A model generated the notes under the pieces. That model ran no database searches and was not told where the DNA came from. It worked only from the letters and a program-made list of their open reading frames with translations. A stretch of 64,000 nt of DNA. Source: an uncultured Pseudomonadota bacterium (GTDB lineage Bacteria; Pseudomonadota; Alphaproteobacteria; RF32; CAG-239). Of the stretch, positions 1 through 64,000 are shown one piece after another. The translations under genes and the position numbers were made by a program. Every line of letters starts with the position of its first letter. Within the stretch, counting starts at the first letter, position 1. The DNA lies in NCBI GenBank assembly GCA_949295085.1, contig CASFJS010000005.1, positions 133,707 through 197,706 on the forward strand. The letters are read 5' to 3'.

Positions 1-606
1 GTTATTCCCAAGGGAATGAAGTTTTCGTTTGCCGAGCAGCCGCAGCCTCTGGGTAACGGACACGCTATCCTGATGGCCAAAGATATTGTCGGCGACAGAG
101 ATTTTGTGGTGATGTGGCCGGATGATGTTTATATTAACCTGCACGGTAAGGGTATTTTGGCGCAGTTGCTGGAAGTTTATGAAAAAGAGGGCGGTATGGT
201 TGAAAATATTATGGAGCTGCCGCGTGAACAGCTGGTGCGCTATGGTGTTTTGTCCGGAGCCGTGCGTGAGGGGCGAATCGTGCACGCCAAAGGAAAAATA
301 GAAAAACCGGCGTTGGAAGATGTTCCGTCTAACTATGCCAGTATGGGGCCTTATATTCTGCCCAATGAGATTATGAATATTTTGCCGGAAGTTAAAAAGG
401 GCACCAACGGTGAGATTAATCTGGCCGATGCAATGGGGCTGGCAGCGCAGCGCGGTATGAAGCTGACCGGCGTGTTGTGTGACGCTATGCGGTTTGACTG
501 CGGCACCAACAAAGAGCTGGAGCGATCGAATCTTAAATTGTCGTTGATGGAAGATCCGGATTTGCGCGCGTATTGCAGTGATCTCTTGAATACGATGCTG
601 GTGTAG
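1..606 (+). CDS. galU: UTP--glucose-1-phosphate uridylyltransferase, 3' part (GalU-like)
   Basis: The reading frame is open from base 1, so the gene starts before the window and only the last 201 residues are seen. Enzymes of this family make UDP-glucose from UTP and glucose-1-phosphate for envelope glycans. Recognisable family segments are EQPQPLGNGHAI near the visible start, the metal/sugar-binding WPDD turn (the GalU PDD motif), YASMGPYILP, and a C-terminal region with GEINLADAM and FDCGTNKE. The length after the PLGxGHA motif fits GalU. A terminator follows 30 bp after the stop. A related sugar-nucleotidyltransferase cannot be fully excluded because the N-terminal nucleotide-binding motif is outside the window. 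Confidence 0.87.
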   Translation, partial: VIPKGMKFSFAEQPQPLGNGHAILMAKDIVGDRDFVVMWPDDVYINLHGKGILAQLLEVYEKEGGMVENIMELPREQLVRYGVLSGAVREGRIVHAKGKIEKPALEDVPSNYASMGPYILPNEIMNILPEVKKGTNGEINLADAMGLAAQRGMKLTGVLCDAMRFDCGTNKELERSNLKLSLMEDPDLRAYCSDLLNTMLV

Positions 607-637
607 ACGTATCGGAAAAGTTCTTCTGCTTACCTAA

Positions 638-667
638 GTCCGTCTGTTTTGGCAGGCGGGCTTTTTT
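638..667 (+). terminator. Rho-independent terminator after galU
   Basis: A 9-bp stem with G-U pairs (638-646 with 653-661) is followed directly by six T residues. It lies 30 bp downstream of the galU stop. Confidence 0.75.
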
Positions 668-683
668 GTTGCTAGAGAAAAAT

Positions 684-719
684 AGTGTGGCAAATAAAGG
701 TTCCTTTATTTGCCACACT
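684..719. repeat. Near-perfect 17-bp inverted repeat
   Basis: Bases 684-700 and 703-719 are exact reverse complements separated by two T residues, giving a long hairpin in either strand. Fifteen bases of the left arm (TGTGGCAAATAAAGG, 686-700) recur at 1100-1114, flanking the repeat-rich spacer. It may act as a second terminator or be the end of a small repetitive element. Confidence 0.7.
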
Positions 720-804
720 TTCGTTCAGTATATCATGAATTGGTTAAAAAAGCAATAATAAAATTTTGCGGCGTTATGTTGCCGGCCGACGTGGGGTTCT
801 CTCA

Positions 805-992
805 GGTCATGTTGAGGAGCGTTTCTTTTCCTGTCATTCTGAGGAGCGTTTCTTTTTCTGTCATTCTGAGGGACGAAAGTCCCGAAGAATCTAAGAGATG
901 TTTCGCTTACGCTCAACATGACGGTAAGAAAGAGATCCTTCGCTGCGCTCAGGATGTCTCAGGATGACCGGGAGGAAAGCGCTCAGGATGAC
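805..992. repeat. Composite intergenic repeat: 27-bp tandem units plus inverted partners
   Basis: Three units beginning GTCAT(G/T)(T/C)TGAG start at 806, 833 and 860, a 27-bp period. Inverted partners of the form CTCA(A/G)(G/C)ATGAC occur at about 912-922, 957-968 and 981-992, so the block can fold on itself. The GTCATTCTGAG...CTCAGGATGAC pattern resembles dispersed non-coding repeats known from many bacterial genomes; that resemblance is from memory. Open frames running through the block are low-complexity repeat translations, not genes. Confidence 0.7.
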
Positions 993-1000
993 AGGTTTTG

Positions 1001-1050
1001 TTGCTTGGCCAAAGGCGGCATGACAATTTTTATTGCTTGGCCAAAGGCGG
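1001..1050. repeat. 18-bp direct repeat pair
   Basis: TTGCTTGGCCAAAGGCGG is present at 1001-1018 and 1033-1050, a 32-bp period, just downstream of the composite repeat. Together with the block before it, this accounts for most of the 540-bp space between galU and the next gene. Confidence 0.75.
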
Positions 1051-1148
1051 AGGACATGGTTTTAAAGGCGGCGGGTGATTCGAAAAGAGGGCTCTTTTTT
1101 GTGGCAAATAAAGGAACGTTTTGTTGCAGCAAAAGGGAGGAAAAAGCG

Positions 1149-1919
1149 ATGAAAAGATATTTATTACTGGCCGGGGTCGGCTTCTGTTGTGTTTCCGGCG
1201 CGGCTTTGGCAGCGATTGACTGCGCAACACCGCCCAGCTGTGGTGAGTTAGGATATAACAGGAGAGCTTCGGAATATGAGGGAAAGAGGACTTTGAAGTG
1301 TCCGTTTGATCAAAACTGGGTCTACTGGCCTGAAAAGAAAGATGTGGATTATTATGCCGGTGCTATTTTGTATTCTAATGGTCTTTTTTATGATGAACAG
1401 CCGCTGGATCCTGTTATTAAACCGATAGGGGTCAATATTACGGACGACAGCTGTTGGGTTATACCACTGACATATGGAGGTTTTTGGGGGCGGATGGTTG
1501 CTGATGTGGGGGTTGATTCAAAAAGTAAGAATCATACGACATCGGATTATATGGAGGCAGGTGTCGGCGGAGAGAACGAGACGGAAGCATTAGCCGCTTA
1601 TTCAAAAAACGGAATAGTGGTTGAGCTACATGGAGAGTTTACCTTTGACAATGGTGTTTCATATCCGTACAGTGTGGCAAATGCGGCAGCATTAAAAGAA
1701 GTTTATAATAACAAATCGGCAATAGAAGCGGCGCTTGCCAAAGTAGGAGGAGATAATATTGCCAAATATCTGGAAAGAGGCGTAATGGCCATGTCGTCTA
1801 CGGAAGTTGATGCCGACAATATTATTGCGATCAGTATGAGGGACGGTTCTGCCCAAAGATGGCGCAAAGATGATGATTCTGCCGAGGCGTACGGCCTTGT
1901 TATTGCCCGGTGTGATTGA
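1149..1919 (+). CDS. Secreted cysteine-containing protein, function unknown
   Basis: The protein has 256 residues. The start at 1149 is chosen because a strong GGGAGG ribosome site lies 8 bases upstream and the resulting N-terminus (MKRYLLLAGVGF...) is a classical signal peptide with an ALA-A cleavage site near residue 21; the open frame upstream runs through repeats. The mature part opens with several cysteines in a CATPPSCGELGY...LKCPFD pattern, which suggests disulphides in the periplasm or at the surface, and continues with acidic, Gly/Asn-rich sequence including YSVANAAAL. I do not recognise a family with certainty; the Cys/LGY/CPFD arrangement recalls pilin-like surface proteins from uncultured alphaproteobacteria, but that is a weak memory. 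No terminator is seen before the rplQ promoter. Confidence 0.72.
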   Translation: MKRYLLLAGVGFCCVSGAALAAIDCATPPSCGELGYNRRASEYEGKRTLKCPFDQNWVYWPEKKDVDYYAGAILYSNGLFYDEQPLDPVIKPIGVNITDDSCWVIPLTYGGFWGRMVADVGVDSKSKNHTTSDYMEAGVGGENETEALAAYSKNGIVVELHGEFTFDNGVSYPYSVANAAALKEVYNNKSAIEAALAKVGGDNIAKYLERGVMAMSSTEVDADNIIAISMRDGSAQRWRKDDDSAEAYGLVIARCD

Positions 1920-2010
1920 CATTATTTATCGAAATGTGTTACTTAAGAGGGAAAGTTATGATGGAGTATAGATGATATGACTTTTTGACGAAATTTTTTG
2001 TAAAAAATGC

Positions 2011-2039
2011 TTGATTTAAAATAATTTATTGTTTATAGT
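2011..2039 (+). promoter_or_regulatory. Sigma-70-like promoter for rplQ
   Basis: TTGATT (2011-2016), a 17-base spacer and TATAGT (2034-2039) form a good promoter. The predicted start near 2046 leaves a leader of about 125 nt before rplQ. Confidence 0.65.
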
Positions 2040-2045
2040 CCGGTC

Positions 2046-2170
2046 AACTTTCGGGATCCGGCGGAAGGCGGAGTCCGCAAGAGCGCGGGTATTTATGAAG
2101 GTAGTACCCGCGGGAGCAATTATCCGGTCTGCCTGTCAGGCCAGCAACAGTTAAAAGAAAGGAAAATGCC
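2046..2170 (+). promoter_or_regulatory. Structured 5' leader of rplQ
   Basis: The leader is much more G+C-rich than the promoter region and contains several short inverted repeats: GCGGA-G-TCCGC, GCGGGTA...TACCCGC across a 13-nt loop, and GCCTG-T-CAGGC. An AAAGGA ribosome site precedes the rplQ ATG. The arrangement could support translational autoregulation, but no known leader family was recognised. Confidence 0.4.
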
Positions 2171-2752
2171 ATGAGACACGGCGTAAAACACAGAAAACTT
2201 AATATGGACACCAATGCCCGCAGAGCTTTGTATTCGAATTTGACGGCGGCAGTTTTGCTGCATGAGCAGATTAAGGTTACTTTGCCGCGCGCCAAAGAGT
2301 TGCGCACTTTTGTTGATAATATGATTACTTTGGGCAAAAAAGGCCAGTTGAATAATCGCCGTCAGGCATTGGCCTTTTTGCGCGATGAAGAAGTTGTTGC
2401 CAAGTTGTTTTCAACTCTGGCGGAGCGTTATAAAAACCGCAACGGCGGTTATACCCGCGTTTTGCGCGCCGGCTTCCGCTATGGTGACTGCGCCGAGATG
2501 GCGATTGTCGAGTTGGTTGACCGCGACGTTAATGCCAAAGGTGCCAAAGATCTGGCGCGTGTCGCGGCGGAAAAAGCAGCCTTAGAAGCAGCCGAGAAAG
2601 AGGCTAATGCCGAAGTTGCCAAAGAAGAAAAAAAGGCCGAGAAAAAAGCCGAGGCTAAAGCAGCCGACGAGAAAAAAGCCGAAAAGAAACCGGCCGCCAA
2701 AAAGACAGCTGCCAAAAAGACCAAAAAAACCGAAACCAAAACGGCCGAATAA
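2171..2752 (+). CDS. rplQ: 50S ribosomal protein L17 with long Lys/Ala-rich tail
   Basis: L17 binds 23S rRNA near the peptide exit tunnel. The first ~120 residues are clearly L17: [12 protein letters not shown], then [22 protein letters not shown], and a conserved [16 protein letters not shown]. After the core comes a ~70-residue extension dominated by K, A and E, ending in repeated KKAEKKA/AAKKT motifs, making 193 residues in all, where bacterial L17 is usually about 120-145. In most bacteria rplQ follows rpoA; here it has its own promoter and terminator and lies upstream of rpoB, while rpoA (42503) is followed by a terminator. Confidence 0.97.
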
Positions 2753-2774
2753 TCGAGGTTGGGCAAAGGTATTG

Positions 2775-2810
2775 ATACCGTCCGCGCTTATGCGGGCGGT
2801 ATTTTTTTTT
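2775..2810 (+). terminator. Rho-independent terminator after rplQ
   Basis: An 11-bp stem (2775-2785 with 2792-2802, one G-U pair) and a run of nine T residues follow the rplQ stop. Confidence 0.9.
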
Positions 2811-2851
2811 GCCAAAGGATAAAAAAAGAGTCTTTTCAATGAAATAAATGC

Positions 2852-2881
2852 TTGCCAGAATCGAAAAAAGGAGTCTATTAT
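2852..2881 (+). promoter_or_regulatory. Promoter-like sequence for rpoBC
   Basis: TTGCCA (2852-2857) and TATTAT (2876-2881) are separated by 18 bases. The leader from about 2888 to 3073 holds palindromes (ACCGCGA-A-TCGCGGT, TTGCATGCAA, GGAGCTCC), so rpoB probably has a structured untranslated leader of ~185 nt. No other gene is seen in the 320-bp gap between rplQ and rpoB. Confidence 0.5.
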
Positions 2882-3073
2882 CCGACGAATTTTTACCGCG
2901 AATCGCGGTTGTTGCATGCAATTATTTTGAAGGTCCGTCAAGGGGAGCTCCTGTGATTCTTATGGTTTGGCGGCGTTTTTTTATTTGGATACGGAATGTT
3001 TAACCTTCTGCGGTCGGGGAACGGCTTGACGCCGGCGGTATTGTCGCAGAATTTAGCTACAAGGATTTTAAAA

Positions 3074-6000
3074 ATGAAAGAGTCTTATACGAGCAAAAGA
3101 CGTGTAAGAAGAAACTTCGGCCGAATCGATGCGGTTGCCGATATGCCGAGTTTGATTGAGGTCCAAACCGGATCTTACAACAATTTTATTCAGGCCAACG
3201 GCGCCGAGAAGTGCGAGTTTGCTCTGGAAGAGGTTTTCAAATCAATTTTTCCGATTAAAGATTTTTCCGGTAACGGTGAGCTGGAATTTGTCAAATATGA
3301 GCTTGAACAGCCGAAATATGATGTCGATGAGTGTATCAAGCGCGATATGACTTATGCCGCGCCGGTTAAAGCAACGCTGCGTCTGGTGGTTTGGGATACC
3401 GACGAGGCAACGGGGGCTAAATCCATCCACGATATCAAAGAGCAGGATGTTTATATGGGTGATATTCCGTTGATGACGGAAAAAGGCACCTTTATTTTCA
3501 ACGGTACGGAGCGCGTTGTTGTTTCGCAGATGCACCGTTCGCCGGGGGTGTTTTTTGACCATGATAAAGGCAAGACGGTTTCTTCCGGCAAATATTTGTT
3601 TGCCGCGCGGATTATTCCGTATCGCGGATCGTGGCTTGATTTTGAGTTTGATGCCAAAGATTTGGTTTATGCGCGAATCGATCGCCGTCGTAAATTGCCG
3701 GTAACTTCGGTTTTGTACGCGTTGTATTCCAAAGAAACCGAAGAAAGAATCGCCAAGCTCAAAAAAGAAGGCAAGCATATCGACAGGGCCGAAATCAAAG
3801 GTATGGATAAGGAAGAAATTTTGCATTATTTTTATGATGTTGATACCTTTGAAGCCGTTAAAAAAGACTGGAAAGTTAAGTTTGAGCCTTCACGTATGAA
3901 AGGGGTTAAGTTCAGTTTTGATCTGGTTAATGCCGAAACCGGTAAAACAGTTTGGGAAGCCGGCAAAAAACTGACGCTGCGTTCGGCGCAAAAGCTGGCA
4001 GACGACGGGTTGAACTATTTTAAGATTGCCCGCGATAAGGTTATCGGCAAGTTCTTGGCCAATAATATTGTTATTGCCAAAACCGGTGAGGTTTTGGCCG
4101 AGGCCGGTGACGAAATTACCGAAGATTTGTTGGATAAATTGGCCGTCAATAAGATTAATGAAATCAGGATTTTGTTTATTGACGGTGTGAATGTCGGGCC
4201 GTATATCCGCAACACGCTGGCGATTGATAAGAATTCCTGCCGTGAGGAAGCTTTGTTGGATATTTACCGCGTGATGCGTCCCGGTGATCCGCCGACGTAT
4301 GAGGCGGCTGATGCTTTATTCAAGGCTTTGTTCTTTGACAAAGACCGTTATGATTTGTCGTCGGTCGGCCGTGTTAAAATGAACATTGCACTCGACATTC
4401 CGTTTGAAGAGGCGCCGGATACCTATGGTACGTTGCGCAAAGATGATATTTTGCGTATTGTTAAGCGTATGGTTGAATTGCGCGACGGCAAGGGTGAGGT
4501 TGACGATATCGACCATCTGGGCAACCGCCGCGTTCGTTCGGTCGGCGAGTTGATGGAAAATCAGTATCGCATGGGATTGCTCCGTATGGAAAGAGCCATT
4601 CGTGAGAGGATGTCGTCAGAGAATCTGAACAACGTTAAGCCGCAGGATCTGGTGAATGCCAAGCCGATTGCCTCGGTTATCCGCGAGTTTTTCGGTTCTT
4701 CTCAGTTGTCGCAGTTTATGGATCAGAACAACCCGTTGTCCGAGATTACGCATAAGCGCCGTTTGTCGGCTTTGGGACCCGGCGGGTTGTCACGCGATCG
4801 TGCCGGATTTGAGGTGCGCGACGTGCATCCGACGCATTACGGTCGTATCTGCCCGATTGAAACGCCGGAAGGGCCGAATATCGGTTTGATTAACTCGTTG
4901 TCAACTTATGCCCGCATTAATAAATACGGCTTTATTGAGTGTCCGTATCGCAAGGTTGTTGACGGCGTGGTTACCGACGAAGTTGTTTATTTGTCGGCTA
5001 ATGAAGAGGGTAAATTCAAGATTGCCGAAGCCAATGCCAAAGTCAAAGAAGACGGTCATTTTGAAAATGAGTTGGTGGCTTGCCGTAAGGCCGGTGAGTT
5101 TGAGTATGCCAAGCCGGAAGAAATCAACTTTATCGACGTTTCGCCGAAACAGCTGGTTTCGGTGGCAACGGCTTTGATTCCGTTTTTGGAAAACGATGAC
5201 GCCAACCGTGCTTTGATGGGATCAAACATGCAACGCCAAGGTGTGCCGTTGCTGCGGTCGGAAGCGCCTTTGGTCGGTACCGGGGTTGAGGCCGTGGTAG
5301 CTAAAGATTCCGGCGCAACGGTTGTTTGTAAGGCCGACGGTATTGTCGACGCGGTTGATGCCAACCGTATTGTGGTGCGTTCCAAAGACGAGCATGCCGC
5401 CAATGCCGGTGTTGAAATCTACCGGTTACAGAAATTCCGTCGTTCCAACCAGAATACCTGCATTAACCAAATTCCGCTGGTGAAAGTCGGCGACGAGGTT
5501 AAGGCCGGCGATATCATGGCTGACGGACAATGCACCGATATGGGTGAGCTGGCTTTAGGTAAAAACGTTTTGGTGGCGTTTATGCCGTGGAACGGTTTGA
5601 ACTACGAAGACGCGATTTTGCTGTCGGAAAGAATTTCGCGCGATGACGTGTTTACCTCGCTGCATATTGAGGAATTTGAGGTTATGGCCCGTGATACCAA
5701 GCTGGGTCAGGAAGAAATTACCCGCGATATTCCGAATGTCGGCGAAGACGCGCTGCGCAATTTGGATGAGGCCGGTATTGTTTATATCGGCGCCGAAGTT
5801 AAGGCCGGTGATATTCTGGTCGGTAAGGTGACGCCGAAAGGCGAATCGCCGGTAACGCCGGAAGAAAAATTGCTGCGGGCCATTTTCGGCGAAAAGGCAT
5901 CCGATGTCCGCGATACTTCCCTGCGTGTTCAGCCGGGTATTGAGGGTATTGTGGTGGATGTTCATGTCTTTTCGCGCCGCGGTGTTGAAAAAGACGAACG

Positions 6001-7249
6001 CGCTCTGTCGATTGAGCAGCAGGAAATTTCACAATTGGCCAAAGACCGCGACGATGAAATTGCCATTATCCGTCGCAATGTCGAGGCTCGTTTGAAAGCG
6101 ATGCTTTTGGGACAGAAAGTTGTTGACGCGCCGAAGGGGACAATCGCCAAAAATGCCACCATCAGCGAAAAAGATTTAGACGGTATGCCGTCGTCGCAGT
6201 GGCGCAAGATTGTGGTTAAAGACGAAAGCGTTATGGCTAATGTCGAGGAATTGTTAAGCGCTTTTGATGCCCGTGTTAAAAAAGTGCAGCAGCATTTTGA
6301 CGACAAGGTGGAGAAAGTTCAGCGGGGCGATGATTTGTTGCCGGGTGTTTTGAAGATGGTTAAAGTCTTTATTGCCACCAAGCGTAAAATCCAATCCGGT
6401 GATAAGATTGCCGGTCGTCATGGTAACAAAGGTACGATTTCACGCGTTTTGCCGTTGCAGGATATGCCCTATATGGAAGACGGCACGCCGGTTGATATCG
6501 TACTCAATCCGCTGGGTGTTCCGTCACGTATGAACGTTGGTCAAATTCTGGAAACTCACCTCGGCTGGGCGGCACAGAAACTCGGCCAGCAGGTTAATGA
6601 GTTGTGGGAACAGGTTAAGGCCGGTCAGAAGAAAGAAAAAGATCTGCGCGCCAAACTGAAAGAGATTTACGGCGAAAAGCAGTATAAGCGCGAGATTGAA
6701 AAAATGACAACGGAAGATTTGGATCTGATGATTCCGAATCTGAAAAACGGTATTCCGATGGCAACGCCGGTTTTTGACGGCGCTACCGGTGATGATATCA
6801 ACAATATGTTGGCGATGGCCGGTTTGCCGACATCGGGACAGATTGATCTGTATGACGGTCGTACCGGCGAGAAGTTTGACCGCAAGGTTACGGTCGGCAT
6901 TATCTACATGATTAAGCTGCACCATATTGTTGACGAGAAAATGCATGCCCGTTCGGTTGGGCCGTACAGTCTGGTTACCCAGCAGCCGCTCGGCGGTAAG
7001 GCGCAATTCGGCGGCCAACGTTTCGGTGAGATGGAAGTTTGGGCCTTGCAGGCATACGGCGCAGCCTATACCCTGCAGGAAATGCTCACCGTTAAGTCCG
7101 ATGATGTTAACGGCCGTACAAAGGTTTATGAGGCAATCGTCAGAGGCGAAGATTCATTTGAGGCCGGCATTCCGGAGTCATTTAATGTTTTGACTAAGGA
7201 AATTAAGTCGCTGTGCTTGAATGTTGAACTCTTGAACGATGAAATTTAA
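3074..7249 (+). CDS. rpoB: DNA-directed RNA polymerase subunit beta
   Basis: This is the beta subunit of RNA polymerase (1391 residues from the chosen start). The frame stays open to an ATG at 2996, but the family N-terminus matches the internal ATG at 3074 ([17 protein letters not shown]), preceded by an AAGGAT site. The rifampicin-binding region [15 protein letters not shown] ... [12 protein letters not shown] is intact and wild-type in appearance. The catalytic [10 protein letters not shown] segment and the C-terminal [19 protein letters not shown] clamp region are present. It is followed 22 bp later by rpoC. rplK, rplA, rplJ and rplL, which normally precede rpoB, are not there. Confidence 0.99.
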
Positions 7250-7256
7250 GGTATAA

Positions 7257-11441
<4,185 letters not shown>

Positions 11442-11460
11442 AAGAAGCCAAACTTACGGA

Positions 11461-11491
11461 AACTCCCGCAGTGTTTTTGCGGGAGTTTTTT
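11461..11491 (+). terminator. Terminator of the rpoBC unit
   Basis: A 10-bp perfect stem (11461-11470 with 11478-11487) runs into a T tract. Confidence 0.93.
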
Positions 11492-11503
11492 GTGATGGAT
11501 TGA

Positions 11504-11531
11504 TTGACAAAGGCGGTTTTTATGTTAAATT
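11504..11531 (+). promoter_or_regulatory. Promoter upstream of a small membrane protein gene
   Basis: A consensus TTGACA (11504-11509) is followed after 16 bases by TAAATT (11526-11531). It immediately follows the rpoBC terminator and would drive the 59-residue gene at 11574. Confidence 0.55.
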
Positions 11532-11573
11532 CGGGCGAGGAATGAGAATTATTATAAAATTAAAGTATAGATT

Positions 11574-11753
11574 ATGGGATATGAAATTTTAAAAATCACA
11601 ACAATGGTTTTGATTGTTTTGACGTTTTCGGTACTGGTTACGTTTGTTTGTGTCAAATGTACGGATTTCGCGATATTTGTGCGCAAACGTAAAAAGCAAC
11701 GGCAAAGAGAAAGAAGAAAACAGCGCTTGGAGATGCTAAAGCAAAATCAGTAA
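11574..11753 (+). CDS. Small single-span membrane protein (59 aa), function unknown
   Basis: A 59-residue frame sits between its own promoter and a strong terminator. It begins MGYEILKITTM, has one hydrophobic helix (about residues 9-28, MVLIVLTFSVLVTFVCV), then two cysteines flanking a short link, then a very basic tail (RKRKKQRQRERRKQR), the positive-inside pattern of an inner-membrane protein with a cytoplasmic C-terminus. The ribosome site is weak, which is the main doubt. No family is recognised. Small regulatory membrane proteins often look like this, but there is no partner in the sequence to suggest a role. Confidence 0.6.
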   Translation: MGYEILKITTMVLIVLTFSVLVTFVCVKCTDFAIFVRKRKKQRQRERRKQRLEMLKQNQ

Positions 11754-11754
11754 C

Positions 11755-11793
11755 AAAAAACGTTTGCCGGGGCAGACCGGGCAAACGTTTTTT
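11755..11793. terminator. Bidirectional terminator
   Basis: A 14-bp perfect stem (11755-11768 with 11780-11793), A-rich on the left and T-rich on the right, serves the small gene on the plus strand and the convergent gene ending at 11810. Confidence 0.9.
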
Positions 11794-11809
11794 GGTATCA
11801 ATATCAGAT

Positions 11810-12841
11810 TTACAAACCGTGAGCCGCTTTATAGGCTTTGATTTGTTTAAGATTTTTGAGGTGTTTTTTCTGCAATTCTTTTTTATGGTTATCAAAATTG
11901 CTGTGGGTGCCGGAGCCTTTGATGTTTTGGCCTTTATCACCGGCCCGGCTGACCAGCTGCCATACTTGCTGCTGATCTTGAGCCGACAGATTTTCGGTGG
12001 CGGCTTTTTGGAGAAGAATGGTGTTTTCGGCATTAGGCTGCACCAAAGAAGCCACGGTAATGGTGTGAGCCAGATGTTCCATACTTTCGTCCTGAGGGAC
12101 GCTGAGCCGCCCCTCTTTTATTTGGTTGTTTAAGTTATTGTATAATTGGTCGCGGCCGCTTGTACCGAGGTGGATTTCCAAAGCGGTATCATAGTAGTTT
12201 TTATAGATTTTGGCTAAGGTATCGGACATTGCGGTTTGCGGTTCGATTGTGAATGTTTTGGCCGAGGTTTTGGTTGTGTCTGCGCGGGGAACAAAATTTT
12301 CAATTTTGTTTTGTTGCGGCGATTTATGAGCCTGTCTGGCCAGTTTGCCGCCGCCGACCAAAATGCCGGCCAAGATAACCAGACCGATAAGTTTATCTTT
12401 GTTGCGACGGAAAAAAGACGGCTTTTTCGGATTGGACACGGAGGCTTTGGGTGCGGGGCGCGGGGTTGGTTTTTGGTGCGTTGAATGGAAAATGCCAGCT
12501 ATGCGACGGCTTAAAATACCGGCATTATAGTAATTCCACGCCTGAAAACGACGCAGTATTCCGGGACGGTTGCTGGAAGATATCCAATTTAGGCGGTCAA
12601 AACCTTTGTAAGCATCCTCGGTGACGGTACGATGTTTGATATAACCAAAAGTGCGGAGATAGGTGTACATCATATCGCAGTCGGAGGGGGTAACACCGTA
12701 GCGTCCTTTGACAAAACGGTGAATTTTTTTGGCTGCCTGAAGTTTGATTTTGGTTGCTTTTGTTTGATTAAAGAGCTGGGCAAAATAGTATTGACGTAAA
12801 TCGCGGCGCAGCTCTTTGTTTTTTAATATTACATTGTGCAT
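11810..12841 (-). CDS. Uncharacterised protein with one central transmembrane segment
   Basis: A 343-residue protein read on the minus strand. The N-terminal ~130 residues are basic and rich in aromatic residues (KKIHRFVKGRYGV, DCDMMYTYLRTFGYIKHR), probably cytoplasmic. A Pro/Lys-rich linker leads to one hydrophobic helix near residues 152-166 (LIGLVILAGILVGGG). The ~180-residue C-terminal part, presumably periplasmic, contains helical polar sequence and ends with Lys-rich KKELQKKHLKNLKQIKAY. I do not recognise a family. It stands alone: convergent with the small gene to its left and divergent from uvrC, with a 145-bp spacer between. The N-terminal layout could suit DNA or membrane binding; that is speculation. 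Confidence 0.75.
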   Translation of the reverse strand: MHNVILKNKELRRDLRQYYFAQLFNQTKATKIKLQAAKKIHRFVKGRYGVTPSDCDMMYTYLRTFGYIKHRTVTEDAYKGFDRLNWISSSNRPGILRRFQAWNYYNAGILSRRIAGIFHSTHQKPTPRPAPKASVSNPKKPSFFRRNKDKLIGLVILAGILVGGGKLARQAHKSPQQNKIENFVPRADTTKTSAKTFTIEPQTAMSDTLAKIYKNYYDTALEIHLGTSGRDQLYNNLNNQIKEGRLSVPQDESMEHLAHTITVASLVQPNAENTILLQKAATENLSAQDQQQVWQLVSRAGDKGQNIKGSGTHSNFDNHKKELQKKHLKNLKQIKAYKAAHGL

Positions 12842-12986
12842 GGTATTCCTTTTTTATGAAAAGTGACGAATGGGGGCACCGTACTCTTTTTTGGATATTT
12901 TGTCAATATCTGTTTTTTATTACAGCTTGAAATCTGCCGGAAAATCTTTAATATGTACGTCCGGGGGAGTATGATTAAGGATAAAG

Positions 12987-14792
12987 ATGTTTGATATTCA
13001 AAAAGGTTTGGAAAATTTAAGAAAACATATTAAAGTTGCGCCGGAAAAACCGGGTGTCTACCGGATGATTGATGCCGGCGGGACGGTGCTTTATGTCGGC
13101 AAGGCCAAAAATATCAAAAAAAGGATTGTTGCTTATTCGCATTTGAACAAATTGCCGCGGCGGTTGCAGCAGATGGTGGCGCAGATTGAGCGGATGGAGT
13201 TTATTGTCGTTGAAAATGAGGCCAGAGCCCTGTTGGTTGAGAATGAGCTGATTAAAAGATATTCGCCGCGTTATAATATTCTTTTGAAAGACGACAAGAC
13301 TTTTCCTCATTTGATGATTAATATGGAGGCGGAATTTCCGAGGTTGTCAAAATATCGCGGTACGCGCAAGGACAAAAATAAATATTTCGGGCCGTTTGCC
13401 AGTGTGGCGGCAGTGAATGAAGCGTTGGATATTTTGCAGAAGGTGTTTTTACTGCGTTCCTGCCGCGATAATGTTTTCAAGAACAGGCAAAGGCCTTGTC
13501 TTATGTATCAAATCAAACGGTGTTCGGCACCGTGTGTGGGGAAAATATCGGCGGCGGATTATAAAGAACTGGTTAAAAAAGCGATAGATTTTTTGGAGGG
13601 AAAAAACACCGAAATACAAAAGGAATTATCCGAACAGATGGAAGAAGCCAGTCGTCGCCAAGATTTTGAGACGGCTTTAGTTTTGCGGGACCGAATCAGG
13701 GCATTGAGCACTATTCAGGCGCGGCAAAATGTTGAATATTCCAAACTGATGTCGGCCGATGTTATCGGTATTGCCGAGGAAAAGGGATTGTTCGGAATTG
13801 AGATATTTTTTATCCGGTCGGGACAAAATTGCGGTAATGCGGTTTATTTTCCGAGCCAGACCGAGGGTGCCGGAAGCAAAGAGGTTTTGGAGGCTTTTCT
13901 GGGCGAATTTTACAATAATCATGAGCCTGGAAAAGAAATTATTGTCGGGGAAGAACCCGAAAATACGGATTTTTGGCAGCAGGCACTTAAAACAAAAGTT
14001 ATTTGTCCGAAAAGCGGCAATAAATACAAGTTGGCGCAGTTTGCCGAGCAAAATGCCCGTGACGCCATCAGACGAAAAATGGCTTTGGAAGCTTCGGTTA
14101 AAACCAATTTGGAAGCTTTTCGCGAGCGGTTTGGTTTGGCGCATATGCCCAAAAGAATTGAGGTGTATGACAACTCGCACAATCAGGGAAGCTATGCCAT
14201 CGGCGCCATGATTGTGGCGACACCGGACGGTTTTGATAAGAAAAATTACCGCACTTTCAATATCAAATATACCGACAACACGCATGATGACTTTGCCATG
14301 ATGCGCGAGGTTTTGCGGCGGCGGTTTGATAAAATGACGCCGGAAAATAAACCGGATGTCATTTTGCTGGACGGCGGCAGGGGGCAATTAAACGCCGTGT
14401 ATGAGGCTCTTAAAGATTATGATTTAACGGATATTGCCATTATCGGTATTTCGAAAGGACCGGACCGCAATGCCGGCAAAGAATTTTATCATATGAAAGA
14501 CAAAGAAAGTTTTGAACTGGAATATCGGTCACCTTTGGCCTTTTATCTGCAAAATCTGCGTGATGAGGCACACCGGTTTGCTATTGGTACGCACCGGAAG
14601 AAACGTGCTAAATCAATGTATAAGTCATCGTTGGATGAAATTGAGGGTATCGGCAGTAGGCGCAAGGCCGACTTGTTGAGGCATTTTGGTTCGGCTCGGG
14701 ATGTGGCGGAAGCTGATGTTGCCGATTTGCAAAAAGTGGAGGGAATCAGTAAAAAAACGGCGGAAAAAATATATAACTACTTCCATAATTAG
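12987..14792 (+). CDS. uvrC: UvrABC system protein C (excinuclease subunit C)
   Basis: UvrC makes both incisions around DNA lesions in nucleotide excision repair. The 601-residue protein has the GIY-YIG-type N-terminal nuclease (PGVYRMIDAGGTVLYVGKAKN, about residues 21-41), a UVR domain around residues 205-240 (FLEGKNTEIQKELSEQM... FETALVLRDRI), the C-terminal RNase H-like nuclease with EVYDNSHNQG and ILLDGGRGQLN, and helix-hairpin-helix motifs at the end (IEGIGSRRKADLLRHFGS). Length matches the family. No SOS box of the recA type was seen upstream. pgsA follows within about 50 bp, a pairing frequent in Proteobacteria. Confidence 0.98.
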   Translation: MFDIQKGLENLRKHIKVAPEKPGVYRMIDAGGTVLYVGKAKNIKKRIVAYSHLNKLPRRLQQMVAQIERMEFIVVENEARALLVENELIKRYSPRYNILLKDDKTFPHLMINMEAEFPRLSKYRGTRKDKNKYFGPFASVAAVNEALDILQKVFLLRSCRDNVFKNRQRPCLMYQIKRCSAPCVGKISAADYKELVKKAIDFLEGKNTEIQKELSEQMEEASRRQDFETALVLRDRIRALSTIQARQNVEYSKLMSADVIGIAEEKGLFGIEIFFIRSGQNCGNAVYFPSQTEGAGSKEVLEAFLGEFYNNHEPGKEIIVGEEPENTDFWQQALKTKVICPKSGNKYKLAQFAEQNARDAIRRKMALEASVKTNLEAFRERFGLAHMPKRIEVYDNSHNQGSYAIGAMIVATPDGFDKKNYRTFNIKYTDNTHDDFAMMREVLRRRFDKMTPENKPDVILLDGGRGQLNAVYEALKDYDLTDIAIIGISKGPDRNAGKEFYHMKDKESFELEYRSPLAFYLQNLRDEAHRFAIGTHRKKRAKSMYKSSLDEIEGIGSRRKADLLRHFGSARDVAEADVADLQKVEGISKKTAEKIYNYFHN

Positions 14793-14842
14793 AATTTATG
14801 TCCTACTATGGGGAAAAACTAACTTCTCAGGGACATAAGGAC

Positions 14843-15535
14843 ATGTATAATCTTCCTAATCTGCTGACAATATCGCGTATTGTCGTTATTCCGGTTATCT
14901 TTTTGTCGGTTTATATTACATCAATGTGGTGGGCCGTATTTACGGCAATTTTGTTTATCGTGGCGTCCATTACCGATTATTTTGACGGCTATTTGGCACG
15001 GGCCCGCGGCGAGACTTCGGCTCTCGGGCGGTTGTTGGATCCGATTGCCGATAAGCTGTTGGTTACGTCGGCTTTGGTGGTGTTGTTGGCCAAACCCGGA
15101 ATGGTCGAGTATAAAATCAGTTTTATTCCGGTTATTGTTATTCTTTGTCGTGAGATACTGGTTTCCGGTTTGAGGGAATTTTTGCGTGAAGTTAATGTCG
15201 GGTTGCCGGTGACGCGTTTGGCCAAGTGGAAAACGGGTTTTCAGATGACGGCGCTGTCAATGATGTTGTTGAAAGGTGTTTGGTATTGGGGCGGTATCGG
15301 CGAGTTTTTGTTATGGATTGCCGGTGTTTTGACCTTTTTGACGGGGTATCAGTATTTTCAAAAGAGTCTGGATTATATTTGCGAGACCGAAAAGTGTGCC
15401 AAGGTTCCGCCAATGCCCAAATTGCTTAAAACAAAACCGGTTGTTAAGGCCGAAAAGGCTTTGTCGCGTCAAAAAAAGCCTGCCGGTAAAAAGCCTGCCG
15501 GTAAAAAGAAAAAAACAATCAAAAAAGCCAAATAA
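14843..15535 (+). CDS. pgsA: CDP-diacylglycerol--glycerol-3-phosphate 3-phosphatidyltransferase
   Basis: PgsA catalyses the committed step of phosphatidylglycerol synthesis in the inner membrane. The start at 14843 gives the usual N-terminus MYNLPNLLTISR and has a purine-rich site upstream; the ATG at 14798 lacks one. The CDP-alcohol phosphotransferase signature DG-x2-AR-x8-G-x3-D-x3-D is exact in DGYLARARGETSALGRLLD PIAD. Four or more hydrophobic helices surround it. The last ~30 residues are almost wholly Lys, Ala, Gly and Pro (KKPAGKKPAGKKKK), an unusual basic cytoplasmic tail that echoes the tail on L17. Probably co-transcribed with uvrC. Confidence 0.95.
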   Translation: MYNLPNLLTISRIVVIPVIFLSVYITSMWWAVFTAILFIVASITDYFDGYLARARGETSALGRLLDPIADKLLVTSALVVLLAKPGMVEYKISFIPVIVILCREILVSGLREFLREVNVGLPVTRLAKWKTGFQMTALSMMLLKGVWYWGGIGEFLLWIAGVLTFLTGYQYFQKSLDYICETEKCAKVPPMPKLLKTKPVVKAEKALSRQKKPAGKKPAGKKKKTIKKAK

Positions 15536-15553
15536 ATCATATGGGCCGTTTTA

Positions 15554-16240
15554 ATGGAGAAAGAACAGAAACATATTTTGGTGGTTGATGATGATACGCG
15601 TCTGAGGCGTTTGTTGCAACGTTTTTTGCGCGAAAACGGTTTTCTGGTTTCAACCGCCAAGGACGCCGACGAAGCGCGGTTGATGTTGAAACAATATCGG
15701 TTTAGTTTGCTTATTGTCGACGTGATGATGCCTAAGGAAAACGGCGTGGATTTTTTACGGCAGTTTAGGCAGGAAAGCTCGGTTCCGGTGATTATGTTAA
15801 CGGCTATGGGCAATGTTGAAGATCGAATTGCCGGTTTGGAGCAGGGGGCGGATGACTATATGTCCAAGCCGTTTGAGCCGAAGGAATTGTTGTTGAGAAT
15901 TGCCAGTGTTTTGAAACGGACGCCGGCGGAAAAGAAAGAAACGCAAAAACTTGATTTGGGATTGTATGTTTTTGATATGCAAAGCAAAGAGTTGGTTTCC
16001 AAACAAGGGAATGTTATGCATATTACGCCGGTTGAACAAAGTTTGCTCAGTATTCTCGGAATGAAAAGCGGGCAGGTGTTTTCACGGGAGAAATTATCGG
16101 AAATTCTCGGAGCCGGACAGTCGCCGCGGTCAATAGACGTGCAAATTACACGGTTGAGAAAGAAAATAGAAAGGGATTCAAAAAATCCCCGCTATTTGCA
16201 GACTTTGCGCGGTAAAGGTTATATGTTGCTGGTTGATTGA
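15554..16240 (+). CDS. OmpR-family two-component response regulator
   Basis: A 228-residue regulator. The receiver domain has the acidic pocket VVDDD at residues 10-14, the phospho-acceptor Asp56 in LLIVDVMMP, a conserved Thr in MLTAMG and Lys in MSKPFEP. The C-terminal winged-helix DNA-binding domain contains SPRSIDVQITRLRKKIE and the final YLQTLRGKGYML hairpin. Its sequence is close to E. coli OmpR throughout (HILVVDDDTRLRRLL). It lies 52 bp before the sensor kinase and is almost certainly its partner. The signal and targets cannot be read from the sequence; the name OmpR would be an analogy. Confidence 0.95.
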   Translation: MEKEQKHILVVDDDTRLRRLLQRFLRENGFLVSTAKDADEARLMLKQYRFSLLIVDVMMPKENGVDFLRQFRQESSVPVIMLTAMGNVEDRIAGLEQGADDYMSKPFEPKELLLRIASVLKRTPAEKKETQKLDLGLYVFDMQSKELVSKQGNVMHITPVEQSLLSILGMKSGQVFSREKLSEILGAGQSPRSIDVQITRLRKKIERDSKNPRYLQTLRGKGYMLLVD

Positions 16241-16291
16241 ACCGGGAGTGCGGGCAAAGTATAAAGTAAAGCGGAATTTGGGGAGCGAACA

Positions 16292-17653
16292 ATGCATTTG
16301 AGATTGCCGCAAAAGCTTGAAGACAAGGTAACTTTCTGGCGCCGGAGGTTGCTGCCGAGAACATTGTTCTTCCGGACGATGTTGTTGATATTTATTCCGT
16401 TGATTGTCGTGCAGATTGTTTCGGTCGTGGTGTTCTTTGACGGTAGTTGGAGCCGGATGGGGCGCCGTTTGTCAGAGAATCTGGTTGATGAGATGAATAT
16501 GATTATCGCCCTTAAAGAAGACGGAATGCCGCTTGAAAAAATTCAGGATTTGGCACAGAAAGGATTTCAGATCAGGGTGCATTTTTATGATGCGGCGCAA
16601 GGTAATGACGTTAAGCACAGGTTTGCGGCCAATCCGATGGTGATTGCATATTTGAAAGAAGCGATGGAGCACGCTTTTACCGAGGATAAATGGAGTATTT
16701 CGGTTGATGAAAGTCAGGACAACAACAGTGATTTGATTATTTTTGTTGAGAAAGAAAATGTTATCTACGAGTTTGTTTGTGCCAAGAAAAAAATATTTTC
16801 GACCTCTATTTTTATGTTTGTGGTGTGGATGGTGGCCACGTCGATACTGTTGTTTTTGGTCTCGGTTATGTTTTTGCGCATACAGGTGCGGGCCATTGCC
16901 GATTTGGCGCGGACGGCCGAAAATTTCGGTAAAGGTATTGATGACGACGGTTTTAAGCCTTATGGTTCATCGGAAGTGCGCAAAGCCGGATATGCTTTTA
17001 TTAAGATGAAAGAGCGTATTTGGCGGCAGATTATGGAGCGCACCCAGATGCTGGCCGGAATTTCGCATGATTTGCGTACGCCGTTGACCCGAATGAAACT
17101 GGCGACGACAATGATGGAAAATTCGCCGGATAAAAAAGATTTTTTGGCCGATATTGATGAAATGGAAAAAATGCTAAACGGCTATTTGGCCTTTGTGCGC
17201 GGTGAGGGCGATGAGACGGCTGTTCTGGTGGATCTTAACAAACTGGTGGGAGAAATCGTTGGTCGATTTGCCTCACAACGGATTAAAATTAAGTATTTTT
17301 CCAAAGATGAAACTATCGAGATATGCGCAAAAGAACAGGCGTTGCGGCGGGCCATTACAAATATTGTGGCTAATGCCGGCCGATATGGTAAAAAAATCGA
17401 GGTGCGGGTTGAAAAAATCGGGCGTAAAGTGAGAGTTATTGTTGATGATAATGGTCCCGGAATTCCGAAAGATAAAAGAGAAGCCGTTTTCAGAGCTTTT
17501 TATCGTTTGGATAATTCGCGTAATAAAGAGACCGGCGGTATTGGTCTCGGACTGGCCATTACCAAAGATATTATTACCGCGCACGGCGGGCACATTCAGT
17601 TGGAAGACGGTTCGTTGGGCGGGTTACGCGTGATTATAGAATTGCCGCTTTAG
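16292..17653 (+). CDS. Sensor histidine kinase, EnvZ-like
   Basis: A 453-residue inner-membrane kinase. Two membrane segments lie near residues 25-50 (TMLLIFIPLIVVQIVSVVVFF) and 170-194 (IFMFVVWMVATSILLFLVSV), enclosing a ~115-residue periplasmic sensor region without a recognised fold. A HAMP linker follows, then the dimerisation/phospho-acceptor motif GISHDLRTPLTRMKLA, and the ATPase domain with N box (NIVANAGRYG), DDNGPGIP, and GGIGLGLAI. A GGGGAG ribosome site precedes the ATG. The arrangement matches EnvZ rather than PhoR or PhoQ by order and length. The next gene begins 18 bp after the stop, so it is in the same unit. Confidence 0.95.
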   Translation: MHLRLPQKLEDKVTFWRRRLLPRTLFFRTMLLIFIPLIVVQIVSVVVFFDGSWSRMGRRLSENLVDEMNMIIALKEDGMPLEKIQDLAQKGFQIRVHFYDAAQGNDVKHRFAANPMVIAYLKEAMEHAFTEDKWSISVDESQDNNSDLIIFVEKENVIYEFVCAKKKIFSTSIFMFVVWMVATSILLFLVSVMFLRIQVRAIADLARTAENFGKGIDDDGFKPYGSSEVRKAGYAFIKMKERIWRQIMERTQMLAGISHDLRTPLTRMKLATTMMENSPDKKDFLADIDEMEKMLNGYLAFVRGEGDETAVLVDLNKLVGEIVGRFASQRIKIKYFSKDETIEICAKEQALRRAITNIVANAGRYGKKIEVRVEKIGRKVRVIVDDNGPGIPKDKREAVFRAFYRLDNSRNKETGGIGLGLAITKDIITAHGGHIQLEDGSLGGLRVIIELPL

Positions 17654-17670
17654 AATGACGGGGTGGAAAA

Positions 17671-18945
17671 ATGGCTGATGATAAATTGTTAGATGACGAT
17701 ATTAATTTGGACGAGTTTAATTTTGATGATCTGACTCTCGATGACGGTCATAATCCGGCATCGGAAGTCGGGGAACAAAAAGCTTCCGGGAAAGATGCAT
17801 TTAATCTTGATGATATTTCGTTGGATGAATTTAATTTTGATGATTTGCCAGATAGTGCTGCGGAAAGTCCGAAGCCGGCAAATGAGACAGCCGCAACCGA
17901 GGCTGATACCGAAAATGTTGTCCGGGAATCGGCGGAAGTTGATTCGCCTGAGGCAAATGAATTAATTGACGACGAAGAAAATGTTTTATCACCGGAAAGG
18001 CAAGAAGTTGATTCGCCGGCCGCCGATGAAGATATACGGGATGTCGTGCCGGAAGAAAATACGGCAGAATCTGCGGAAGTGCCGGAGTTTGAAATAAAAA
18101 ACAGACCGGAAGTCATTCCGGAAACCGAGGGAGAAATTGTTGCGGCGCCGGCAGCTGATTTAGAAACCGATTTTGCCGATGAGCCGGAAGTTGCGGCCGA
18201 GGCCGAAAATGCTCTTTCTTTTGAGGAGGAAGTTGTGGCCGAAGCCGAAAATGAGCCTTCTTTTGAGACGGAGGAAAGCTCTAATCGGGAAACCGTTTTG
18301 GAAAATGAGGCAGAAACCGCGGAGGAAGTTGTTGCGACGGGTGAGGAAACGAATGCGGATATAATTTCCGTCGGTGAGATGTCTCAAGATATACCGGCAG
18401 AGGAAGATAATCATGAAGACAATTATGCCGTAAAAGTTGATGAAGAAATTGTTAATCAGATGCCGAATCATCAGGAAGACAAAGAGGATGAGGAAGATAT
18501 CTTTGCCGGAATTGATTCTCCGGCGGAGGAGCCCCAAGCCAATAATATGGCCGGTGAAATTGATTATGATGTGCCGAATACTCCAAAAGATGAAGTCGCC
18601 ATGTTGCAGGAGAGCGGTCGTATCGGCTGTTTGAGATGGTACAGCGGCGCTTCCTCCGACAGGATGTTTGAGATAAGTAAAGCAGCGGAAAGCGCGACCT
18701 TTAATGCGGACGAAGAATGTAAGACCATACACGTTAATGCCGGATATGATACTTATGGCTGGGAAGTTCAATTTTTCGACGGTGTGGTTATGAATTTGCG
18801 CGATGTTCGGGAATATCAGATACGCAACGGCCGGCTCCCCTCCGCCGACGGACGTATTGTTTACGGGCAAAGTGCATGGTCATTTTCCGGGATCGAAAGA
18901 ATAGTCGTTTACGAAAGTGTTAAATATTTTTCGTACGGTGTTTAG
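17671..18945 (+). CDS. Large acidic repeat protein with a small C-terminal domain, unknown
   Basis: A 424-residue protein directly behind the sensor kinase. The N-terminus carries two copies of a (N/S)LDEFNFDDL motif (about residues 10-22 and 50-60). Residues ~65-300 are extremely rich in Glu, Ala, Asp, Ser and Val and look disordered, with near-repeats such as AEAENALSFEEE and AEAENEPSFETEE. The final ~115 residues form a compact, Cys- and aromatic-containing domain starting near ESGRIGCLRWYSG and ending in IERIVVYESVKYFSYGV. There is no signal peptide or membrane span, so it is probably cytoplasmic. No family is recognised. Its position suggests an adaptor or scaffold linked to the two-component pair, but this rests on context only. 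Confidence 0.8.
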   Translation: MADDKLLDDDINLDEFNFDDLTLDDGHNPASEVGEQKASGKDAFNLDDISLDEFNFDDLPDSAAESPKPANETAATEADTENVVRESAEVDSPEANELIDDEENVLSPERQEVDSPAADEDIRDVVPEENTAESAEVPEFEIKNRPEVIPETEGEIVAAPAADLETDFADEPEVAAEAENALSFEEEVVAEAENEPSFETEESSNRETVLENEAETAEEVVATGEETNADIISVGEMSQDIPAEEDNHEDNYAVKVDEEIVNQMPNHQEDKEDEEDIFAGIDSPAEEPQANNMAGEIDYDVPNTPKDEVAMLQESGRIGCLRWYSGASSDRMFEISKAAESATFNADEECKTIHVNAGYDTYGWEVQFFDGVVMNLRDVREYQIRNGRLPSADGRIVYGQSAWSFSGIERIVVYESVKYFSYGV

Positions 18946-19010
18946 GGGGCAATAAAAAACACGGAGCTCACCGCTGTTTTTCGGCTGTTGTGACGATGGT
19001 TATGTCCCGG

Positions 19011-19925
19011 TTATTCCGCGGGTGTTTCCGTGGCCGTATCGGGGGTTGTTTCTGCGGTGACGGTGTCTTCCTGTTTGGGAAGCGGAAAAACCTGCACTTC
19101 GTTCAAATTGGCGGACGAGAGGCTGTTGTTTCCCTCTATGCCGGCGGCTCTGTTGGCAGCGTTTGTTTGCAGCCCTTTGGGGGCTTTTAGAGCCGGCGAC
19201 AGCGGATAAGCGTTTTTTGGCAAGCGCAACAGCATATAGCCGTTGCCGCCGCCGAAAGCCGGTCCGGACAAACCAATGGAATAATGGCCGCCGATATAGC
19301 CGTAATCCAGATCAATATAATCGATTGCGAAAACGGTCTTAACGTTGGTCATGCCGACGGTGGTCATTTTGCAATTATAGCCGGCATCCTCCAAAAGAAC
19401 GTGATTTACCGTTTTGGCAAAGAGCAATGATTTGGCCGGCGTGCAATCGGCAACCTGTCCGCCATAAGTCATGTTGTAGTTTAAGATGATGTTCATGACG
19501 TTGTGTTTGCCGACAATCACATCGGTGATTTTGGCATGATCAATGTAGGCATTGGTCGGAACAACGCCGACTTTAACCGGTAAAGTAATGTAATTTTCAA
19601 GGCAGGTGCGTGTTTGCGGATCGGCCTGGCAGATGAGAATCTTTTGGTAATTATTGTTGTCAAACAATTGCAGCAGCGAGTTGTAAATATATGTTGCCGA
19701 CATTGATAATTTGGACGGGGCACATTGATGTGAGCGGCACACCACAACGGAAGACGGATATCGGACCGACGAGGCAGACGCCCCCGCCGCAGCGGTTTGG
19801 GTTTGTTTTGGTTTGTCGGCGAAAGTAAAGAAATGATCGGGAATATAATTTTGCAGCGTTTCACAACCGCATAACCCGAAAACAGCGGTTAACAAAACCA
19901 ATGAACGTAAGCTTTTGTGCAGCAT
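19011..19925 (-). CDS. Predicted lipoprotein, function unknown
   Basis: A 304-residue minus-strand protein with a lipoprotein signal peptide: a basic start, a hydrophobic core and lipobox LCGC, so the acylated Cys is near residue 21. Residues ~45-60 are Ala/Ser-rich. The middle has several cysteines (VVCRSHQC, ILICQADPQTRTC) that may form disulphides. Around residues 210-240 lies a Gly-rich aromatic stretch (DYGYIGGHYSIGLSGPAFGGGNGYM). The last ~40 residues are Thr/Glu/Pro-rich. It is convergent with the acidic protein gene; the 65-bp space holds no clear terminator. I do not recognise a family; it may be an outer-membrane assembly or surface lipoprotein. Confidence 0.82.
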   Translation of the reverse strand: MLHKSLRSLVLLTAVFGLCGCETLQNYIPDHFFTFADKPKQTQTAAAGASASSVRYPSSVVVCRSHQCAPSKLSMSATYIYNSLLQLFDNNNYQKILICQADPQTRTCLENYITLPVKVGVVPTNAYIDHAKITDVIVGKHNVMNIILNYNMTYGGQVADCTPAKSLLFAKTVNHVLLEDAGYNCKMTTVGMTNVKTVFAIDYIDLDYGYIGGHYSIGLSGPAFGGGNGYMLLRLPKNAYPLSPALKAPKGLQTNAANRAAGIEGNNSLSSANLNEVQVFPLPKQEDTVTAETTPDTATETPAE

Positions 19926-20098
19926 TTGAGCCCCTTAATCATAAAAGTATAGCTTATATTATGCCAGCCGCTGGTAAATACCAAGCCTTTTTTATAATTA
20001 TTCAATGTATTTTTTGAGCTTTTGTGTTTTTTAGCTTGTCAGAAAAGCAAGAATGTGCCAAATATGAAGTTGTCGGAGCTTTATATGAGAGAAAAATT

Positions 20099-20578
20099 TT
20101 GAAAAAAGTGTTGTTATTCATCGGTCTGTTGATGGCGTCCGCCGGTTTGGCCGCCGAAGGGATTAACGTGGTGGACGGCGATAGTCTGGAAGCCGGCAAC
20201 GAGCGGTTAAGACTGATGAATATTGACGCGCCGGAGTTTTTCCAAAAATGTTATGATGCCAGCGGGTGGAAATATTTGTGCGGGTTTGAAGCTACGGAGT
20301 ATTTGAAGAAGTTAATGCAGGGGCAGGTTCGCTGCGAAAGGTACGGCAAAGATCGTTACGGACGCTCGTTGGTGGAGTGCTGGCGGGCAGACGGTGTCAA
20401 TATCGGGCAGGAAATGGTGCGCTCCGGTTGGGCAACCGCGTATAACGAAAAGTATCAGGCCGATGAAAAACAGGCGCGCGCCGCCAAAAAAGGAATCTGG
20501 CGCGGGAAATTTATGCGGCCGGAATTGTACCGCGCATTAAAAAGAAGTCACGAAACACTTAAAAATGAAAAAAGATAG
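20099..20578 (+). CDS. Secreted thermonuclease-family (SNase-like) nuclease
   Basis: Staphylococcal-nuclease-like proteins cut DNA and RNA using Ca2+. The family core is visible: VVDGDSL, RLRLMNIDAPE, YLKKLM, and YGRSLVECWRADGVNIGQEMVRSGWA, with Asp and Arg residues in the usual catalytic spacing. I place the start at a TTG (20099) because the predicted protein then begins with a clean signal peptide (LKKVLLFIGLLMASAGLAAEG) and a GAGAGA purine stretch lies 7-12 bases upstream. An ATG at 20024 is in frame but adds 25 polar residues ahead of the hydrophobic core. Mature protein ~140 residues. Two extra Cys (KCY, YLCGF) may form a disulphide. The start codon is the main uncertainty. Confidence 0.88.
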   Translation: MKKVLLFIGLLMASAGLAAEGINVVDGDSLEAGNERLRLMNIDAPEFFQKCYDASGWKYLCGFEATEYLKKLMQGQVRCERYGKDRYGRSLVECWRADGVNIGQEMVRSGWATAYNEKYQADEKQARAAKKGIWRGKFMRPELYRALKRSHETLKNEKR

Positions 20579-20587
20579 AGATTCTTG

Positions 20588-20615
20588 TTGACAGCCGGAA
20601 AAAGTTATGTATATT
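20588..20615 (+). promoter_or_regulatory. Promoter for rplU-rpmA
   Basis: A perfect TTGACA (20588-20593), 16-base spacer and TATATT (20610-20615) lie 45 bp ahead of rplU. Confidence 0.78.
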
Positions 20616-20660
20616 GCAAAGCAACGTTTTTATGTTTTTTAAATATAAAGGTGAAAGAAT

Positions 20661-20963
20661 ATGTATGCAGTAATTAAAACCGGCGGCAAACAATACCGCG
20701 TTACATCGGGTGATGTAATCAAGATTGAAAAAATCGCCGGAGAGGAAGGCAAAGAGGTTGTTTTTAACGAGGTTCTGGCTTTGGGTGACACCATCGGTTC
20801 GCCGTTGGTTGCCGGTGCTTCGGTCAAGGCAACGGTCTTGAAACAGGCCAAAGATGCCAAAGTTATCATTTTCAAAAAGAAGAGAAGACAAAATTATCGC
20901 CGTAAAAACGGCCACAGACAGAGCATTACGCTGGTTAAAATTACCGACGTAATCGGCAAGTAA
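20661..20963 (+). CDS. rplU: 50S ribosomal protein L21
   Basis: A 100-residue L21, a 23S rRNA-binding large-subunit protein. It starts with the family signature MYAVIKTGGKQYRV and includes FKKKRRQNYRRKNGHRQ, the conserved rRNA-contact loop. It forms a unit with rpmA 16 bp downstream, the near-universal rplU-rpmA pair, and obg follows. A GGTGAAAG site precedes the ATG. Confidence 0.99.
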   Translation: MYAVIKTGGKQYRVTSGDVIKIEKIAGEEGKEVVFNEVLALGDTIGSPLVAGASVKATVLKQAKDAKVIIFKKKRRQNYRRKNGHRQSITLVKITDVIGK

Positions 20964-20979
20964 GAAGGAGATTTGAACA

Positions 20980-21234
20980 ATGGCTCATAAGAAATCAGGC
21001 GGTAGCTCATCCAACGGGCGCGATTCCATCGGACGCCGGCTGGGTTTGAAAAAATCCGGCGGTCAGGCGGTTATTCCGGGAAACATTATTGTCCGTCAAC
21101 GCGGAACGCAGTATCATCCGGGTGCTAATGTCGGCATGGGGAAAGACCATACTTTGTTTGCTTTGAGCGAGGGTAAGGTTGTGTTCTCGAAAAAAGCCGG
21201 CGACAGGGTTGTCGTTTCGGTTGCGACCGAATAA
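20980..21234 (+). CDS. rpmA: 50S ribosomal protein L27
   Basis: An 84-residue L27, whose N-terminus reaches the peptidyl-transferase centre. It starts [16 protein letters not shown] and has the conserved [16 protein letters not shown]. The AHKK start means there is no cleavable N-terminal extension of the Firmicutes kind. An AAGGAG site lies upstream. A terminator-like hairpin follows, so obg may be only partly co-transcribed. Confidence 0.99.
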
Positions 21235-21265
21235 ATTTCGGTTCGACGTTACCAAAAAAAGTTTG

Positions 21266-21297
21266 AGGGGATGTTTGTCGGCGTCCCCTTTACTTTT
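21266..21297 (+). terminator. Hairpin after rpmA, probable terminator
   Basis: An 8-bp stem (21266-21273 with 21282-21289, one T-G pair) is followed by an interrupted T tract (TTTACTTTT). Confidence 0.55.
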
Positions 21298-21324
21298 CGG
21301 GCAAATGGGATATTTTGAAAGTAG

Positions 21325-22404
<1,080 letters not shown>

Positions 22405-22423
22405 TTGACGGGAGAAAACAACA

Positions 22424-22786
22424 GTGGCTGAAAAAGTAAATAAACAAATGCAGGATACGGCGGAAAAAATACTGGAAATCGTTAAAAAAACCTTGGATGA
22501 CGGCAAGGCGGAAGATATTGCGGTGATTGATCTGGCCGGCAAAACATCGATTGCCAGTTATATGGTGGTGGCCAGCGGAACATCGAACCGGCATGTGGCT
22601 TTTTTGGCCGAGAATCTGCAGCAAAAGCTAAAAGAAAACGGCTATGTTTCAACCGCAGAGGGGGAGGATAAAGCCGACTGGGTGCTGATTGACGCGTTTG
22701 ACGTGATTGTGCATATTTTCCGGCCGGAGGTGCGTAGTTTTTATAGTCTGGAAAAGATGTGGGCGGCGTTTAAAAAGCCGGAATAA
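22424..22786 (+). CDS. rsfS: Ribosomal silencing factor RsfS
   Basis: RsfS binds L14 and keeps the 50S subunit from joining the 30S when nutrients are low. The 120-residue protein has the family core AEDIAVIDLAGKTSIASYMVVASGTSNRH and the diagnostic WVLIDAFDVIVHIF ... FYSLEKMW. Translation probably begins at GTG 22424, which has a GGGAGA site eight bases upstream. In many Proteobacteria rlmH is the next gene; here rlmH is on the opposite strand beyond a hypothetical gene. Confidence 0.96.
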   Translation: MAEKVNKQMQDTAEKILEIVKKTLDDGKAEDIAVIDLAGKTSIASYMVVASGTSNRHVAFLAENLQQKLKENGYVSTAEGEDKADWVLIDAFDVIVHIFRPEVRSFYSLEKMWAAFKKPE

Positions 22787-22802
22787 AAACGGGCTTCGGG
22801 AC

Positions 22803-22847
22803 AAACAAACCCCGCCTTGCGTGATATCGGCAAGGCGGGGTTTGTTT
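22803..22847. terminator. Bidirectional terminator between rsfS and a convergent gene
   Basis: An 18-bp perfect stem (22803-22820 with 22830-22847) with A- and T-rich ends. Its right edge overlaps the stop codon of the minus-strand gene. Confidence 0.92.
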
Positions 22848-23442
22848 ATAAGTCATTTTTTAATAAGATGTCTGCCAGCGGCCATGGAAACCAGTGGCCG
22901 GTTTTTATCGGTGAGCAGGAAAGTCCGCTGGGGTCGTCGTGCTCGGCAAATATACAAGTGACCATAATTTGGCCATTCATATATTTGCAAACCGCAAAGG
23001 GGCGCAGGTTCTTTTTCGTCGGCAGGTAAATCCGGAAATTTTCCGCCGGGTCGAACGAGATGTCCGTGCCGTCGGAAAAACGGATTGTGGTGTCCTGCAC
23101 GGCCGCATAAATGTAGCCGTACGTCCGACGGACGGCCAGAACAGCCTCTTTAAAACAGCCGTTTGCCGTGAAGACGTTGTAGGTTTTAACGTCTTCCCAG
23201 CTAACTCCCCGATGGGCGCCGGCTTCCATCAAAAGATGGTTGACGGATTGCAGGAACTCCCGACCGTTTAGAACCGGCTCTTTAAGTTCGGCCAGTTTGT
23301 CCGCGGGCAGGGCTTTGATAAAGTTTCCTTCATCGTGTTCACGCGCTTCGCGGTAGGGGTCCAGGAGTGGGGTTGTTTCTTTTGCCGGGGCGGTTTTTTC
23401 CGTCTTGGAAAAAATGTCCGCCAGTTTTTTTAATACCTTCAT
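22846..23442 (-). CDS. Uncharacterised cytoplasmic protein
   Basis: A 198-residue minus-strand protein; the start at 23442 (MKVLKKLADIFSK) is chosen over an in-frame ATG at 23541, which would overlap the upstream rlmH end and add unrelated residues. The N-terminal 60 residues are charged. The core alternates hydrophobic and aromatic residues (TYGYIYAAVQDTTIRFSDG, FRIYLPTKKNLRPFAVCKYMN) and ends with GHWFPWPLADILLKNDL, probably a beta-rich globular fold. No signal peptide or membrane span. No family recognised. It interrupts what is elsewhere an rsfS-rlmH neighbourhood. Confidence 0.72.
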   Translation of the reverse strand: MKVLKKLADIFSKTEKTAPAKETTPLLDPYREAREHDEGNFIKALPADKLAELKEPVLNGREFLQSVNHLLMEAGAHRGVSWEDVKTYNVFTANGCFKEAVLAVRRTYGYIYAAVQDTTIRFSDGTDISFDPAENFRIYLPTKKNLRPFAVCKYMNGQIMVTCIFAEHDDPSGLSCSPIKTGHWFPWPLADILLKNDL

Positions 23443-23512
23443 ATAATAAAAAATTAAAAATTTGTTTCTGTGGACAGATATAGACGAAAATATGCCAAGT
23501 GTCAAATAAAAT

Positions 23513-23953
23513 TTATTCGCGGTGGTAAGGATGGCCGGCAATAATGGTTTGGATACGGTAGATTTGTTCGGCCAAAACCGCGCGCATCAGCATATGCGGC
23601 AGGGTCAGACGGCCGAAAGCCAAAATCAAATCGGCCCGGTCGCGAGTGGATTGCAGATGACCGTCGGCACCGCCGATTAAAAAGCAAATTTCCGAAGTGC
23701 CGTTAAGCTGCCAGCCGGCGATTTTGGCAGCGAGTTCGGTTGATTTGAGGTTTTCGCCGCGTTCGTCCAAAACAATAACTTTGGCGCCGTGCGGAATATG
23801 CGCGGTTAAAAAAGCGGCCTCGTCCGTTGGGTTGGAATTGTCTTGTTCTTTAACGATAATCTGCCAGCCGGAGCGCTTGGCGTATTCGGTGATGATGGCG
23901 GCTTCGGGCGAGTTTTTTTTGCATTTGCCGATGGCGAGAATCGTGGCTTTCAT
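23513..23953 (-). CDS. rlmH: 23S rRNA pseudouridine-1915 N3-methyltransferase RlmH
   Basis: RlmH, a SPOUT-class enzyme, methylates pseudouridine 1915 in helix 69 of 23S rRNA. The 146-residue length is right. The knotted SAM site is visible as VIVLDERGENLKS and CFLIGGADGH, and the C-terminus HMLMRAVLAEQIYRIQTIIAGHPYHRE is a near-perfect match to the family's conserved end. It begins four bases inside the end of the pit gene, so pit-rlmH are translationally coupled. Confidence 0.97.
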   Translation of the reverse strand: MKATILAIGKCKKNSPEAAIITEYAKRSGWQIIVKEQDNSNPTDEAAFLTAHIPHGAKVIVLDERGENLKSTELAAKIAGWQLNGTSEICFLIGGADGHLQSTRDRADLILAFGRLTLPHMLMRAVLAEQIYRIQTIIAGHPYHRE

Positions 23954-24999
23954 CGATAGACTTCCAGATCAAAAACATTTTGCAGGAAAAACAACGAAAT
24001 GTAACACAACAAAGCCGCGGCTACCGGAGTTAATATCCAGCCGACGGCAATGCGGCCGAGAAGCCCCCAGTTAATACTGCAGCCTTTTAAGATGCCGATG
24101 CCCATAACGGCGCCGATAATTGCCTGTGAGCTTGAAACCGGTACCAGCGGAAAACTCGGAAGATTGTGCGAGACCAAAAAATGCTGCAAATTTTGCGAGG
24201 CAAAAAGAAATAACACCAAAGCCTGCGAAACCACGGCAACCCACGCCATCAGCGGCGACATCCGGATAATGCCGTTACCGACGGTGGTCATTAAGCCGCG
24301 AGAATAGGTGAATACGCCGACGCTTATGGCAATACCGCCGATGAGAAACAAAACCTGAGTCGGCGACAAGGTCAACAGCGATCCGATGTCAACCGCCTGC
24401 AGCGGGCTTGAGGAAACAAATACTCCCATGACGTTAGCTATGTTGTTGGCGCCCAAGGCATAAGCGCCGAAAGCACCGGCTAAAATCAGGCCGATGCGGG
24501 TGTAGCAATCCTGACGAATCAGCGTGATATGGCAGTGGCGAATGACAAAACGAACCATATAGTAAAGCAGTACGGCGATGATGCCGGCCAAAACCGGGCA
24601 AAAGACCCAGGTGCCGACAATCTTGCCCAAAACGGCAATATCCGTCGGTTTGCCGGCAAAAAGGTTCCAGCCGATAATGCCGCCGACAATTGCCTGCGAG
24701 GTGGAAACCGGCAGAGAAAGTTTGACCGTCCAATAAATGGTTAAGGCAGCGGCCAGAGCGGACATAAAAGCGCCGGCCAAAGCGTTGACCGAACCCAAAG
24801 CGCCCAGAGTCTGCGAAGCGCCGGAGCCGGCATAAACCGCGCCGATGGTGATAAACAGCGAGGATATAATTGCCGCGGTGCGGAATTTGACCATTTTGGT
24901 GCCGACGGCGGTGCCGAAAATATTGGCGGCGTCGCTGGCGCCCAAAGACCAGCCCAAAAACAAGCCGGAGCTTAAATAAAACCAGAAGGATATATCCAT
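23950..24999 (-). CDS. PiT-family inorganic phosphate transporter
   Basis: A 349-residue inner-membrane protein with about ten hydrophobic helices. Two copies of the PiT signature are seen: GASDAANIFGTAVGTK in the N-terminal half and GANNIANVMGVF in the C-terminal half (usual form GANDVANA). It imports phosphate, probably with H+ or Na+. The first base of its start codon overlaps the last of the upstream PhoU-like gene, a standard pairing in which the partner regulates the transporter. The substrate could also be sulphate in some PiT relatives. Confidence 0.92.
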   Translation of the reverse strand: MDISFWFYLSSGLFLGWSLGASDAANIFGTAVGTKMVKFRTAAIISSLFITIGAVYAGSGASQTLGALGSVNALAGAFMSALAAALTIYWTVKLSLPVSTSQAIVGGIIGWNLFAGKPTDIAVLGKIVGTWVFCPVLAGIIAVLLYYMVRFVIRHCHITLIRQDCYTRIGLILAGAFGAYALGANNIANVMGVFVSSSPLQAVDIGSLLTLSPTQVLFLIGGIAISVGVFTYSRGLMTTVGNGIIRMSPLMAWVAVVSQALVLFLFASQNLQHFLVSHNLPSFPLVPVSSSQAIIGAVMGIGILKGCSINWGLLGRIAVGWILTPVAAALLCYISLFFLQNVFDLEVYR

Positions 25000-25658
25000 C
25001 AGATGCTCCGTTTAATGGTGAAAATCAGCAATTCATCAATAAAATCTTCGGCGGTGTCGGCGATATCGGCAATTTCGTTGATAAATTGCTTGAGCTGAAG
25101 TTTGTTGGCCAGCGGGAGTTTTGAATCGAAAACTTTTTCCAAAAGCTGACGTGAACATAAATCCGATTCATGCTCAATGAAATAAACTTTTTGCGAGTAA
25201 TCACGCACCGAGCTCAGGTCGCGGAAAAACGAGCGCGAGGCTTTGCCCATATTTTCGGCGCACTCGGCGCTCAATCGGCCGAGCTCACGGATATTGCCGT
25301 GATATTCGTCGGGAATTTCCGGTTGTTCGACGTAAAACATATAGGTCGCCTCGTCGAATTTGTTGATGATACGATCCAGATTTTCGGTCAGCTGCAGGAC
25401 ATCGGCACGTAAATCGGGCAGAAGATTGTTGCCGTACAGCTGATTTTCAATACTGCGGCGCAGGGCATCGGCTTCGTGTTCGATCTTTTTTATCTGACGA
25501 GATATTTTTTTGAAATTTTCGCTGCGGCCTTCGCGCAGATAAACATCGATAGCCTTGCCGAAGGTCATGGAGGCGTTAATCAGTTTGTTGTGAAAATTGT
25601 CGATATCGGCTTCGAGGGTTTTGGTTTTGGAGAATAAAGAAAGCTGCAAATGAAACAT
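24999..25658 (-). CDS. DUF47/PhoU-like Pit accessory protein
   Basis: A 219-residue, all-alpha, highly charged cytoplasmic protein of the DUF47 (TIGR00153) family, related to PhoU. Family segments include FKKISRQIKKIEHEADALRR and ENLDRIINKFDEATYMF. It is the first gene of the phoU-like/pit/rlmH unit on the minus strand. Such proteins modulate the neighbouring phosphate transporter. Confidence 0.92.
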   Translation of the reverse strand: MFHLQLSLFSKTKTLEADIDNFHNKLINASMTFGKAIDVYLREGRSENFKKISRQIKKIEHEADALRRSIENQLYGNNLLPDLRADVLQLTENLDRIINKFDEATYMFYVEQPEIPDEYHGNIRELGRLSAECAENMGKASRSFFRDLSSVRDYSQKVYFIEHESDLCSRQLLEKVFDSKLPLANKLQLKQFINEIADIADTAEDFIDELLIFTIKRSI

Positions 25659-25813
25659 TAGATTTATTCCTGCTTGTTTTTTGGTTTTTACATCCTATTT
25701 ATGACGCATATTTTAGAGATTATCAATAAGATTTATTTTTAGCTTGTAAAAATATTTCAATTGATTAATATGTATCTGGTTTTTGGATATTATATTTTTA
25801 TAAGGATGATAAA

Positions 25814-26545
25814 ATGAAAAATACTAATGCTGTTTATATATCTTTGGTGGCTTTGGTCGTGGCCATTGTTGCGCTGGTTATGTGCATCGTTTGCTGCACT
25901 TCCGGCAAAGGCGGCGCCAATGTTGACGTGAAAGCTGCTTTGATGGAAGAACCGGGAATGGTTATTGAAGCCATGCAGGCCTTTGAAAATAAACAAAGAG
26001 AAGATGCTTTGCGCCTGGTTGAAGAAAAAATCAAAGACAATGCCGACGAATTGTATGAGCGTGCCGATGACGGCGTTATCGCCAATCCGGACGGCGAGAT
26101 GGTCTTGGTTGAATTCTTTGATTATTCTTGCTCATTCTGTCACAAACTGTATCCGGCTTTGAAAGAGATTATTGCCAATAATCCGGATGTTAAGGTTGTG
26201 GCCAAACCGATGGCTTTCCTGGCTCCGGTTTCGAAATATGCGGCCGAAGCTTCTTTGGCGGCGGCAGAACAGGGCAAATTCGGGGAGGCTTATTCGGCAA
26301 TCTTTGAGATTGAAGGCCGGATGACCGAAGAATCCGTTGATGCCGCTTTGGCCGGCGTCGGCTTGGATATGGAAAAACTGAAAGCCGATATGAAATCGGA
26401 CAAGGTTCGCAATACGCTGGATGCCGTTTCCAAATTGTCGTCTGAGATTCAGGTGAGCGGTGTTCCGACTTTGGTATTCAATAATAAGCTTTTGCAAACA
26501 TTGGATGCCGAGGATATCCAGAAAGCGATTGACGAAGCTAAATAA
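25814..26545 (+). CDS. Membrane-anchored DsbA/Com1-like thiol oxidoreductase
   Basis: A 243-residue protein with one N-terminal membrane helix (residues ~8-30, containing three Cys) that tethers a periplasmic thioredoxin fold. The active site is FFDYSCSFCHK, a CxxC close to the CGYC of the Com1/DsbA subfamily, and the cis-Pro loop is VSGVPTLVFN. These proteins form or isomerise disulphides in exported proteins. The helical insertion and length fit DsbA-like proteins of Alphaproteobacteria. The presence of several Cys-rich exported proteins nearby gives it plausible clients. A strong terminator with a GCAA loop follows. Confidence 0.92.
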   Translation: MKNTNAVYISLVALVVAIVALVMCIVCCTSGKGGANVDVKAALMEEPGMVIEAMQAFENKQREDALRLVEEKIKDNADELYERADDGVIANPDGEMVLVEFFDYSCSFCHKLYPALKEIIANNPDVKVVAKPMAFLAPVSKYAAEASLAAAEQGKFGEAYSAIFEIEGRMTEESVDAALAGVGLDMEKLKADMKSDKVRNTLDAVSKLSSEIQVSGVPTLVFNNKLLQTLDAEDIQKAIDEAK

Positions 26546-26569
26546 GCTTGGCTTAAGAGGCGTTGAAAG

Positions 26570-26600
26570 AAAGTCGTTCTCGCAAGAGGGCGACTTTTTT
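26570..26600 (+). terminator. Terminator after the DsbA-like gene
   Basis: A 12-bp stem including G-U pairs (26570-26581 with 26586-26597), a GCAA tetraloop and a T tract. Confidence 0.92.
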
Positions 26601-26623
26601 GGTCTAAGAACTTAAACAAAAGC

Positions 26624-26652
26624 TTGTGTTTGATAAATAAAAACACTATATA
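26624..26652 (+). promoter_or_regulatory. Promoter-like sequence for ftsH
   Basis: TTGTGT (26624-26629), 17 bases and TATATA (26647-26652), 40 bp ahead of ftsH. No heat-shock (sigma-32) consensus was recognised. Confidence 0.5.
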
Positions 26653-26691
26653 TATAAAAGATTTTGGTTATTAATTTTTTAGGATCATATT

Positions 26692-28557
26692 ATGGGAATG
26701 GGAAGAAACTTTTTTATCTGGCTCGGGGTGTTTGTTGCTTTGTCACTGGCGGTCAGTCTGTGGGGCGGCGATCCGGTACGGGCCGGTGCGGAAAAATTGG
26801 CGTTTTCGGAATTTATGGACCGGGTGGAGAGCAAACAAATTGCCGAAGTGGTTATCAGCGGCGCCAATATCAGCGGAACTTATACCGACGGCAAAAAGTT
26901 TTATACCTATGCGCCTTATGATCCGACAATGGTTGAAAATTTGCGCCAGAACGACGTCAAAGTAACGGCAGCACCCGAAGATAACACCAGCAATAATTTA
27001 TGGGGAATTTTTGTTTCGTGGTTTCCGATGTTATTGCTTATCGGGGTGTGGATTTTCTTTATGCGGCAGGCTAATTCCGGCAACAACAAGGCTTTAAGTT
27101 TCGGTAAATCGCGGGCGCGGTTGATTGAGAACAATAAAAAAGTGACCTTTGCCGATGTGGCCGGTGCCGATGAAGCCAAACAAGAGCTGGAAGAGATTAT
27201 CGAATTTTTGAAAGATCCGGCCAAGTTTCAACGGTTGGGCGGTAAGATTCCGCGGGGCGTGTTGATGGTCGGGCCTCCGGGAACGGGTAAAACCCTGTTG
27301 GCCAAAGCCGTAGCCGGTGAGGCAGATGTGCCGTTCTTTTCAATATCGGGGTCGGACTTTGTCGAGATGTTTGTCGGCGTCGGCGCCTCAAGAGTGCGCG
27401 ATATGTTTGCTCAGGCCAAGAAAAATGCCCCGTGTCTGCTGTTTATCGACGAGATTGACGCGGTGGGGCGTCATCGCGGCGCCGGTTTGGGCGGCGGTAA
27501 TGACGAGCGGGAACAGACGCTCAACCAGCTTTTGGTCGAGATGGACGGTTTTGATGACAAAGAAAACGTTATTTTAATTGCGGCAACCAACCGGCCGGAT
27601 GTTTTGGATCCGGCGTTGCTGCGGCCGGGGCGGTTTGACCGGCAGGTAACGGTGACGAATCCGGATAAAAAGGGTCGCGAGGAAATTTTGAAAGTGCATG
27701 TCAAAAAAGTGCCTTTGGCGAGAGATGTCAATTTGTCGGTTATTGCCCGCGGCACGCCGGGGTTTTCGGGTGCGGATCTGGCCAATCTGGTTAATGAGGC
27801 GGCGCTTTTGGCGGCGCGCAAAAACAAAACCAAGGTAACCTCAAAGGACTTTGACGAGGCCAAAGACAAGGTCTTGATGGGGGCGGAGCGCAAGTCAATG
27901 GCGATGGATGAGAACGAGAAAAAATTGACGGCTTATCACGAGGCCGGACATGCGATTTGCTCGTTGTTTGTCGAGGAGACCGATCCGATCCACAAGGCAA
28001 CGATTATTCCGCGCGGACGGGCGCTGGGTATGGTGCAGCAGCTGCCGGAAAAAGACCAGTATTCGTATTCCAAGACCAAAATGTTGTCACGCCTGATTAT
28101 TATGATGGGCGGGCGTGTGGCCGAGGAGCTGAAATTCGGTCCGGCCAAGATTACCTCCGGCGCATCGTCGGATATTGCCGCGGCAACCAATCTGGCGCGC
28201 TCGATGGTAACCGAATGGGGAATGAGCGATAAGCTGGGGCCGGTTTTGTATGCTGAAAACACCGGTGAGGTGTTTTTGGGTAAATCGGTGACCCAGAGCC
28301 GCAATATGAGCGAGGAAACCGCCCGTCTGGTGGATGAAGAAATTAAAGGGCTGGTGATGAACGCTTATAAAAATGCGACGGCGTTGTTGAAAGAACATCA
28401 GGCGGATTGGGAAAAATTGTCCGAAGCGCTGATGGAATACGAAACACTAACCGGCGAAGAAATTAAAGATCTGCTTGCCGGCAAGCCGATTAATAAGGAC
28501 ACGGACGCACCTGTAGCGCCGGAAAAGCGAACGCAGGCGTCATTGCCGGAATTGTAA
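26692..28557 (+). CDS. ftsH: ATP-dependent zinc metalloprotease FtsH
   Basis: FtsH is the membrane-bound AAA+ protease that degrades misfolded membrane proteins and regulators. The 621-residue protein has two N-terminal membrane helices (residues ~5-22 and ~103-123) around a short periplasmic domain, Walker A GPPGTGKT at 194-201, the pore/Walker B region ([11 protein letters not shown]), the SRH ([21 protein letters not shown]), and the zinc motif HEAGH at 416-420. Length and order are standard. A terminator follows and isolates it from the S10 operon. Confidence 0.99.
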
Positions 28558-28587
28558 AAAGAAGAGAGCTTCGGCTCTCTTTTTTTT
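28556..28587 (+). terminator. Terminator after ftsH
   Basis: A 7-bp stem (28563-28569 with 28574-28580), UUCG tetraloop and eight T residues. Confidence 0.93.
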
Positions 28588-28705
28588 GATGTGTATGGAT
28601 CGGTTGACTCAATTTAGACAAAAAGTCTAACATGACTCAAACAGAGTCTGAGTCTCGGTTTGCTAAAATCAAAAAAGCAAATTTTTTTCATTTTTTTTGC
28701 TTTTT

Positions 28706-28733
28706 TTGCTTGCAATTTGGTTTGCGATATGTT
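28706..28733 (+). promoter_or_regulatory. Promoter-like sequence and long leader of the S10 operon
   Basis: TTGCTT (28706-28711), 16 bases and TATGTT (28728-28733) predict a leader of ~220 nt before rpsJ. The leader has competing hairpins near 28814-28841 (CCGC-TTT-GCGG nested in TCTTTCC...GGAAGA). This is where E. coli has the L4-binding S10 leader; similarity of mechanism is only a guess. An open frame at 28660-28899 in this gap is rejected as coding. tuf or fusA, common neighbours, are not upstream. Confidence 0.5.
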
Positions 28734-28959
28734 ACAAGGGGCGCGTATCAAAGGGGTTGAGGCTGAAGATGCCGGCAACTTTTTGGGTATAAAACATAAC
28801 GCATTCCTTGGATCTTTCCGCTTTGCGGAGCGTCTGGAAGACTGGCGGACGGGTGAACAACATGAGATTGCAAGGCTCTGCATAAGGTTTAACTTTTAGA
28901 TGGCAAGCTTCTAAATTAGTGGAGGTTATGCCGTCTAGTTATAAGGAAAAGTATTTAAG

Positions 28960-29268
28960 ATGGATACACAAAATATCAGAATTCGCCTGAAGGCTTTTGA
29001 CCATCGTTTGCTGGATCTTTCCACCAAAGAAATCGTCCATACGGCCAAAAGAACAGGCGCCAACGTCAGAGGGCCGATCCCCCTGCCGACCAGAATCGAA
29101 AAGTTTACGGTAAACCGTTCGCCGCACGTTGACAAAAAGTCGCGCGAGCAGTTTGAAATCCGTACGCACAAGAGACTTCTGGATATTGTTGACCCGACGC
29201 CGCAAACGGTTGATGCTTTGATGAAGCTTGATCTGGCTGCCGGGGTAAATGTTGAAATCAAGTTATAA
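28960..29268 (+). CDS. rpsJ: 30S ribosomal protein S10
   Basis: A 102-residue S10, also the NusE antitermination factor. Recognisable from [21 protein letters not shown] and [22 protein letters not shown]. First gene of the ribosomal superoperon and thus next to the long leader. A 63-bp gap separates it from rplC. Confidence 0.99.
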
Positions 29269-29331
29269 TATTAATGTTGGCTTGGTAAGTAAGAGGTCAG
29301 GTCAACCTATTAAGAAAAGGAAAAAATAATA

Positions 29332-30060
29332 ATGCGTACAGGTCTGATTGCAAAAAAACTTGGAATGTCCCGCATTTTTAATGTTGACGGTACTCATGTG
29401 CCGGTAACGGTTTTGCAGATTGACGGCTTGGAAGTCGTCGCGGTGAAGACTCAGGAAAAAGACGGTTATACGTCGGTTCAACTGGGTTGCGGCAGTATCA
29501 AAGCAAAGAATCTGTCAAAGCCGATGAAGGGATATTTTGCAAAGGCTAATGTTGAGCCGAAGAAAAAGCTGGCTGAGTTCCGTGTTTCGGAAGATTGCCT
29601 GCTTGCCGTCGGCGATAAATTATCTGCAGAACACTTTGTTCCGGGGCAGTTTGTTGACGTCTGCGGAACATCAATCGGCAAAGGGTTTGCCGGCGCCATG
29701 AAGCGCCACAATTTTGCCGGTTTGGAAGCATCGCACGGTGTGTCGATTTCGCACCGCTCGCACGGTTCTACAGGAAACAGACAGGATCCCGGTAAGGTAT
29801 TTAAGGGCAAAAAGATGGCCGGACACATGGGCGATGAGCGGGTTACCGTGCAGAACCTCAAGGTTGTTTCGGTTGATGCCGATAAGGGATTGATTATGGT
29901 TAAAGGCGGTGTTCCCGGATGTGAAAACAGCTGGGTTTATGTTACCGATGCCGTTAAGAAATCTTCTTCGGTTAAATTGCCGTTGCCTGCCGGTTTGATT
30001 AAAGTTGATGAACCTGTTGCAGCTAAAGCCGAGGCTGAAACTCCGGCTGAGAATGCATAA
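29332..30060 (+). CDS. rplC: 50S ribosomal protein L3
   Basis: A 242-residue L3, an early-assembly 23S rRNA protein near the peptidyl-transferase centre. It starts [16 protein letters not shown] and contains the conserved [33 protein letters not shown], split here for reading as [12 protein letters not shown] and [14 protein letters not shown]. The C-terminus has an extra ~25 residues rich in Ala and Glu, a common alphaproteobacterial extension. An AAAAGGAA site precedes the ATG. Confidence 0.99.
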
Positions 30061-30081
30061 AAAGTTATAAGGATGAAGATA

Positions 30082-30702
30082 ATGAAACAGGACATCTTAA
30101 ATTTGGAAAACAAGGTTGTCGGTTCGATTGAACTTGACCAGTCAATTTTCGGACTGGAAGTTTGTGCCGATATCCTGCACCGCGTTGTGGTTTGGCAGTT
30201 GGCCAGACTGCAGGCCGGTACTCATAAGACCAAAGGCCGTTCGGAAGTTGCCTTAACGCCGGCCAAACCTTTTAAACAAAAAGGCGGCGGTCGTGCCCGT
30301 CAGGGTTCGCGCAAAGGTACGCAGTTCCGCAAGGGCGGCGTGGTGTTTGGTCCGGTTGTTCGCGATCATTCGCATGATTTGACCAAGAAGTTTAGAAAAT
30401 TGGGCTTGAAGACAGCATTGTCTGCCAAGGCCAAAGAGGGCAATTTGGTTATTATCGACGAGGCCAAACTGGCTCAGCCGAAAACCAAAGACCTCAAAAA
30501 CAAACTGGAAGCTTTGAATCTGACCAACAGTTTGTTTATTGACGGTAAAGAGGTTGATACCAATTTTGCTCTGGCTTCGCGCAATATCATCGGTGTTGAC
30601 GTTTTGCCGACCATCGGTGCTAACGTATACGACATCTTGAGAAAAGAAAAATTGGTCTTGACGAAAGATGCGGTTGTTTGCTTGGGAGAAAGATTGAAAT
30701 GA
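30082..30702 (+). CDS. rplD: 50S ribosomal protein L4
   Basis: A 206-residue L4; in enterobacteria it also represses the S10 operon through the leader. The start at 30082 is preferred to the ATG at 30073, because AAGG at 30069-30072 abuts the first ATG but is nine bases from the second. Family segments [24 protein letters not shown] and [18 protein letters not shown] are seen, including the tunnel loop. The stop TGA overlaps the rplW start. Confidence 0.97.
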
Positions 30703-31016
30703 GTAAGGCTAAGAAAACAAACAATGTAACGGCCAAAATGTATGATACGTTGGTTCGTCCGGTTATTACCGAGAAATCAATGTTGTCGTCGGAAAACGGC
30801 AAAGTTACATTCATCGTTCCTTTGTCTGCCAATAAAGACGAAGTTAAGGCTGCCGTTGAAGCAATCTTTAATGTCAAAGTAAACAAAGTGAATACAATTC
30901 GTATAAACGGCAAAGAGAAGTTCTTCCGCGGCCATGCCGGACAGCGTTCCGACTACAAAAAAGCGGTGGTGACACTTGCCGAAGGTCAAAACATTGATGT
31001 TACTACAGGGATATAA
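30699..31016 (+). CDS. rplW: 50S ribosomal protein L23
   Basis: A 105-residue L23, which lies at the exit tunnel and docks trigger factor and SRP. The ATG at 30699 overlaps the rplD stop (ATGA) and is preceded by GGGAGAAAG, so it is preferred to an in-frame upstream codon at 30678. Core segments [28 protein letters not shown] and [13 protein letters not shown] are typical. Confidence 0.98.
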
Positions 31017-31019
31017 AAA

Positions 31020-31856
31020 ATGGCATTGAAAAATTATAAGCCCACATCTCCTGGACTTCGTCAGCTCGTTATCGTTGACAGAAGCGAGTTGTACAAAGGC
31101 AAACCTGAAAAATCGTTGACGGTCGGTTTGACAAAGACCGGCGGCCGCGATAATTTCGGTCATGTTACCAGTCGCAGAATTGGTGGCGGTCATAAACGCA
31201 AATTTCGCGTGATTGACTTCAAACGCAGAAAATTTGATGCAGAGGCAACCGTCGAGAGGATTGAATATGATCCGAATCGTTCGGCTTTTATTGCTTTGAT
31301 AAGCTATGAGGACGGCGAAAAGGCTTATATTCTGGCTCCGCAAAGATTGAAAGCCGGCGATAAGATTATTTCTTCGGAAAAAGCCGATATCAAGCCGGGC
31401 AACGCGATGCCTTTGAAAAATATGCCGGTCGGCACGATTATTCACAACGTTGAGCTTAAAGCCGGAAAGGGCGGACAGTTGGTTCGTTCGGCCGGGTGCT
31501 ATGCTCAGCTGGTTGGTAAAGATGCCGGTTATGCGCAGTTAAAACTCAGCTCGGGCGAGCTTCGGGTTGTCCGTGAAGAATGTTTGGCAACGGTCGGTGC
31601 GGTTTCGAACCCCGATAACCAAAACAAATCACTCGGCAAAGCCGGTCGCAATCGTTGGCTGGGTAATCGTCCGGTTTCGCGCGGTGTTGCCATGAACCCG
31701 GTTGACCACCCGCACGGCGGTGGTGAGGGTCGTACTTCGGGCGGTCGTCATCCGGTTACGCCTTGGGGTAAACCGACGAAAGGTGCTAAGACTCGTACTA
31801 ACAAAAAGACGGATAAGTTCATTTTGAGAAGCCGTCATGAAAACAAAAAGAAATAA
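31020..31856 (+). CDS. rplB: 50S ribosomal protein L2
   Basis: A 278-residue L2, needed for subunit association and peptidyl transfer. It starts [17 protein letters not shown], and has the [18 protein letters not shown] segment and the highly conserved [26 protein letters not shown], which carries the catalytically important His. Three bases separate it from rplW. Confidence 0.99.
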
Positions 31857-31868
31857 GGAGAAACGCTC

Positions 31869-32150
31869 ATGACACGTTCCGTATGGAAAGGGCCGTTTGT
31901 TGATGGCTATCTTCTGAAAAAAGCTGAAGCCGCAAGAGCTTCAAAACGTAACGAAGTGATTAAAATCTGGTCTCGTCGTTCAACGATGTTGCCGCAGTTT
32001 GTCGGTTTGACGTTCGGCGTGCATAACGGCCACAAGTTTATTCCGGTACTGGTTACCGAGGATATGATCGGCCATAAGTTCGGTGAATTTGCGCCGACCC
32101 GCACGTTCTACGGTCATGCCGCAGACAAAAAGGTTCAGAGAGGTGAGTAA
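31869..32150 (+). CDS. rpsS: 30S ribosomal protein S19
   Basis: A 93-residue S19, a head protein that works with S13 at the A site. Starts [20 protein letters not shown] and contains [19 protein letters not shown] and [25 protein letters not shown] lies before the ATG. Its stop and the rplV start overlap by one base. Confidence 0.99.
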
Positions 32151-32524
32151 TGAGTAAAAAACAAAATGCAAGAAGAGTAGAGGCAAACGAGGCTTTGGCT
32201 ATTTGTCACTCTATTCGCACTTCTCCGCGCAAGCTTAATTTGGTGGCGCAAACCATTCGCGGTTTGAGCGCATCAAAAGCGGTGGCAGAGCTCAGCTTTT
32301 CGAAGAAAAGAATTGCAAAAGTTGCTTTGGCGGTATTGCAATCGGCAATTGCCAATGCAGAAAACAATCACCAGCTCAATATCGACAAATTGTTTGTTAA
32401 AGAAGCTTTTGTCGGTAAGGGCTTAGTTATGAAACGTATGCACGCGCGCGGTCGCGGCAGAGGGGCCAGAGTTTTGAAGCCCTTTTCAAAGTTGACCGTT
32501 GTGGTGGCAGAACGCGGGGAGTAA
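32150..32524 (+). CDS. rplV: 50S ribosomal protein L22
   Basis: A 124-residue L22, whose hairpin lines the exit tunnel. Family segments: [34 protein letters not shown], and the C-terminal [20 protein letters not shown]. The tunnel hairpin looks wild-type. The N-terminus is ~10 residues longer than in E. coli. Confidence 0.98.
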
Positions 32525-32528
32525 TCTA

Positions 32529-33197
32529 ATGGGACAAAAAGTAAATCCTACCAGTCTTCGTTTGGGAGTTAACCGTACATGGGACTCTCGGTGGTATGCT
32601 GATGACAAGTATGCGGATTATCTTCTCGAAGACGTTAAAATTAAAGAATTTTTGAAGGAAAAATTGGCACAGGCCGGCGTCAGCAAGATTGTGATTGAGC
32701 GTCCTGCCAAGAAAGCCAGAGTGACAATTCATTCCGCAAGACCGGGTGTTGTTATCGGCAAGAAGGGTCAGGATATTGAAGTCTTGAGAAAAGACATTCA
32801 GAAGATGACTGATTCGGAAGTCCAATTAAACATTCTGGAAGTAAGGAAACCTGAGTTGGATGCGCAATTAGTGGCAGACAGCGTGGCACAGCAGCTGGAG
32901 CGTCGCGTGGCTTTTCGCCGGGCAATGAAACGCGTTATGCAGTCTGCTTTGCGTCTGGGTGCCGAGGGGATTAAGGTTGCTTGTTCGGGACGTTTGGGCG
33001 GCGCGGAAATCGCCAGAACCGAGCATTACCGCGAGGGCCGTGTTCCTTTGCATACCCTGCGTGCCGACATTGATTATGCAACCTCAACCGCTCATACGAC
33101 TTATGGGGCTTGCGGCGTTAAGGTTTGGATCTATAAGGGCGAAATTATGGCTCATGATCCGATGGCGCAAGACAAAAAGTTGGCTGAGCAGAAATAA
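32529..33197 (+). CDS. rpsC: 30S ribosomal protein S3
   Basis: A 222-residue S3 with KH domain, at the mRNA entry channel. The start at 32529 gives the universal [14 protein letters not shown] and follows a GGGGAG site within the rplV end; the upstream in-frame codon at 32499 is rejected. KH signature: [22 protein letters not shown]. The C-terminal half includes [20 protein letters not shown]. Confidence 0.98.
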
Positions 33198-33210
33198 TGG
33201 GTGAATAGAA

Positions 33211-33639
33211 ATGTTAAGTCCAAAAAGATTGAAATTCCGCAAACAGCATAAAGGCCGTATTCACGGTCTGGCCAAGGGCGGATCAGAATTGAGTTTTGGT
33301 TCATACGGTCTGAAAGCGTTGACGCCGGATCGCATTACGGCTCGCCAGATTGAGGCGGCTCGTCGTGCGATTACCCGTGAGATGAAAAGACTGGGTCAGT
33401 TGTGGATCAGAATTTTCCCGGATGTTCCGGTGTCGGACAAACCGGCTGAGGTTCGTATGGGTAAAGGTAAAGGTTCTGTCGAGTTCTGGGTTGCCAGAGT
33501 TAAACCGGGACGCATTTTGTTTGAATGCGAAGGTATTGACGAGGCAACGGCGCGTCAGGCGTTGGCGCTTGGTGCCGCAAAACTGCCGATTAAGACCAAG
33601 TTTGTAAAAAAACTTAATTCGGAACTGGGAGCAGAATAA
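33211..33639 (+). CDS. rplP: 50S ribosomal protein L16
   Basis: A 142-residue L16 at the A-site side of the 50S subunit. Starts [17 protein letters not shown] and contains [23 protein letters not shown] and [20 protein letters not shown], including the Arg hydroxylated in some bacteria. Its stop TAA overlaps the rpmC ATG (TAATG). Confidence 0.99.
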
Positions 33640-33836
33640 TGGTAAAAACAAAAGATCTTCGCGCTATGAGTTTGGATGAACTGGAAGCCAAACTGCTTGA
33701 GTGCAAAAAAGAGCAGTTTAACTTGCGCGTTCAACAATCTACCGGCCAATTGCAAAACACAGCCCAGCTGGCAAAGGTCCGTAAAGAAGTAGCCAGAATC
33801 AACACGCTCATCAGTGAGCGCAACAAGAAGAATTAA
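33639..33836 (+). CDS. rpmC: 50S ribosomal protein L29
   Basis: A 65-residue L29, a helical hairpin at the tunnel exit. Segments DLRAMSLDELEAKLLECK and VRKEVARINTLISERN match the family. One-base overlap with rplP suggests coupled translation. Confidence 0.98.
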   Translation: MVKTKDLRAMSLDELEAKLLECKKEQFNLRVQQSTGQLQNTAQLAKVRKEVARINTLISERNKKN

Positions 33837-33852
33837 TTGAAGGAGAAAACTT

Positions 33853-34089
33853 ATGCCTAAAAGAATTCTTCAAGGTGTTGTTGTCAGTGATAAACAGGAT
33901 AAAACCGTCGTGGTCAGCGTAGAGCGTCAGGTTATGCATCCGGTTTATAAAAAATTCATCAAAAGGAGCAAGAAGTATGCAGCTCATGATGAAAACAATC
34001 AGTTCAAGGTTGGCGATGTCGTCCGCATTGAAGAATGCGCGCCGAAGTCAAAAACCAAAACATGGACTGTACTCGTTGATAACGCCTAA
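33853..34089 (+). CDS. rpsQ: 30S ribosomal protein S17
   Basis: A 78-residue S17, primary 16S rRNA binder. [21 protein letters not shown] and [19 protein letters not shown] are diagnostic. AAGGAG precedes the ATG. Confidence 0.99.
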
Positions 34090-34107
34090 GAGAAAAGGAA
34101 TTAGAAA

Positions 34108-34476
34108 ATGATACAGATGCAAACCAACCTTGATGTCGCCGACAACTCTGGTGCTCGTCAGGTGCAGTGCATTAAAGTTCTTGGCGGATCCAAGAGAATG
34201 CACGCTTCCGTTGGCGATGTGATTGTCGTATCCGTTAAGGATGCGATACCAAAGGGTCGTGTGAAAAAAGGTGATGTTCACAAAGCCGTTATTGTTCGGA
34301 CGGCTTCGGACATCAGACGTAAAGACGGATCGGTTATCCGTTTTGACAAGAATGCTGCCGTTCTCATCAACAAAGACGGCGAGCCGATTGGTACGCGTAT
34401 CTTCGGCCCCGTTACGAGAGAACTCAGAACCAAGAAATTTATGAAAATTATTTCATTAGCACCGGAGGTACTGTAA
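34108..34476 (+). CDS. rplN: 50S ribosomal protein L14
   Basis: A 122-residue L14, at the subunit interface and the docking site of RsfS (encoded at 22424). [32 protein letters not shown] and [11 protein letters not shown] are all conserved. The stop overlaps the rplX start by one base. Confidence 0.99.
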
Positions 34477-34784
34477 TGCCTAAATTGAGAATTAAAAAGG
34501 GCGACCAAGTTGTCATTTTGTCAGGTGATGACAAAGGCAAAACTGGTGAGGTATTGAAAGCGATGCCGAAGGAAAACAAAGTGGTTGTGCAAGGTGTTAA
34601 TCTGGTTAAAAGACACACCAAGCCCAGCCAGACCAACCCTGGCGGTATCGTCACCAAAGAAGCACCAATCAACGCATCAAACGTTGCGTATGCCAAGGAC
34701 GGGAAAGCCACCAAAATCGGCTATAAGGAAGTCAATGGCAAGAAAGTGCGCGTTGCCCGCAAAACCGGTGCCGTAATCGATTAA
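34476..34784 (+). CDS. rplX: 50S ribosomal protein L24
   Basis: A 102-residue L24, one of the two assembly-initiating 23S binders. KOW motif [20 protein letters not shown] near the start, and [15 protein letters not shown] and [18 protein letters not shown] later. Standard length. Confidence 0.98.
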
Positions 34785-34798
34785 TGGGAGAAAAATTT

Positions 34799-35338
34799 AT
34801 GGCAAATTTTGAAGATTTGTACAATCAGGTCATAAAAAAATCTCTTGTGGAAAAATTCGGTTACACCAACCCACACGAGATTCCGAAGCTGACAAAGATT
34901 GTATTAAATATCGGTGTCGGTGATGCCGTTACCGATAAAAAGAAACTGAATAACGCGGTTGAGGAGCTTGCTCTGATTGCCGGGCAAAAACCGGTGGTTA
35001 CCACGGCGCGCAAATCAATTGCGACGTTTAAGGTCAGAGAAGGTATGCCGATCGGCTGCAAAGTGACGCTGCGTTCAACCAGGATGTATGAGTTTTTGGA
35101 AAGACTGGTCAACATGGCTTTGCCGCGCGTCAGAGACTTTCACGGTATCAGCGGAAAGAACTTTGACGGTCGGGGCAATTTTGCGTTTGGTATTAAAGAG
35201 CAGATTATTTTCCCCGAAATCAACTATGATAAGGTTGAAAATATCAGAGGTATGGATATCTGCATTTGCACCAGCGCCAAAACGGACGAAGAAGCCAAGG
35301 CTCTTTTGACCGGATTTAATCTGCCTTGCAAGAAATAA
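34799..35338 (+). CDS. rplE: 50S ribosomal protein L5
   Basis: A 179-residue L5, 5S rRNA-binding. The start at 34799 ([10 protein letters not shown]) has GGGAG eight bases upstream; the ATG at 34784 overlaps that site and is rejected. Conserved segments [37 protein letters not shown] and [19 protein letters not shown]. Confidence 0.97.
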
Positions 35339-35352
35339 GTGGAGAGAAACAC

Positions 35353-35658
35353 ATGGCAAAAACAAGTTCAGTTTACAGAAACTTGAAAAGAGCTGAGATG
35401 GCGAAGAAATATGCTTCTCGTCGCGATAAGCTCAAGAAGATAGTTATGGATAAAACCATCTCTCCGGAAGAGAGATTCCAGGCTACTTTGAAACTGGCCG
35501 AGCTGCCGCGTAATTCTGCCAAGAACAGATACAGAAACCGCTGCAAGCTTACGGGCCGTTCTCGTGGTGTTTACCGGAAATTCGGCTTGTCCCGCATTGA
35601 GTTGCGCGATATGGCAAGCTTTGGTGAAATTCCGGGTTTGGTTAAATCAAGCTGGTAG
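35353..35658 (+). CDS. rpsN: 30S ribosomal protein S14 (long, zinc-free form)
   Basis: A 101-residue S14 from the ATG at 35353 ([13 protein letters not shown]), after a GGAGAGA site; the in-frame codon at 35326 lies inside rplE and is rejected. There are no Cys-x2-Cys pairs, so this is the long C-minus form usual in Proteobacteria. C-terminus [25 protein letters not shown], read as SRIELRDMA and GLVKSSW. Confidence 0.98.
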
Positions 35659-35669
35659 GAGATTCGAAT

Positions 35670-36068
35670 ATGTCAATGACAGATCCTTTGGGCGATATGC
35701 TCACACGCATTAGAAACGCACAAAGAGCCAAGAAGAGTGAAGTCGTATCACCTGCTTCTCGCTTGCGTGAAAATGTGTTGGAAGTTCTGAAAAAAGAAGG
35801 GTACATCCTTGGTTATGAAAAAGCCAATGTTCGTCCCGGTGTTGATGAACTTCATATTAAATTGAAGTATCATGAGGGTGCTTCGGTTATTACGGAAATT
35901 TTCCGGGTGTCCACTCCGGGCAGAAGAGTTTATTCTTCGGTTAAAGATTTGCCGAGAGTGTATAACGGCCTGGGTATTTCCATTATTTCGACCCCGCGCG
36001 GCGTTATGAGCGATAATGAAGCCCGTAAAGCCAATGTCGGCGGCGAGATTTTGTGCCAGGTATTTTAA
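35670..36068 (+). CDS. rpsH: 30S ribosomal protein S8
   Basis: A 132-residue S8; in E. coli it represses the spc operon by binding m[19 protein letters not shown] begins two codons after the assigned ATG, so translation could start at 35670 or 35676. C-terminal [20 protein letters not shown] is typical. Confidence 0.98.
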
Positions 36069-36083
36069 GAGGGAGAAAACGGT

Positions 36084-36620
36084 ATGTCTAGAATTGGTAA
36101 AAATCCGGTTATTATCCCTGATGGCGTTAGTGTTGCGGTTGATGCCGGCAATGTTTTGGTTAAGGGGAAAAACGGTGAATTGTCCTGCCATTATGATGCC
36201 GATCATGTGTCGGTCGCGGTAGAAGGGAATAAAGTGGTTGTTGCACCGAAAGCCGAGACCAAACAGGCCCGCGCTTTGTGGGGGACAACCAGAGCCAACA
36301 TCAACACCCTGGTTAAAGGTGTGCATGACGGCTATACAAAAGAGTTGGAGCTGGTCGGCGTCGGCTATAAGGCCCGCGTTGAAGGCAGCAAGCTGATTTT
36401 GTCTTTGGGTTTTTCACATGATGTGACGATTGAAACCCCGAAAGGCTTAAAAATCACCTGTGCATCGCCGACACAGATCAGCATCTTTGGTGCAGACAAG
36501 CAGCTTGTCGGACAGACGGCATCGGAAATTCGCGATTGGAGAAAACCGGAGCCTTATAAGGGTAAAGGTGTTAAATATGTCGGCGAATATGTCCGTCGTA
36601 AAGAAGGCAAGAAGAAATAA
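36084..36620 (+). CDS. rplF: 50S ribosomal protein L6
   Basis: A 178-residue L6 near the factor-binding site. Begins MSRIGKNPVIIPDGV and has ELVGVGYKARVEGSKLILSLG, split by GYKARVEG, and the C-terminal EPYKGKGVKYVGEYVRRKEGKK signature. GGGAG site upstream. Confidence 0.98.
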   Translation: MSRIGKNPVIIPDGVSVAVDAGNVLVKGKNGELSCHYDADHVSVAVEGNKVVVAPKAETKQARALWGTTRANINTLVKGVHDGYTKELELVGVGYKARVEGSKLILSLGFSHDVTIETPKGLKITCASPTQISIFGADKQLVGQTASEIRDWRKPEPYKGKGVKYVGEYVRRKEGKKK

Positions 36621-36633
36621 GGATAAATAAAAG

Positions 36634-36996
36634 ATGAGTACACCAAGAGAATCATTTGAAAAGAGAAAGGGCCGGGTTCGGGCCGCTCTTAAAAAAGCTG
36701 CCAACGGCAAGATGAGATTGTCCGTCTTCCGCAGCGGCAAACATATGTATGCTCAGATTATTGACGACGTTAAGGGCGTTACGGTGGCTTCGGCTTCGAC
36801 TTTGGATAAAGAAGTCAGGGAAAACCTGAAGAAGACCGCTAATGTCGAGGCGGCAAGCTTTGTCGGCAAAGTTGTTGCCGAGAGAGCCGTCAAGGCCGGC
36901 GTCAGTGAGGTGGTTTTTGACCGCGGCGGTTATGTTTATCATGGTCGGGTCAAAGCTTTGGCCGATGCAGCACGCAGTGCTGGTTTGAAATTCTAA
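36634..36996 (+). CDS. rplR: 50S ribosomal protein L18
   Basis: A 120-residue L18, 5S rRNA-binding. [36 protein letters not shown] and [18 protein letters not shown] are family-specific. Confidence 0.98.
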
Positions 36997-37007
36997 GGAG
37001 AGTAGAA

Positions 37008-37583
37008 ATGGCACAACAAGCTGTAGAACAACGCCGCAATAATAACAGAGCGGAAAAGAAAGAAGAACTGGTTGAGAAGCTGGTTCATGTCAACCGGGTT
37101 GCCAAGACGGTTAAAGGCGGCCGCACGATGTCGTTTGCGGCGGTTGTGGTTGTCGGCGACCAGAAAGGCCGGGTTGGTTACGGCGCCGGTAAGGCTTCGG
37201 AAGTTCCGGAAGCCATTACCAAAGCGACCAATGAAGCCAAAAGAAATATGATTCGCATTCCGTTGCGTGAGGGCAGAACTTTGCATCACGACGTGTCGGG
37301 GCGTTTTGGCGCGGGCAAGGTTTATTTGAGAACAGCCCCTGCCGGTACCGGTGTTATTGCCGGCGGCCCGATGCGTGCGGTGTTTGAGGTTCTGGGCGTT
37401 CAGGACGTGGTTGCCAAATCGGTCGGGTCAAACAACCCGTACAATATGATTAAAGCAACGTTTAACGCTCTTGAATCCATCAATTCGCCAAGAATGGTCG
37501 CGGCCAAACGCGGTAAAAAGGTCGGTGATATTGTTTCGCGTCGCGAAAGCACCGGTTCAAAAGCAGTTGCAGAGGAGGCTTAA
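37008..37583 (+). CDS. rpsE: 30S ribosomal protein S5
   Basis: A 191-residue S5 involved in decoding fidelity. [17 protein letters not shown] starts the double-stranded RNA-binding fold, then [18 protein letters not shown] and [18 protein letters not shown]. Both termini are somewhat extended and charged, as is frequent in Alphaproteobacteria. AAGGAGAG site upstream. Confidence 0.98.
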
Positions 37584-37586
37584 TCG

Positions 37587-37772
37587 ATGGCTAATAAAAA
37601 AACTATTAAGGTTACGCAAATCGCCAGCCCGATCGGCAGACCGAAAGACCAGAGAGCGACTTTAATCGGTCTCGGATTGAACAAGATGCACAAGGTGTCC
37701 GAACTGGAAGATACGCCTGCAATCCGCGGGATGATTAAGAAAGTTCAGCATCTTGTAAAGGTTGAAGAATAG
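37587..37772 (+). CDS. rpmD: 50S ribosomal protein L30
   Basis: A 61-residue L30. [27 protein letters not shown] is the core, split here as [20 protein letters not shown]. The AGGAGG-like site sits at the end of rpsE. Unlike the preceding junctions, rpmD is followed by a 146-bp gap holding a long hairpin. Confidence 0.97.
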
Positions 37773-37783
37773 TCAAGGATTGC

Positions 37784-37868
37784 AAAAGGGCTGTCATGCT
37801 TGGAATTTTGTCGCTTGTGTAGCTATTTGTACACCGCACTCTAAAATTCCTGCGCAGCACAGCCCTTT
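37784..37868. repeat. Long imperfect hairpin between rpmD and rplO
   Basis: The outer arms pair perfectly over 10 bp (AAAGGGCTGT at 37785-37794 with ACAGCCCTTT at 37859-37868). Inside are an 8-bp perfect stem (GGAATTTT with AAAATTCC) and a terminal 5-bp stem (GTGTA with TACAC). No continuous T tract follows, so it is not a classic terminator. A TATAAT lies at 37901-37906 just upstream of rplO and may mark a secondary promoter. The element could attenuate transcription, direct RNA processing, or be a small inserted palindromic repeat. Confidence 0.75.
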
Positions 37869-37918
37869 ATCAACCCTTTTTAGAGTATAAAATCAAGTTT
37901 TATAATAGGATTAAAACA

Positions 37919-38374
37919 ATGAAACTCAATGAAATCAGAGATAACGAAGGCGCCAGAAAGCCCCGCAAGCGTGTGGCGCGCGGTATCGGCAGCGGCTCCG
38001 GCAAAACGGCCGGTCGCGGTCAAAAGGGCCAGAAGTCGCGTTCGGGTGTTGCCGTTAACGGGTTTGAGGGCGGCCAGATGCCGATTTATCGCAGACTGCC
38101 GAAAAGAGGTTTTAAAAACCACTTTGCCAAAGAGTTTGCCATTGTTAATCTGGACAGCATTCAAAAGGCGCTTGACGCCGGCAAACTGAATGCCGAAGAG
38201 ATTAATATTGAGGCTTTGTTGAAAGCCGGTCTGGTCAATAAAAAGCTGGATGGTGTTCGTCTGCTGGCCAGAGGCGCGATTACCTCAAAAATCAACATTA
38301 CGGTTAACTCGGCGTCTAAGTCGGCGGTTGCCGCGGTTGAAAAAGCCGGCGGTAAAGTCAGCCTGGTGGCTTAA
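37919..38374 (+). CDS. rplO: 50S ribosomal protein L15
   Basis: A 151-residue L15, a late-assembly 23S protein. [19 protein letters not shown], the Gly-rich [22 protein letters not shown], and [18 protein letters not shown] define it. It normally precedes secY directly; here a terminator and a ~1-kb minus-strand insertion intervene. Confidence 0.98.
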
Positions 38375-38393
38375 GAGTTTGCTTGCATAGCGC

Positions 38394-38430
38394 AAAAAAT
38401 CCGTCCTTTTATTTGAAGGGCGGGTTTTTT
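38394..38430 (+). terminator. Terminator between rplO and secY
   Basis: A ~12-bp stem with G-U pairs (38397-38408 with 38416-38427) runs into a six-T tract. It ends the upstream part of the spc operon 20 bp after rplO. Confidence 0.88.
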
Positions 38431-38436
38431 GTTATG

Positions 38437-38993
38437 TTATTTATCCGGTGTGTATAGATATATACAGGTTTTAATGAAACCCCAAGACAGATCTATTCGT
38501 CTTTTTAATTTAAGAACGGAGAGTTTGAATACTTCAGACAGAACAAGACTGTCGGAGGTCAGTTCTTTATTGAGTTTGCTGCCTATTTTTGTTCAATGCC
38601 GGTACCGAGATAACATAAAATCAAACGATATTCCGATAAATCTTCAAGAAAAAAGTCGCGATACTTTATCGTTATGTTAGGCAAATTTCTGGTTTTGTAG
38701 ACGGCCAGCATATAAGGGATGATATCCTATTCGTAACCGACAAATTGATGGTTTGGAAATTGTTTGGCCAAAGGAATCAGTAAACTGCCGGAACCGCAGC
38801 CGAGACAACGGTTTGGGCGTCGGGGTGTTGTTGCAAAAACAATGCAGCCTGGCGGATGGTTTCTTTTTTGGGTTTGCCAAAAGAGGCTATAAACGGCGGG
38901 TTAAGGCCCCTGCTCTTGACAAAATAGATAATCAACCACAAATTAAAAAAAACAGGCCAGAATAAACAAAAACAGCGCAAAATAAAAAAACAT
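38437..38993 (-). pseudogene. Decayed SAM-dependent methyltransferase gene
   Basis: Read on the minus strand in three alternating frames, the region gives one continuous protein-like series. It begins with an AAGGAG site seven bases ahead of an ATG at 38993: a hydrophobic segment MFFYFALFLFILACFF, a frameshift in a run of eight T, then KSRGLNPPFIASFGKPKK, a second shift just before the SAM-binding motif LGCGSGSLLIPLAKQFPN, then HQFVGYE followed by an in-frame TAG, DIIPYMLAVYKTRNLPN, a third shift after LCYLGTG, and finally KLNKELTSDSLVLSEVFKL ending at TAA 38437. The order (membrane helix, PPF..TPKK-like segment, GCGSG, LxxxLxxELxPGSxVVS-like end) fits a membrane-anchored class I methyltransferase. 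At least three frameshifts and one stop make a functional product very unlikely. Confidence 0.82.
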
Positions 38994-39017
38994 TCGGACA
39001 GCTCCTTGTTCGAGAAT

Positions 39018-39042
39018 AAAAAAAGCCGCCTTTGTCGGGGCG
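39018..39042 (-). terminator. Minus-strand terminator upstream of the methyltransferase pseudogene
   Basis: On the minus strand a CGCC...GGCG(GC) stem is followed by seven T residues. It lies between the structured element at 39042-39115 and the ribosome site of the pseudogene. The stem is short (4-5 bp), so strength is moderate. Confidence 0.5.
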
Positions 39043-39212
39043 ACTGGAAGTTGGAAACTACCGAAAGATAGTGCGACATATTGACTGAAACAGCGTATTT
39101 TGCCGCCTTCCAGTCATTGTGATGACTCTCAGACGTGCAAAATTTTCGTCTTTACACTACAGACGCTTTCGGAGAGGTTTCCACACCCCGGAACGGTCTA
39201 TCAACCATTCCG
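39019..39212 (-). ncRNA. Candidate small RNA or attenuator leader (minus strand)
   Basis: On the minus strand a promoter-like pair TTTACT (39242-39247) and TACGAT (39219-39224), 17 bases apart, precedes ~195 nt with no open frame of note. The transcript would contain small hairpins and then a three-way junction: a 9-bp closing stem GACTGGAAG/CTTCCAGTC (39107-39115 with 39042-39050) enclosing one arm GCGGC/GTCGC (39102-39106 with 39073-39077) and one CTATC-TTTC-GGTAG arm (39058-39071). The terminator at 39018-39042 follows at once. It could be a free-standing small RNA or a regulatory leader of the decayed methyltransferase gene. No known family (6S, SRP, RNase P, tmRNA, common riboswitches) was recognised. 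Confidence 0.42.
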
Positions 39213-39344
39213 CCGATCATCGTATTTGATTTTGCGGCAAAAGTAAAGAAAATTGAGTTTAAAGGGGATTGTTTGAAAAAGTTTTTTGGGTTTGTCGATA
39301 AAAGCCGGGCAACTTCTTTTGTGTGCGGTAAAGGGATAAAACAG

Positions 39345-39372
39345 TTGCATTAAAAATTTTTTAGTGTATTAA
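39345..39372 (+). promoter_or_regulatory. Promoter-like sequence for secY-adk
   Basis: TTGCAT (39345-39350), 16 bases, TATTAA (39367-39372), 67 bp before secY. Since a terminator follows rplO, secY needs a promoter of its own. A weak AGGG...CCCT hairpin lies between it and secY. Confidence 0.5.
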
Positions 39373-39438
39373 TATCTTAGCTTAAAAGGGTTTTAAAAAA
39401 GCCCTGATTGTTGTTTTTGAATTTTTAAGGAAGTAAAA

Positions 39439-40788
39439 ATGGTTTCATTGGCAGAAAAAATGGCGGCAAATATGGATATGTCCGCCTTCAGCAAAGCAGA
39501 TGAATTAAAGAAAAGATTGTGGTTTACCGTGCTGGCGCTGATTGTGTTTCGCGTCGGGACGTTTGTGCCGCTGCCGGGGATTGACCCGACAATCGTGGCC
39601 GAGTTGTTTGCCCGTAATTCCGGCGGTCTGTTGGGGATGTTTAATATGTTTGCCGGCGGCGCGCTGGAACGTATGACCATTTTTGCTTTGAACATTATGC
39701 CTTATATCTCGGCCTCGATTATCGTGCAGCTGGGACAATCGATTATTCCGTCGCTGCAATCGTTGAAAAAAGAGGGCGAGGCCGGACACCGCAAGATTAC
39801 GCAGTATACCCGCTATCTGACGGTGTTGATTACGATTATCCAAGGCTATGGTATCGCCGTCGGGCTGGAAAGCATGAGCGGCGCCAGCGGTATGTCGGCG
39901 GTGTTGTTGCCGGGCGGTTTGTTTAAGTTTACGACGATTGTTTCGTTGGTCGGCGGGACGATGTTTATTGTCTGGCTGGGCGAACAGATTACCGCGCGCG
40001 GCGTCGGCAACGGGTCGTCGTTGATTATTACCGTGGGTATTATCGCCAATATTCCGTCAGCCTTGGCGCAGACGTTTGAACTGGGGCGCGTCGGGTCGAT
40101 GTCGACGGGGGTTATTTTGATGTTGCTGGTGATGGCGGTGGCGCTTGTTTATCTGATTATCTTTGTTGAGAGAGCGCAGCGCAAAATCATTATTCAATAC
40201 CCCAAACGTCAGGCAATGGGGCGTATGGGCGCGGCCGAGAGTTCGCACCTGCCGCTTAAGATTAACCCGACCGGTGTTATTCCGCCGATTTTTGCCAGCT
40301 CGTTGTTGCTGTTGCCGATAACCATTGCCAATTTGAGCGCCGAAAACGGCCCGGCCTGGGTACAGAATTTGTCGCAGATGCTGGGACACGGTCAGCCGTT
40401 GTATTTGGCTCTGTATGCGTTTTTGATTGCGTTTTTTGCTTTCTTTTATACCGCGATTGTGTTTAATCCGGAAGAAACGGCGGAAAATTTGAAAAAACAC
40501 GGCGGATTTGTTGCCGGTATCAGACCGGGCAAAAATACCGCCGAGTATCTGGACTATGTGATTACCCGTCTGACGGTTTTGGGCGCGGTTTATCTGGTCG
40601 GTTTGTGTATTTTGCCGGAAATTCTTATCAGCAAGTTGTCGGTGCCGTTTATTTTGGGCGGTACGACGCTGCTTATCGTGGTGCAGGTGACCATGGATTT
40701 TGTCGGGCAGATACAGTCGCATTTGTTGGCCTATCAGTATGAGTCATTAATCCGCAAAGCCTCTCTGGCCGGCAAAAAGAGAAGATAA
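39439..40788 (+). CDS. secY: Protein translocase subunit SecY
   Basis: SecY forms the protein-conducting channel of the inner membrane. The 449-residue protein has ten hydrophobic helices. Family segments: FRVGTFVPLPGIDP, GMFNMFAGGALERMTIFALNIMPYISASI (split; plug-domain region), ITARGVGNGSSLII, and LPLKINPTGVIPPIFASSLL in the cytoplasmic loop. An AAGGAAG site precedes the ATG. adk follows after one base, a conserved pairing. Confidence 0.99.
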   Translation: MVSLAEKMAANMDMSAFSKADELKKRLWFTVLALIVFRVGTFVPLPGIDPTIVAELFARNSGGLLGMFNMFAGGALERMTIFALNIMPYISASIIVQLGQSIIPSLQSLKKEGEAGHRKITQYTRYLTVLITIIQGYGIAVGLESMSGASGMSAVLLPGGLFKFTTIVSLVGGTMFIVWLGEQITARGVGNGSSLIITVGIIANIPSALAQTFELGRVGSMSTGVILMLLVMAVALVYLIIFVERAQRKIIIQYPKRQAMGRMGAAESSHLPLKINPTGVIPPIFASSLLLLPITIANLSAENGPAWVQNLSQMLGHGQPLYLALYAFLIAFFAFFYTAIVFNPEETAENLKKHGGFVAGIRPGKNTAEYLDYVITRLTVLGAVYLVGLCILPEILISKLSVPFILGGTTLLIVVQVTMDFVGQIQSHLLAYQYESLIRKASLAGKKRR

Positions 40789-40789
40789 C

Positions 40790-41461
40790 ATGACCGACAG
40801 CAAACGCGGACTACGCATTGTTTTGACCGGCGCACCGGGGTGCGGCAAAGGCACGCAGGCCAGACTTTTGAAACAAAGAATCGGTGTGCCGCATTTGTCT
40901 ACCGGCGAGATGTTGCGCGCCGAAGCGCAGACGGGATCAAAACTCGGTTCGGAGATTAAGGCGTTGATTGACAAGGGTAATCTGGTGCCTGATGAGATGA
41001 TTATCACGATGCTCGGCAAGCGAATCGATGAGGCCGACTGCCAAAGCGGGTTTATCCTTGACGGTTTTCCGCGGACGTTGCCGCAGGCCGAGGCGTTGGA
41101 TAAGATGCTTAAGGAAAAAGGCATTGAGCTTGACGCGGTGATTGAAATTCAGGTTCCGGACGAGATTATCATGGAGCGTATTCTGGGGCGCTATGCCTGT
41201 ATGAAATGCGGACAAGGCTATCATGACAAGTATCAGCAACCGAAAGTTTACGGTGTTTGTGATAATTGCGGCGGTACGGAGTTTTATCGGCGAATCGATG
41301 ACAACCGCGCAACGGTACAAAACCGACTCGTCAATTATCGGGCGCTGACTTATCCGACAATACCGTATTTTGAAAAAGAAGGTTTGCTGCGTTGTGTTGA
41401 CGGAACCGGCTCAATTGAGGCGGTTGCCAAGAAAATTGATGATATTTTGGGGCTCGGTTAA
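40790..41461 (+). CDS. adk: Adenylate kinase (zinc-lid type)
   Basis: Adk interconverts AMP, ATP and ADP. The 223-residue enzyme has P-loop LTGAPGCGKGTQA, the AMP-binding DGFPRTLPQAEAL, and a long lid with four cysteines (CMKCGQGYH ... CDNCGG) that should bind a structural zinc. Zinc lids are common in Gram-positives and occur in some Proteobacteria; E. coli lacks the cysteines. Usually followed by rpsM, here after a 165-bp gap with a separate promoter. Confidence 0.98.
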   Translation: MTDSKRGLRIVLTGAPGCGKGTQARLLKQRIGVPHLSTGEMLRAEAQTGSKLGSEIKALIDKGNLVPDEMIITMLGKRIDEADCQSGFILDGFPRTLPQAEALDKMLKEKGIELDAVIEIQVPDEIIMERILGRYACMKCGQGYHDKYQQPKVYGVCDNCGGTEFYRRIDDNRATVQNRLVNYRALTYPTIPYFEKEGLLRCVDGTGSIEAVAKKIDDILGLG

Positions 41462-41524
41462 CAAGGTCTGGTTTTAGAATTTTGAAAAAAGTGTATTTTT
41501 TTGGAATTTTTGTTAAATCTGTGG

Positions 41525-41552
41525 TTGACACAAACAAATTTTGTCATATAAT
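41525..41552 (+). promoter_or_regulatory. Consensus sigma-70 promoter for rpsM-rpsK-rpoA
   Basis: TTGACA (41525-41530), 16 bases and TATAAT (41547-41552): both hexamers match consensus exactly. Expected start near 41559, leader ~65 nt. Confidence 0.88.
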
Positions 41553-41626
41553 CCGGCTTAATTTTGAAAAGTGGTGATCAACTTTTTAAATTGTGTTGTA
41601 ATTTTAAATAAAGATGGAGAGTGAAT

Positions 41627-41995
41627 TTGGCTCGTATAGCTGGTGTAAACATTCCAACTGCCAAGAAAATCGGAGTCGCCCTGACTTATATCTATGGCAT
41701 TGGTAGAAAAACTGCTCAGGACATTTGCAAAAAGTCCGGCGTTTCCGAAGATCGCCGTGTTCAGGAATTGAGCGATGAAGAAGTTGCCAAAATTCGTGAT
41801 GTGATTGACAGCAGTGTTGTTGTCGAAGGCGAATTGCGCCGCGAAGTCGGTGTTAATATCAAAAGACTGATGGACCTCGGTTGTTACAGAGGTTTGCGTC
41901 ATCGTAAAGGTTTGCCCGTCAGAGGTCAGAGCACCAAACAAAATGCCCGTACCCGCAAAGGCAAACGCAAAACCGTCGCGAACAAAAAGAAATAA
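41627..41995 (+). CDS. rpsM: 30S ribosomal protein S13
   Basis: A 122-residue S13, at the head-50S bridge. The family N-terminus [10 protein letters not shown] is produced only from a TTG codon at 41627, with GGAG seven to eleven bases upstream; a GTG at 41621 would overlap this spacing and add two residues. [14 protein letters not shown] and [14 protein letters not shown] complete the match. A TTG start for a highly expressed ribosomal protein is uncommon. Confidence 0.95.
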
Positions 41996-42008
41996 GGTGA
42001 TTTGAGAA

Positions 42009-42401
42009 ATGGCAAAAGCAGTATCACAACGTGTTAAAAGAAAAGAGAAGAAAAATATTTCGGCAGGCGTTGCCCATATTAATTCTACTTTTAATAATAC
42101 CCGGGTAACCATTACCGATGCTCAGGGCAATACGGTTGCCTGGTCAACCGCCGGTGCTCAGGGTTTTAAGGGCTCCAGAAAATCGACTCCTTATGCCGCG
42201 CAGGTTGCGGCCGAGGAAGCCGGCAAAAAGGCTCAGGAGCACGGGATGAAGACTTTGGAGGTTGAAGTTAAAGGTCCGGGGTCCGGCAGAGAATCGGCCA
42301 TCAGGGCTTTGCAGGTTGTCGGTTTTACCATCACGACCATTCGCGATGTAACGCCCATTCCGCACAACGGTTGCAGACTGAGAAAAAGACGCCGCGTATA
42401 A
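42009..42401 (+). CDS. rpsK: 30S ribosomal protein S11
   Basis: A 130-residue S11, part of the platform. [36 protein letters not shown] and the invariant end [17 protein letters not shown] strong hairpin separates it from rpoA. Confidence 0.99.
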
Positions 42402-42413
42402 TTTATTTTTGTG

Positions 42414-42446
42414 AAAGATTGCGGAGCGGGATGTTCCGCAATCTTT
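42414..42446 (+). promoter_or_regulatory. Strong hairpin between rpsK and rpoA
   Basis: A 12-bp perfect stem (42414-42425 with 42435-42446) with a 9-nt loop. Only three T residues end the right arm, so it is at best a partial terminator. It may attenuate rpoA expression or be an RNA processing site. rpsD, which commonly lies between rpsK and rpoA, is absent here. Confidence 0.7.
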
Positions 42447-42502
42447 AAGTCCGTTTATAAAACTTTAAGCATATGCAATAAAAAACTTTAGAGGGCATTC
42501 CA

Positions 42503-43513
42503 GTGATTCAAAAAAATTGGCAAGAACTTATTAAACCGACTAACTTGAATATCACGGCTTTGGAAGAAGCCAATAAAACCAAGATAGTCGTTGAACCTTT
42601 GGAAAGAGGTTTTGGTTTGACTCTGGGCAACGCGTTGCGCAGAGTTCTGTTGTCTTCATTGCAGGGCGGCGCCGTGACCAGTATCAAGATAGACGGTGTA
42701 TTGCATGAATTCTCGGTTATTCCGGGGGTCAGAGAAGATGTGACCGATATTGTTTTGAACATCAAAGGATTGGCGGTTGCTGTTCACAGCGAGGGCGTCA
42801 AAACCATGACATTGAAAGCCGAAGGACCGTGTGTGGTTACCGCGGCGATGATTGAAGTCGGCCATGATGTTGAAATCAAGAATCCGGAGCTGGTTATCTG
42901 CAATTTGGACGCCGGCGCCAAACTCAATATGGAAATGACGGTCGGAACAGGCAAAGGCTATGTGCCGGCAGCAATGAACAAAACAGCGGATACGCCGATC
43001 GGGGTTATCCCGGTTGATGCGATTTATTCACCGGTCAGAAAAGTTTCGTACAAAGTCGAAAATACCCGTGTCGGTCAGGCTACCGACTATGATAAATTGA
43101 CGTTGATTGTGGAAACCAACGGTGTGGTGACGCCGGAAGATGCCGTGGCTTATGCGGCGAGAATTCTGCAGGATCAATTGAAGCCGTTTATCAACTTTGA
43201 CGAGCCGGAAGCAGAAACCGAAGCGGAGAAAGAAGAACTGCCGTTTAACCGCAACTTGTTGAAAAAAGTTGATGAGCTTGAGTTGTCGGTACGTTCGGCT
43301 AACTGCCTGAAGAACGATAACATCGTTTATATCGGTGATTTGGTTCAGAAAACCGAAGCCGAGATGTTGCGGACACCGAACTTCGGTCGCAAGTCATTGA
43401 ACGAAATTAAAGAGGTTTTGGCTAAGATGGGTATTCATCTGGGGATGGATACGCCGGGATGGCCGCCTGAGAATATTGAGGAATTGATTCGCCGTTGTGA
43501 CGAACCGTTCTAG
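42503..43513 (+). CDS. rpoA: DNA-directed RNA polymerase subunit alpha
   Basis: The 336-residue alpha subunit nucleates polymerase assembly. The N-terminal domain has [19 protein letters not shown]; the C-terminal domain has [22 protein letters not shown] and [21 protein letters not shown], the DNA/activator-binding surface. A Glu-rich linker joins them. It is followed by a terminator instead of rplQ. Confidence 0.99.
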
Positions 43514-43522
43514 AAAGTTAAA

Positions 43523-43553
43523 AAAACCGAGCTGAAAAGCTCGGTTTTCTTGT
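43523..43553 (+). terminator. Terminator after rpoA
   Basis: An 11-bp perfect stem (43523-43533 with 43538-43548), GAAA tetraloop, interrupted T tract. It closes the alpha operon without rplQ. Confidence 0.9.
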
Positions 43554-43616
43554 TTAATGATTTATTGAGAAGATTTAGTTAGCATATCAGAAATAAATCT
43601 TTTTCCGGAGGAAAGT

Positions 43617-44504
43617 ACGAAAATAATTAAAACAGAAGTTCGAAAAGACGGGCAATGCCGTATATATTTGTGGGGTCTTAGAATATTGAGTTATAAAAAA
43701 GGCCAATCGTGGCATAATAAATTGATTGAAGGATATCGGAATAAATTTGAAAAAGCGGGGTGGAAGATTACACATCGGAAGACGGGATTTATCCTTGCTA
43801 AAGATGATTTTGAAGTTTGCGGAATTGCCGAGAATACGCTATGGACAGGGTATGGGGTCTTTGTTCGGGAAGATTATGCTTTTTATGATGATGCCGATTA
43901 TATCATGATTGATATCGGATTTAATCTCGGCTTTACCAGTTTGAAGATGGCTCAACGAAAAAATATTAAAAAAATTTATGCTTTTGAGCCTTTTGCGCAG
44001 ACATTAAAACAAGCTCGAGAAAATATGGCACTGAATCCAAAATTGGCCAGAAAAATAAAGATTTTTGATTATGGCCTCAGTGATGCCGATAAAGTTAAAG
44101 AAATTCATTATAATCCAAAAATGCCCGGCGGTATGAGTACGGTTAGAGACAGTTATCCAGAGTGTCAGGAGCTAACGAAGGTTGTGTTGCGTCATGCCGC
44201 TGATGTTTTACGACCAATTTTGCAAAATAACAAACATAAAGTGTTTGTTAAAATAGATTGCGAGGGCGCCGAAACGGAAATTATACCCTGTCTGGACAAA
44301 GCAAAGTTACTGAAAAAAGTAGATCTGATAATTATGGAGTGGCATTTTGGATGTTTCAGGCAGTTGATTGAAGTGTTAACAAAAAACGGATTTGTGGTTT
44401 GTTGTACGCATGAGATCGCCGGAGAAAGAGGAATGATAACGGCTTTTAGAAAAAAAACAGCCGGATTAAAGCGGGTTTTGATTTTATCGTTGCGTTATTG
44501 GTAA
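43617..44504 (+). CDS. FkbM-family methyltransferase; natural start appears to be ACG
   Basis: FkbM-type enzymes O-methylate sugars or other groups in envelope glycans and natural products. The SAM-binding region reads MIDIGFNLGFTSLKMA then KIYAFEPF, with KIDCEGAE later in the fold. The first ATG/GTG/TTG start is TTG 43668 (278 residues), but it lacks a ribosome site. The frame is open further upstream, where a strong CCGGAGG (43605-43611) is followed five bases later by ACG (43617) and then KIIKTEVRKDGQCRIYLWG, an N-terminus typical of polysaccharide-locus proteins. So the original ATG may have mutated to ACG, leaving weak or no expression. The gene seems more A+T-rich than its ribosomal neighbours. 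End and family are firm; the start is not. Confidence 0.8.
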   Translation, partial: TKIIKTEVRKDGQCRIYLWGLRILSYKKGQSWHNKLIEGYRNKFEKAGWKITHRKTGFILAKDDFEVCGIAENTLWTGYGVFVREDYAFYDDADYIMIDIGFNLGFTSLKMAQRKNIKKIYAFEPFAQTLKQARENMALNPKLARKIKIFDYGLSDADKVKEIHYNPKMPGGMSTVRDSYPECQELTKVVLRHAADVLRPILQNNKHKVFVKIDCEGAETEIIPCLDKAKLLKKVDLIIMEWHFGCFRQLIEVLTKNGFVVCCTHEIAGERGMITAFRKKTAGLKRVLILSLRYW

Positions 44505-44547
44505 AAACGATGTATACACAAAATTCAACTTTAATTATATATATATT

Positions 44548-45195
44548 ATGAGCAGTTTTAAATTCAGTGTTCCCAAGAGGAATGCCCCCGCCGAACAATG
44601 GCAAAAATTTTCATTAATGGCGCCGCATGCCGTGGTTGAAGAAGTGTATTACGGAATTCTTCATAAAAACGGTTATGAGAAAGCAAGAGAAATTTTATCC
44701 TCTCGTCTGAAGATATTTGACCGTCCGCTGGTTCGGATTGTTACGGATACGAGCATAATGGTGGCCGCGGATACGCCTAATGAAGAAATTAAAAAACAGG
44801 TTGCCGCCGTAAAACAAGGGATTTTTCCGGCAATCGTTTGTGAAGTAATGGATACGAATCCCGCCAAAAGTTTTGGCTGGTTTCGAGGATTAGCCGTTAA
44901 CAGGGAGCTGGTGTTTGCCGGTGTCGTGAGTCTGTCAATGAATGTTGAAGAGGCTTGTGCGCTGGTTAGGAAAAACGGAATGTCGTTGTTGACGGTTGAC
45001 GATGTTGTTGCCATAAGTGAGAGGTTGACAACTGTTCGCGAAATATTTCGCAATATGTGTTATCCGCTGCGTTCCGGAAGATATTGGATTGAAGGTCAGG
45101 TGGCTGATGAAAATCTGGTATGGACGCTCGGCAGTTGTACAAAGTTTGCTTGCGCACCGGAAGGTGTTGAATGTTTGGTGGCGGCTAAAATCTGA
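44548..45195 (+). CDS. Uncharacterised protein
   Basis: A 215-residue protein without signal peptide or membrane span. The N-terminal half has alternating strands and helices (VVEEVYYGILHKNGYEKAREIL); the middle carries DTSIMVAADTPNEEIK and SFGWFRGLAVNRELVFAG; the C-terminus ends with GRYWIEGQVADENLVWTLGS and three Cys. I do not recognise it. The closing YW...LVW...G pattern vaguely resembles Fib-succ/DUF1566-like modules, without enough support to name it. Preceded by a very A+T-rich stretch of TATA repeats and no evident ribosome site. Confidence 0.72.
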   Translation: MSSFKFSVPKRNAPAEQWQKFSLMAPHAVVEEVYYGILHKNGYEKAREILSSRLKIFDRPLVRIVTDTSIMVAADTPNEEIKKQVAAVKQGIFPAIVCEVMDTNPAKSFGWFRGLAVNRELVFAGVVSLSMNVEEACALVRKNGMSLLTVDDVVAISERLTTVREIFRNMCYPLRSGRYWIEGQVADENLVWTLGSCTKFACAPEGVECLVAAKI

Positions 45196-45206
45196 ATGCT
45201 GGAAGT

Positions 45207-45248
45207 AAAAAAAGCTTTTGTTCCTGAAAAAGGGCAGAAGCTTTTTTT
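45207..45248. terminator. Terminator before gyrA
   Basis: A 14-bp stem with one G-U pair (45207-45220 with 45235-45248) with seven trailing T residues. Confidence 0.85.
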
Positions 45249-45342
45249 ATGGGTATAACCGGCAAAAAAAAGTGGTTGCGAAGTTAAAAAATTGCTATGA
45301 TTTTCGCAGTTTTTAACAGGATATAACAAAGGAAGAATCAAA

Positions 45343-48156
45343 GTGTCTGAAGAAAGTAATTTGGTTGAAAGCAGGCAGGATATTTCGCCGGTTGAAATTT
45401 CGGAGGAAATGCGCCGTTCGTATCTGGATTATGCGATGAGCGTTATTGTGGCGCGTGCGTTGCCGGATGTCCGCGATGGTTTAAAGCCGGTGCACCGGCG
45501 TATTATTTATTCGGCTTATGAAAACGGTTATGACTACAACCGGCCGTTTCGTAAGTCGGCACGTATCGTCGGTGATGTCTTAGGTAAATATCATCCGCAC
45601 GGTGATAGTTCGGTTTATGAGGCAATGGTGCGTTTGGCGCAGCCGTTTTCAATGCGGGTGCCGCTGATTGACGGGCAGGGTAACTTCGGTTCGATGGACG
45701 GCGACAGTGCGGCGGCAATGCGTTATACCGAAGCCAGGTTGGCTAAGGTCGCCCATGCGTTGATTGATGATATTGACAAAGACACGGTTGATTTTATGCC
45801 CAACTATGACGAGAGCCTGCAAGAGCCGACGGTTTTGCCGGCGCGCTACCCGAATCTTCTGGTCAACGGGGCTAACGGTATTGCCGTCGGTATGGCGACA
45901 AATATTCCGCCGCATAATCTGGGCGAAGTGATTGACGCCTGTTGTGCCTATATTGACAATCCGGAAATTTCAACAGAGGATTTGATTAAGATTGTTCCGG
46001 GGCCGGATTTTCCAACCGGCGGGCTGATTCTCGGCTATTCGGGCGCCAAGTCGGCTTATCTGACCGGGCGCGGGTCGATTGTGATGCGCGCTAAATGCAC
46101 GATTGAGGAACTACACAAAGACAAAGAGGCCATTATCGTGCATGAGATTCCGTACCAGGTCAACAAAGCGGCAATGATTCAACGAATTGCCGAATTGCTG
46201 AAAGAAAAGAAGATTGAGGGTATATCCGAAATCCGCGATGAATCGGACCGGCAGGGTGTGCGTGTGGTTATTGAAATCAAACGCGATTTTCAAGCCGACG
46301 TGGTGTTGAATCAATTGTATAAATATACGCTGCTGCAAACCAGTTTCGGTATGAATATGCTGGCGATTTATAACGGCCGGCCGATGATGCTGACGTTGAA
46401 AGACATTATCAAAGCCTTTATTGAATTTCGCGAAGAAGTTATTCGCCGGCGGACGATTTTTGAGCTTAACAAGGCGCGTGACCGGGCGCATACGTTGGTC
46501 GGTTTGGCAATTGCAGTGGAAAATATTGATCCGGTGATCGAGCTTATCCGCACGTCGCCGTCGCCGCAGGAGGCTAAGGACGCCTTGTTGTCTAAAGCTT
46601 GGCCGGCAGGCGATGTTGAGGCATTGGTCAAGTTGATTGATGAACCGGATCGCAAGGTTGAAAACGGCACCTACCGGTTGTCGGAAAATCAGGCTAAGGC
46701 GATTTTGGATTTGAAATTGCAGCGCTTAACCGGGCTTGAGCGTGATAAAATTCATGAAGAGTTGGTTGGTTTGGGCGAAGAGATTAAGGAATGTCTGGCG
46801 ATTTTGAGCTCTCGCGAAAAGCTTTATGGTATTATGCGCGATGAGCTGGTTGAGATTAAAGACGAATATGCCAATCCGCGCCGTTCAAAGATTGAGGATA
46901 TTGAGTATGATACCGATGTCGAATCGTTGATTCAGCGCGAGGAAATGGTGGTGACGGTAACCGAGGCCGGTTATATCAAACGTGTGCCGCTCAATGCTTA
47001 CAAGGCGCAAAAACGCGGCGGCAAGGGTAAATCCGGTATGGCAACCAAAGATGAGGATTTTGTGACCCGTTTGTTTGTGGCCAGCACGCATACACCGGTG
47101 TTGTTCTTCTCATCCAAAGGGTTGGTGTATAAGATGAAAGTTTATAAACTGCCGCTGGGGTCGCCGACCTCAAAAGGCAAGCCTTTCATCAACCTGCTGC
47201 CTTTGGAAAACGGCGAGACGATTACAACGATTATGAAACTGCCGGAAAATGAGGCCGAGTGCAAGGATTTGTTTATTATGTTTGCGACGGCGTCAGGTAA
47301 TGTCCGCCGCAATTCGCTGATGGATTTTGTTAACGTACAGTCCAACGGTAAGATTGCAATGAAGTTGGATGAAGGCGACAAGTTGATTAACGTGCGTATT
47401 TGCAACGAAGACGAAGATGTTTTGCTGGCAGCCAAAAGCGGCAAATGTATTCGTTTTCCGGTGACGGAAGTACGCGTGTTTGTCGGCCGCAATTCGACCG
47501 GTGTGCGCGGTATTAAACTCGGTAGCGGTGACGAAGTGGTTTCGATGTCTGTTCTGAACCACAGCGAGGCAACATCGGAGGAACGCGACGAATATCTTAA
47601 AGTATCGTCGGCCTTAAAACGCCTGCAAGCCGAGAGGGGTGAAGATTTTGAGCCGTCATTTGCCGAATTCGGTGTTGAAACAACGGTATTAACGGCCGAA
47701 AAATTTGCGGCGATGAGAGAAAAGGAACAATTTATTTTGTCAGTAACGACGACAGGTTATGGCAAGCGTTCATCATCATACGAATATCGTGTGACGGGAC
47801 GCGGCGGTCAGGGGATTGCCAATATGGAGATGTCGGCACGTAACAAAGAAATAGTCAGTTCTTTTCCGATTGAGGATGACAACCAGATTATGATGGTGAC
47901 CGATGCCGGCAAGCTTATCAGAATGCCGGTTGAGGATATCCGAATTGCCGGCCGCAAGACTCAAGGTGTTATTTTGTTCCGCACGGCTGATGACGAGAAG
48001 GTCGTTTCGGTAACCAAATTGGAAGCTGATGCCGATGACGAGGAAGAGCTTGAAGCTGAAGAAGGATCTGAGGTTTTGGGTGAAAGTGTCCCGGAGTTTG
48101 ACGATACCGAGCCGGCGATTGAAGAACCGGAAGTCGGACCGGAAGATGAGGCGTGA
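45343..48156 (+). CDS. gyrA: DNA gyrase subunit A
   Basis: GyrA cuts and rejoins DNA during supercoiling. The 937-residue protein starts at GTG 45343 with an AAGGA site. Catalytic Tyr is residue 128 in AAMRYTE. The quinolone region is [17 protein letters not shown]: the position of E. coli Ser83 is Ser89 and that of Asp87 is Glu93. Glu there is normal in ParC, but the C-terminal GyrA box ([10 protein letters not shown]) and the beta-pinwheel repeats ([32 protein letters not shown]) identify GyrA. A strongly acidic ~45-residue tail follows the pinwheel. Terminator downstream. Confidence 0.96.
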
Positions 48157-48177
48157 TGCCACAATTGTTAAGCAGGG

Positions 48178-48205
48178 AGCCTCCGTTTTAAAGCGGAGGC
48201 TTTTT
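48178..48205. terminator. Terminator between gyrA and a convergent LysR gene
   Basis: An 8-bp perfect stem (48178-48185 with 48194-48201) and a T tract. Confidence 0.88.
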
Positions 48206-49100
48206 ACTGTTCAACTTTTTTGGGACAGGTCATATGAAAAGTGCATTTTTCCATCCAACTCAGAAGCGGTGAAAGGTATTTTTGGCTGCTTTTGAGGTAA
48301 GAAAGGTAGTAGGTCGTTTTTAACCCTTCATCTTCCAGCGGAATTATGACGCGATTGTCGCCGTCGTTGCGGTAATTGCGGACAAGTTTGGTCGTAAAGC
48401 ACAGATGATTGCCGTTTTCAAGCAGCTGGCGGAAAACAAAGTAGTCATTATAGGTTTTCATGCCGAATTTATCGGTCAGCCAATTAATAAAAGGCTGTAT
48501 TTGGCGGACATATGCGCCGTCGCCGGAATAATTTATTAATTGCAGATTTTTTTCATTATGCAGGCAAACGCTTTTTTTTGCTGTCAAGGGGTGGCCGGCG
48601 GGAACAGACAACATTAATTCTTCTGCGGCAAACGGAACGGTCACGATATTTTCGTTTTGCGGCTGTCTGAGAGATATAACGGCGTCATATTTATGTGTCA
48701 GCAGCAATGTTTCCAGATTGCTTTCATCCGGCAGCAAAGCAGAAGTAATATTGATATCGGGATTGGCTTTTTGCAGCTGCGGTACGGAAAAACGCATCGG
48801 TCCCGGATCACAAAATCCCAGTGACAAGATGTTATCCCTGCGAATAAACTGATAAAAAGTGCTTTTCATCTCGTCGGTTTTGGACAAGATGGTTTCGGCA
48901 TAAGTCAAAGCCAGACGTCCGGCACCGTTTAAGCATAGTTTATTTTTTGAGCGCTCAAACAGCGGTACGCCGAGTTCCTCCTCCAGCTTTTTTACGGCAA
49001 GACTGAGTGCCGGTTGGGAAATATGCAGTTTTTCTGCGGCCTCGGATAAATTGTTGCATTCCGCCGCCATCTTAAAATAACGTAATTGCGTCAGTTCCAT
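48204..49100 (-). CDS. LysR-family transcriptional regulator
   Basis: A 298-residue regulator. The N-terminal winged helix-turn-helix is clear: LTQLRYFKMAAECNNLSEAAEKLHISQPALS, with the recognition helix in HISQPALSLAVKKLE. The ligand-binding domain follows, with PAGHPL as in many LysR proteins. It is divergent from the exported cassette at 49213, and a palindrome of LysR type lies ten bases upstream of its own start, so it probably controls both itself and the cassette. The inducer cannot be told; the target genes suggest a redox or reactive-electrophile signal. Confidence 0.96.
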   Translation of the reverse strand: MELTQLRYFKMAAECNNLSEAAEKLHISQPALSLAVKKLEEELGVPLFERSKNKLCLNGAGRLALTYAETILSKTDEMKSTFYQFIRRDNILSLGFCDPGPMRFSVPQLQKANPDINITSALLPDESNLETLLLTHKYDAVISLRQPQNENIVTVPFAAEELMLSVPAGHPLTAKKSVCLHNEKNLQLINYSGDGAYVRQIQPFINWLTDKFGMKTYNDYFVFRQLLENGNHLCFTTKLVRNYRNDGDNRVIIPLEDEGLKTTYYLSYLKSSQKYLSPLLSWMEKCTFHMTCPKKVEQ

Positions 49101-49109
49101 AATATTCTC

Positions 49110-49130
49110 ACTATAAGTTTAAATTATAGT
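49110..49130. promoter_or_regulatory. LysR-type operator palindrome
   Basis: ACTATAA (49110-49116) and TTATAGT (49124-49130) are exact inverted repeats around a 7-base centre, giving the T-N11-A pattern of LysR boxes. Confidence 0.72.
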
Positions 49131-49147
49131 TATATAAACAAACGGTA

Positions 49148-49177
49148 TTGGACTTTTGGGCAAACGTCAAGCATAAT
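49148..49177 (+). promoter_or_regulatory. Promoter-like sequence for the LysR-linked cassette
   Basis: TTGGAC (49148-49153), 18 bases, CATAAT (49172-49177), 36 bp before the first cassette gene and downstream of the LysR box, consistent with activation. Confidence 0.45.
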
Positions 49178-49212
49178 ATAACCGGTTTCCAGCTAATTTT
49201 GCGGAGGATGGT

Positions 49213-50064
49213 ATGAGATTTATCCGGTGTATTTTATTTGTGACTTTAATTTTTTGTACCAGTTTTGTTAATGCTAAGGAGGATAAGATGATGACCCGAA
49301 GCGAGCGTGCCGACAGGACTTATGAACAATTGTTTTTAGCCAAACGGACGGCCAGTCCGACCGATCCGGAATTTATGGAAATTTTGCAGCGCAATATTTT
49401 CGGGGATGTTTTTTATACCGGAAATTTGCATAACAAAGAACGCGAATTGATAACCGTGGTTGCGCTGGCGACCATGCAGACACTGCCGCAGCTAAAAGCG
49501 CATATCGGCGCGGCGCTTAATGTCGGCAATTCTCCTTTGGTCATCCGCGAGGCTATTTATCAATGCGCGCCGTTTATCGGTTTTCCGCGGACGTTGAACG
49601 CTATCGGTGTGTTTAATGAAGTTGCCAAAGAAAGAAACATCAAACTACCGCTGGAAAATGTCGGAACGACAACGGAGGCCGACCGACATGAAAAAGGCAT
49701 GGCCGTGCAAAAAAAACTTTACGGCGACGAGGTAAAAAAGGCGATGGCGGCATTGCCCGGGGGATATAAAGATATTGTGCCGGACACTTTGACCGACTTC
49801 TGTTTCGGCGATTTTTATACCCGTGACGGTTTGACAGTTCAACAACGCGAATTGTTGTCGCTTGTTGTTTTAACCGCTCTCGGGGCGGAAAAACAACTTG
49901 GCGCCCATGTCGTCGGCGCACTCAAAGCCGGAAACGACAAAGAAACGCTGCTGGCGGCGATGGTGCAGGCTGTTCCTTATACAGGGTTGGCGAACGCAAT
50001 GACGACCATCAACCTGATTAAAGAGGCGGATGTTGATAATTATAAGCCGATTTATGAGGAATAA
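49213..50064 (+). CDS. Exported double-domain carboxymuconolactone-decarboxylase-like protein
   Basis: A 283-residue protein with a signal peptide (MRFIRCILFVTLIFCTSFVNA). The mature part holds two copies of the CMD/AhpD fold: LHNKERELITVVALATMQ...LKAHIGAALNVG near residue 75, and LTVQQRELLSLVVLTALG...LGAHVVGALKAG near residue 205. Neither has the CxxC of AhpD peroxidase partners, so a thiol role is unlikely; the family also covers decarboxylases and many untested proteins. GCGGAGG precedes the ATG. It leads a three-gene unit under a divergent LysR regulator. Confidence 0.9.
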   Translation: MRFIRCILFVTLIFCTSFVNAKEDKMMTRSERADRTYEQLFLAKRTASPTDPEFMEILQRNIFGDVFYTGNLHNKERELITVVALATMQTLPQLKAHIGAALNVGNSPLVIREAIYQCAPFIGFPRTLNAIGVFNEVAKERNIKLPLENVGTTTEADRHEKGMAVQKKLYGDEVKKAMAALPGGYKDIVPDTLTDFCFGDFYTRDGLTVQQRELLSLVVLTALGAEKQLGAHVVGALKAGNDKETLLAAMVQAVPYTGLANAMTTINLIKEADVDNYKPIYEE

Positions 50065-50068
50065 TGTG

Positions 50069-50521
50069 ATGAATAAGCTTTTTGTCGGGCTGCTTGTTGC
50101 TGTTTCATTGTGGGGCAATGCGGTATTCGGCGGGGGTGTGACGGAGAGTAAACCGATGAAAATCAAGTTGAGTTTTAATCAAAACGAGGTAGTTGTGCAG
50201 ATGGCGGATAATGCCGCGGTTGAGCAGTTTTTGCAAATGCTGCCGGCAGAATTTGAATTTATAGACTTTGCCGGCGAAGAAAAAATCAGCGAATTTCTAA
50301 GCCCTGTTTCGCTTACCGGCGTGCCGCACGGCATGATTGCCGCAAGAGGCAAAATGTTTATATACGCACCGTGGGGAAATTTCGGCTTTTTTTATAAAGA
50401 CCACGGAAGCACGACGGACAACAGCCTGATTGAACTCGGCGAGATTGAAAGCGGGTTGGAATATCTGGCGGAAATAAAAGGCGGTTTTTCCGCCAGGATA
50501 GAGGTTTTACGAGAGGAATGA
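50069..50521 (+). CDS. Exported cyclophilin-like-fold protein
   Basis: A 150-residue protein with a signal peptide from the ATG at 50069 (MNKLFVGLLVAVSLWGNAVFG), which has GAGGAA nine bases upstream; the earlier in-frame ATG at 50030 lies inside the previous gene. The mature part matches the Cyclophil_like (PF18050-type) fold as I remember it: GVPHGMIAARGKMFIYAPWG ... DNSLIELGEIESGLEYL. These are not proline isomerases by motif. They recur next to flavodoxin-fold and CMD-like genes in anaerobes, as here. Its stop overlaps the next gene. Confidence 0.85.
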   Translation: MNKLFVGLLVAVSLWGNAVFGGGVTESKPMKIKLSFNQNEVVVQMADNAAVEQFLQMLPAEFEFIDFAGEEKISEFLSPVSLTGVPHGMIAARGKMFIYAPWGNFGFFYKDHGSTTDNSLIELGEIESGLEYLAEIKGGFSARIEVLREE

Positions 50522-50526
50522 TTATT

Positions 50527-51156
50527 ATGAAAAGAAGAGAATTTATAAAAACAACTCTGGCGGCAGCCGCTTTGTCGGTTTTGCCGCGGGTTTCGACAGC
50601 AACAAACGGAGGTAAAATGAAAATTTTGGTCTTAACCGGAAGTCCGCGCAAAAACGGTAATTCCAACACATTGGCAGACAATTTTATCAAAGGCGCTGAA
50701 GAAGCCGGACATGAGGTCGTGCGCTTTAATGCGGCTTTTAAGGAAGTCCATCCCTGTATCGGTTGCAACTCCTGCGGTATGAACGGGCCTTGTGTTTTTA
50801 AAGATGATTTTGAGTTTGTCCGGCAGCATATTGTTGATGCCGATATGGTTGTGTTTGTCACGCCGATGTATTATTTCGGTATTTCGGCGCAGCTCAAAGC
50901 CGTTATTGATCGCTTTTATGCCGTTAACGGACAAATTCACCGTCCAAAAAAAGCCGCTTTATTGATGACGTATGCAAATACGGCGGCTTTGGAGGCTGAA
51001 CCGATTAAATCGCATTACAAAACCTTGTTAAATTATCTTGGTTGGACGGATGTCGGGCAGATTATCGCTTCCGGTGTGTGGCCGGTCGGCGCCGTTAACC
51101 ATACCGAGTATCCGCGACAGGCTTATGAATTGGGAAAATCATTGAAGTTGGCATAA
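50527..51156 (+). CDS. Tat-exported flavodoxin-fold NAD(P)H-dependent oxidoreductase
   Basis: A 209-residue protein. The start at 50527 gives MKRREFIKTTLAAAALSVLPR, a twin-arginine signal with RR-x-F-x-K; the ATG at 50518 would add three residues. Tat export fits a protein that folds with flavin in the cytoplasm first. The mature part is of the NADPH-dependent FMN reductase/iron-sulfur flavoprotein type: ILVLTGSPRKNGNSNTLAD binds FMN phosphate, CIGCNSCGMNGPC resembles the Cys cluster of iron-sulfur flavoproteins, and VFVTPMYYFGISAQLKAVIDR is the second flavin loop. It may reduce quinones, nitro compounds or electrophiles in the periplasm. Confidence 0.9.
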   Translation: MKRREFIKTTLAAAALSVLPRVSTATNGGKMKILVLTGSPRKNGNSNTLADNFIKGAEEAGHEVVRFNAAFKEVHPCIGCNSCGMNGPCVFKDDFEFVRQHIVDADMVVFVTPMYYFGISAQLKAVIDRFYAVNGQIHRPKKAALLMTYANTAALEAEPIKSHYKTLLNYLGWTDVGQIIASGVWPVGAVNHTEYPRQAYELGKSLKLA

Positions 51157-51252
51157 ATATGAAGAATTTGTTGGGAGGAACAGGCATAGATCTCGACAGG
51201 ACAGATCAAATACGACGGAACAGAGGATGTTGGTGGTTTGCCAAATTTGCGG

Positions 51253-51280
51253 TTGACACGGTAAGAATTTTGCATTAAAA
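51253..51280 (+). promoter_or_regulatory. Promoter ahead of the tRNA-Val region
   Basis: Perfect TTGACA (51253-51258), 16 bases, TTAAAA (51275-51280). The transcript would start a few bases before the broken tRNA copy and read on to the intact tRNA-Val. Confidence 0.6.
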
Positions 51281-51295
51281 GCTTGTGTGGTAAGA

Positions 51296-51343
51296 GGGCG
51301 TGTAGCTCAGTTGGGCAGTCGCGCTGTGTTCACATCGCAGAGG
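51296..51343 (+). pseudogene. Truncated tRNA-Val copy (5' part)
   Basis: The first 48 bases copy the intact tRNA-Val at 51559, from the acceptor strand GGGCGTG through the anticodon stem and loop (anticodon CAC) to AGG of the variable loop. The D-stem is broken (GCTC now faces GTCG instead of GAGC), and there is no T arm or 3' acceptor strand. It cannot give a normal tRNA. Confidence 0.85.
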
Positions 51344-51352
51344 CTTGAGGCA

Positions 51353-51523
51353 GAAAACGGCTCCGGCGGAGCGGTTTTCAACGAGAGGCGAGAGTTTGTT
51401 AGTTTATGAGCAAGCTTTTAGCGTCGCGAGATAAACGTTACAAACCGAGTGACCGCAGCGAGTTAGCGATTGGCTTTTGAGAAAAAGCCAGAGCTTAGGA
51501 GCCAGACCACAAGCTTGCTTGTG
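51353..51523. repeat. Cluster of four hairpins between the tRNA-Val copies
   Basis: Successive inverted repeats occur at 51353-51379 (12-bp arms, one mismatch), 51394-51445 (two 6-bp stems, nested), 51471-51490 (8-bp arms) and 51508-51523 (7-bp arms, TT loop). There is no open frame. The block fills the 215 bp between the broken and the intact tRNA. Confidence 0.75.
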
Positions 51524-51558
51524 ACCGATGGCAGGGGTATATGATTATAGATTTTTTG

Positions 51559-51635
51559 GGGCGTGTAGCTCAGTTGGTTAGAGCGCTGTGTTCACATCGC
51601 AGAGGTCACAAGTTCGAGCCTTGTCACGCCCACCA
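51559..51635 (+). tRNA. tRNA-Val (anticodon CAC)
   Basis: A complete 77-nt cloverleaf with encoded CCA. Acceptor GGGCGTG pairs with CACGCCC; D-stem GCTC/GAGC; anticodon stem CTGTG/CGCAG with loop TTCACAT, anticodon CAC (reads GUG valine codons); T arm ACAAG/CTTGT with TTCGAGC. Terminator follows. Confidence 0.96.
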
Positions 51636-51637
51636 TC

Positions 51638-51668
51638 AAAAAAAACTCGGTTTAGGCCGAGTTTTTTT
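51638..51668. terminator. Bidirectional terminator after tRNA-Val
   Basis: A 12-bp stem (51639-51650 with 51657-51668), flanked by A on the left and T on the right; also serves the convergent transporter gene. Confidence 0.92.
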
Positions 51669-51689
51669 GGTTTTTTATGACGATACACA

Positions 51690-52715
51690 TTAATCTTCAT
51701 AGGGTTTGCTTATTTTGCGGTAGATATAAACGGCGGTCGGGACACCGAGCAGCATACCCCACATTCCGATGAGGCTGTGTGCAATATAGAGAATAATCAG
51801 GGTCATAACCGGATTGATGTGCATGACGGATGATACAATACGCGGATTTAGGACATAGGCCTCAAGCATATGGATAACGATAATCATGGCCAAGGCCCAG
51901 AGACCGAGCTCAATGCCGCCGGTATTGACCGCCATCAAAACAATCGGCACGGATGAAATCCACATTCCGAGAACCGGAATCAAGCCGCACATAAAGACAA
52001 TGGTACAGAGCAAAGCAATGGCTTTGATACCTATAAAGTGTAAGCAGATGGCCGTGAGCGTGGTGTTGATGACCGAAATCATTAATTGGGCACGAAAGTT
52101 TTCACCGACGACTTTGGCAAACAGCAAGATGCTGTCGGCAGTTTCGCGATAAGATTCGGCCAGACGGGTAAAGCGCAGGCGGCGCATGCCTTTTGACAGA
52201 ATCGGCAAATCAAGCATGATTAAAAAACTGAACAAAACAGCTAAGAAAAACCAGCCGAAATAATGTACGCCTTTTTCCAGCATGCCACGGACGATATTCC
52301 AGGCGCTGACAATCATACTTTCGGGAAGCATGGCTTCTTTGATTTGCGGCAATATGGGAGCAACCAGTTCGTTGGTGCCGAGATTGGCGTTAAGCCAATT
52401 GCGAACGGATTCAAAACTTTGCGGCAGTTGTTCGGTAAAATTGATGGTTTCGGACAAAAGACGCGGCGGAATGTAAACCAAAAAAGCCGATACGGCCATC
52501 AAGAACAATAAATAAAGAAAAACGACCAGCATTCGGCGGTTTAGATGGTATTTGCGCCGCAGGTGGTGCGTGATTCCCGAAACGATGAAACACATGATAA
52601 ACGTGATGAATACCAGTCCGAACATATTGCGGAAAAGATAAAGCAGCCCCATAAAAGCTGCCCAGATAAAATAGACCCGGTTGATACGTAAAAATTCGGA
52701 AATATTAAACGTCAT
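51690..52715 (-). CDS. AI-2E family transporter (PerM/YdiK-like)
   Basis: A 341-residue inner-membrane protein of the AI-2 exporter superfamily. About seven or eight hydrophobic helices are seen, with a helical polar region between residues ~90 and 150. The family's C-terminal half is recognisable: LMISVINTTLTAICLHFIGIK, GLIPVLGMWISSVPIVLMA, EAYVLNPRIVSSVMHINPV and GMWGMLLGVPTAVYIYRKI. Members export AI-2 or act as Na+/H+ antiporters; the substrate cannot be assigned. Single gene with its own terminator. Confidence 0.93.
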   Translation of the reverse strand: MTFNISEFLRINRVYFIWAAFMGLLYLFRNMFGLVFITFIMCFIVSGITHHLRRKYHLNRRMLVVFLYLLFLMAVSAFLVYIPPRLLSETINFTEQLPQSFESVRNWLNANLGTNELVAPILPQIKEAMLPESMIVSAWNIVRGMLEKGVHYFGWFFLAVLFSFLIMLDLPILSKGMRRLRFTRLAESYRETADSILLFAKVVGENFRAQLMISVINTTLTAICLHFIGIKAIALLCTIVFMCGLIPVLGMWISSVPIVLMAVNTGGIELGLWALAMIIVIHMLEAYVLNPRIVSSVMHINPVMTLIILYIAHSLIGMWGMLLGVPTAVYIYRKISKPYED

Positions 52716-52896
52716 GAGGACTCCTTTGCCGTTGCGGCGGATAAAAATAAAATTTGATATGTGCAGTATAAAAGGCGTTGGTTAATATTTATTCAAAAAG
52801 CATGAAAGAATTTGAGGTTCTTGAAAAAGCCGTCGGGGTGTGTTATTGAACATAGGACGGGGTTGATGTTAAAAAGATGTAGGCAGGCTTAAACAA

Positions 52897-55800
52897 ATGG
52901 CGGAAAAAGTTTTGTATCTTGGTATTGACGTTGGTTCGACCACGGTTAAAGCGGTGGTGCTGGACAAGAATGAAAAGGTTTTGTTTGCCACTTATCAGCG
53001 CCATATGTCCGAGGTGCGGCAAAAGAGTGTTGAGATTGTCAAAGAAATCGCGCAACAATTTGCCGGTTGCTGTTTTAAGCTTTGTATGACCGGTTCCGGT
53101 GCATTGTCTTTGTGTACAAAGTTGAATGTTTCTTTTGTGCAGGAAGTTATTGCTTCAAGCCTCAGTATCAAGAAGATGATTCCCGATGCCGATGTGATTA
53201 TCGAGCTTGGCGGCGAAGATGCCAAGCTGACGTTCTTGACCAGCGGTACCGATCTCAGGATGAACGAAACCTGCGCCGGCGGTACGGGCGCTTTTATCGA
53301 CCAGATGGCGTCGTTTTTGAACCTGGATATCAACGAGTTGGACAAACTGGCGTTGAAATACCGTCATATTTATCCCATTGCGTCGCGTTGCGGCGTGTTT
53401 GCCAAAACCGATATTGTGCCGCTGATTAACGAGGGGTGCGCCAAGAGCGATATTGCGATGTCTGTTATGCAGGCGGTGGTCAACCAGTTTATCGGCGGGT
53501 TGGCGCGCGGACGCGAGATCAGCGGCAAGGTGGTTTTTTTGGGCGGGCCGTTGGCTTTCTTAAAATCATTGCGCCAATGTTTCAAGGATACGCTCAAACT
53601 TGACGACGAACATGCCGTTTTGCCGGAAAAAGCCGAATTGTTTGTTGCCGTTGGTGCGGCGCTTAATGCCAAAGCCGGAGCGGAAGAAGCGGTTGATTTG
53701 TCCGGGTTGGTGAGGGCGTTGGAAAATACGGATGAGGAAAACGGGATTCAAAAACTGCCGCCGTTGTTTAGAAACAAACAGGAAAAGGAAGAATTTGACG
53801 CCAGACACCGGTCGGCCGATGTTGAGAGATTTCCGCTTGGGGCATACGAGGGCGATGCCTGGTTTGGTATTGACAGCGGCTCAACAACGATTAAAGCGGT
53901 GTTGATTGATGACAAAAACCGGTTGTTGTATTCTTATTATGGTTCCAACAACGGCGATCCGTTTCATCTGGCGCTTAAAATCCTGACCGAGATTTACAGC
54001 ACAGCCAAACCGGGGCTCAAAATTAAGGCCGCGGCAGCCACGGGTTACGGCAGCGCATTGCTGAAAGCCGGTTTGCGGCTGGATATTGACGAAGTGGAGA
54101 CGGTGGCGCATTGCCGCGCGGCGACGTTTTTTGCGCCCAAAGCCAGTTTTGTGCTGGATATCGGCGGGCAAGACATTAAATGTATGAGCCTTAAAGACGG
54201 CGTGATTGAAAAAATAGGTCTTAACGAGGCGTGTTCGTCGGGCTGCGGGTCGTTTATCGAAAATTTTGCCCGCTCGCTTAATATGGATATGCCGGCGTTT
54301 GTTGCGGCGGCGCTCAAGGCAAAACATCCGGTCGATCTGGGCACGCGCTGTACGGTGTTTATGAACTCAAAGGTCAAACAGGCGCAAAAAGAGGGTGTTT
54401 CGGTCGGTGATATTGCGGCGGGATTGTCGTATTCGGTAATTAAAAATGCCTGTTATAAGGTGATCAAAATCAGCGATATGGCGGAGCTTGGCGAGTGTAT
54501 TGTGGCACAAGGCGGCTCGTTTTTGAACGATGCGTTGCTGAGGGCTTTGGAAATACAGGTCGGACGGCCGGTTATTCGCCCGGGATTGGCCGGATTGATG
54601 GGCGCTTTTGGCGCGGCGCTGCTGGCCAAACAACGCGGACCTGAAGACGGCGCGGCAACCAAATTGATAACCTTGGATGAAATCGGCAAATTGCAGATTA
54701 AAACCACCAACGCGCGTTGTCAGGGATGTGCCAATCGTTGTATGTTGACGATTACCGATTTCGGCAACAAAAAGAAATTTATCTCCGGCAATAAATGCGA
54801 AAAAGGCGCCGGTCTGACTAAGAGCGACAAAATCAACCTGTGCGCTTATAAATACAAAAGGTTGTTTGAACATTATCAACCGTTATCCAAAGAAAAAGCC
54901 CCGCGCGGCACGGTGGGAATCCCGCGGGCGCTCAATATGTATGAAAATTATCCGCTGTGGTTTACGTTGCTGACACACTTGGGTTTCAGGGTGGAATTGT
55001 CGGCGCCGTCGTCAAAGAAAATGTTTTTTGACGGCTATGGCTCCATCCCATCACAAACGGTGTGTTATCCGGCCAAGATGGCGCACGGGCATATCATGGA
55101 CTTGATTGCCAGAAACGTTGATTATATCTTTTTTCCGTGTATTCCGCGGGAGCAAAAAGAGTTTGCCTCGCAGGCGGATTGCTACAATTGTCCGGTAGTG
55201 ACCGGATATCCGGAGGTTTTGGCTAAGAATATTTCCGAGCTCGGCGAAAAGGGCATACCTTTTTTTGCGCCGTTTTTGCCGCTTGATGAAAAGATTTTGG
55301 CAAGGCGTTTAAAGGCGGTGCCGTTATTTGCGGGGTTTTCGGCGTTGCAATTGCGCATGGCGGTTAAACGAGCGTTTGTTGAGCTCAGGCGGTTTAAGAA
55401 AGATATTCGCCGCGCCGGAGAAGAAGCAGTCGAAAAACTGCGGCAGAACGGCGAATACGGTATTGTGCTGGCCGGACATCCGTATCATATTGATCCGGCG
55501 ATTAATCACGGCATACCGGAGCTGATTAATTCTTGCGGGTTGTCGGTTTTGACCGAAGATTCGGTGGCGCATCTCAAGCCTAATCCGGAGGCTTTGCGGG
55601 TGCGCGACCAATGGACTTATCACGCGAGGCTTTATCGTGCCGGTGCTGTTACTGCCGAGAACGCCAATCTGGCGGTGTTGCAGCTGGTGTCTTTCGGCTG
55701 CGGGGTGGATGCGATTACCGCAGACCAGCTGGAGGAAATCGTAACTTCACAAGAGCGGCTCTATGCGCAGATTAAAATCGACGAGGGCGACAACCTCGGG

Positions 55801-57126
55801 CCGGCCAAAATCCGTATCCGCTCGCTGTTGGCGGCGCTTAAGGATATGCAGCAGCGGCAGCAGGAAGCCGCGCGGCAGCGGCCGCAGCAACCGCCGGTGT
55901 TTACGTCGGAGATGAAAAAAACGCACACGATTTTGATTCCGCAATTGTCGCCGGTGCATTTTCAGTTTTTGGAGGCGGTGTTTGCCAGCGAGGGCTATAA
56001 GGTGGCGCAGCTGCCAAAGGTTAGTAAGAGCGCGATTGAACTTGGACTAAAGCATGTTAACAACGATGCGTGTTTTCCGGCGATTGTGGTTATCGGCCAG
56101 TTGTTGCAGGCTATCCGCGACGGCGATTATGACACGAATAAAATCGTGCTGTTGATTTCGCAGACCAGCGGCGGTTGTCGGGCATCGAACTATGCCGGAT
56201 TGTTGCGGCGGGCACTGGCGCAATGCAATCTCGGCCATGTTCCGGTGATTACGCTTAATGTCAGCGGTCGGGCGATGAATACCGGTTTTGCGCCGGGGCG
56301 CAAGGTTTTGTTGCGCTCGATTATGGCCGGTTGCTACGGCGATGCGCTGATGCGGATGATTAATCGGGTGACGCCTTATGAGAAAAAGCCGGGAAGCACG
56401 CTTAAATTGACGGCCAAATGGGTTAAAATCATTAAAAAGAACTTGAAAGACGGCGATATTATCAAATTTAATGTTAATATGTTTCGAATGATAAGGGCAT
56501 TTGACAAGCTGCCGTTAAAGGATATGCCGCGCAAGCCGCGAGTCGGGCTGGTGGGCGAGATCTTGCTCAAATATCATCCGGATGCCAATAATCAGGCGGC
56601 GCGGATTATCGAGCAAGAAGGCGGCGAGGCGGTGGTGCCGGATTTGATGGACTTTATGCTCTATGGCTTTTATGACCATGTGTTTAACTATAAATATTTG
56701 CAAGGGTCGCGAAAAGCCTGTGCGGTGAGTCTTCTGAGTATTGCGTTTTTGGAGTTTTGCAGGGGGGCGATGCGACTGGGGTTTGCGTTGTCCAAGAGGT
56801 TTGAACCGCCGGTGTTTTTCAAAAATCTGCGCAAAAAAATCCGCGGGCTGATTTCGCTCGGACATCAGACCGGCGAGGGCTGGTTGTTGACGGCCGAGAT
56901 TATTGAACTGTTGGAGGCCGGTGTCAACAATGTGTTGTGTATGCAGCCGTTTGGTTGTTTGCCGAATCATATTACCGGTAAGGGCTTTATCAAAGAGATT
57001 AAAAAGAAATTCCCCAATGCCAATATTATGGCTGTGGACTATGATCCGGGCGCCAGCGAGACCAATCAGGTCAACCGGATTAAGCTGATGATGTCGATAT
57101 CCAAAGAACAGACGAAGGATAAATAA
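52897..57126 (+). CDS. Giant tandem 2-hydroxyacyl-CoA dehydratase activase-like protein
   Basis: A 1409-residue cytoplasmic protein fusing all parts of the BcrAD/BadFG/HgdC system. Residues ~5-265 form a first ASKHA ATPase (GIDVGSTTVKAVVLD; Cys126 in NETCAGGTGAF). Residues ~322-590 form a second (GIDSGSTTIKAVLID; Cys446 and Cys450 in CSSGCGSF). A Cys cluster C608-x2-C611-x3-C615 follows, then a DUF2229-like domain (from ~673, VGIPRALNMYENYPLWF) and an HgdB-like region (from ~1010). In HgdC one Cys per subunit holds a shared [4Fe-4S] cluster that energises electron transfer to a dehydratase; here both ATPases lie in one chain. No dehydratase subunits or CoA-transferase flank it. The true substrate is unknown. 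Oxygen-sensitive chemistry is expected. Confidence 0.93.
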   Translation: MAEKVLYLGIDVGSTTVKAVVLDKNEKVLFATYQRHMSEVRQKSVEIVKEIAQQFAGCCFKLCMTGSGALSLCTKLNVSFVQEVIASSLSIKKMIPDADVIIELGGEDAKLTFLTSGTDLRMNETCAGGTGAFIDQMASFLNLDINELDKLALKYRHIYPIASRCGVFAKTDIVPLINEGCAKSDIAMSVMQAVVNQFIGGLARGREISGKVVFLGGPLAFLKSLRQCFKDTLKLDDEHAVLPEKAELFVAVGAALNAKAGAEEAVDLSGLVRALENTDEENGIQKLPPLFRNKQEKEEFDARHRSADVERFPLGAYEGDAWFGIDSGSTTIKAVLIDDKNRLLYSYYGSNNGDPFHLALKILTEIYSTAKPGLKIKAAAATGYGSALLKAGLRLDIDEVETVAHCRAATFFAPKASFVLDIGGQDIKCMSLKDGVIEKIGLNEACSSGCGSFIENFARSLNMDMPAFVAAALKAKHPVDLGTRCTVFMNSKVKQAQKEGVSVGDIAAGLSYSVIKNACYKVIKISDMAELGECIVAQGGSFLNDALLRALEIQVGRPVIRPGLAGLMGAFGAALLAKQRGPEDGAATKLITLDEIGKLQIKTTNARCQGCANRCMLTITDFGNKKKFISGNKCEKGAGLTKSDKINLCAYKYKRLFEHYQPLSKEKAPRGTVGIPRALNMYENYPLWFTLLTHLGFRVELSAPSSKKMFFDGYGSIPSQTVCYPAKMAHGHIMDLIARNVDYIFFPCIPREQKEFASQADCYNCPVVTGYPEVLAKNISELGEKGIPFFAPFLPLDEKILARRLKAVPLFAGFSALQLRMAVKRAFVELRRFKKDIRRAGEEAVEKLRQNGEYGIVLAGHPYHIDPAINHGIPELINSCGLSVLTEDSVAHLKPNPEALRVRDQWTYHARLYRAGAVTAENANLAVLQLVSFGCGVDAITADQLEEIVTSQERLYAQIKIDEGDNLGPAKIRIRSLLAALKDMQQRQQEAARQRPQQPPVFTSEMKKTHTILIPQLSPVHFQFLEAVFASEGYKVAQLPKVSKSAIELGLKHVNNDACFPAIVVIGQLLQAIRDGDYDTNKIVLLISQTSGGCRASNYAGLLRRALAQCNLGHVPVITLNVSGRAMNTGFAPGRKVLLRSIMAGCYGDALMRMINRVTPYEKKPGSTLKLTAKWVKIIKKNLKDGDIIKFNVNMFRMIRAFDKLPLKDMPRKPRVGLVGEILLKYHPDANNQAARIIEQEGGEAVVPDLMDFMLYGFYDHVFNYKYLQGSRKACAVSLLSIAFLEFCRGAMRLGFALSKRFEPPVFFKNLRKKIRGLISLGHQTGEGWLLTAEIIELLEAGVNNVLCMQPFGCLPNHITGKGFIKEIKKKFPNANIMAVDYDPGASETNQVNRIKLMMSISKEQTKDK

Positions 57127-57160
57127 AAAAAGAAAACCTCGCAATGAGGTTTTCTTTTTT
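57126..57160. terminator. Bidirectional terminator after the activase gene
   Basis: A 15-bp stem (57126-57140 with 57146-57160), A-rich left and T-rich right. Confidence 0.92.
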
Positions 57161-57171
57161 GCGCCGCCAAG

Positions 57172-57924
57172 TCAGTCGAACAGACTTTTAGGCGGTTGGA
57201 ATGTCGCGGTGGCGACATCGGCGGGTACTCCCTGATGGTCGGGGTAGTACTTCTTGCCGCAGCCGCGCCAGTAGCCGAGAACGAGGTAGCTTGACAGCCG
57301 CCCGTCGTTGCCCCACCAGACGATGTAGTTGCAGCCGTAGCAGTCATCTGGATCGGTGATGTTGATCATCGGGGTTGTCAAGAACTCCAGACCGCCCCAG
57401 AGAACCCCGAACACATTGGTGTCCGAGTAAACCCATTGGGAAACAACGTCCGCTTTGGGTTCATATAAATCGTAGTCAAATTCATGACGGACGAACTTAT
57501 ATTTTTCCTCCAGTTTGGTGCGCGGAATGGCATAAAATTCGTTTTTGATGACATTCTGCGCGGCGACGCTGTTATCATCGAGGGTTACCGAATGTTCTTC
57601 GTAGCCGTCGATGACGGTTTTTATGGCATCTCCGGGCTTGATATTCGGCCACACACGGATGGGTTCCTGCTTGCGGGCGAAATAGACGCCGTGCTTCTTG
57701 GCCATCTGTTTGCCGTGTTCATAAAAATCGACAAACCGATATTCAACGCCGATTTCGTTGAAAAGCCTTTTGGGCATGGCAACGATATTGCCGTTGATGA
57801 CGGCGGTTGCTTTTCCGTTGATAACGGCGATGTAATTGCCGTTAAAGTTTTCAGCGTCTTTGGCGCTGATTTTGGTAAACACGGTTCCGTCTACGCTGCG
57901 GAAAATCTTGTTAAAATTTTGCAT
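57172..57924 (-). CDS. Uncharacterised protein
   Basis: A 250-residue minus-strand protein with no signal peptide or membrane span. The N-terminal half has beta-like alternation (NYIAVINGKATAVINGN, IVAMPKRLFNEIGV) and a conserved-looking IKPGDAIKTVIDGYEEHSVT. The C-terminal third is aromatic and Cys-containing: DDCYGCNYIVWWGNDGRLS and GYWRGCGKKYYPDH. The four Cys could bind metal or be structural. No family is recognised. It is alone on its strand; a 189-bp spacer without visible features separates it from the next gene. Confidence 0.75.
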   Translation of the reverse strand: MQNFNKIFRSVDGTVFTKISAKDAENFNGNYIAVINGKATAVINGNIVAMPKRLFNEIGVEYRFVDFYEHGKQMAKKHGVYFARKQEPIRVWPNIKPGDAIKTVIDGYEEHSVTLDDNSVAAQNVIKNEFYAIPRTKLEEKYKFVRHEFDYDLYEPKADVVSQWVYSDTNVFGVLWGGLEFLTTPMINITDPDDCYGCNYIVWWGNDGRLSSYLVLGYWRGCGKKYYPDHQGVPADVATATFQPPKSLFD

Positions 57925-58113
57925 ATATTAATAATTTTGGGCGTTTGTCCCTGATTGCCGATTTGCCCTGAATGCGGCGGGATAATAATTTTTTGTCGTT
58001 GGATAATATACCATAATCAGAGGATACAAACAACAGTAAAATTGAGCTGTGTTTTTGTGGTTGTGTTTCGACAGCGGAGCGGTTATAGTAACGGAAGATG
58101 AGGAATAAAAAAT

Positions 58114-58809
58114 ATGTTGCCGCAGGATGAAATATTCAAGAATAAGGCGCCGCTTAAAGAACGGTTGGAAAAGTTTGGCTTTGCGTCAAGGGATGGCGGA
58201 GTTTATGTCTATGCCGCGCCGGTGCTTGAGGGGCAGTTTCGGCTAGAGGTAACGGTTGACGGACAGGGCGATGTTGCCAGTTTGGTGTTTGATACGGACA
58301 CCGGCGATGAATATGTGCTCTACCGTGCGGAAAGCGCCGCAGGGGCGTTTGTCGGCAAGGTGCGGACGGAATGCTGTGCGGTTTTGCAAAAAATAGCGGC
58401 TGAATGCTTTGTCAGCAAAGTTTTTAAGACACCGGGAGCGGCGGCGATTATCCGCCATGCCAGAGAGAAATACGGCGATGAATTGGAATTTTTGTGGACA
58501 AACTTTCCGCGTGACGCTATTTTGCGCCGGCAGGACAATCGCAAATGGTATGCGGCGGTTTTGACTGCGGCGCAAAATAGAATCGGGCTTGCCGGAGATA
58601 AAATTATTGAGATTGTCGATGTGCGGATGGCGCCGGGAGATGTGGCCGTCAGGGTTGACGGGCAAAGAATTTTTCCCGGCTATCACATGAATAAAAAGCA
58701 TTGGGTAACACTCTTGTTGGATGGTTCAATGCCGGAAGAAGAATTGCTGGCGCTGGTTGACGAAAGTTATGCGCTGGCCGCTAGGCCAAACAAAAAAAAC
58801 ACCAGCTAA
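58114..58809 (+). CDS. MmcQ/YjbR-family protein
   Basis: A 231-residue protein of the MmcQ/YjbR (DUF419) family, with a CyaY-like fold. The N-terminal ~100 residues form an extra domain; the C-terminal ~115 carry the family core: YGDELEFLWTNFPRDAILRR, NRKWYAAVL, and the signature FPGYHMNKKHWVTLLLDGS followed by a helix ending SYALA. Family members have been called DNA-binding, but the function is not established. Convergent with recA. Confidence 0.93.
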   Translation: MLPQDEIFKNKAPLKERLEKFGFASRDGGVYVYAAPVLEGQFRLEVTVDGQGDVASLVFDTDTGDEYVLYRAESAAGAFVGKVRTECCAVLQKIAAECFVSKVFKTPGAAAIIRHAREKYGDELEFLWTNFPRDAILRRQDNRKWYAAVLTAAQNRIGLAGDKIIEIVDVRMAPGDVAVRVDGQRIFPGYHMNKKHWVTLLLDGSMPEEELLALVDESYALAARPNKKNTS

Positions 58810-58826
58810 GCAGCTGATGTTTTTTT
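58792..58826. terminator. Bidirectional terminator between the YjbR-like gene and recA
   Basis: Arms with one C-A mismatch around CAGCT-aagc-AGCTG, flanked by eight A residues on the left and seven T residues on the right. Confidence 0.8.
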
Positions 58827-58842
58827 GGGGTTAGGGACGGGG

Positions 58843-59874
58843 CTATTCGTCTCCGGCCGAGGGCGTTTCGCCGCCGATCATCTCCGAGCTTAAGTGTCCG
58901 GCGTCGGCTTTGATTTTGTTCTCGATTTCCAGCGCGACATCCGGATGTTCTTTCAAGAAAGTTTTGGCGTTTTCACGTCCCTGACCGATCTTATCACCGT
59001 TATAGGCAAACCAGGCGCCGGATTTTTCAATCACATTGGCTTTGACACCGAGGTCAATCAGCTCGCCGGTTTTGGAAATGCCTTCGCCATACATAATGTC
59101 AAAATCAACAACCTTGAACGGAGGCGCAACCTTGTTTTTGACGACTTTGACGCGGGTTTGCGAACCGATGATGTCTTCTTTGTCTTTAATTTTGCCGATA
59201 CTGCGGATATCCAGACGCACCGAGGCATAAAACTTCAGGGCATTGCCGCCGGTGGTGGTTTCGGGGTTGCCGAACATGACGCCGATTTTCATGCGAATCT
59301 GGTTGATGAAAATAACCAGAGTATTGGAACGGGCAATGGTGGAGGTCAGCTTGCGCAAGGCCTGGCTCATCAAACGAGCCTGCAAACCCATGTGGGAATC
59401 GCCCATTTCGCCCTCAAGCTCGGCCTTGGGCACGAGAGCGGCAACCGAATCGACCACCAAAACATCAATGGCGCCGGAGCGAACCAAAGTGTCGGCAATC
59501 TCTAAGGCTTGCTCGCCGGCATCGGGTTGCGAAATCAGCAGGTTTTCCAAATCAACGCCGATTTTTTTGGCATAAGACGGGTCCAGCGCGTGCTCGGCAT
59601 CAATAAAGGCACAGGTGCCGCCTGTCTTTTGCGCCTGAGCAACAACACTTAGGGCCAGCGTGGTTTTGCCGGAGCTTTCCGGTCCGTAAATCTCGACAAT
59701 GCGGCCACGCGGCAGGCCGCCGATGCCCAAAGCCATATCCAACCCGAGCGAGCCGGTTGAGATGCCCTCAATATCCACATGGGCATTGTCTTGTCCCATT
59801 CTCATAATCGAGCCTTTGCCGAAAGCCTTTTCAATCTGGCTCAGGGCGGCGTCCAGTGCTTTTTCTTTATCCAT
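58843..59874 (-). CDS. recA: Recombinase RecA
   Basis: RecA pairs homologous DNA and triggers LexA cleavage. The 343-residue protein has Walker [10 protein letters not shown] at 64-72, Walker B ([11 protein letters not shown]), loop L1 and L2 regions ([33 protein letters not shown]) and the end of the core [15 protein letters not shown]. Length is typical. The C-terminus is acidic. A clear alphaproteobacterial SOS box lies in its promoter. Confidence 0.99.
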
Positions 59875-59911
59875 AAAGTTTACTCCGTAGTTTTAGAATC
59901 GTTATATCGTT

Positions 59912-59940
59912 AATATGTTCTAATTATGTTCTTTTGGCAA
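59912..59940 (-). promoter_or_regulatory. recA promoter with SOS box
   Basis: On the minus strand TTGCCA (59935-59940) and CATATT (59912-59917) are 17 bases apart. Between them lies GAAC-N7-GAAC (GTTC 59917-59920 and 59928-59931 on the plus strand), the LexA operator form of Alphaproteobacteria. A bound repressor would block polymerase. Confidence 0.85.
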
Positions 59941-60852
59941 GAGTTTTTTTCGCCGGCGGTTGTTTTTTTGTTCGGCAACACCGGTTTTTCTTGACTTTTC
60001 AAGCTCTTTTAGGTGTTCTCCGTCTTTATATTCGCCAAGGGCGGCGGTCACGGCGGCGCCGAAAATGACCACCGCCCAGCTCAAATACAGCCACAGCAAC
60101 AAAAGCGGAATGGCGGCCATGGCTCCGTAGAGCGTGGCATAAACCACCGAAGAAGCAATAAAAGTGCTGAAGACTTTGCGCATGATATAGATGCCGGCCA
60201 GAGCAATTAACGCGCCCCAGAAAGCGTGCATAAAGTGAACCTTTTTGTTGGGCACCAGCGTATAGACCAGTATCAGGGTCAAAAGTGTAAACAAGCCGGG
60301 GAGCATTACCTGTACGGCAGAGCCGACGCCGTATTCCTCGGGAAACAATTTTTGCAGCGTGAAAAAGTAGCCTTTGAGCGAAACGCCGACACCGTAAAGC
60401 AATGGACCCAAGGTGATGACCGTCCAGTAAAGGGTGATTTTGGTTTTGATGCTGCGGGGTTTGTAGACCTTAAAGATGTAGTTGAAAGAGTTTTCAATCG
60501 TTGAAAGCAGCAAAATGGCGGTCACGACAATGCCGATGACGCCGATGGTGGTCAGTTTGGCGGTGGCGGAGATAAATTCGTTGAAGTATTTGGTAATCTC
60601 CTGACCGATGGCCGGCACCATGTTTTGAATCAGGGTGTCCTGCAACTGGCTCCGGATATCGTTAAAAACCGGAAAAGCCGAAAAAATGGCCAGACTGATG
60701 GCAAACAAAGGCACAATCGCAATCAGCGAGGTATAGCTCAAAGACGAGGCCACCCGCAAAATATTGTCGGTTTGGATACGTGAGCCGATAAAACGAAAGA
60801 AGTCTTTGGCGGCAGTCAGGCGGGCGGCGAGTTTGGCGGTGTTAAAATTCAT
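59920..60852 (-). CDS. YihY/BrkB-family membrane protein
   Basis: A 310-residue inner-membrane protein with six hydrophobic helices. Family hallmarks: ASSLSYTSLIAIVPLFAISLAIF at the start, LLSTIENSFNYIFKV, and near the end GAMAAIPLLLLWLYLSWAVVIFGAAVTAAL. The family was once named ribonuclease BN by error; its real role (transport or envelope) is unknown. A basic tail of ~40 residues ends in RRRKKLLPKEHN. Its end overlaps the recA operator, so recA transcription starts within the last codons or just after them. Confidence 0.94.
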   Translation of the reverse strand: MNFNTAKLAARLTAAKDFFRFIGSRIQTDNILRVASSLSYTSLIAIVPLFAISLAIFSAFPVFNDIRSQLQDTLIQNMVPAIGQEITKYFNEFISATAKLTTIGVIGIVVTAILLLSTIENSFNYIFKVYKPRSIKTKITLYWTVITLGPLLYGVGVSLKGYFFTLQKLFPEEYGVGSAVQVMLPGLFTLLTLILVYTLVPNKKVHFMHAFWGALIALAGIYIMRKVFSTFIASSVVYATLYGAMAAIPLLLLWLYLSWAVVIFGAAVTAALGEYKDGEHLKELEKSRKTGVAEQKNNRRRKKLLPKEHN

Positions 60853-60998
60853 ATTTGTCCTTAGCCCCTAAAAAAAGATGTTTACAAGCTTATGCAAATT
60901 TTATAGAAGTTTACCCTATATTGCAAGAGCCTAAAAACTCGATTGTGTATTGTGCGGCAATATGTGTTGTGTGGAAATAATATAAGGACTAAAAACGA

Positions 60999-61823
60999 AT
61001 GTTAAAACCTTTGATGGAAGGAAAAAGAGGCCTGATTATGGGGCTGGCTAACGATAAGTCCATCGCCTGGGGGATTGCTCAGGCTTTGAACGAACACGGG
61101 GCGCAGCTTGCGATATCGTATCAGAACGAGGCTTTGGAAAAAAGAGTTAAACCTTTGGCGGCGCAGTTGGACAAGGAGCCTTTGTTGTTGCAATGCGATG
61201 TGTCCGACAGCGCCAGTATGGAGGCGTGTTTTAAGGAATTAGCCGCTCAATGGGGCAAGATTGATTTTTTGGTGCACGCGATTGCTTTTTCGGACAAAAA
61301 TCAACTGCGCGGGCGGACGATTGATACCACGCGCGATAATTTTGCGATGACAATGAATATTTCGTGTTTTTCGTTTTTGGAGGCCTGTAAGTATGCCTCG
61401 CCGTTGATGACGGACGGCGGTGCGGTCGTTACCCTGACCTATATGGGTGCGGAGCGGGTTTTGCCGAATTATAACATCATGGGTGTGGCCAAAGCGGCGC
61501 TGGAAGCGGCGGTACGTTATGCGGCGATGGATATGGGCGAGCAAAACGTGCGGGTTAATGCGATTTCGGCCGGACCGGTTAAGACTTTGGCGGCCTCGGG
61601 TATCGGCGATTTTAGAAAAATGCTGCATTGGAACGCGTTGAACTCAGCATTGGAGCGCAATATTACGCCGGAAGAAGTCGGCTATGCGGCGCTCGGGCTG
61701 TTGTCGGACTGCGGCACGGGGATTACCGGCGAGGTTTTGCATGTTGACAGCGGCTACCATATCCAAGGAATGCTCCGGATGAAGAATATTGATAAAGATG
61801 TTGAAATTTTAACCGAAGGCTAA
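60999..61823 (+). CDS. fabI: Enoyl-[acyl-carrier-protein] reductase FabI
   Basis: FabI reduces the enoyl-ACP double bond in the last step of fatty-acid elongation. The 274-residue protein has the divergent nucleotide motif GLANDKSIAWGIAQAL, QCDVSDSASM, and VHAIAFSDKNQLRG. The active-site pair is Tyr158-x6-Lys165 (YNIMGVAK). It precedes sppA by one base. Confidence 0.98.
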   Translation: MLKPLMEGKRGLIMGLANDKSIAWGIAQALNEHGAQLAISYQNEALEKRVKPLAAQLDKEPLLLQCDVSDSASMEACFKELAAQWGKIDFLVHAIAFSDKNQLRGRTIDTTRDNFAMTMNISCFSFLEACKYASPLMTDGGAVVTLTYMGAERVLPNYNIMGVAKAALEAAVRYAAMDMGEQNVRVNAISAGPVKTLAASGIGDFRKMLHWNALNSALERNITPEEVGYAALGLLSDCGTGITGEVLHVDSGYHIQGMLRMKNIDKDVEILTEG

Positions 61824-61824
61824 A

Positions 61825-63624
61825 ATGGCAAAAGAAAAAACAAAGGCTTTGAGTTTGTCGCGCGCGGAAGCAGCCAAAATGCTGCTTAAGTCGGTGATTT
61901 GGGCTTTTGCGTTGTTCGGGCTTTTGTTTATTGTCTTGTTAATGGTGCTGGCCGGGTTTCTGCGCGCTGATATCGGCACGGCGGCACCTTTGCCGGAAAA
62001 AGCCGTTTTGCGGATTGATTTTGACCATGCGCCGGCAGAGGTCAAACCGGACAGTCTGATGACGGATTTTTACGGCGGTCAGGCGTCTTTTTTTGAGCTG
62101 CTACAGGTGTTGGCAGCGGCAGCGGTGGATGAACAGGTTAAAGTCGTCGTCGGTGAGGTTGGCGTATCGGATTTGTCGTTGGCACAAATACAAGAGCTCA
62201 GAGAAGCTGTTAGATATCTTCGCGCCGCCGGCAAAAAAGCCTATTTGTTTTCGGATGGTTTTGGTGCTTTTGGCGGCGGTACGGGGGAATACTATCTGGC
62301 GTCGGCTTTTGATGAGATTATTTTGCAGCCCGGCAGTGATGTCGGTATAACCGGTATAAGCATTGAGATGCCGTTTGTGCGGCAGCTGCTTGACAAAGCG
62401 GGGATTATGCCGGCGTTTTATGCACGGCATGAGTACAAAAGTGCTTTTGCCTCATTTACCGAGAAGACAATGCCGCCGTTGTTAAGGCAGGAACTTGATC
62501 GTCTGGGCGGGGATTTGTTTGCCCAAATGACGGGAGACATCGCCCGGGACAGGAAGATTGAGCCGCAGCTCCTGCGAAAGCTCATCGACAAGGCGCCGAT
62601 CGATGCCGAACAGGCCTTGAAAGAGGGGCTGGTTGATAAGCTGGAGTACCGTGAAGAATTGTTGGCGCGGCTGGAAAAAGAATATGATGCCGTCCGGTTT
62701 GACTGGCTTGATTATTTGGCGTTTTTGCGTCCCATAGGTAAGGGGGCGCCGGTGGTTGCGGTTATGACGATTGAGGGCGAGATTGCCGAAGGCGACAGTA
62801 TGTTGCCCTCTTTGGAGGGGGAGTCGGTTGTCGGCGCGGATAGTTTTATTGAGGGGCTTGAAGATATTGCCGAAATTAAAAATCTGCGGGCGTTGGTTTT
62901 GCGGATTGATTCACCCGGGGGCAGCTATGCGGCGGCCGACGCCATGCGGCAGGCATTGGCGGAGTTTAAGCGGAAAACGAATGTTCCGGTGGTGGTGTCA
63001 ATGTCGTCTTACGCGGCATCCGGCGGCTATTTTGTTGCTTTGCCGGCAGACAAGATTTTGGCTCAGCCGGCCAGTTTGACGGCTTCAATCGGTGTTTTGG
63101 GCGGCAAGCCGGTGTTGGCCGGATTGTGGAATAAGCTCGGGGTGAAGTGGGACGGTGCTTATTTTGGTAAAAATGCCGGTATTTTGAGTATTAACCGCGC
63201 TTTTACGCCGCAGGAAGAAAAAGTGTTTAACCGGTCGCTGGATAATGTTTACCGGGATTTTACGGCCAAGGTCGCGGCGGCGCGACACATCAAGCTTAAA
63301 GATTTGGATCAATTGGCGCGCGGGCGGGTGTTTACCGGCAGACAGGCCGCGGCCAACGGTCTGGTCGACGGATTGGGCGGCTATAACACGGCGTTGACGA
63401 CAGCCGCGCAGTTGGCTGGTATTGATATTCGGCAGCCGGTGCGGGTGGAGGTGTTTCCGCGGCCGAAAACCATGCAGGAAAAGATTGCCGAACTTATGAA
63501 TGCGACGCCTTTGGCAGCGGCACAAAAACTTAAAATGCAAATCGGGCTTGATAAAGATACATTTGGTGTGCTAAAAAGACTGAAATACGACGCGGTGATG
63601 CCGCCGATGGAAATTACGTATTAG
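61825..63624 (+). CDS. sppA: Signal peptide peptidase SppA, long (67K) type
   Basis: SppA degrades cleaved signal peptides at the inner membrane. The 599-residue protein has one N-terminal membrane helix (~residues 23-46) and two tandem peptidase-fold halves. The catalytic Lys is residue 205 (HEYKSAF) in the first half and the nucleophile Ser is 399 (YAASGGY) in the second, as in E. coli (K209/S409). The fabI-sppA adjacency suggests co-transcription. A related S49 protease role on membrane proteins is possible. Confidence 0.95.
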   Translation: MAKEKTKALSLSRAEAAKMLLKSVIWAFALFGLLFIVLLMVLAGFLRADIGTAAPLPEKAVLRIDFDHAPAEVKPDSLMTDFYGGQASFFELLQVLAAAAVDEQVKVVVGEVGVSDLSLAQIQELREAVRYLRAAGKKAYLFSDGFGAFGGGTGEYYLASAFDEIILQPGSDVGITGISIEMPFVRQLLDKAGIMPAFYARHEYKSAFASFTEKTMPPLLRQELDRLGGDLFAQMTGDIARDRKIEPQLLRKLIDKAPIDAEQALKEGLVDKLEYREELLARLEKEYDAVRFDWLDYLAFLRPIGKGAPVVAVMTIEGEIAEGDSMLPSLEGESVVGADSFIEGLEDIAEIKNLRALVLRIDSPGGSYAAADAMRQALAEFKRKTNVPVVVSMSSYAASGGYFVALPADKILAQPASLTASIGVLGGKPVLAGLWNKLGVKWDGAYFGKNAGILSINRAFTPQEEKVFNRSLDNVYRDFTAKVAAARHIKLKDLDQLARGRVFTGRQAAANGLVDGLGGYNTALTTAAQLAGIDIRQPVRVEVFPRPKTMQEKIAELMNATPLAAAQKLKMQIGLDKDTFGVLKRLKYDAVMPPMEITY

Positions 63625-63636
63625 AAGGAAAATAAA

Positions 63637-63924
63637 ATGACAGTGGATACGCAGACGGTTAAACGAGTTGCGGCTTTGGCGAAGTTGAAAATCGACGAAG
63701 ACAAAGTTGCGGCAACGGAAGCCGAGTTTAACAAAATTTTGCAATGGGTTGATCAGCTCAAAGAAGTTGACACAAGCAATGTCGAGGCGTTGGTTTCGGT
63801 TAACGAAAACTTTTTGGAAATGCGTCGGGACGAGGTTACCGAGGGCAACCAGGCCGATGCGGTTTTGGCCAATGCGCCGCAAAAAGAGTACGGGTATTTT
63901 GCCGTGCCGAAAGTGATTGAGTAA
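63637..63924 (+). CDS. gatC: Aspartyl/glutamyl-tRNA amidotransferase subunit C
   Basis: GatC stabilises the GatCAB enzyme that amidates misacylated Glu-tRNA(Gln) or Asp-tRNA(Asn). The 95-residue protein matches in VKRVAALAKLKIDEDKV, FNKILQWVDQLKEVDT and MRRDEVTEGNQADAVLANAP. gatA begins just downstream. Confidence 0.96.
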   Translation: MTVDTQTVKRVAALAKLKIDEDKVAATEAEFNKILQWVDQLKEVDTSNVEALVSVNENFLEMRRDEVTEGNQADAVLANAPQKEYGYFAVPKVIE

Positions 63925-63975
63925 AATTTTGCTTGGCGGTTGGCTTATTAAGAGGAAAAAAGTTGTTGGCATAAT

Positions 63976-64000
63976 ATGGAAAAAAAGATGACGGATTTAA
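63976..64000 (+). CDS. gatA: Start of gatA (amidotransferase subunit A), cut by the window end
   Basis: Only eight codons are visible. The ATG at 63988 begins M-T-D-L, the usual GatA N-terminus; an in-frame ATG at 63976 would add four residues (MEKK). The call rests on this short match and on following gatC. Confidence 0.55.

Follow-up and report, generated by a model that had tools for sequence, protein, structure and literature searches.

In many bacteria the rplO-secY junction is tight. In the stretch of DNA analysed here (the window, 64,000 nucleotides from an uncultured alphaproteobacterium), the ORF list places the 3' end of rplO at 38374 and the start of secY at 39439, which raises the question of what occupies the spacer and whether it got there by breaking an operon. 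The answer that we regard as quite probable is that an old rplO/secY boundary has received a unit consisting of a regulatory leader RNA of a phage-antirepressor family and the now dead methyltransferase gene that it controlled. The spacer and its flanking genes are laid out as follows.

37919 to 38374, plus strand: rplO, recognised by its ORF and by the spc gene order.
38392 to 38432, plus strand: rplO terminator, a strong terminator-like hairpin with an equivalent in the minimal spacers of congeners.
38440 to 38993, minus strand: pseudogene of a methyltransferase of the class I SAM-dependent type, located by tblastn with the intact homologue of the congener G030.
39000 to 39007, minus strand: Shine-Dalgarno sequence of the pseudogene, AAGGAGCT, read from the sequence.
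39019 to 39210, minus strand: leader RNA of about 195 positions, placed in the alphaproteobacterial branch of the sRNA-Xcc1/antirepressor-leader family by two covariance models (R1, 182 bits; R2, 25.1 bits, E 1.2e-6).
39219 to 39247, minus strand: putative leader promoter, TTTACT-17-TACGAT; TTTAC/TTGAC and TATA-like boxes are kept at the equivalent place in other copies.
39345 to 39372, plus strand: secY promoter, TTGCAT-16-TATTAA, conserved in congeners and in the family.
39439 to 40788, plus strand: secY, an ORF.

The anatomy described in the earlier note (an rplO terminator, a decayed methyltransferase on the minus strand, a structured element with its own terminator and a promoter for secY) was thus recovered in full. 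Read 5' to 3', the minus-strand unit comprises the putative promoter, a structured RNA with a T-tailed hairpin, the Shine-Dalgarno sequence and the methyltransferase pseudogene. The latter has frameshifts in at least two places as well as in-frame stops, and aligns in three different frames with the 185-aa product of the intact G030 gene (tblastn, 52-72% identity, best E 7e-55); this intact homologue (L072:9725-10279) matches Pfam Methyltransf_12/25/31. In agreement with the earlier note, which saw no transposase, the window spacer contains no transposase- or integrase-like ORF, and no recombinase family appeared among the scanned insert proteins of relatives. The rplO-terminator hairpin carries T-runs on both strands and, to judge from these, may also have ended minus-strand transcripts. 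A small hairpin (AGGG...CCCT, 39387-39405) was seen in the 5' UTR of secY in the window; in other congeners its arms are GGGACT..AGTCCC-like and differ between species with complementarity kept, and it is possibly a regulatory site.

The age of the boundary was addressed by comparing the spacer within the genus. SecY was found in 32 of its 35 genomes, the rplO-secY distance being measured only where both genes lay on one stretch; most of the genomes compared throughout this work are metagenome-assembled (MAGs). The spacer ranges from 115 bp to 4,874 bp, and the rpsE-rpmD and rpmD-rplO spacers stay short. The smallest typical spacers (180 bp in G013, 184 bp in G001 and 186 bp in G012) consist of the rplO terminator followed by a secY promoter of the window type, which reads GTTGAATTAAATTTTTTTTAGTGTATTAATATC in G013. 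This promoter, conserved in 28 of 30 congeners, escaped a generic consensus scan of the window spacer despite that conservation. It is kept in five species where rplO is no longer upstream (G002, and G005, G018, G009 and G026, in which other genes occupy the upstream side of secY), and it recurs in 15 of 22 additional family genomes, sister genera included, with a variant in four more. The two congeners lacking it, G032 and G020 (L082 and L083), have the shortest spacers of all, 115-120 bp, in which a different long hairpin, GAACTTCTGC...GCAGAAGTTC, lies between rplO and secY. In G002, secY lies 36 kb away from rplO; the intervening ORFs, from a reading of their translations, resemble ordinary chromosomal genes, so that an island or prophage was rejected in favour of a rearrangement.

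Because the terminator and the promoter are both present in minimal spacers, and the promoter recurs across congeners and family, the operon split predates the insert. On these comparisons the rplO/secY boundary, with its terminator and a separate promoter for secY, is ancestral, contrary to the view of the earlier note that the promoter was a new one gained after the insertion. The spacers of different species hold different, mostly unknown genes. Judged by its sequence content, the spacer is a permissive site for insertions and rearrangement breakpoints; transcriptional insulation at the old boundary would allow both to be tolerated. The spacer of G031 holds a small HTH gene (L071:1728-2030), of which a recognisable remnant occurs in the spacer of G021 (L079). 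These two species are widely separated on the SecY tree, and repeated use of one site is a possible explanation.

The leader and methyltransferase have a much narrower distribution. Upstream of secY the unit is confined to a single clade of seven species, the other 23 congeners being without it; the clade is defined by a single-gene (SecY) tree, in which the fork joining the seven species has support 85/94. Four of them (G000, G029, G011 and G030) have both leader and methyltransferase upstream of secY and G010 has the methyltransferase only, while neither was found at this position in G002 and G031. This distribution is consistent with a single gain and later decay and loss, and it bears out the proposal that the unit was acquired. 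The comparison of relatives suggested in the earlier note supports its interpretation in part, the insert being clade-limited and the boundary itself ancestral. In G010, G029 and G011 (spacers L066:2274-4166, L069:2450-4741 and L070) proteins of 631-837 aa adjoin the methyltransferase; they have no Pfam match, and their C-terminal regions are alike.

The structured RNA is not restricted to this locus. R1, the covariance model of the alphaproteobacterial leader, gave one to eight matches in each of 29 of the 35 genomes of the genus, the weakest being doubtful. A sample of 385 genomes from the whole class gave matches in 25, spread over 14 families. Scanning 84,980 species genomes for the core motif yielded at least 80 loci; among the matches listed, nearly all were in MAGs of Alphaproteobacteria, many from animal gut or rumen. 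The same motif had no match in 2.9 million viral contigs, and the alphaproteobacterial branch therefore looks chromosomal. One contig binned as Gastranaerophilales (L264) carries a leader of the alphaproteobacterial type and a lipoprotein gene nearly identical to those of co-sampled Alphaproteobacteria; its assignment is probably a binning error.

The copies lie mostly 10-40 nt upstream of genes on the same strand. In 79 of 91 copies an ORF that starts with ATG and encodes at least 55 aa begins 3-50 nt past the RNA; the corresponding counts are 3 of 91 for the divergent side and 288 of 1820 for random positions, and the remaining 12 copies lack an ORF in that range. A large share of the downstream genes encode products of the cell surface: 13 of 72 match an outer-membrane beta-barrel family, and further matches are to the Opacity, Surface_Ag_2, PEGA, glycosyltransferase and Stealth families. 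The translations also show lipoprotein signals and pilin-like N-termini. Thus the structured element of the earlier note does exist, but its identity as a multi-copy leader RNA had been missed. The genome of the window itself has a diverged copy (L193, region C12:19973-20056; R1 32.8 bits, R2 28.1 bits), which precedes a long repetitive protein resembling a surface adhesin. Two tandem leaders on the same strand were seen at L149 (1216-1381 and 1501-1671), with no ORF found close past the second.

The window element folds 5.7 standard deviations better than its shuffled versions, none of 200 shuffles being as good. Its parts are as follows.

39024 to 39045, minus strand: intrinsic terminator of the leader, a T-tailed hairpin from a hairpin scan, with a covarying stem.
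39042 to 39050, minus strand: 3' strand CUUCCAGUC, which forms the antiterminator with GACUGGAAG or is left available to the terminator.
39052 to 39058, minus strand: 3' strand of helix P1, GUUUCCA, covarying in 91 sequences.
39061 to 39067, minus strand: 3' strand of helix P2, CUUUCGG, identified by an own-versus-swapped test.
39107 to 39115, minus strand: switching strand GACUGGAAG, which pairs with 39124-39134 or with 39042-39050.
39166 to 39172, minus strand: 5' strand of P2, CCGAAAG, from the same test and also present in the minimum-energy fold.
39177 to 39183, minus strand: 5' strand of P1, UGGAAAC, covarying in 91 sequences.

Every position of P1 is paired in 88-91 of the 91 class-wide sequences, a count that leans towards the modelled structure, as this alignment (A2) was fitted to R1 with P1 included. 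P2 is absent from the R1 model, and its strands are complementary in 97.8% of the 91 sequences versus 8.6% after strands of different sequences are interchanged. A local hairpin next to P1 was dropped, P2 being the better partner in the class-wide alignment.

Two alternative structures around the terminator are conserved in 26 sequences of the genus. In the terminator state 93.5% of cells are paired and 18 of 48 pairs show changes on both sides, compared with 31-51% paired and 2-8 such pairs in slid controls. The antiterminator state has equal support (96.8% paired; 18 of 46 pairs). Alignment column 121 has column 79 as its partner in one state and column 149 in the other; in five related sequences all three have changed jointly, from G/C/G to A/U/A. 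Similarly, column 111 has partners in columns 92 and 185, and both pairings are kept through changes in one sequence. The AT helix is almost invariant, its pairing resting on one covarying column and on conservation. The element therefore has, as a riboswitch does, alternative pairings tied to an expression platform, with two states and a shared strand.

From these pairings a mechanism can be proposed. The leader would be transcribed from its own promoter, and the long-range helices P1 and P2 would bring its ends together. When GACUGGAAG is paired upstream, CUUCCAGUCGCC would be free to form the terminator (OFF); when GACUGGAAG is instead paired with the downstream strand CUUCCAGUC, the terminator stem would lose its base (ON). 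We infer this OFF/ON polarity from the modelled structures, together with action in cis, processing and the existence of a trigger.

The relatives of the leader were sought in Rfam and among phages. The sole Rfam family to match was sRNA-Xcc1 (RF02221), against whose model the window copy scored 34.1 bits and the best alphaproteobacterial copies 44.8 and 43.5 bits, all under the gathering cut-off of 53 bits, and formal membership in this family was accordingly rejected. RF02221 itself is found above its cut-off in 35 of 299 Pseudomonadota genomes. At 30 such loci, of which 18 were aligned (P1 97% paired, against 30-52% in slid controls), pairing was found between an upstream strand and the one that precedes the terminal stem (own -29.5, swapped -20.5 kcal/mol, p 3e-9); the same strand is also complementary to the downstream ribosome-binding-site region (own -21.75, swapped -16.1 kcal/mol, p 2e-6), both p values being indicative since the swapped pairs are not independent. 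In the alphaproteobacterial branch the latter complementarity is weak (-13.5 versus -11.6 kcal/mol). In the phage branch the same 3' strand could pair instead with the ribosome-binding site of the gene, as in C4 antisense RNA. Eight of the ten proteins scanned downstream of RF02221 loci have a match to a phage regulator or toxin family: Bro-N in three cases (one below cut-off), KilA-N, P22_AR_N, Phage_pRha twice and SymE. A phage search with the leader of L173 led to Escherichia phage Rac-SA53, in which the element (78.1 bits) lies about 39 nt upstream of the annotated ant gene; a search with the single leader L186 found nothing. Similar DNA occurs in 159 E. coli genomes, and antA/AntB antirepressor annotations lie under several of the best matches.

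A second covariance model, R2, was built only from RF02221 loci. Of 47 alphaproteobacterial leader loci it recovered 31 in register (26 scoring at least 15 bits), the window copy with E 1.2e-6. On 192 kb of control DNA it gave one match, of 14.2 bits, downstream of rplO in G002; this match falls in a hairpin-rich stretch beside a tRNA-like sequence and was rejected as a false positive, setting the trust level at about 15 bits. Reciprocally, R1 found the Rac-SA53 leader (E 0.008); the E-values of both models are rough. Helix order and in-register matches agree with common ancestry, and on this evidence the element is homologous to full-length leaders of which Rfam sRNA-Xcc1 represents the 3' half. 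A literature search, which covered few subscription papers, returned no text joining sRNA-Xcc1 with an antirepressor, and RF02221 was named in two texts.

These results bear on several other readings of the locus. The earlier note held that a transferred unit broke an intact rplO-secY operon, after which secY evolved a new promoter. The general tightness of this junction and the restriction of the unit to one clade speak for such a history, but it is refuted by the insert-free minimal spacers holding both terminator and promoter, the promoter extending through most of the family sample, and we give it very little credence. Just as improbable is a dispersed repeat, or a small mobile element, that came to lie upstream of genes by chance. 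The several copies per genome in unrelated places speak for a repeat; however, the copies keep a fixed orientation and distance relative to the start codon, pairing is kept through compensatory changes and the core motif is missing from the viral contigs, and repeat or mobile DNA was rejected as the identity of the element on the grounds of orientation and covariation.

Two readings of the RNA itself carry more weight. The element could be a stand-alone, trans-acting sRNA as described for sRNA-Xcc1, with its position before genes fortuitous. It has a putative promoter and a terminator of its own, sRNA-Xcc1 was detected as an 88-nt RNA (PMC2996969), and C4 RNA, which is cut out of a leader, acts in trans (PMC5320573). 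Set against this are the fixed distance and orientation to the start codon in 79 of 91 copies and the two conserved alternative pairings around the terminator, and we consider a stand-alone sRNA unlikely. Somewhat less unlikely, though still doubtful, is a ligand-binding riboswitch in which the conserved core GGCGGCAAAAUA...CAAUAUGUCGCAC would be the aptamer. Nearly invariant unpaired residues, a pseudoknot, a closed multi-helix domain and the alternative terminator pairing would suit such a function, as would the presence of two output modules, a terminator in the alphaproteobacterial branch and ribosome-binding-site pairing in the phage branch. On the other hand, the downstream genes have no metabolic theme, and a phage antirepressor switch needs no metabolite. 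Beyond the reading of a leader RNA landed on an old boundary, a broader proposal can be made, tentatively: the element may belong to a widespread class of signal-sensing leader RNAs, either riboswitches or leaders answering a phage or host factor, with two interchangeable output modules, which would control surface proteins of gut Alphaproteobacteria and phage antirepressors, and of which sRNA-Xcc1 would be the 3' half.

The RNA family as read here joins three separate things: a plant-pathogen sRNA of Rfam that has been read as trans-acting, the antirepressor leaders of E. coli prophages and a multi-gene surface regulon of gut Alphaproteobacteria. If this reading is right, many RNAs annotated as sRNA-Xcc1 would need reinterpretation as parts of mRNA leaders, and the switch could be tested in laboratory E. 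coli. An RNA common to the control of surface proteins and of phage antirepressors would suggest that a lysis/lysogeny switch was exchanged, or co-opted, for the control of the cell surface. Of lesser weight is the operon part, where an apparent operon break turns out to be an insertion into an existing boundary.

Among known systems, the closest is sRNA-Xcc1 (RF02221), detected as an 88-nt sRNA (PMC2996969). The 3' half of the element is homologous to it in register, and RF02221 loci share the upstream strand of P1 and precede genes. The Rfam model, however, describes a free sRNA of 87 nt, whereas the element is about 195 nt long, and the alphaproteobacterial branch combines a terminator module with surface genes where RF02221 loci combine ribosome-binding-site pairing with phage regulators. 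Homologues in Xylella have been read as vesicle-borne trans-acting sRNAs, including five copies about 380 nt apart at 1,313,466-1,315,082 of Xylella fastidiosa Temecula1 (PMC12189769); on the present reading these five may each be the leader of one small gene in a tandem series. The most frequent integron cassette of Xanthomonas has sRNA-Xcc1 directly upstream of symE (PMC12444791). The L179 locus, where an RF02221 element precedes a SymE_toxin gene by 38 nt, has the same arrangement; the RNA is read as a separate one in Xanthomonas and as an mRNA leader here.

The C4 antisense RNA of phages P1/P7 (RF01695; related c4-2 RF02944, clan CL00128) is released by RNase P from a longer transcript; of its loops a' and b', b' covers the ribosome-binding site (PMC5320573). 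It resembles the present family as an RNA in the leader of an antirepressor transcript; its two-part (a'/b') complementarity to the ribosome-binding-site region may have a counterpart in the RF02221 branch, to judge from the pairing energies there, which are weak in the alphaproteobacterial branch. Placement of the C4 type, upstream of an antirepressor gene in the same orientation, is seen in the RF02221 branch only and not in the window copy, and the alphaproteobacterial branch differs from C4 in using a terminator. The Rfam C4 models matched none of the elements, one weak c4-2 match in L169 lying elsewhere. We regard C4 as an analogue in presumed mechanism and claim no kinship. With terminator-type riboswitches and attenuators the leader shares a promoter of its own, a closed structured domain, a terminator/antiterminator alternative, a start codon shortly after and a presence at several unlinked genes per genome. 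It differs from them in having a sister branch that serves phage antirepressors and symE.
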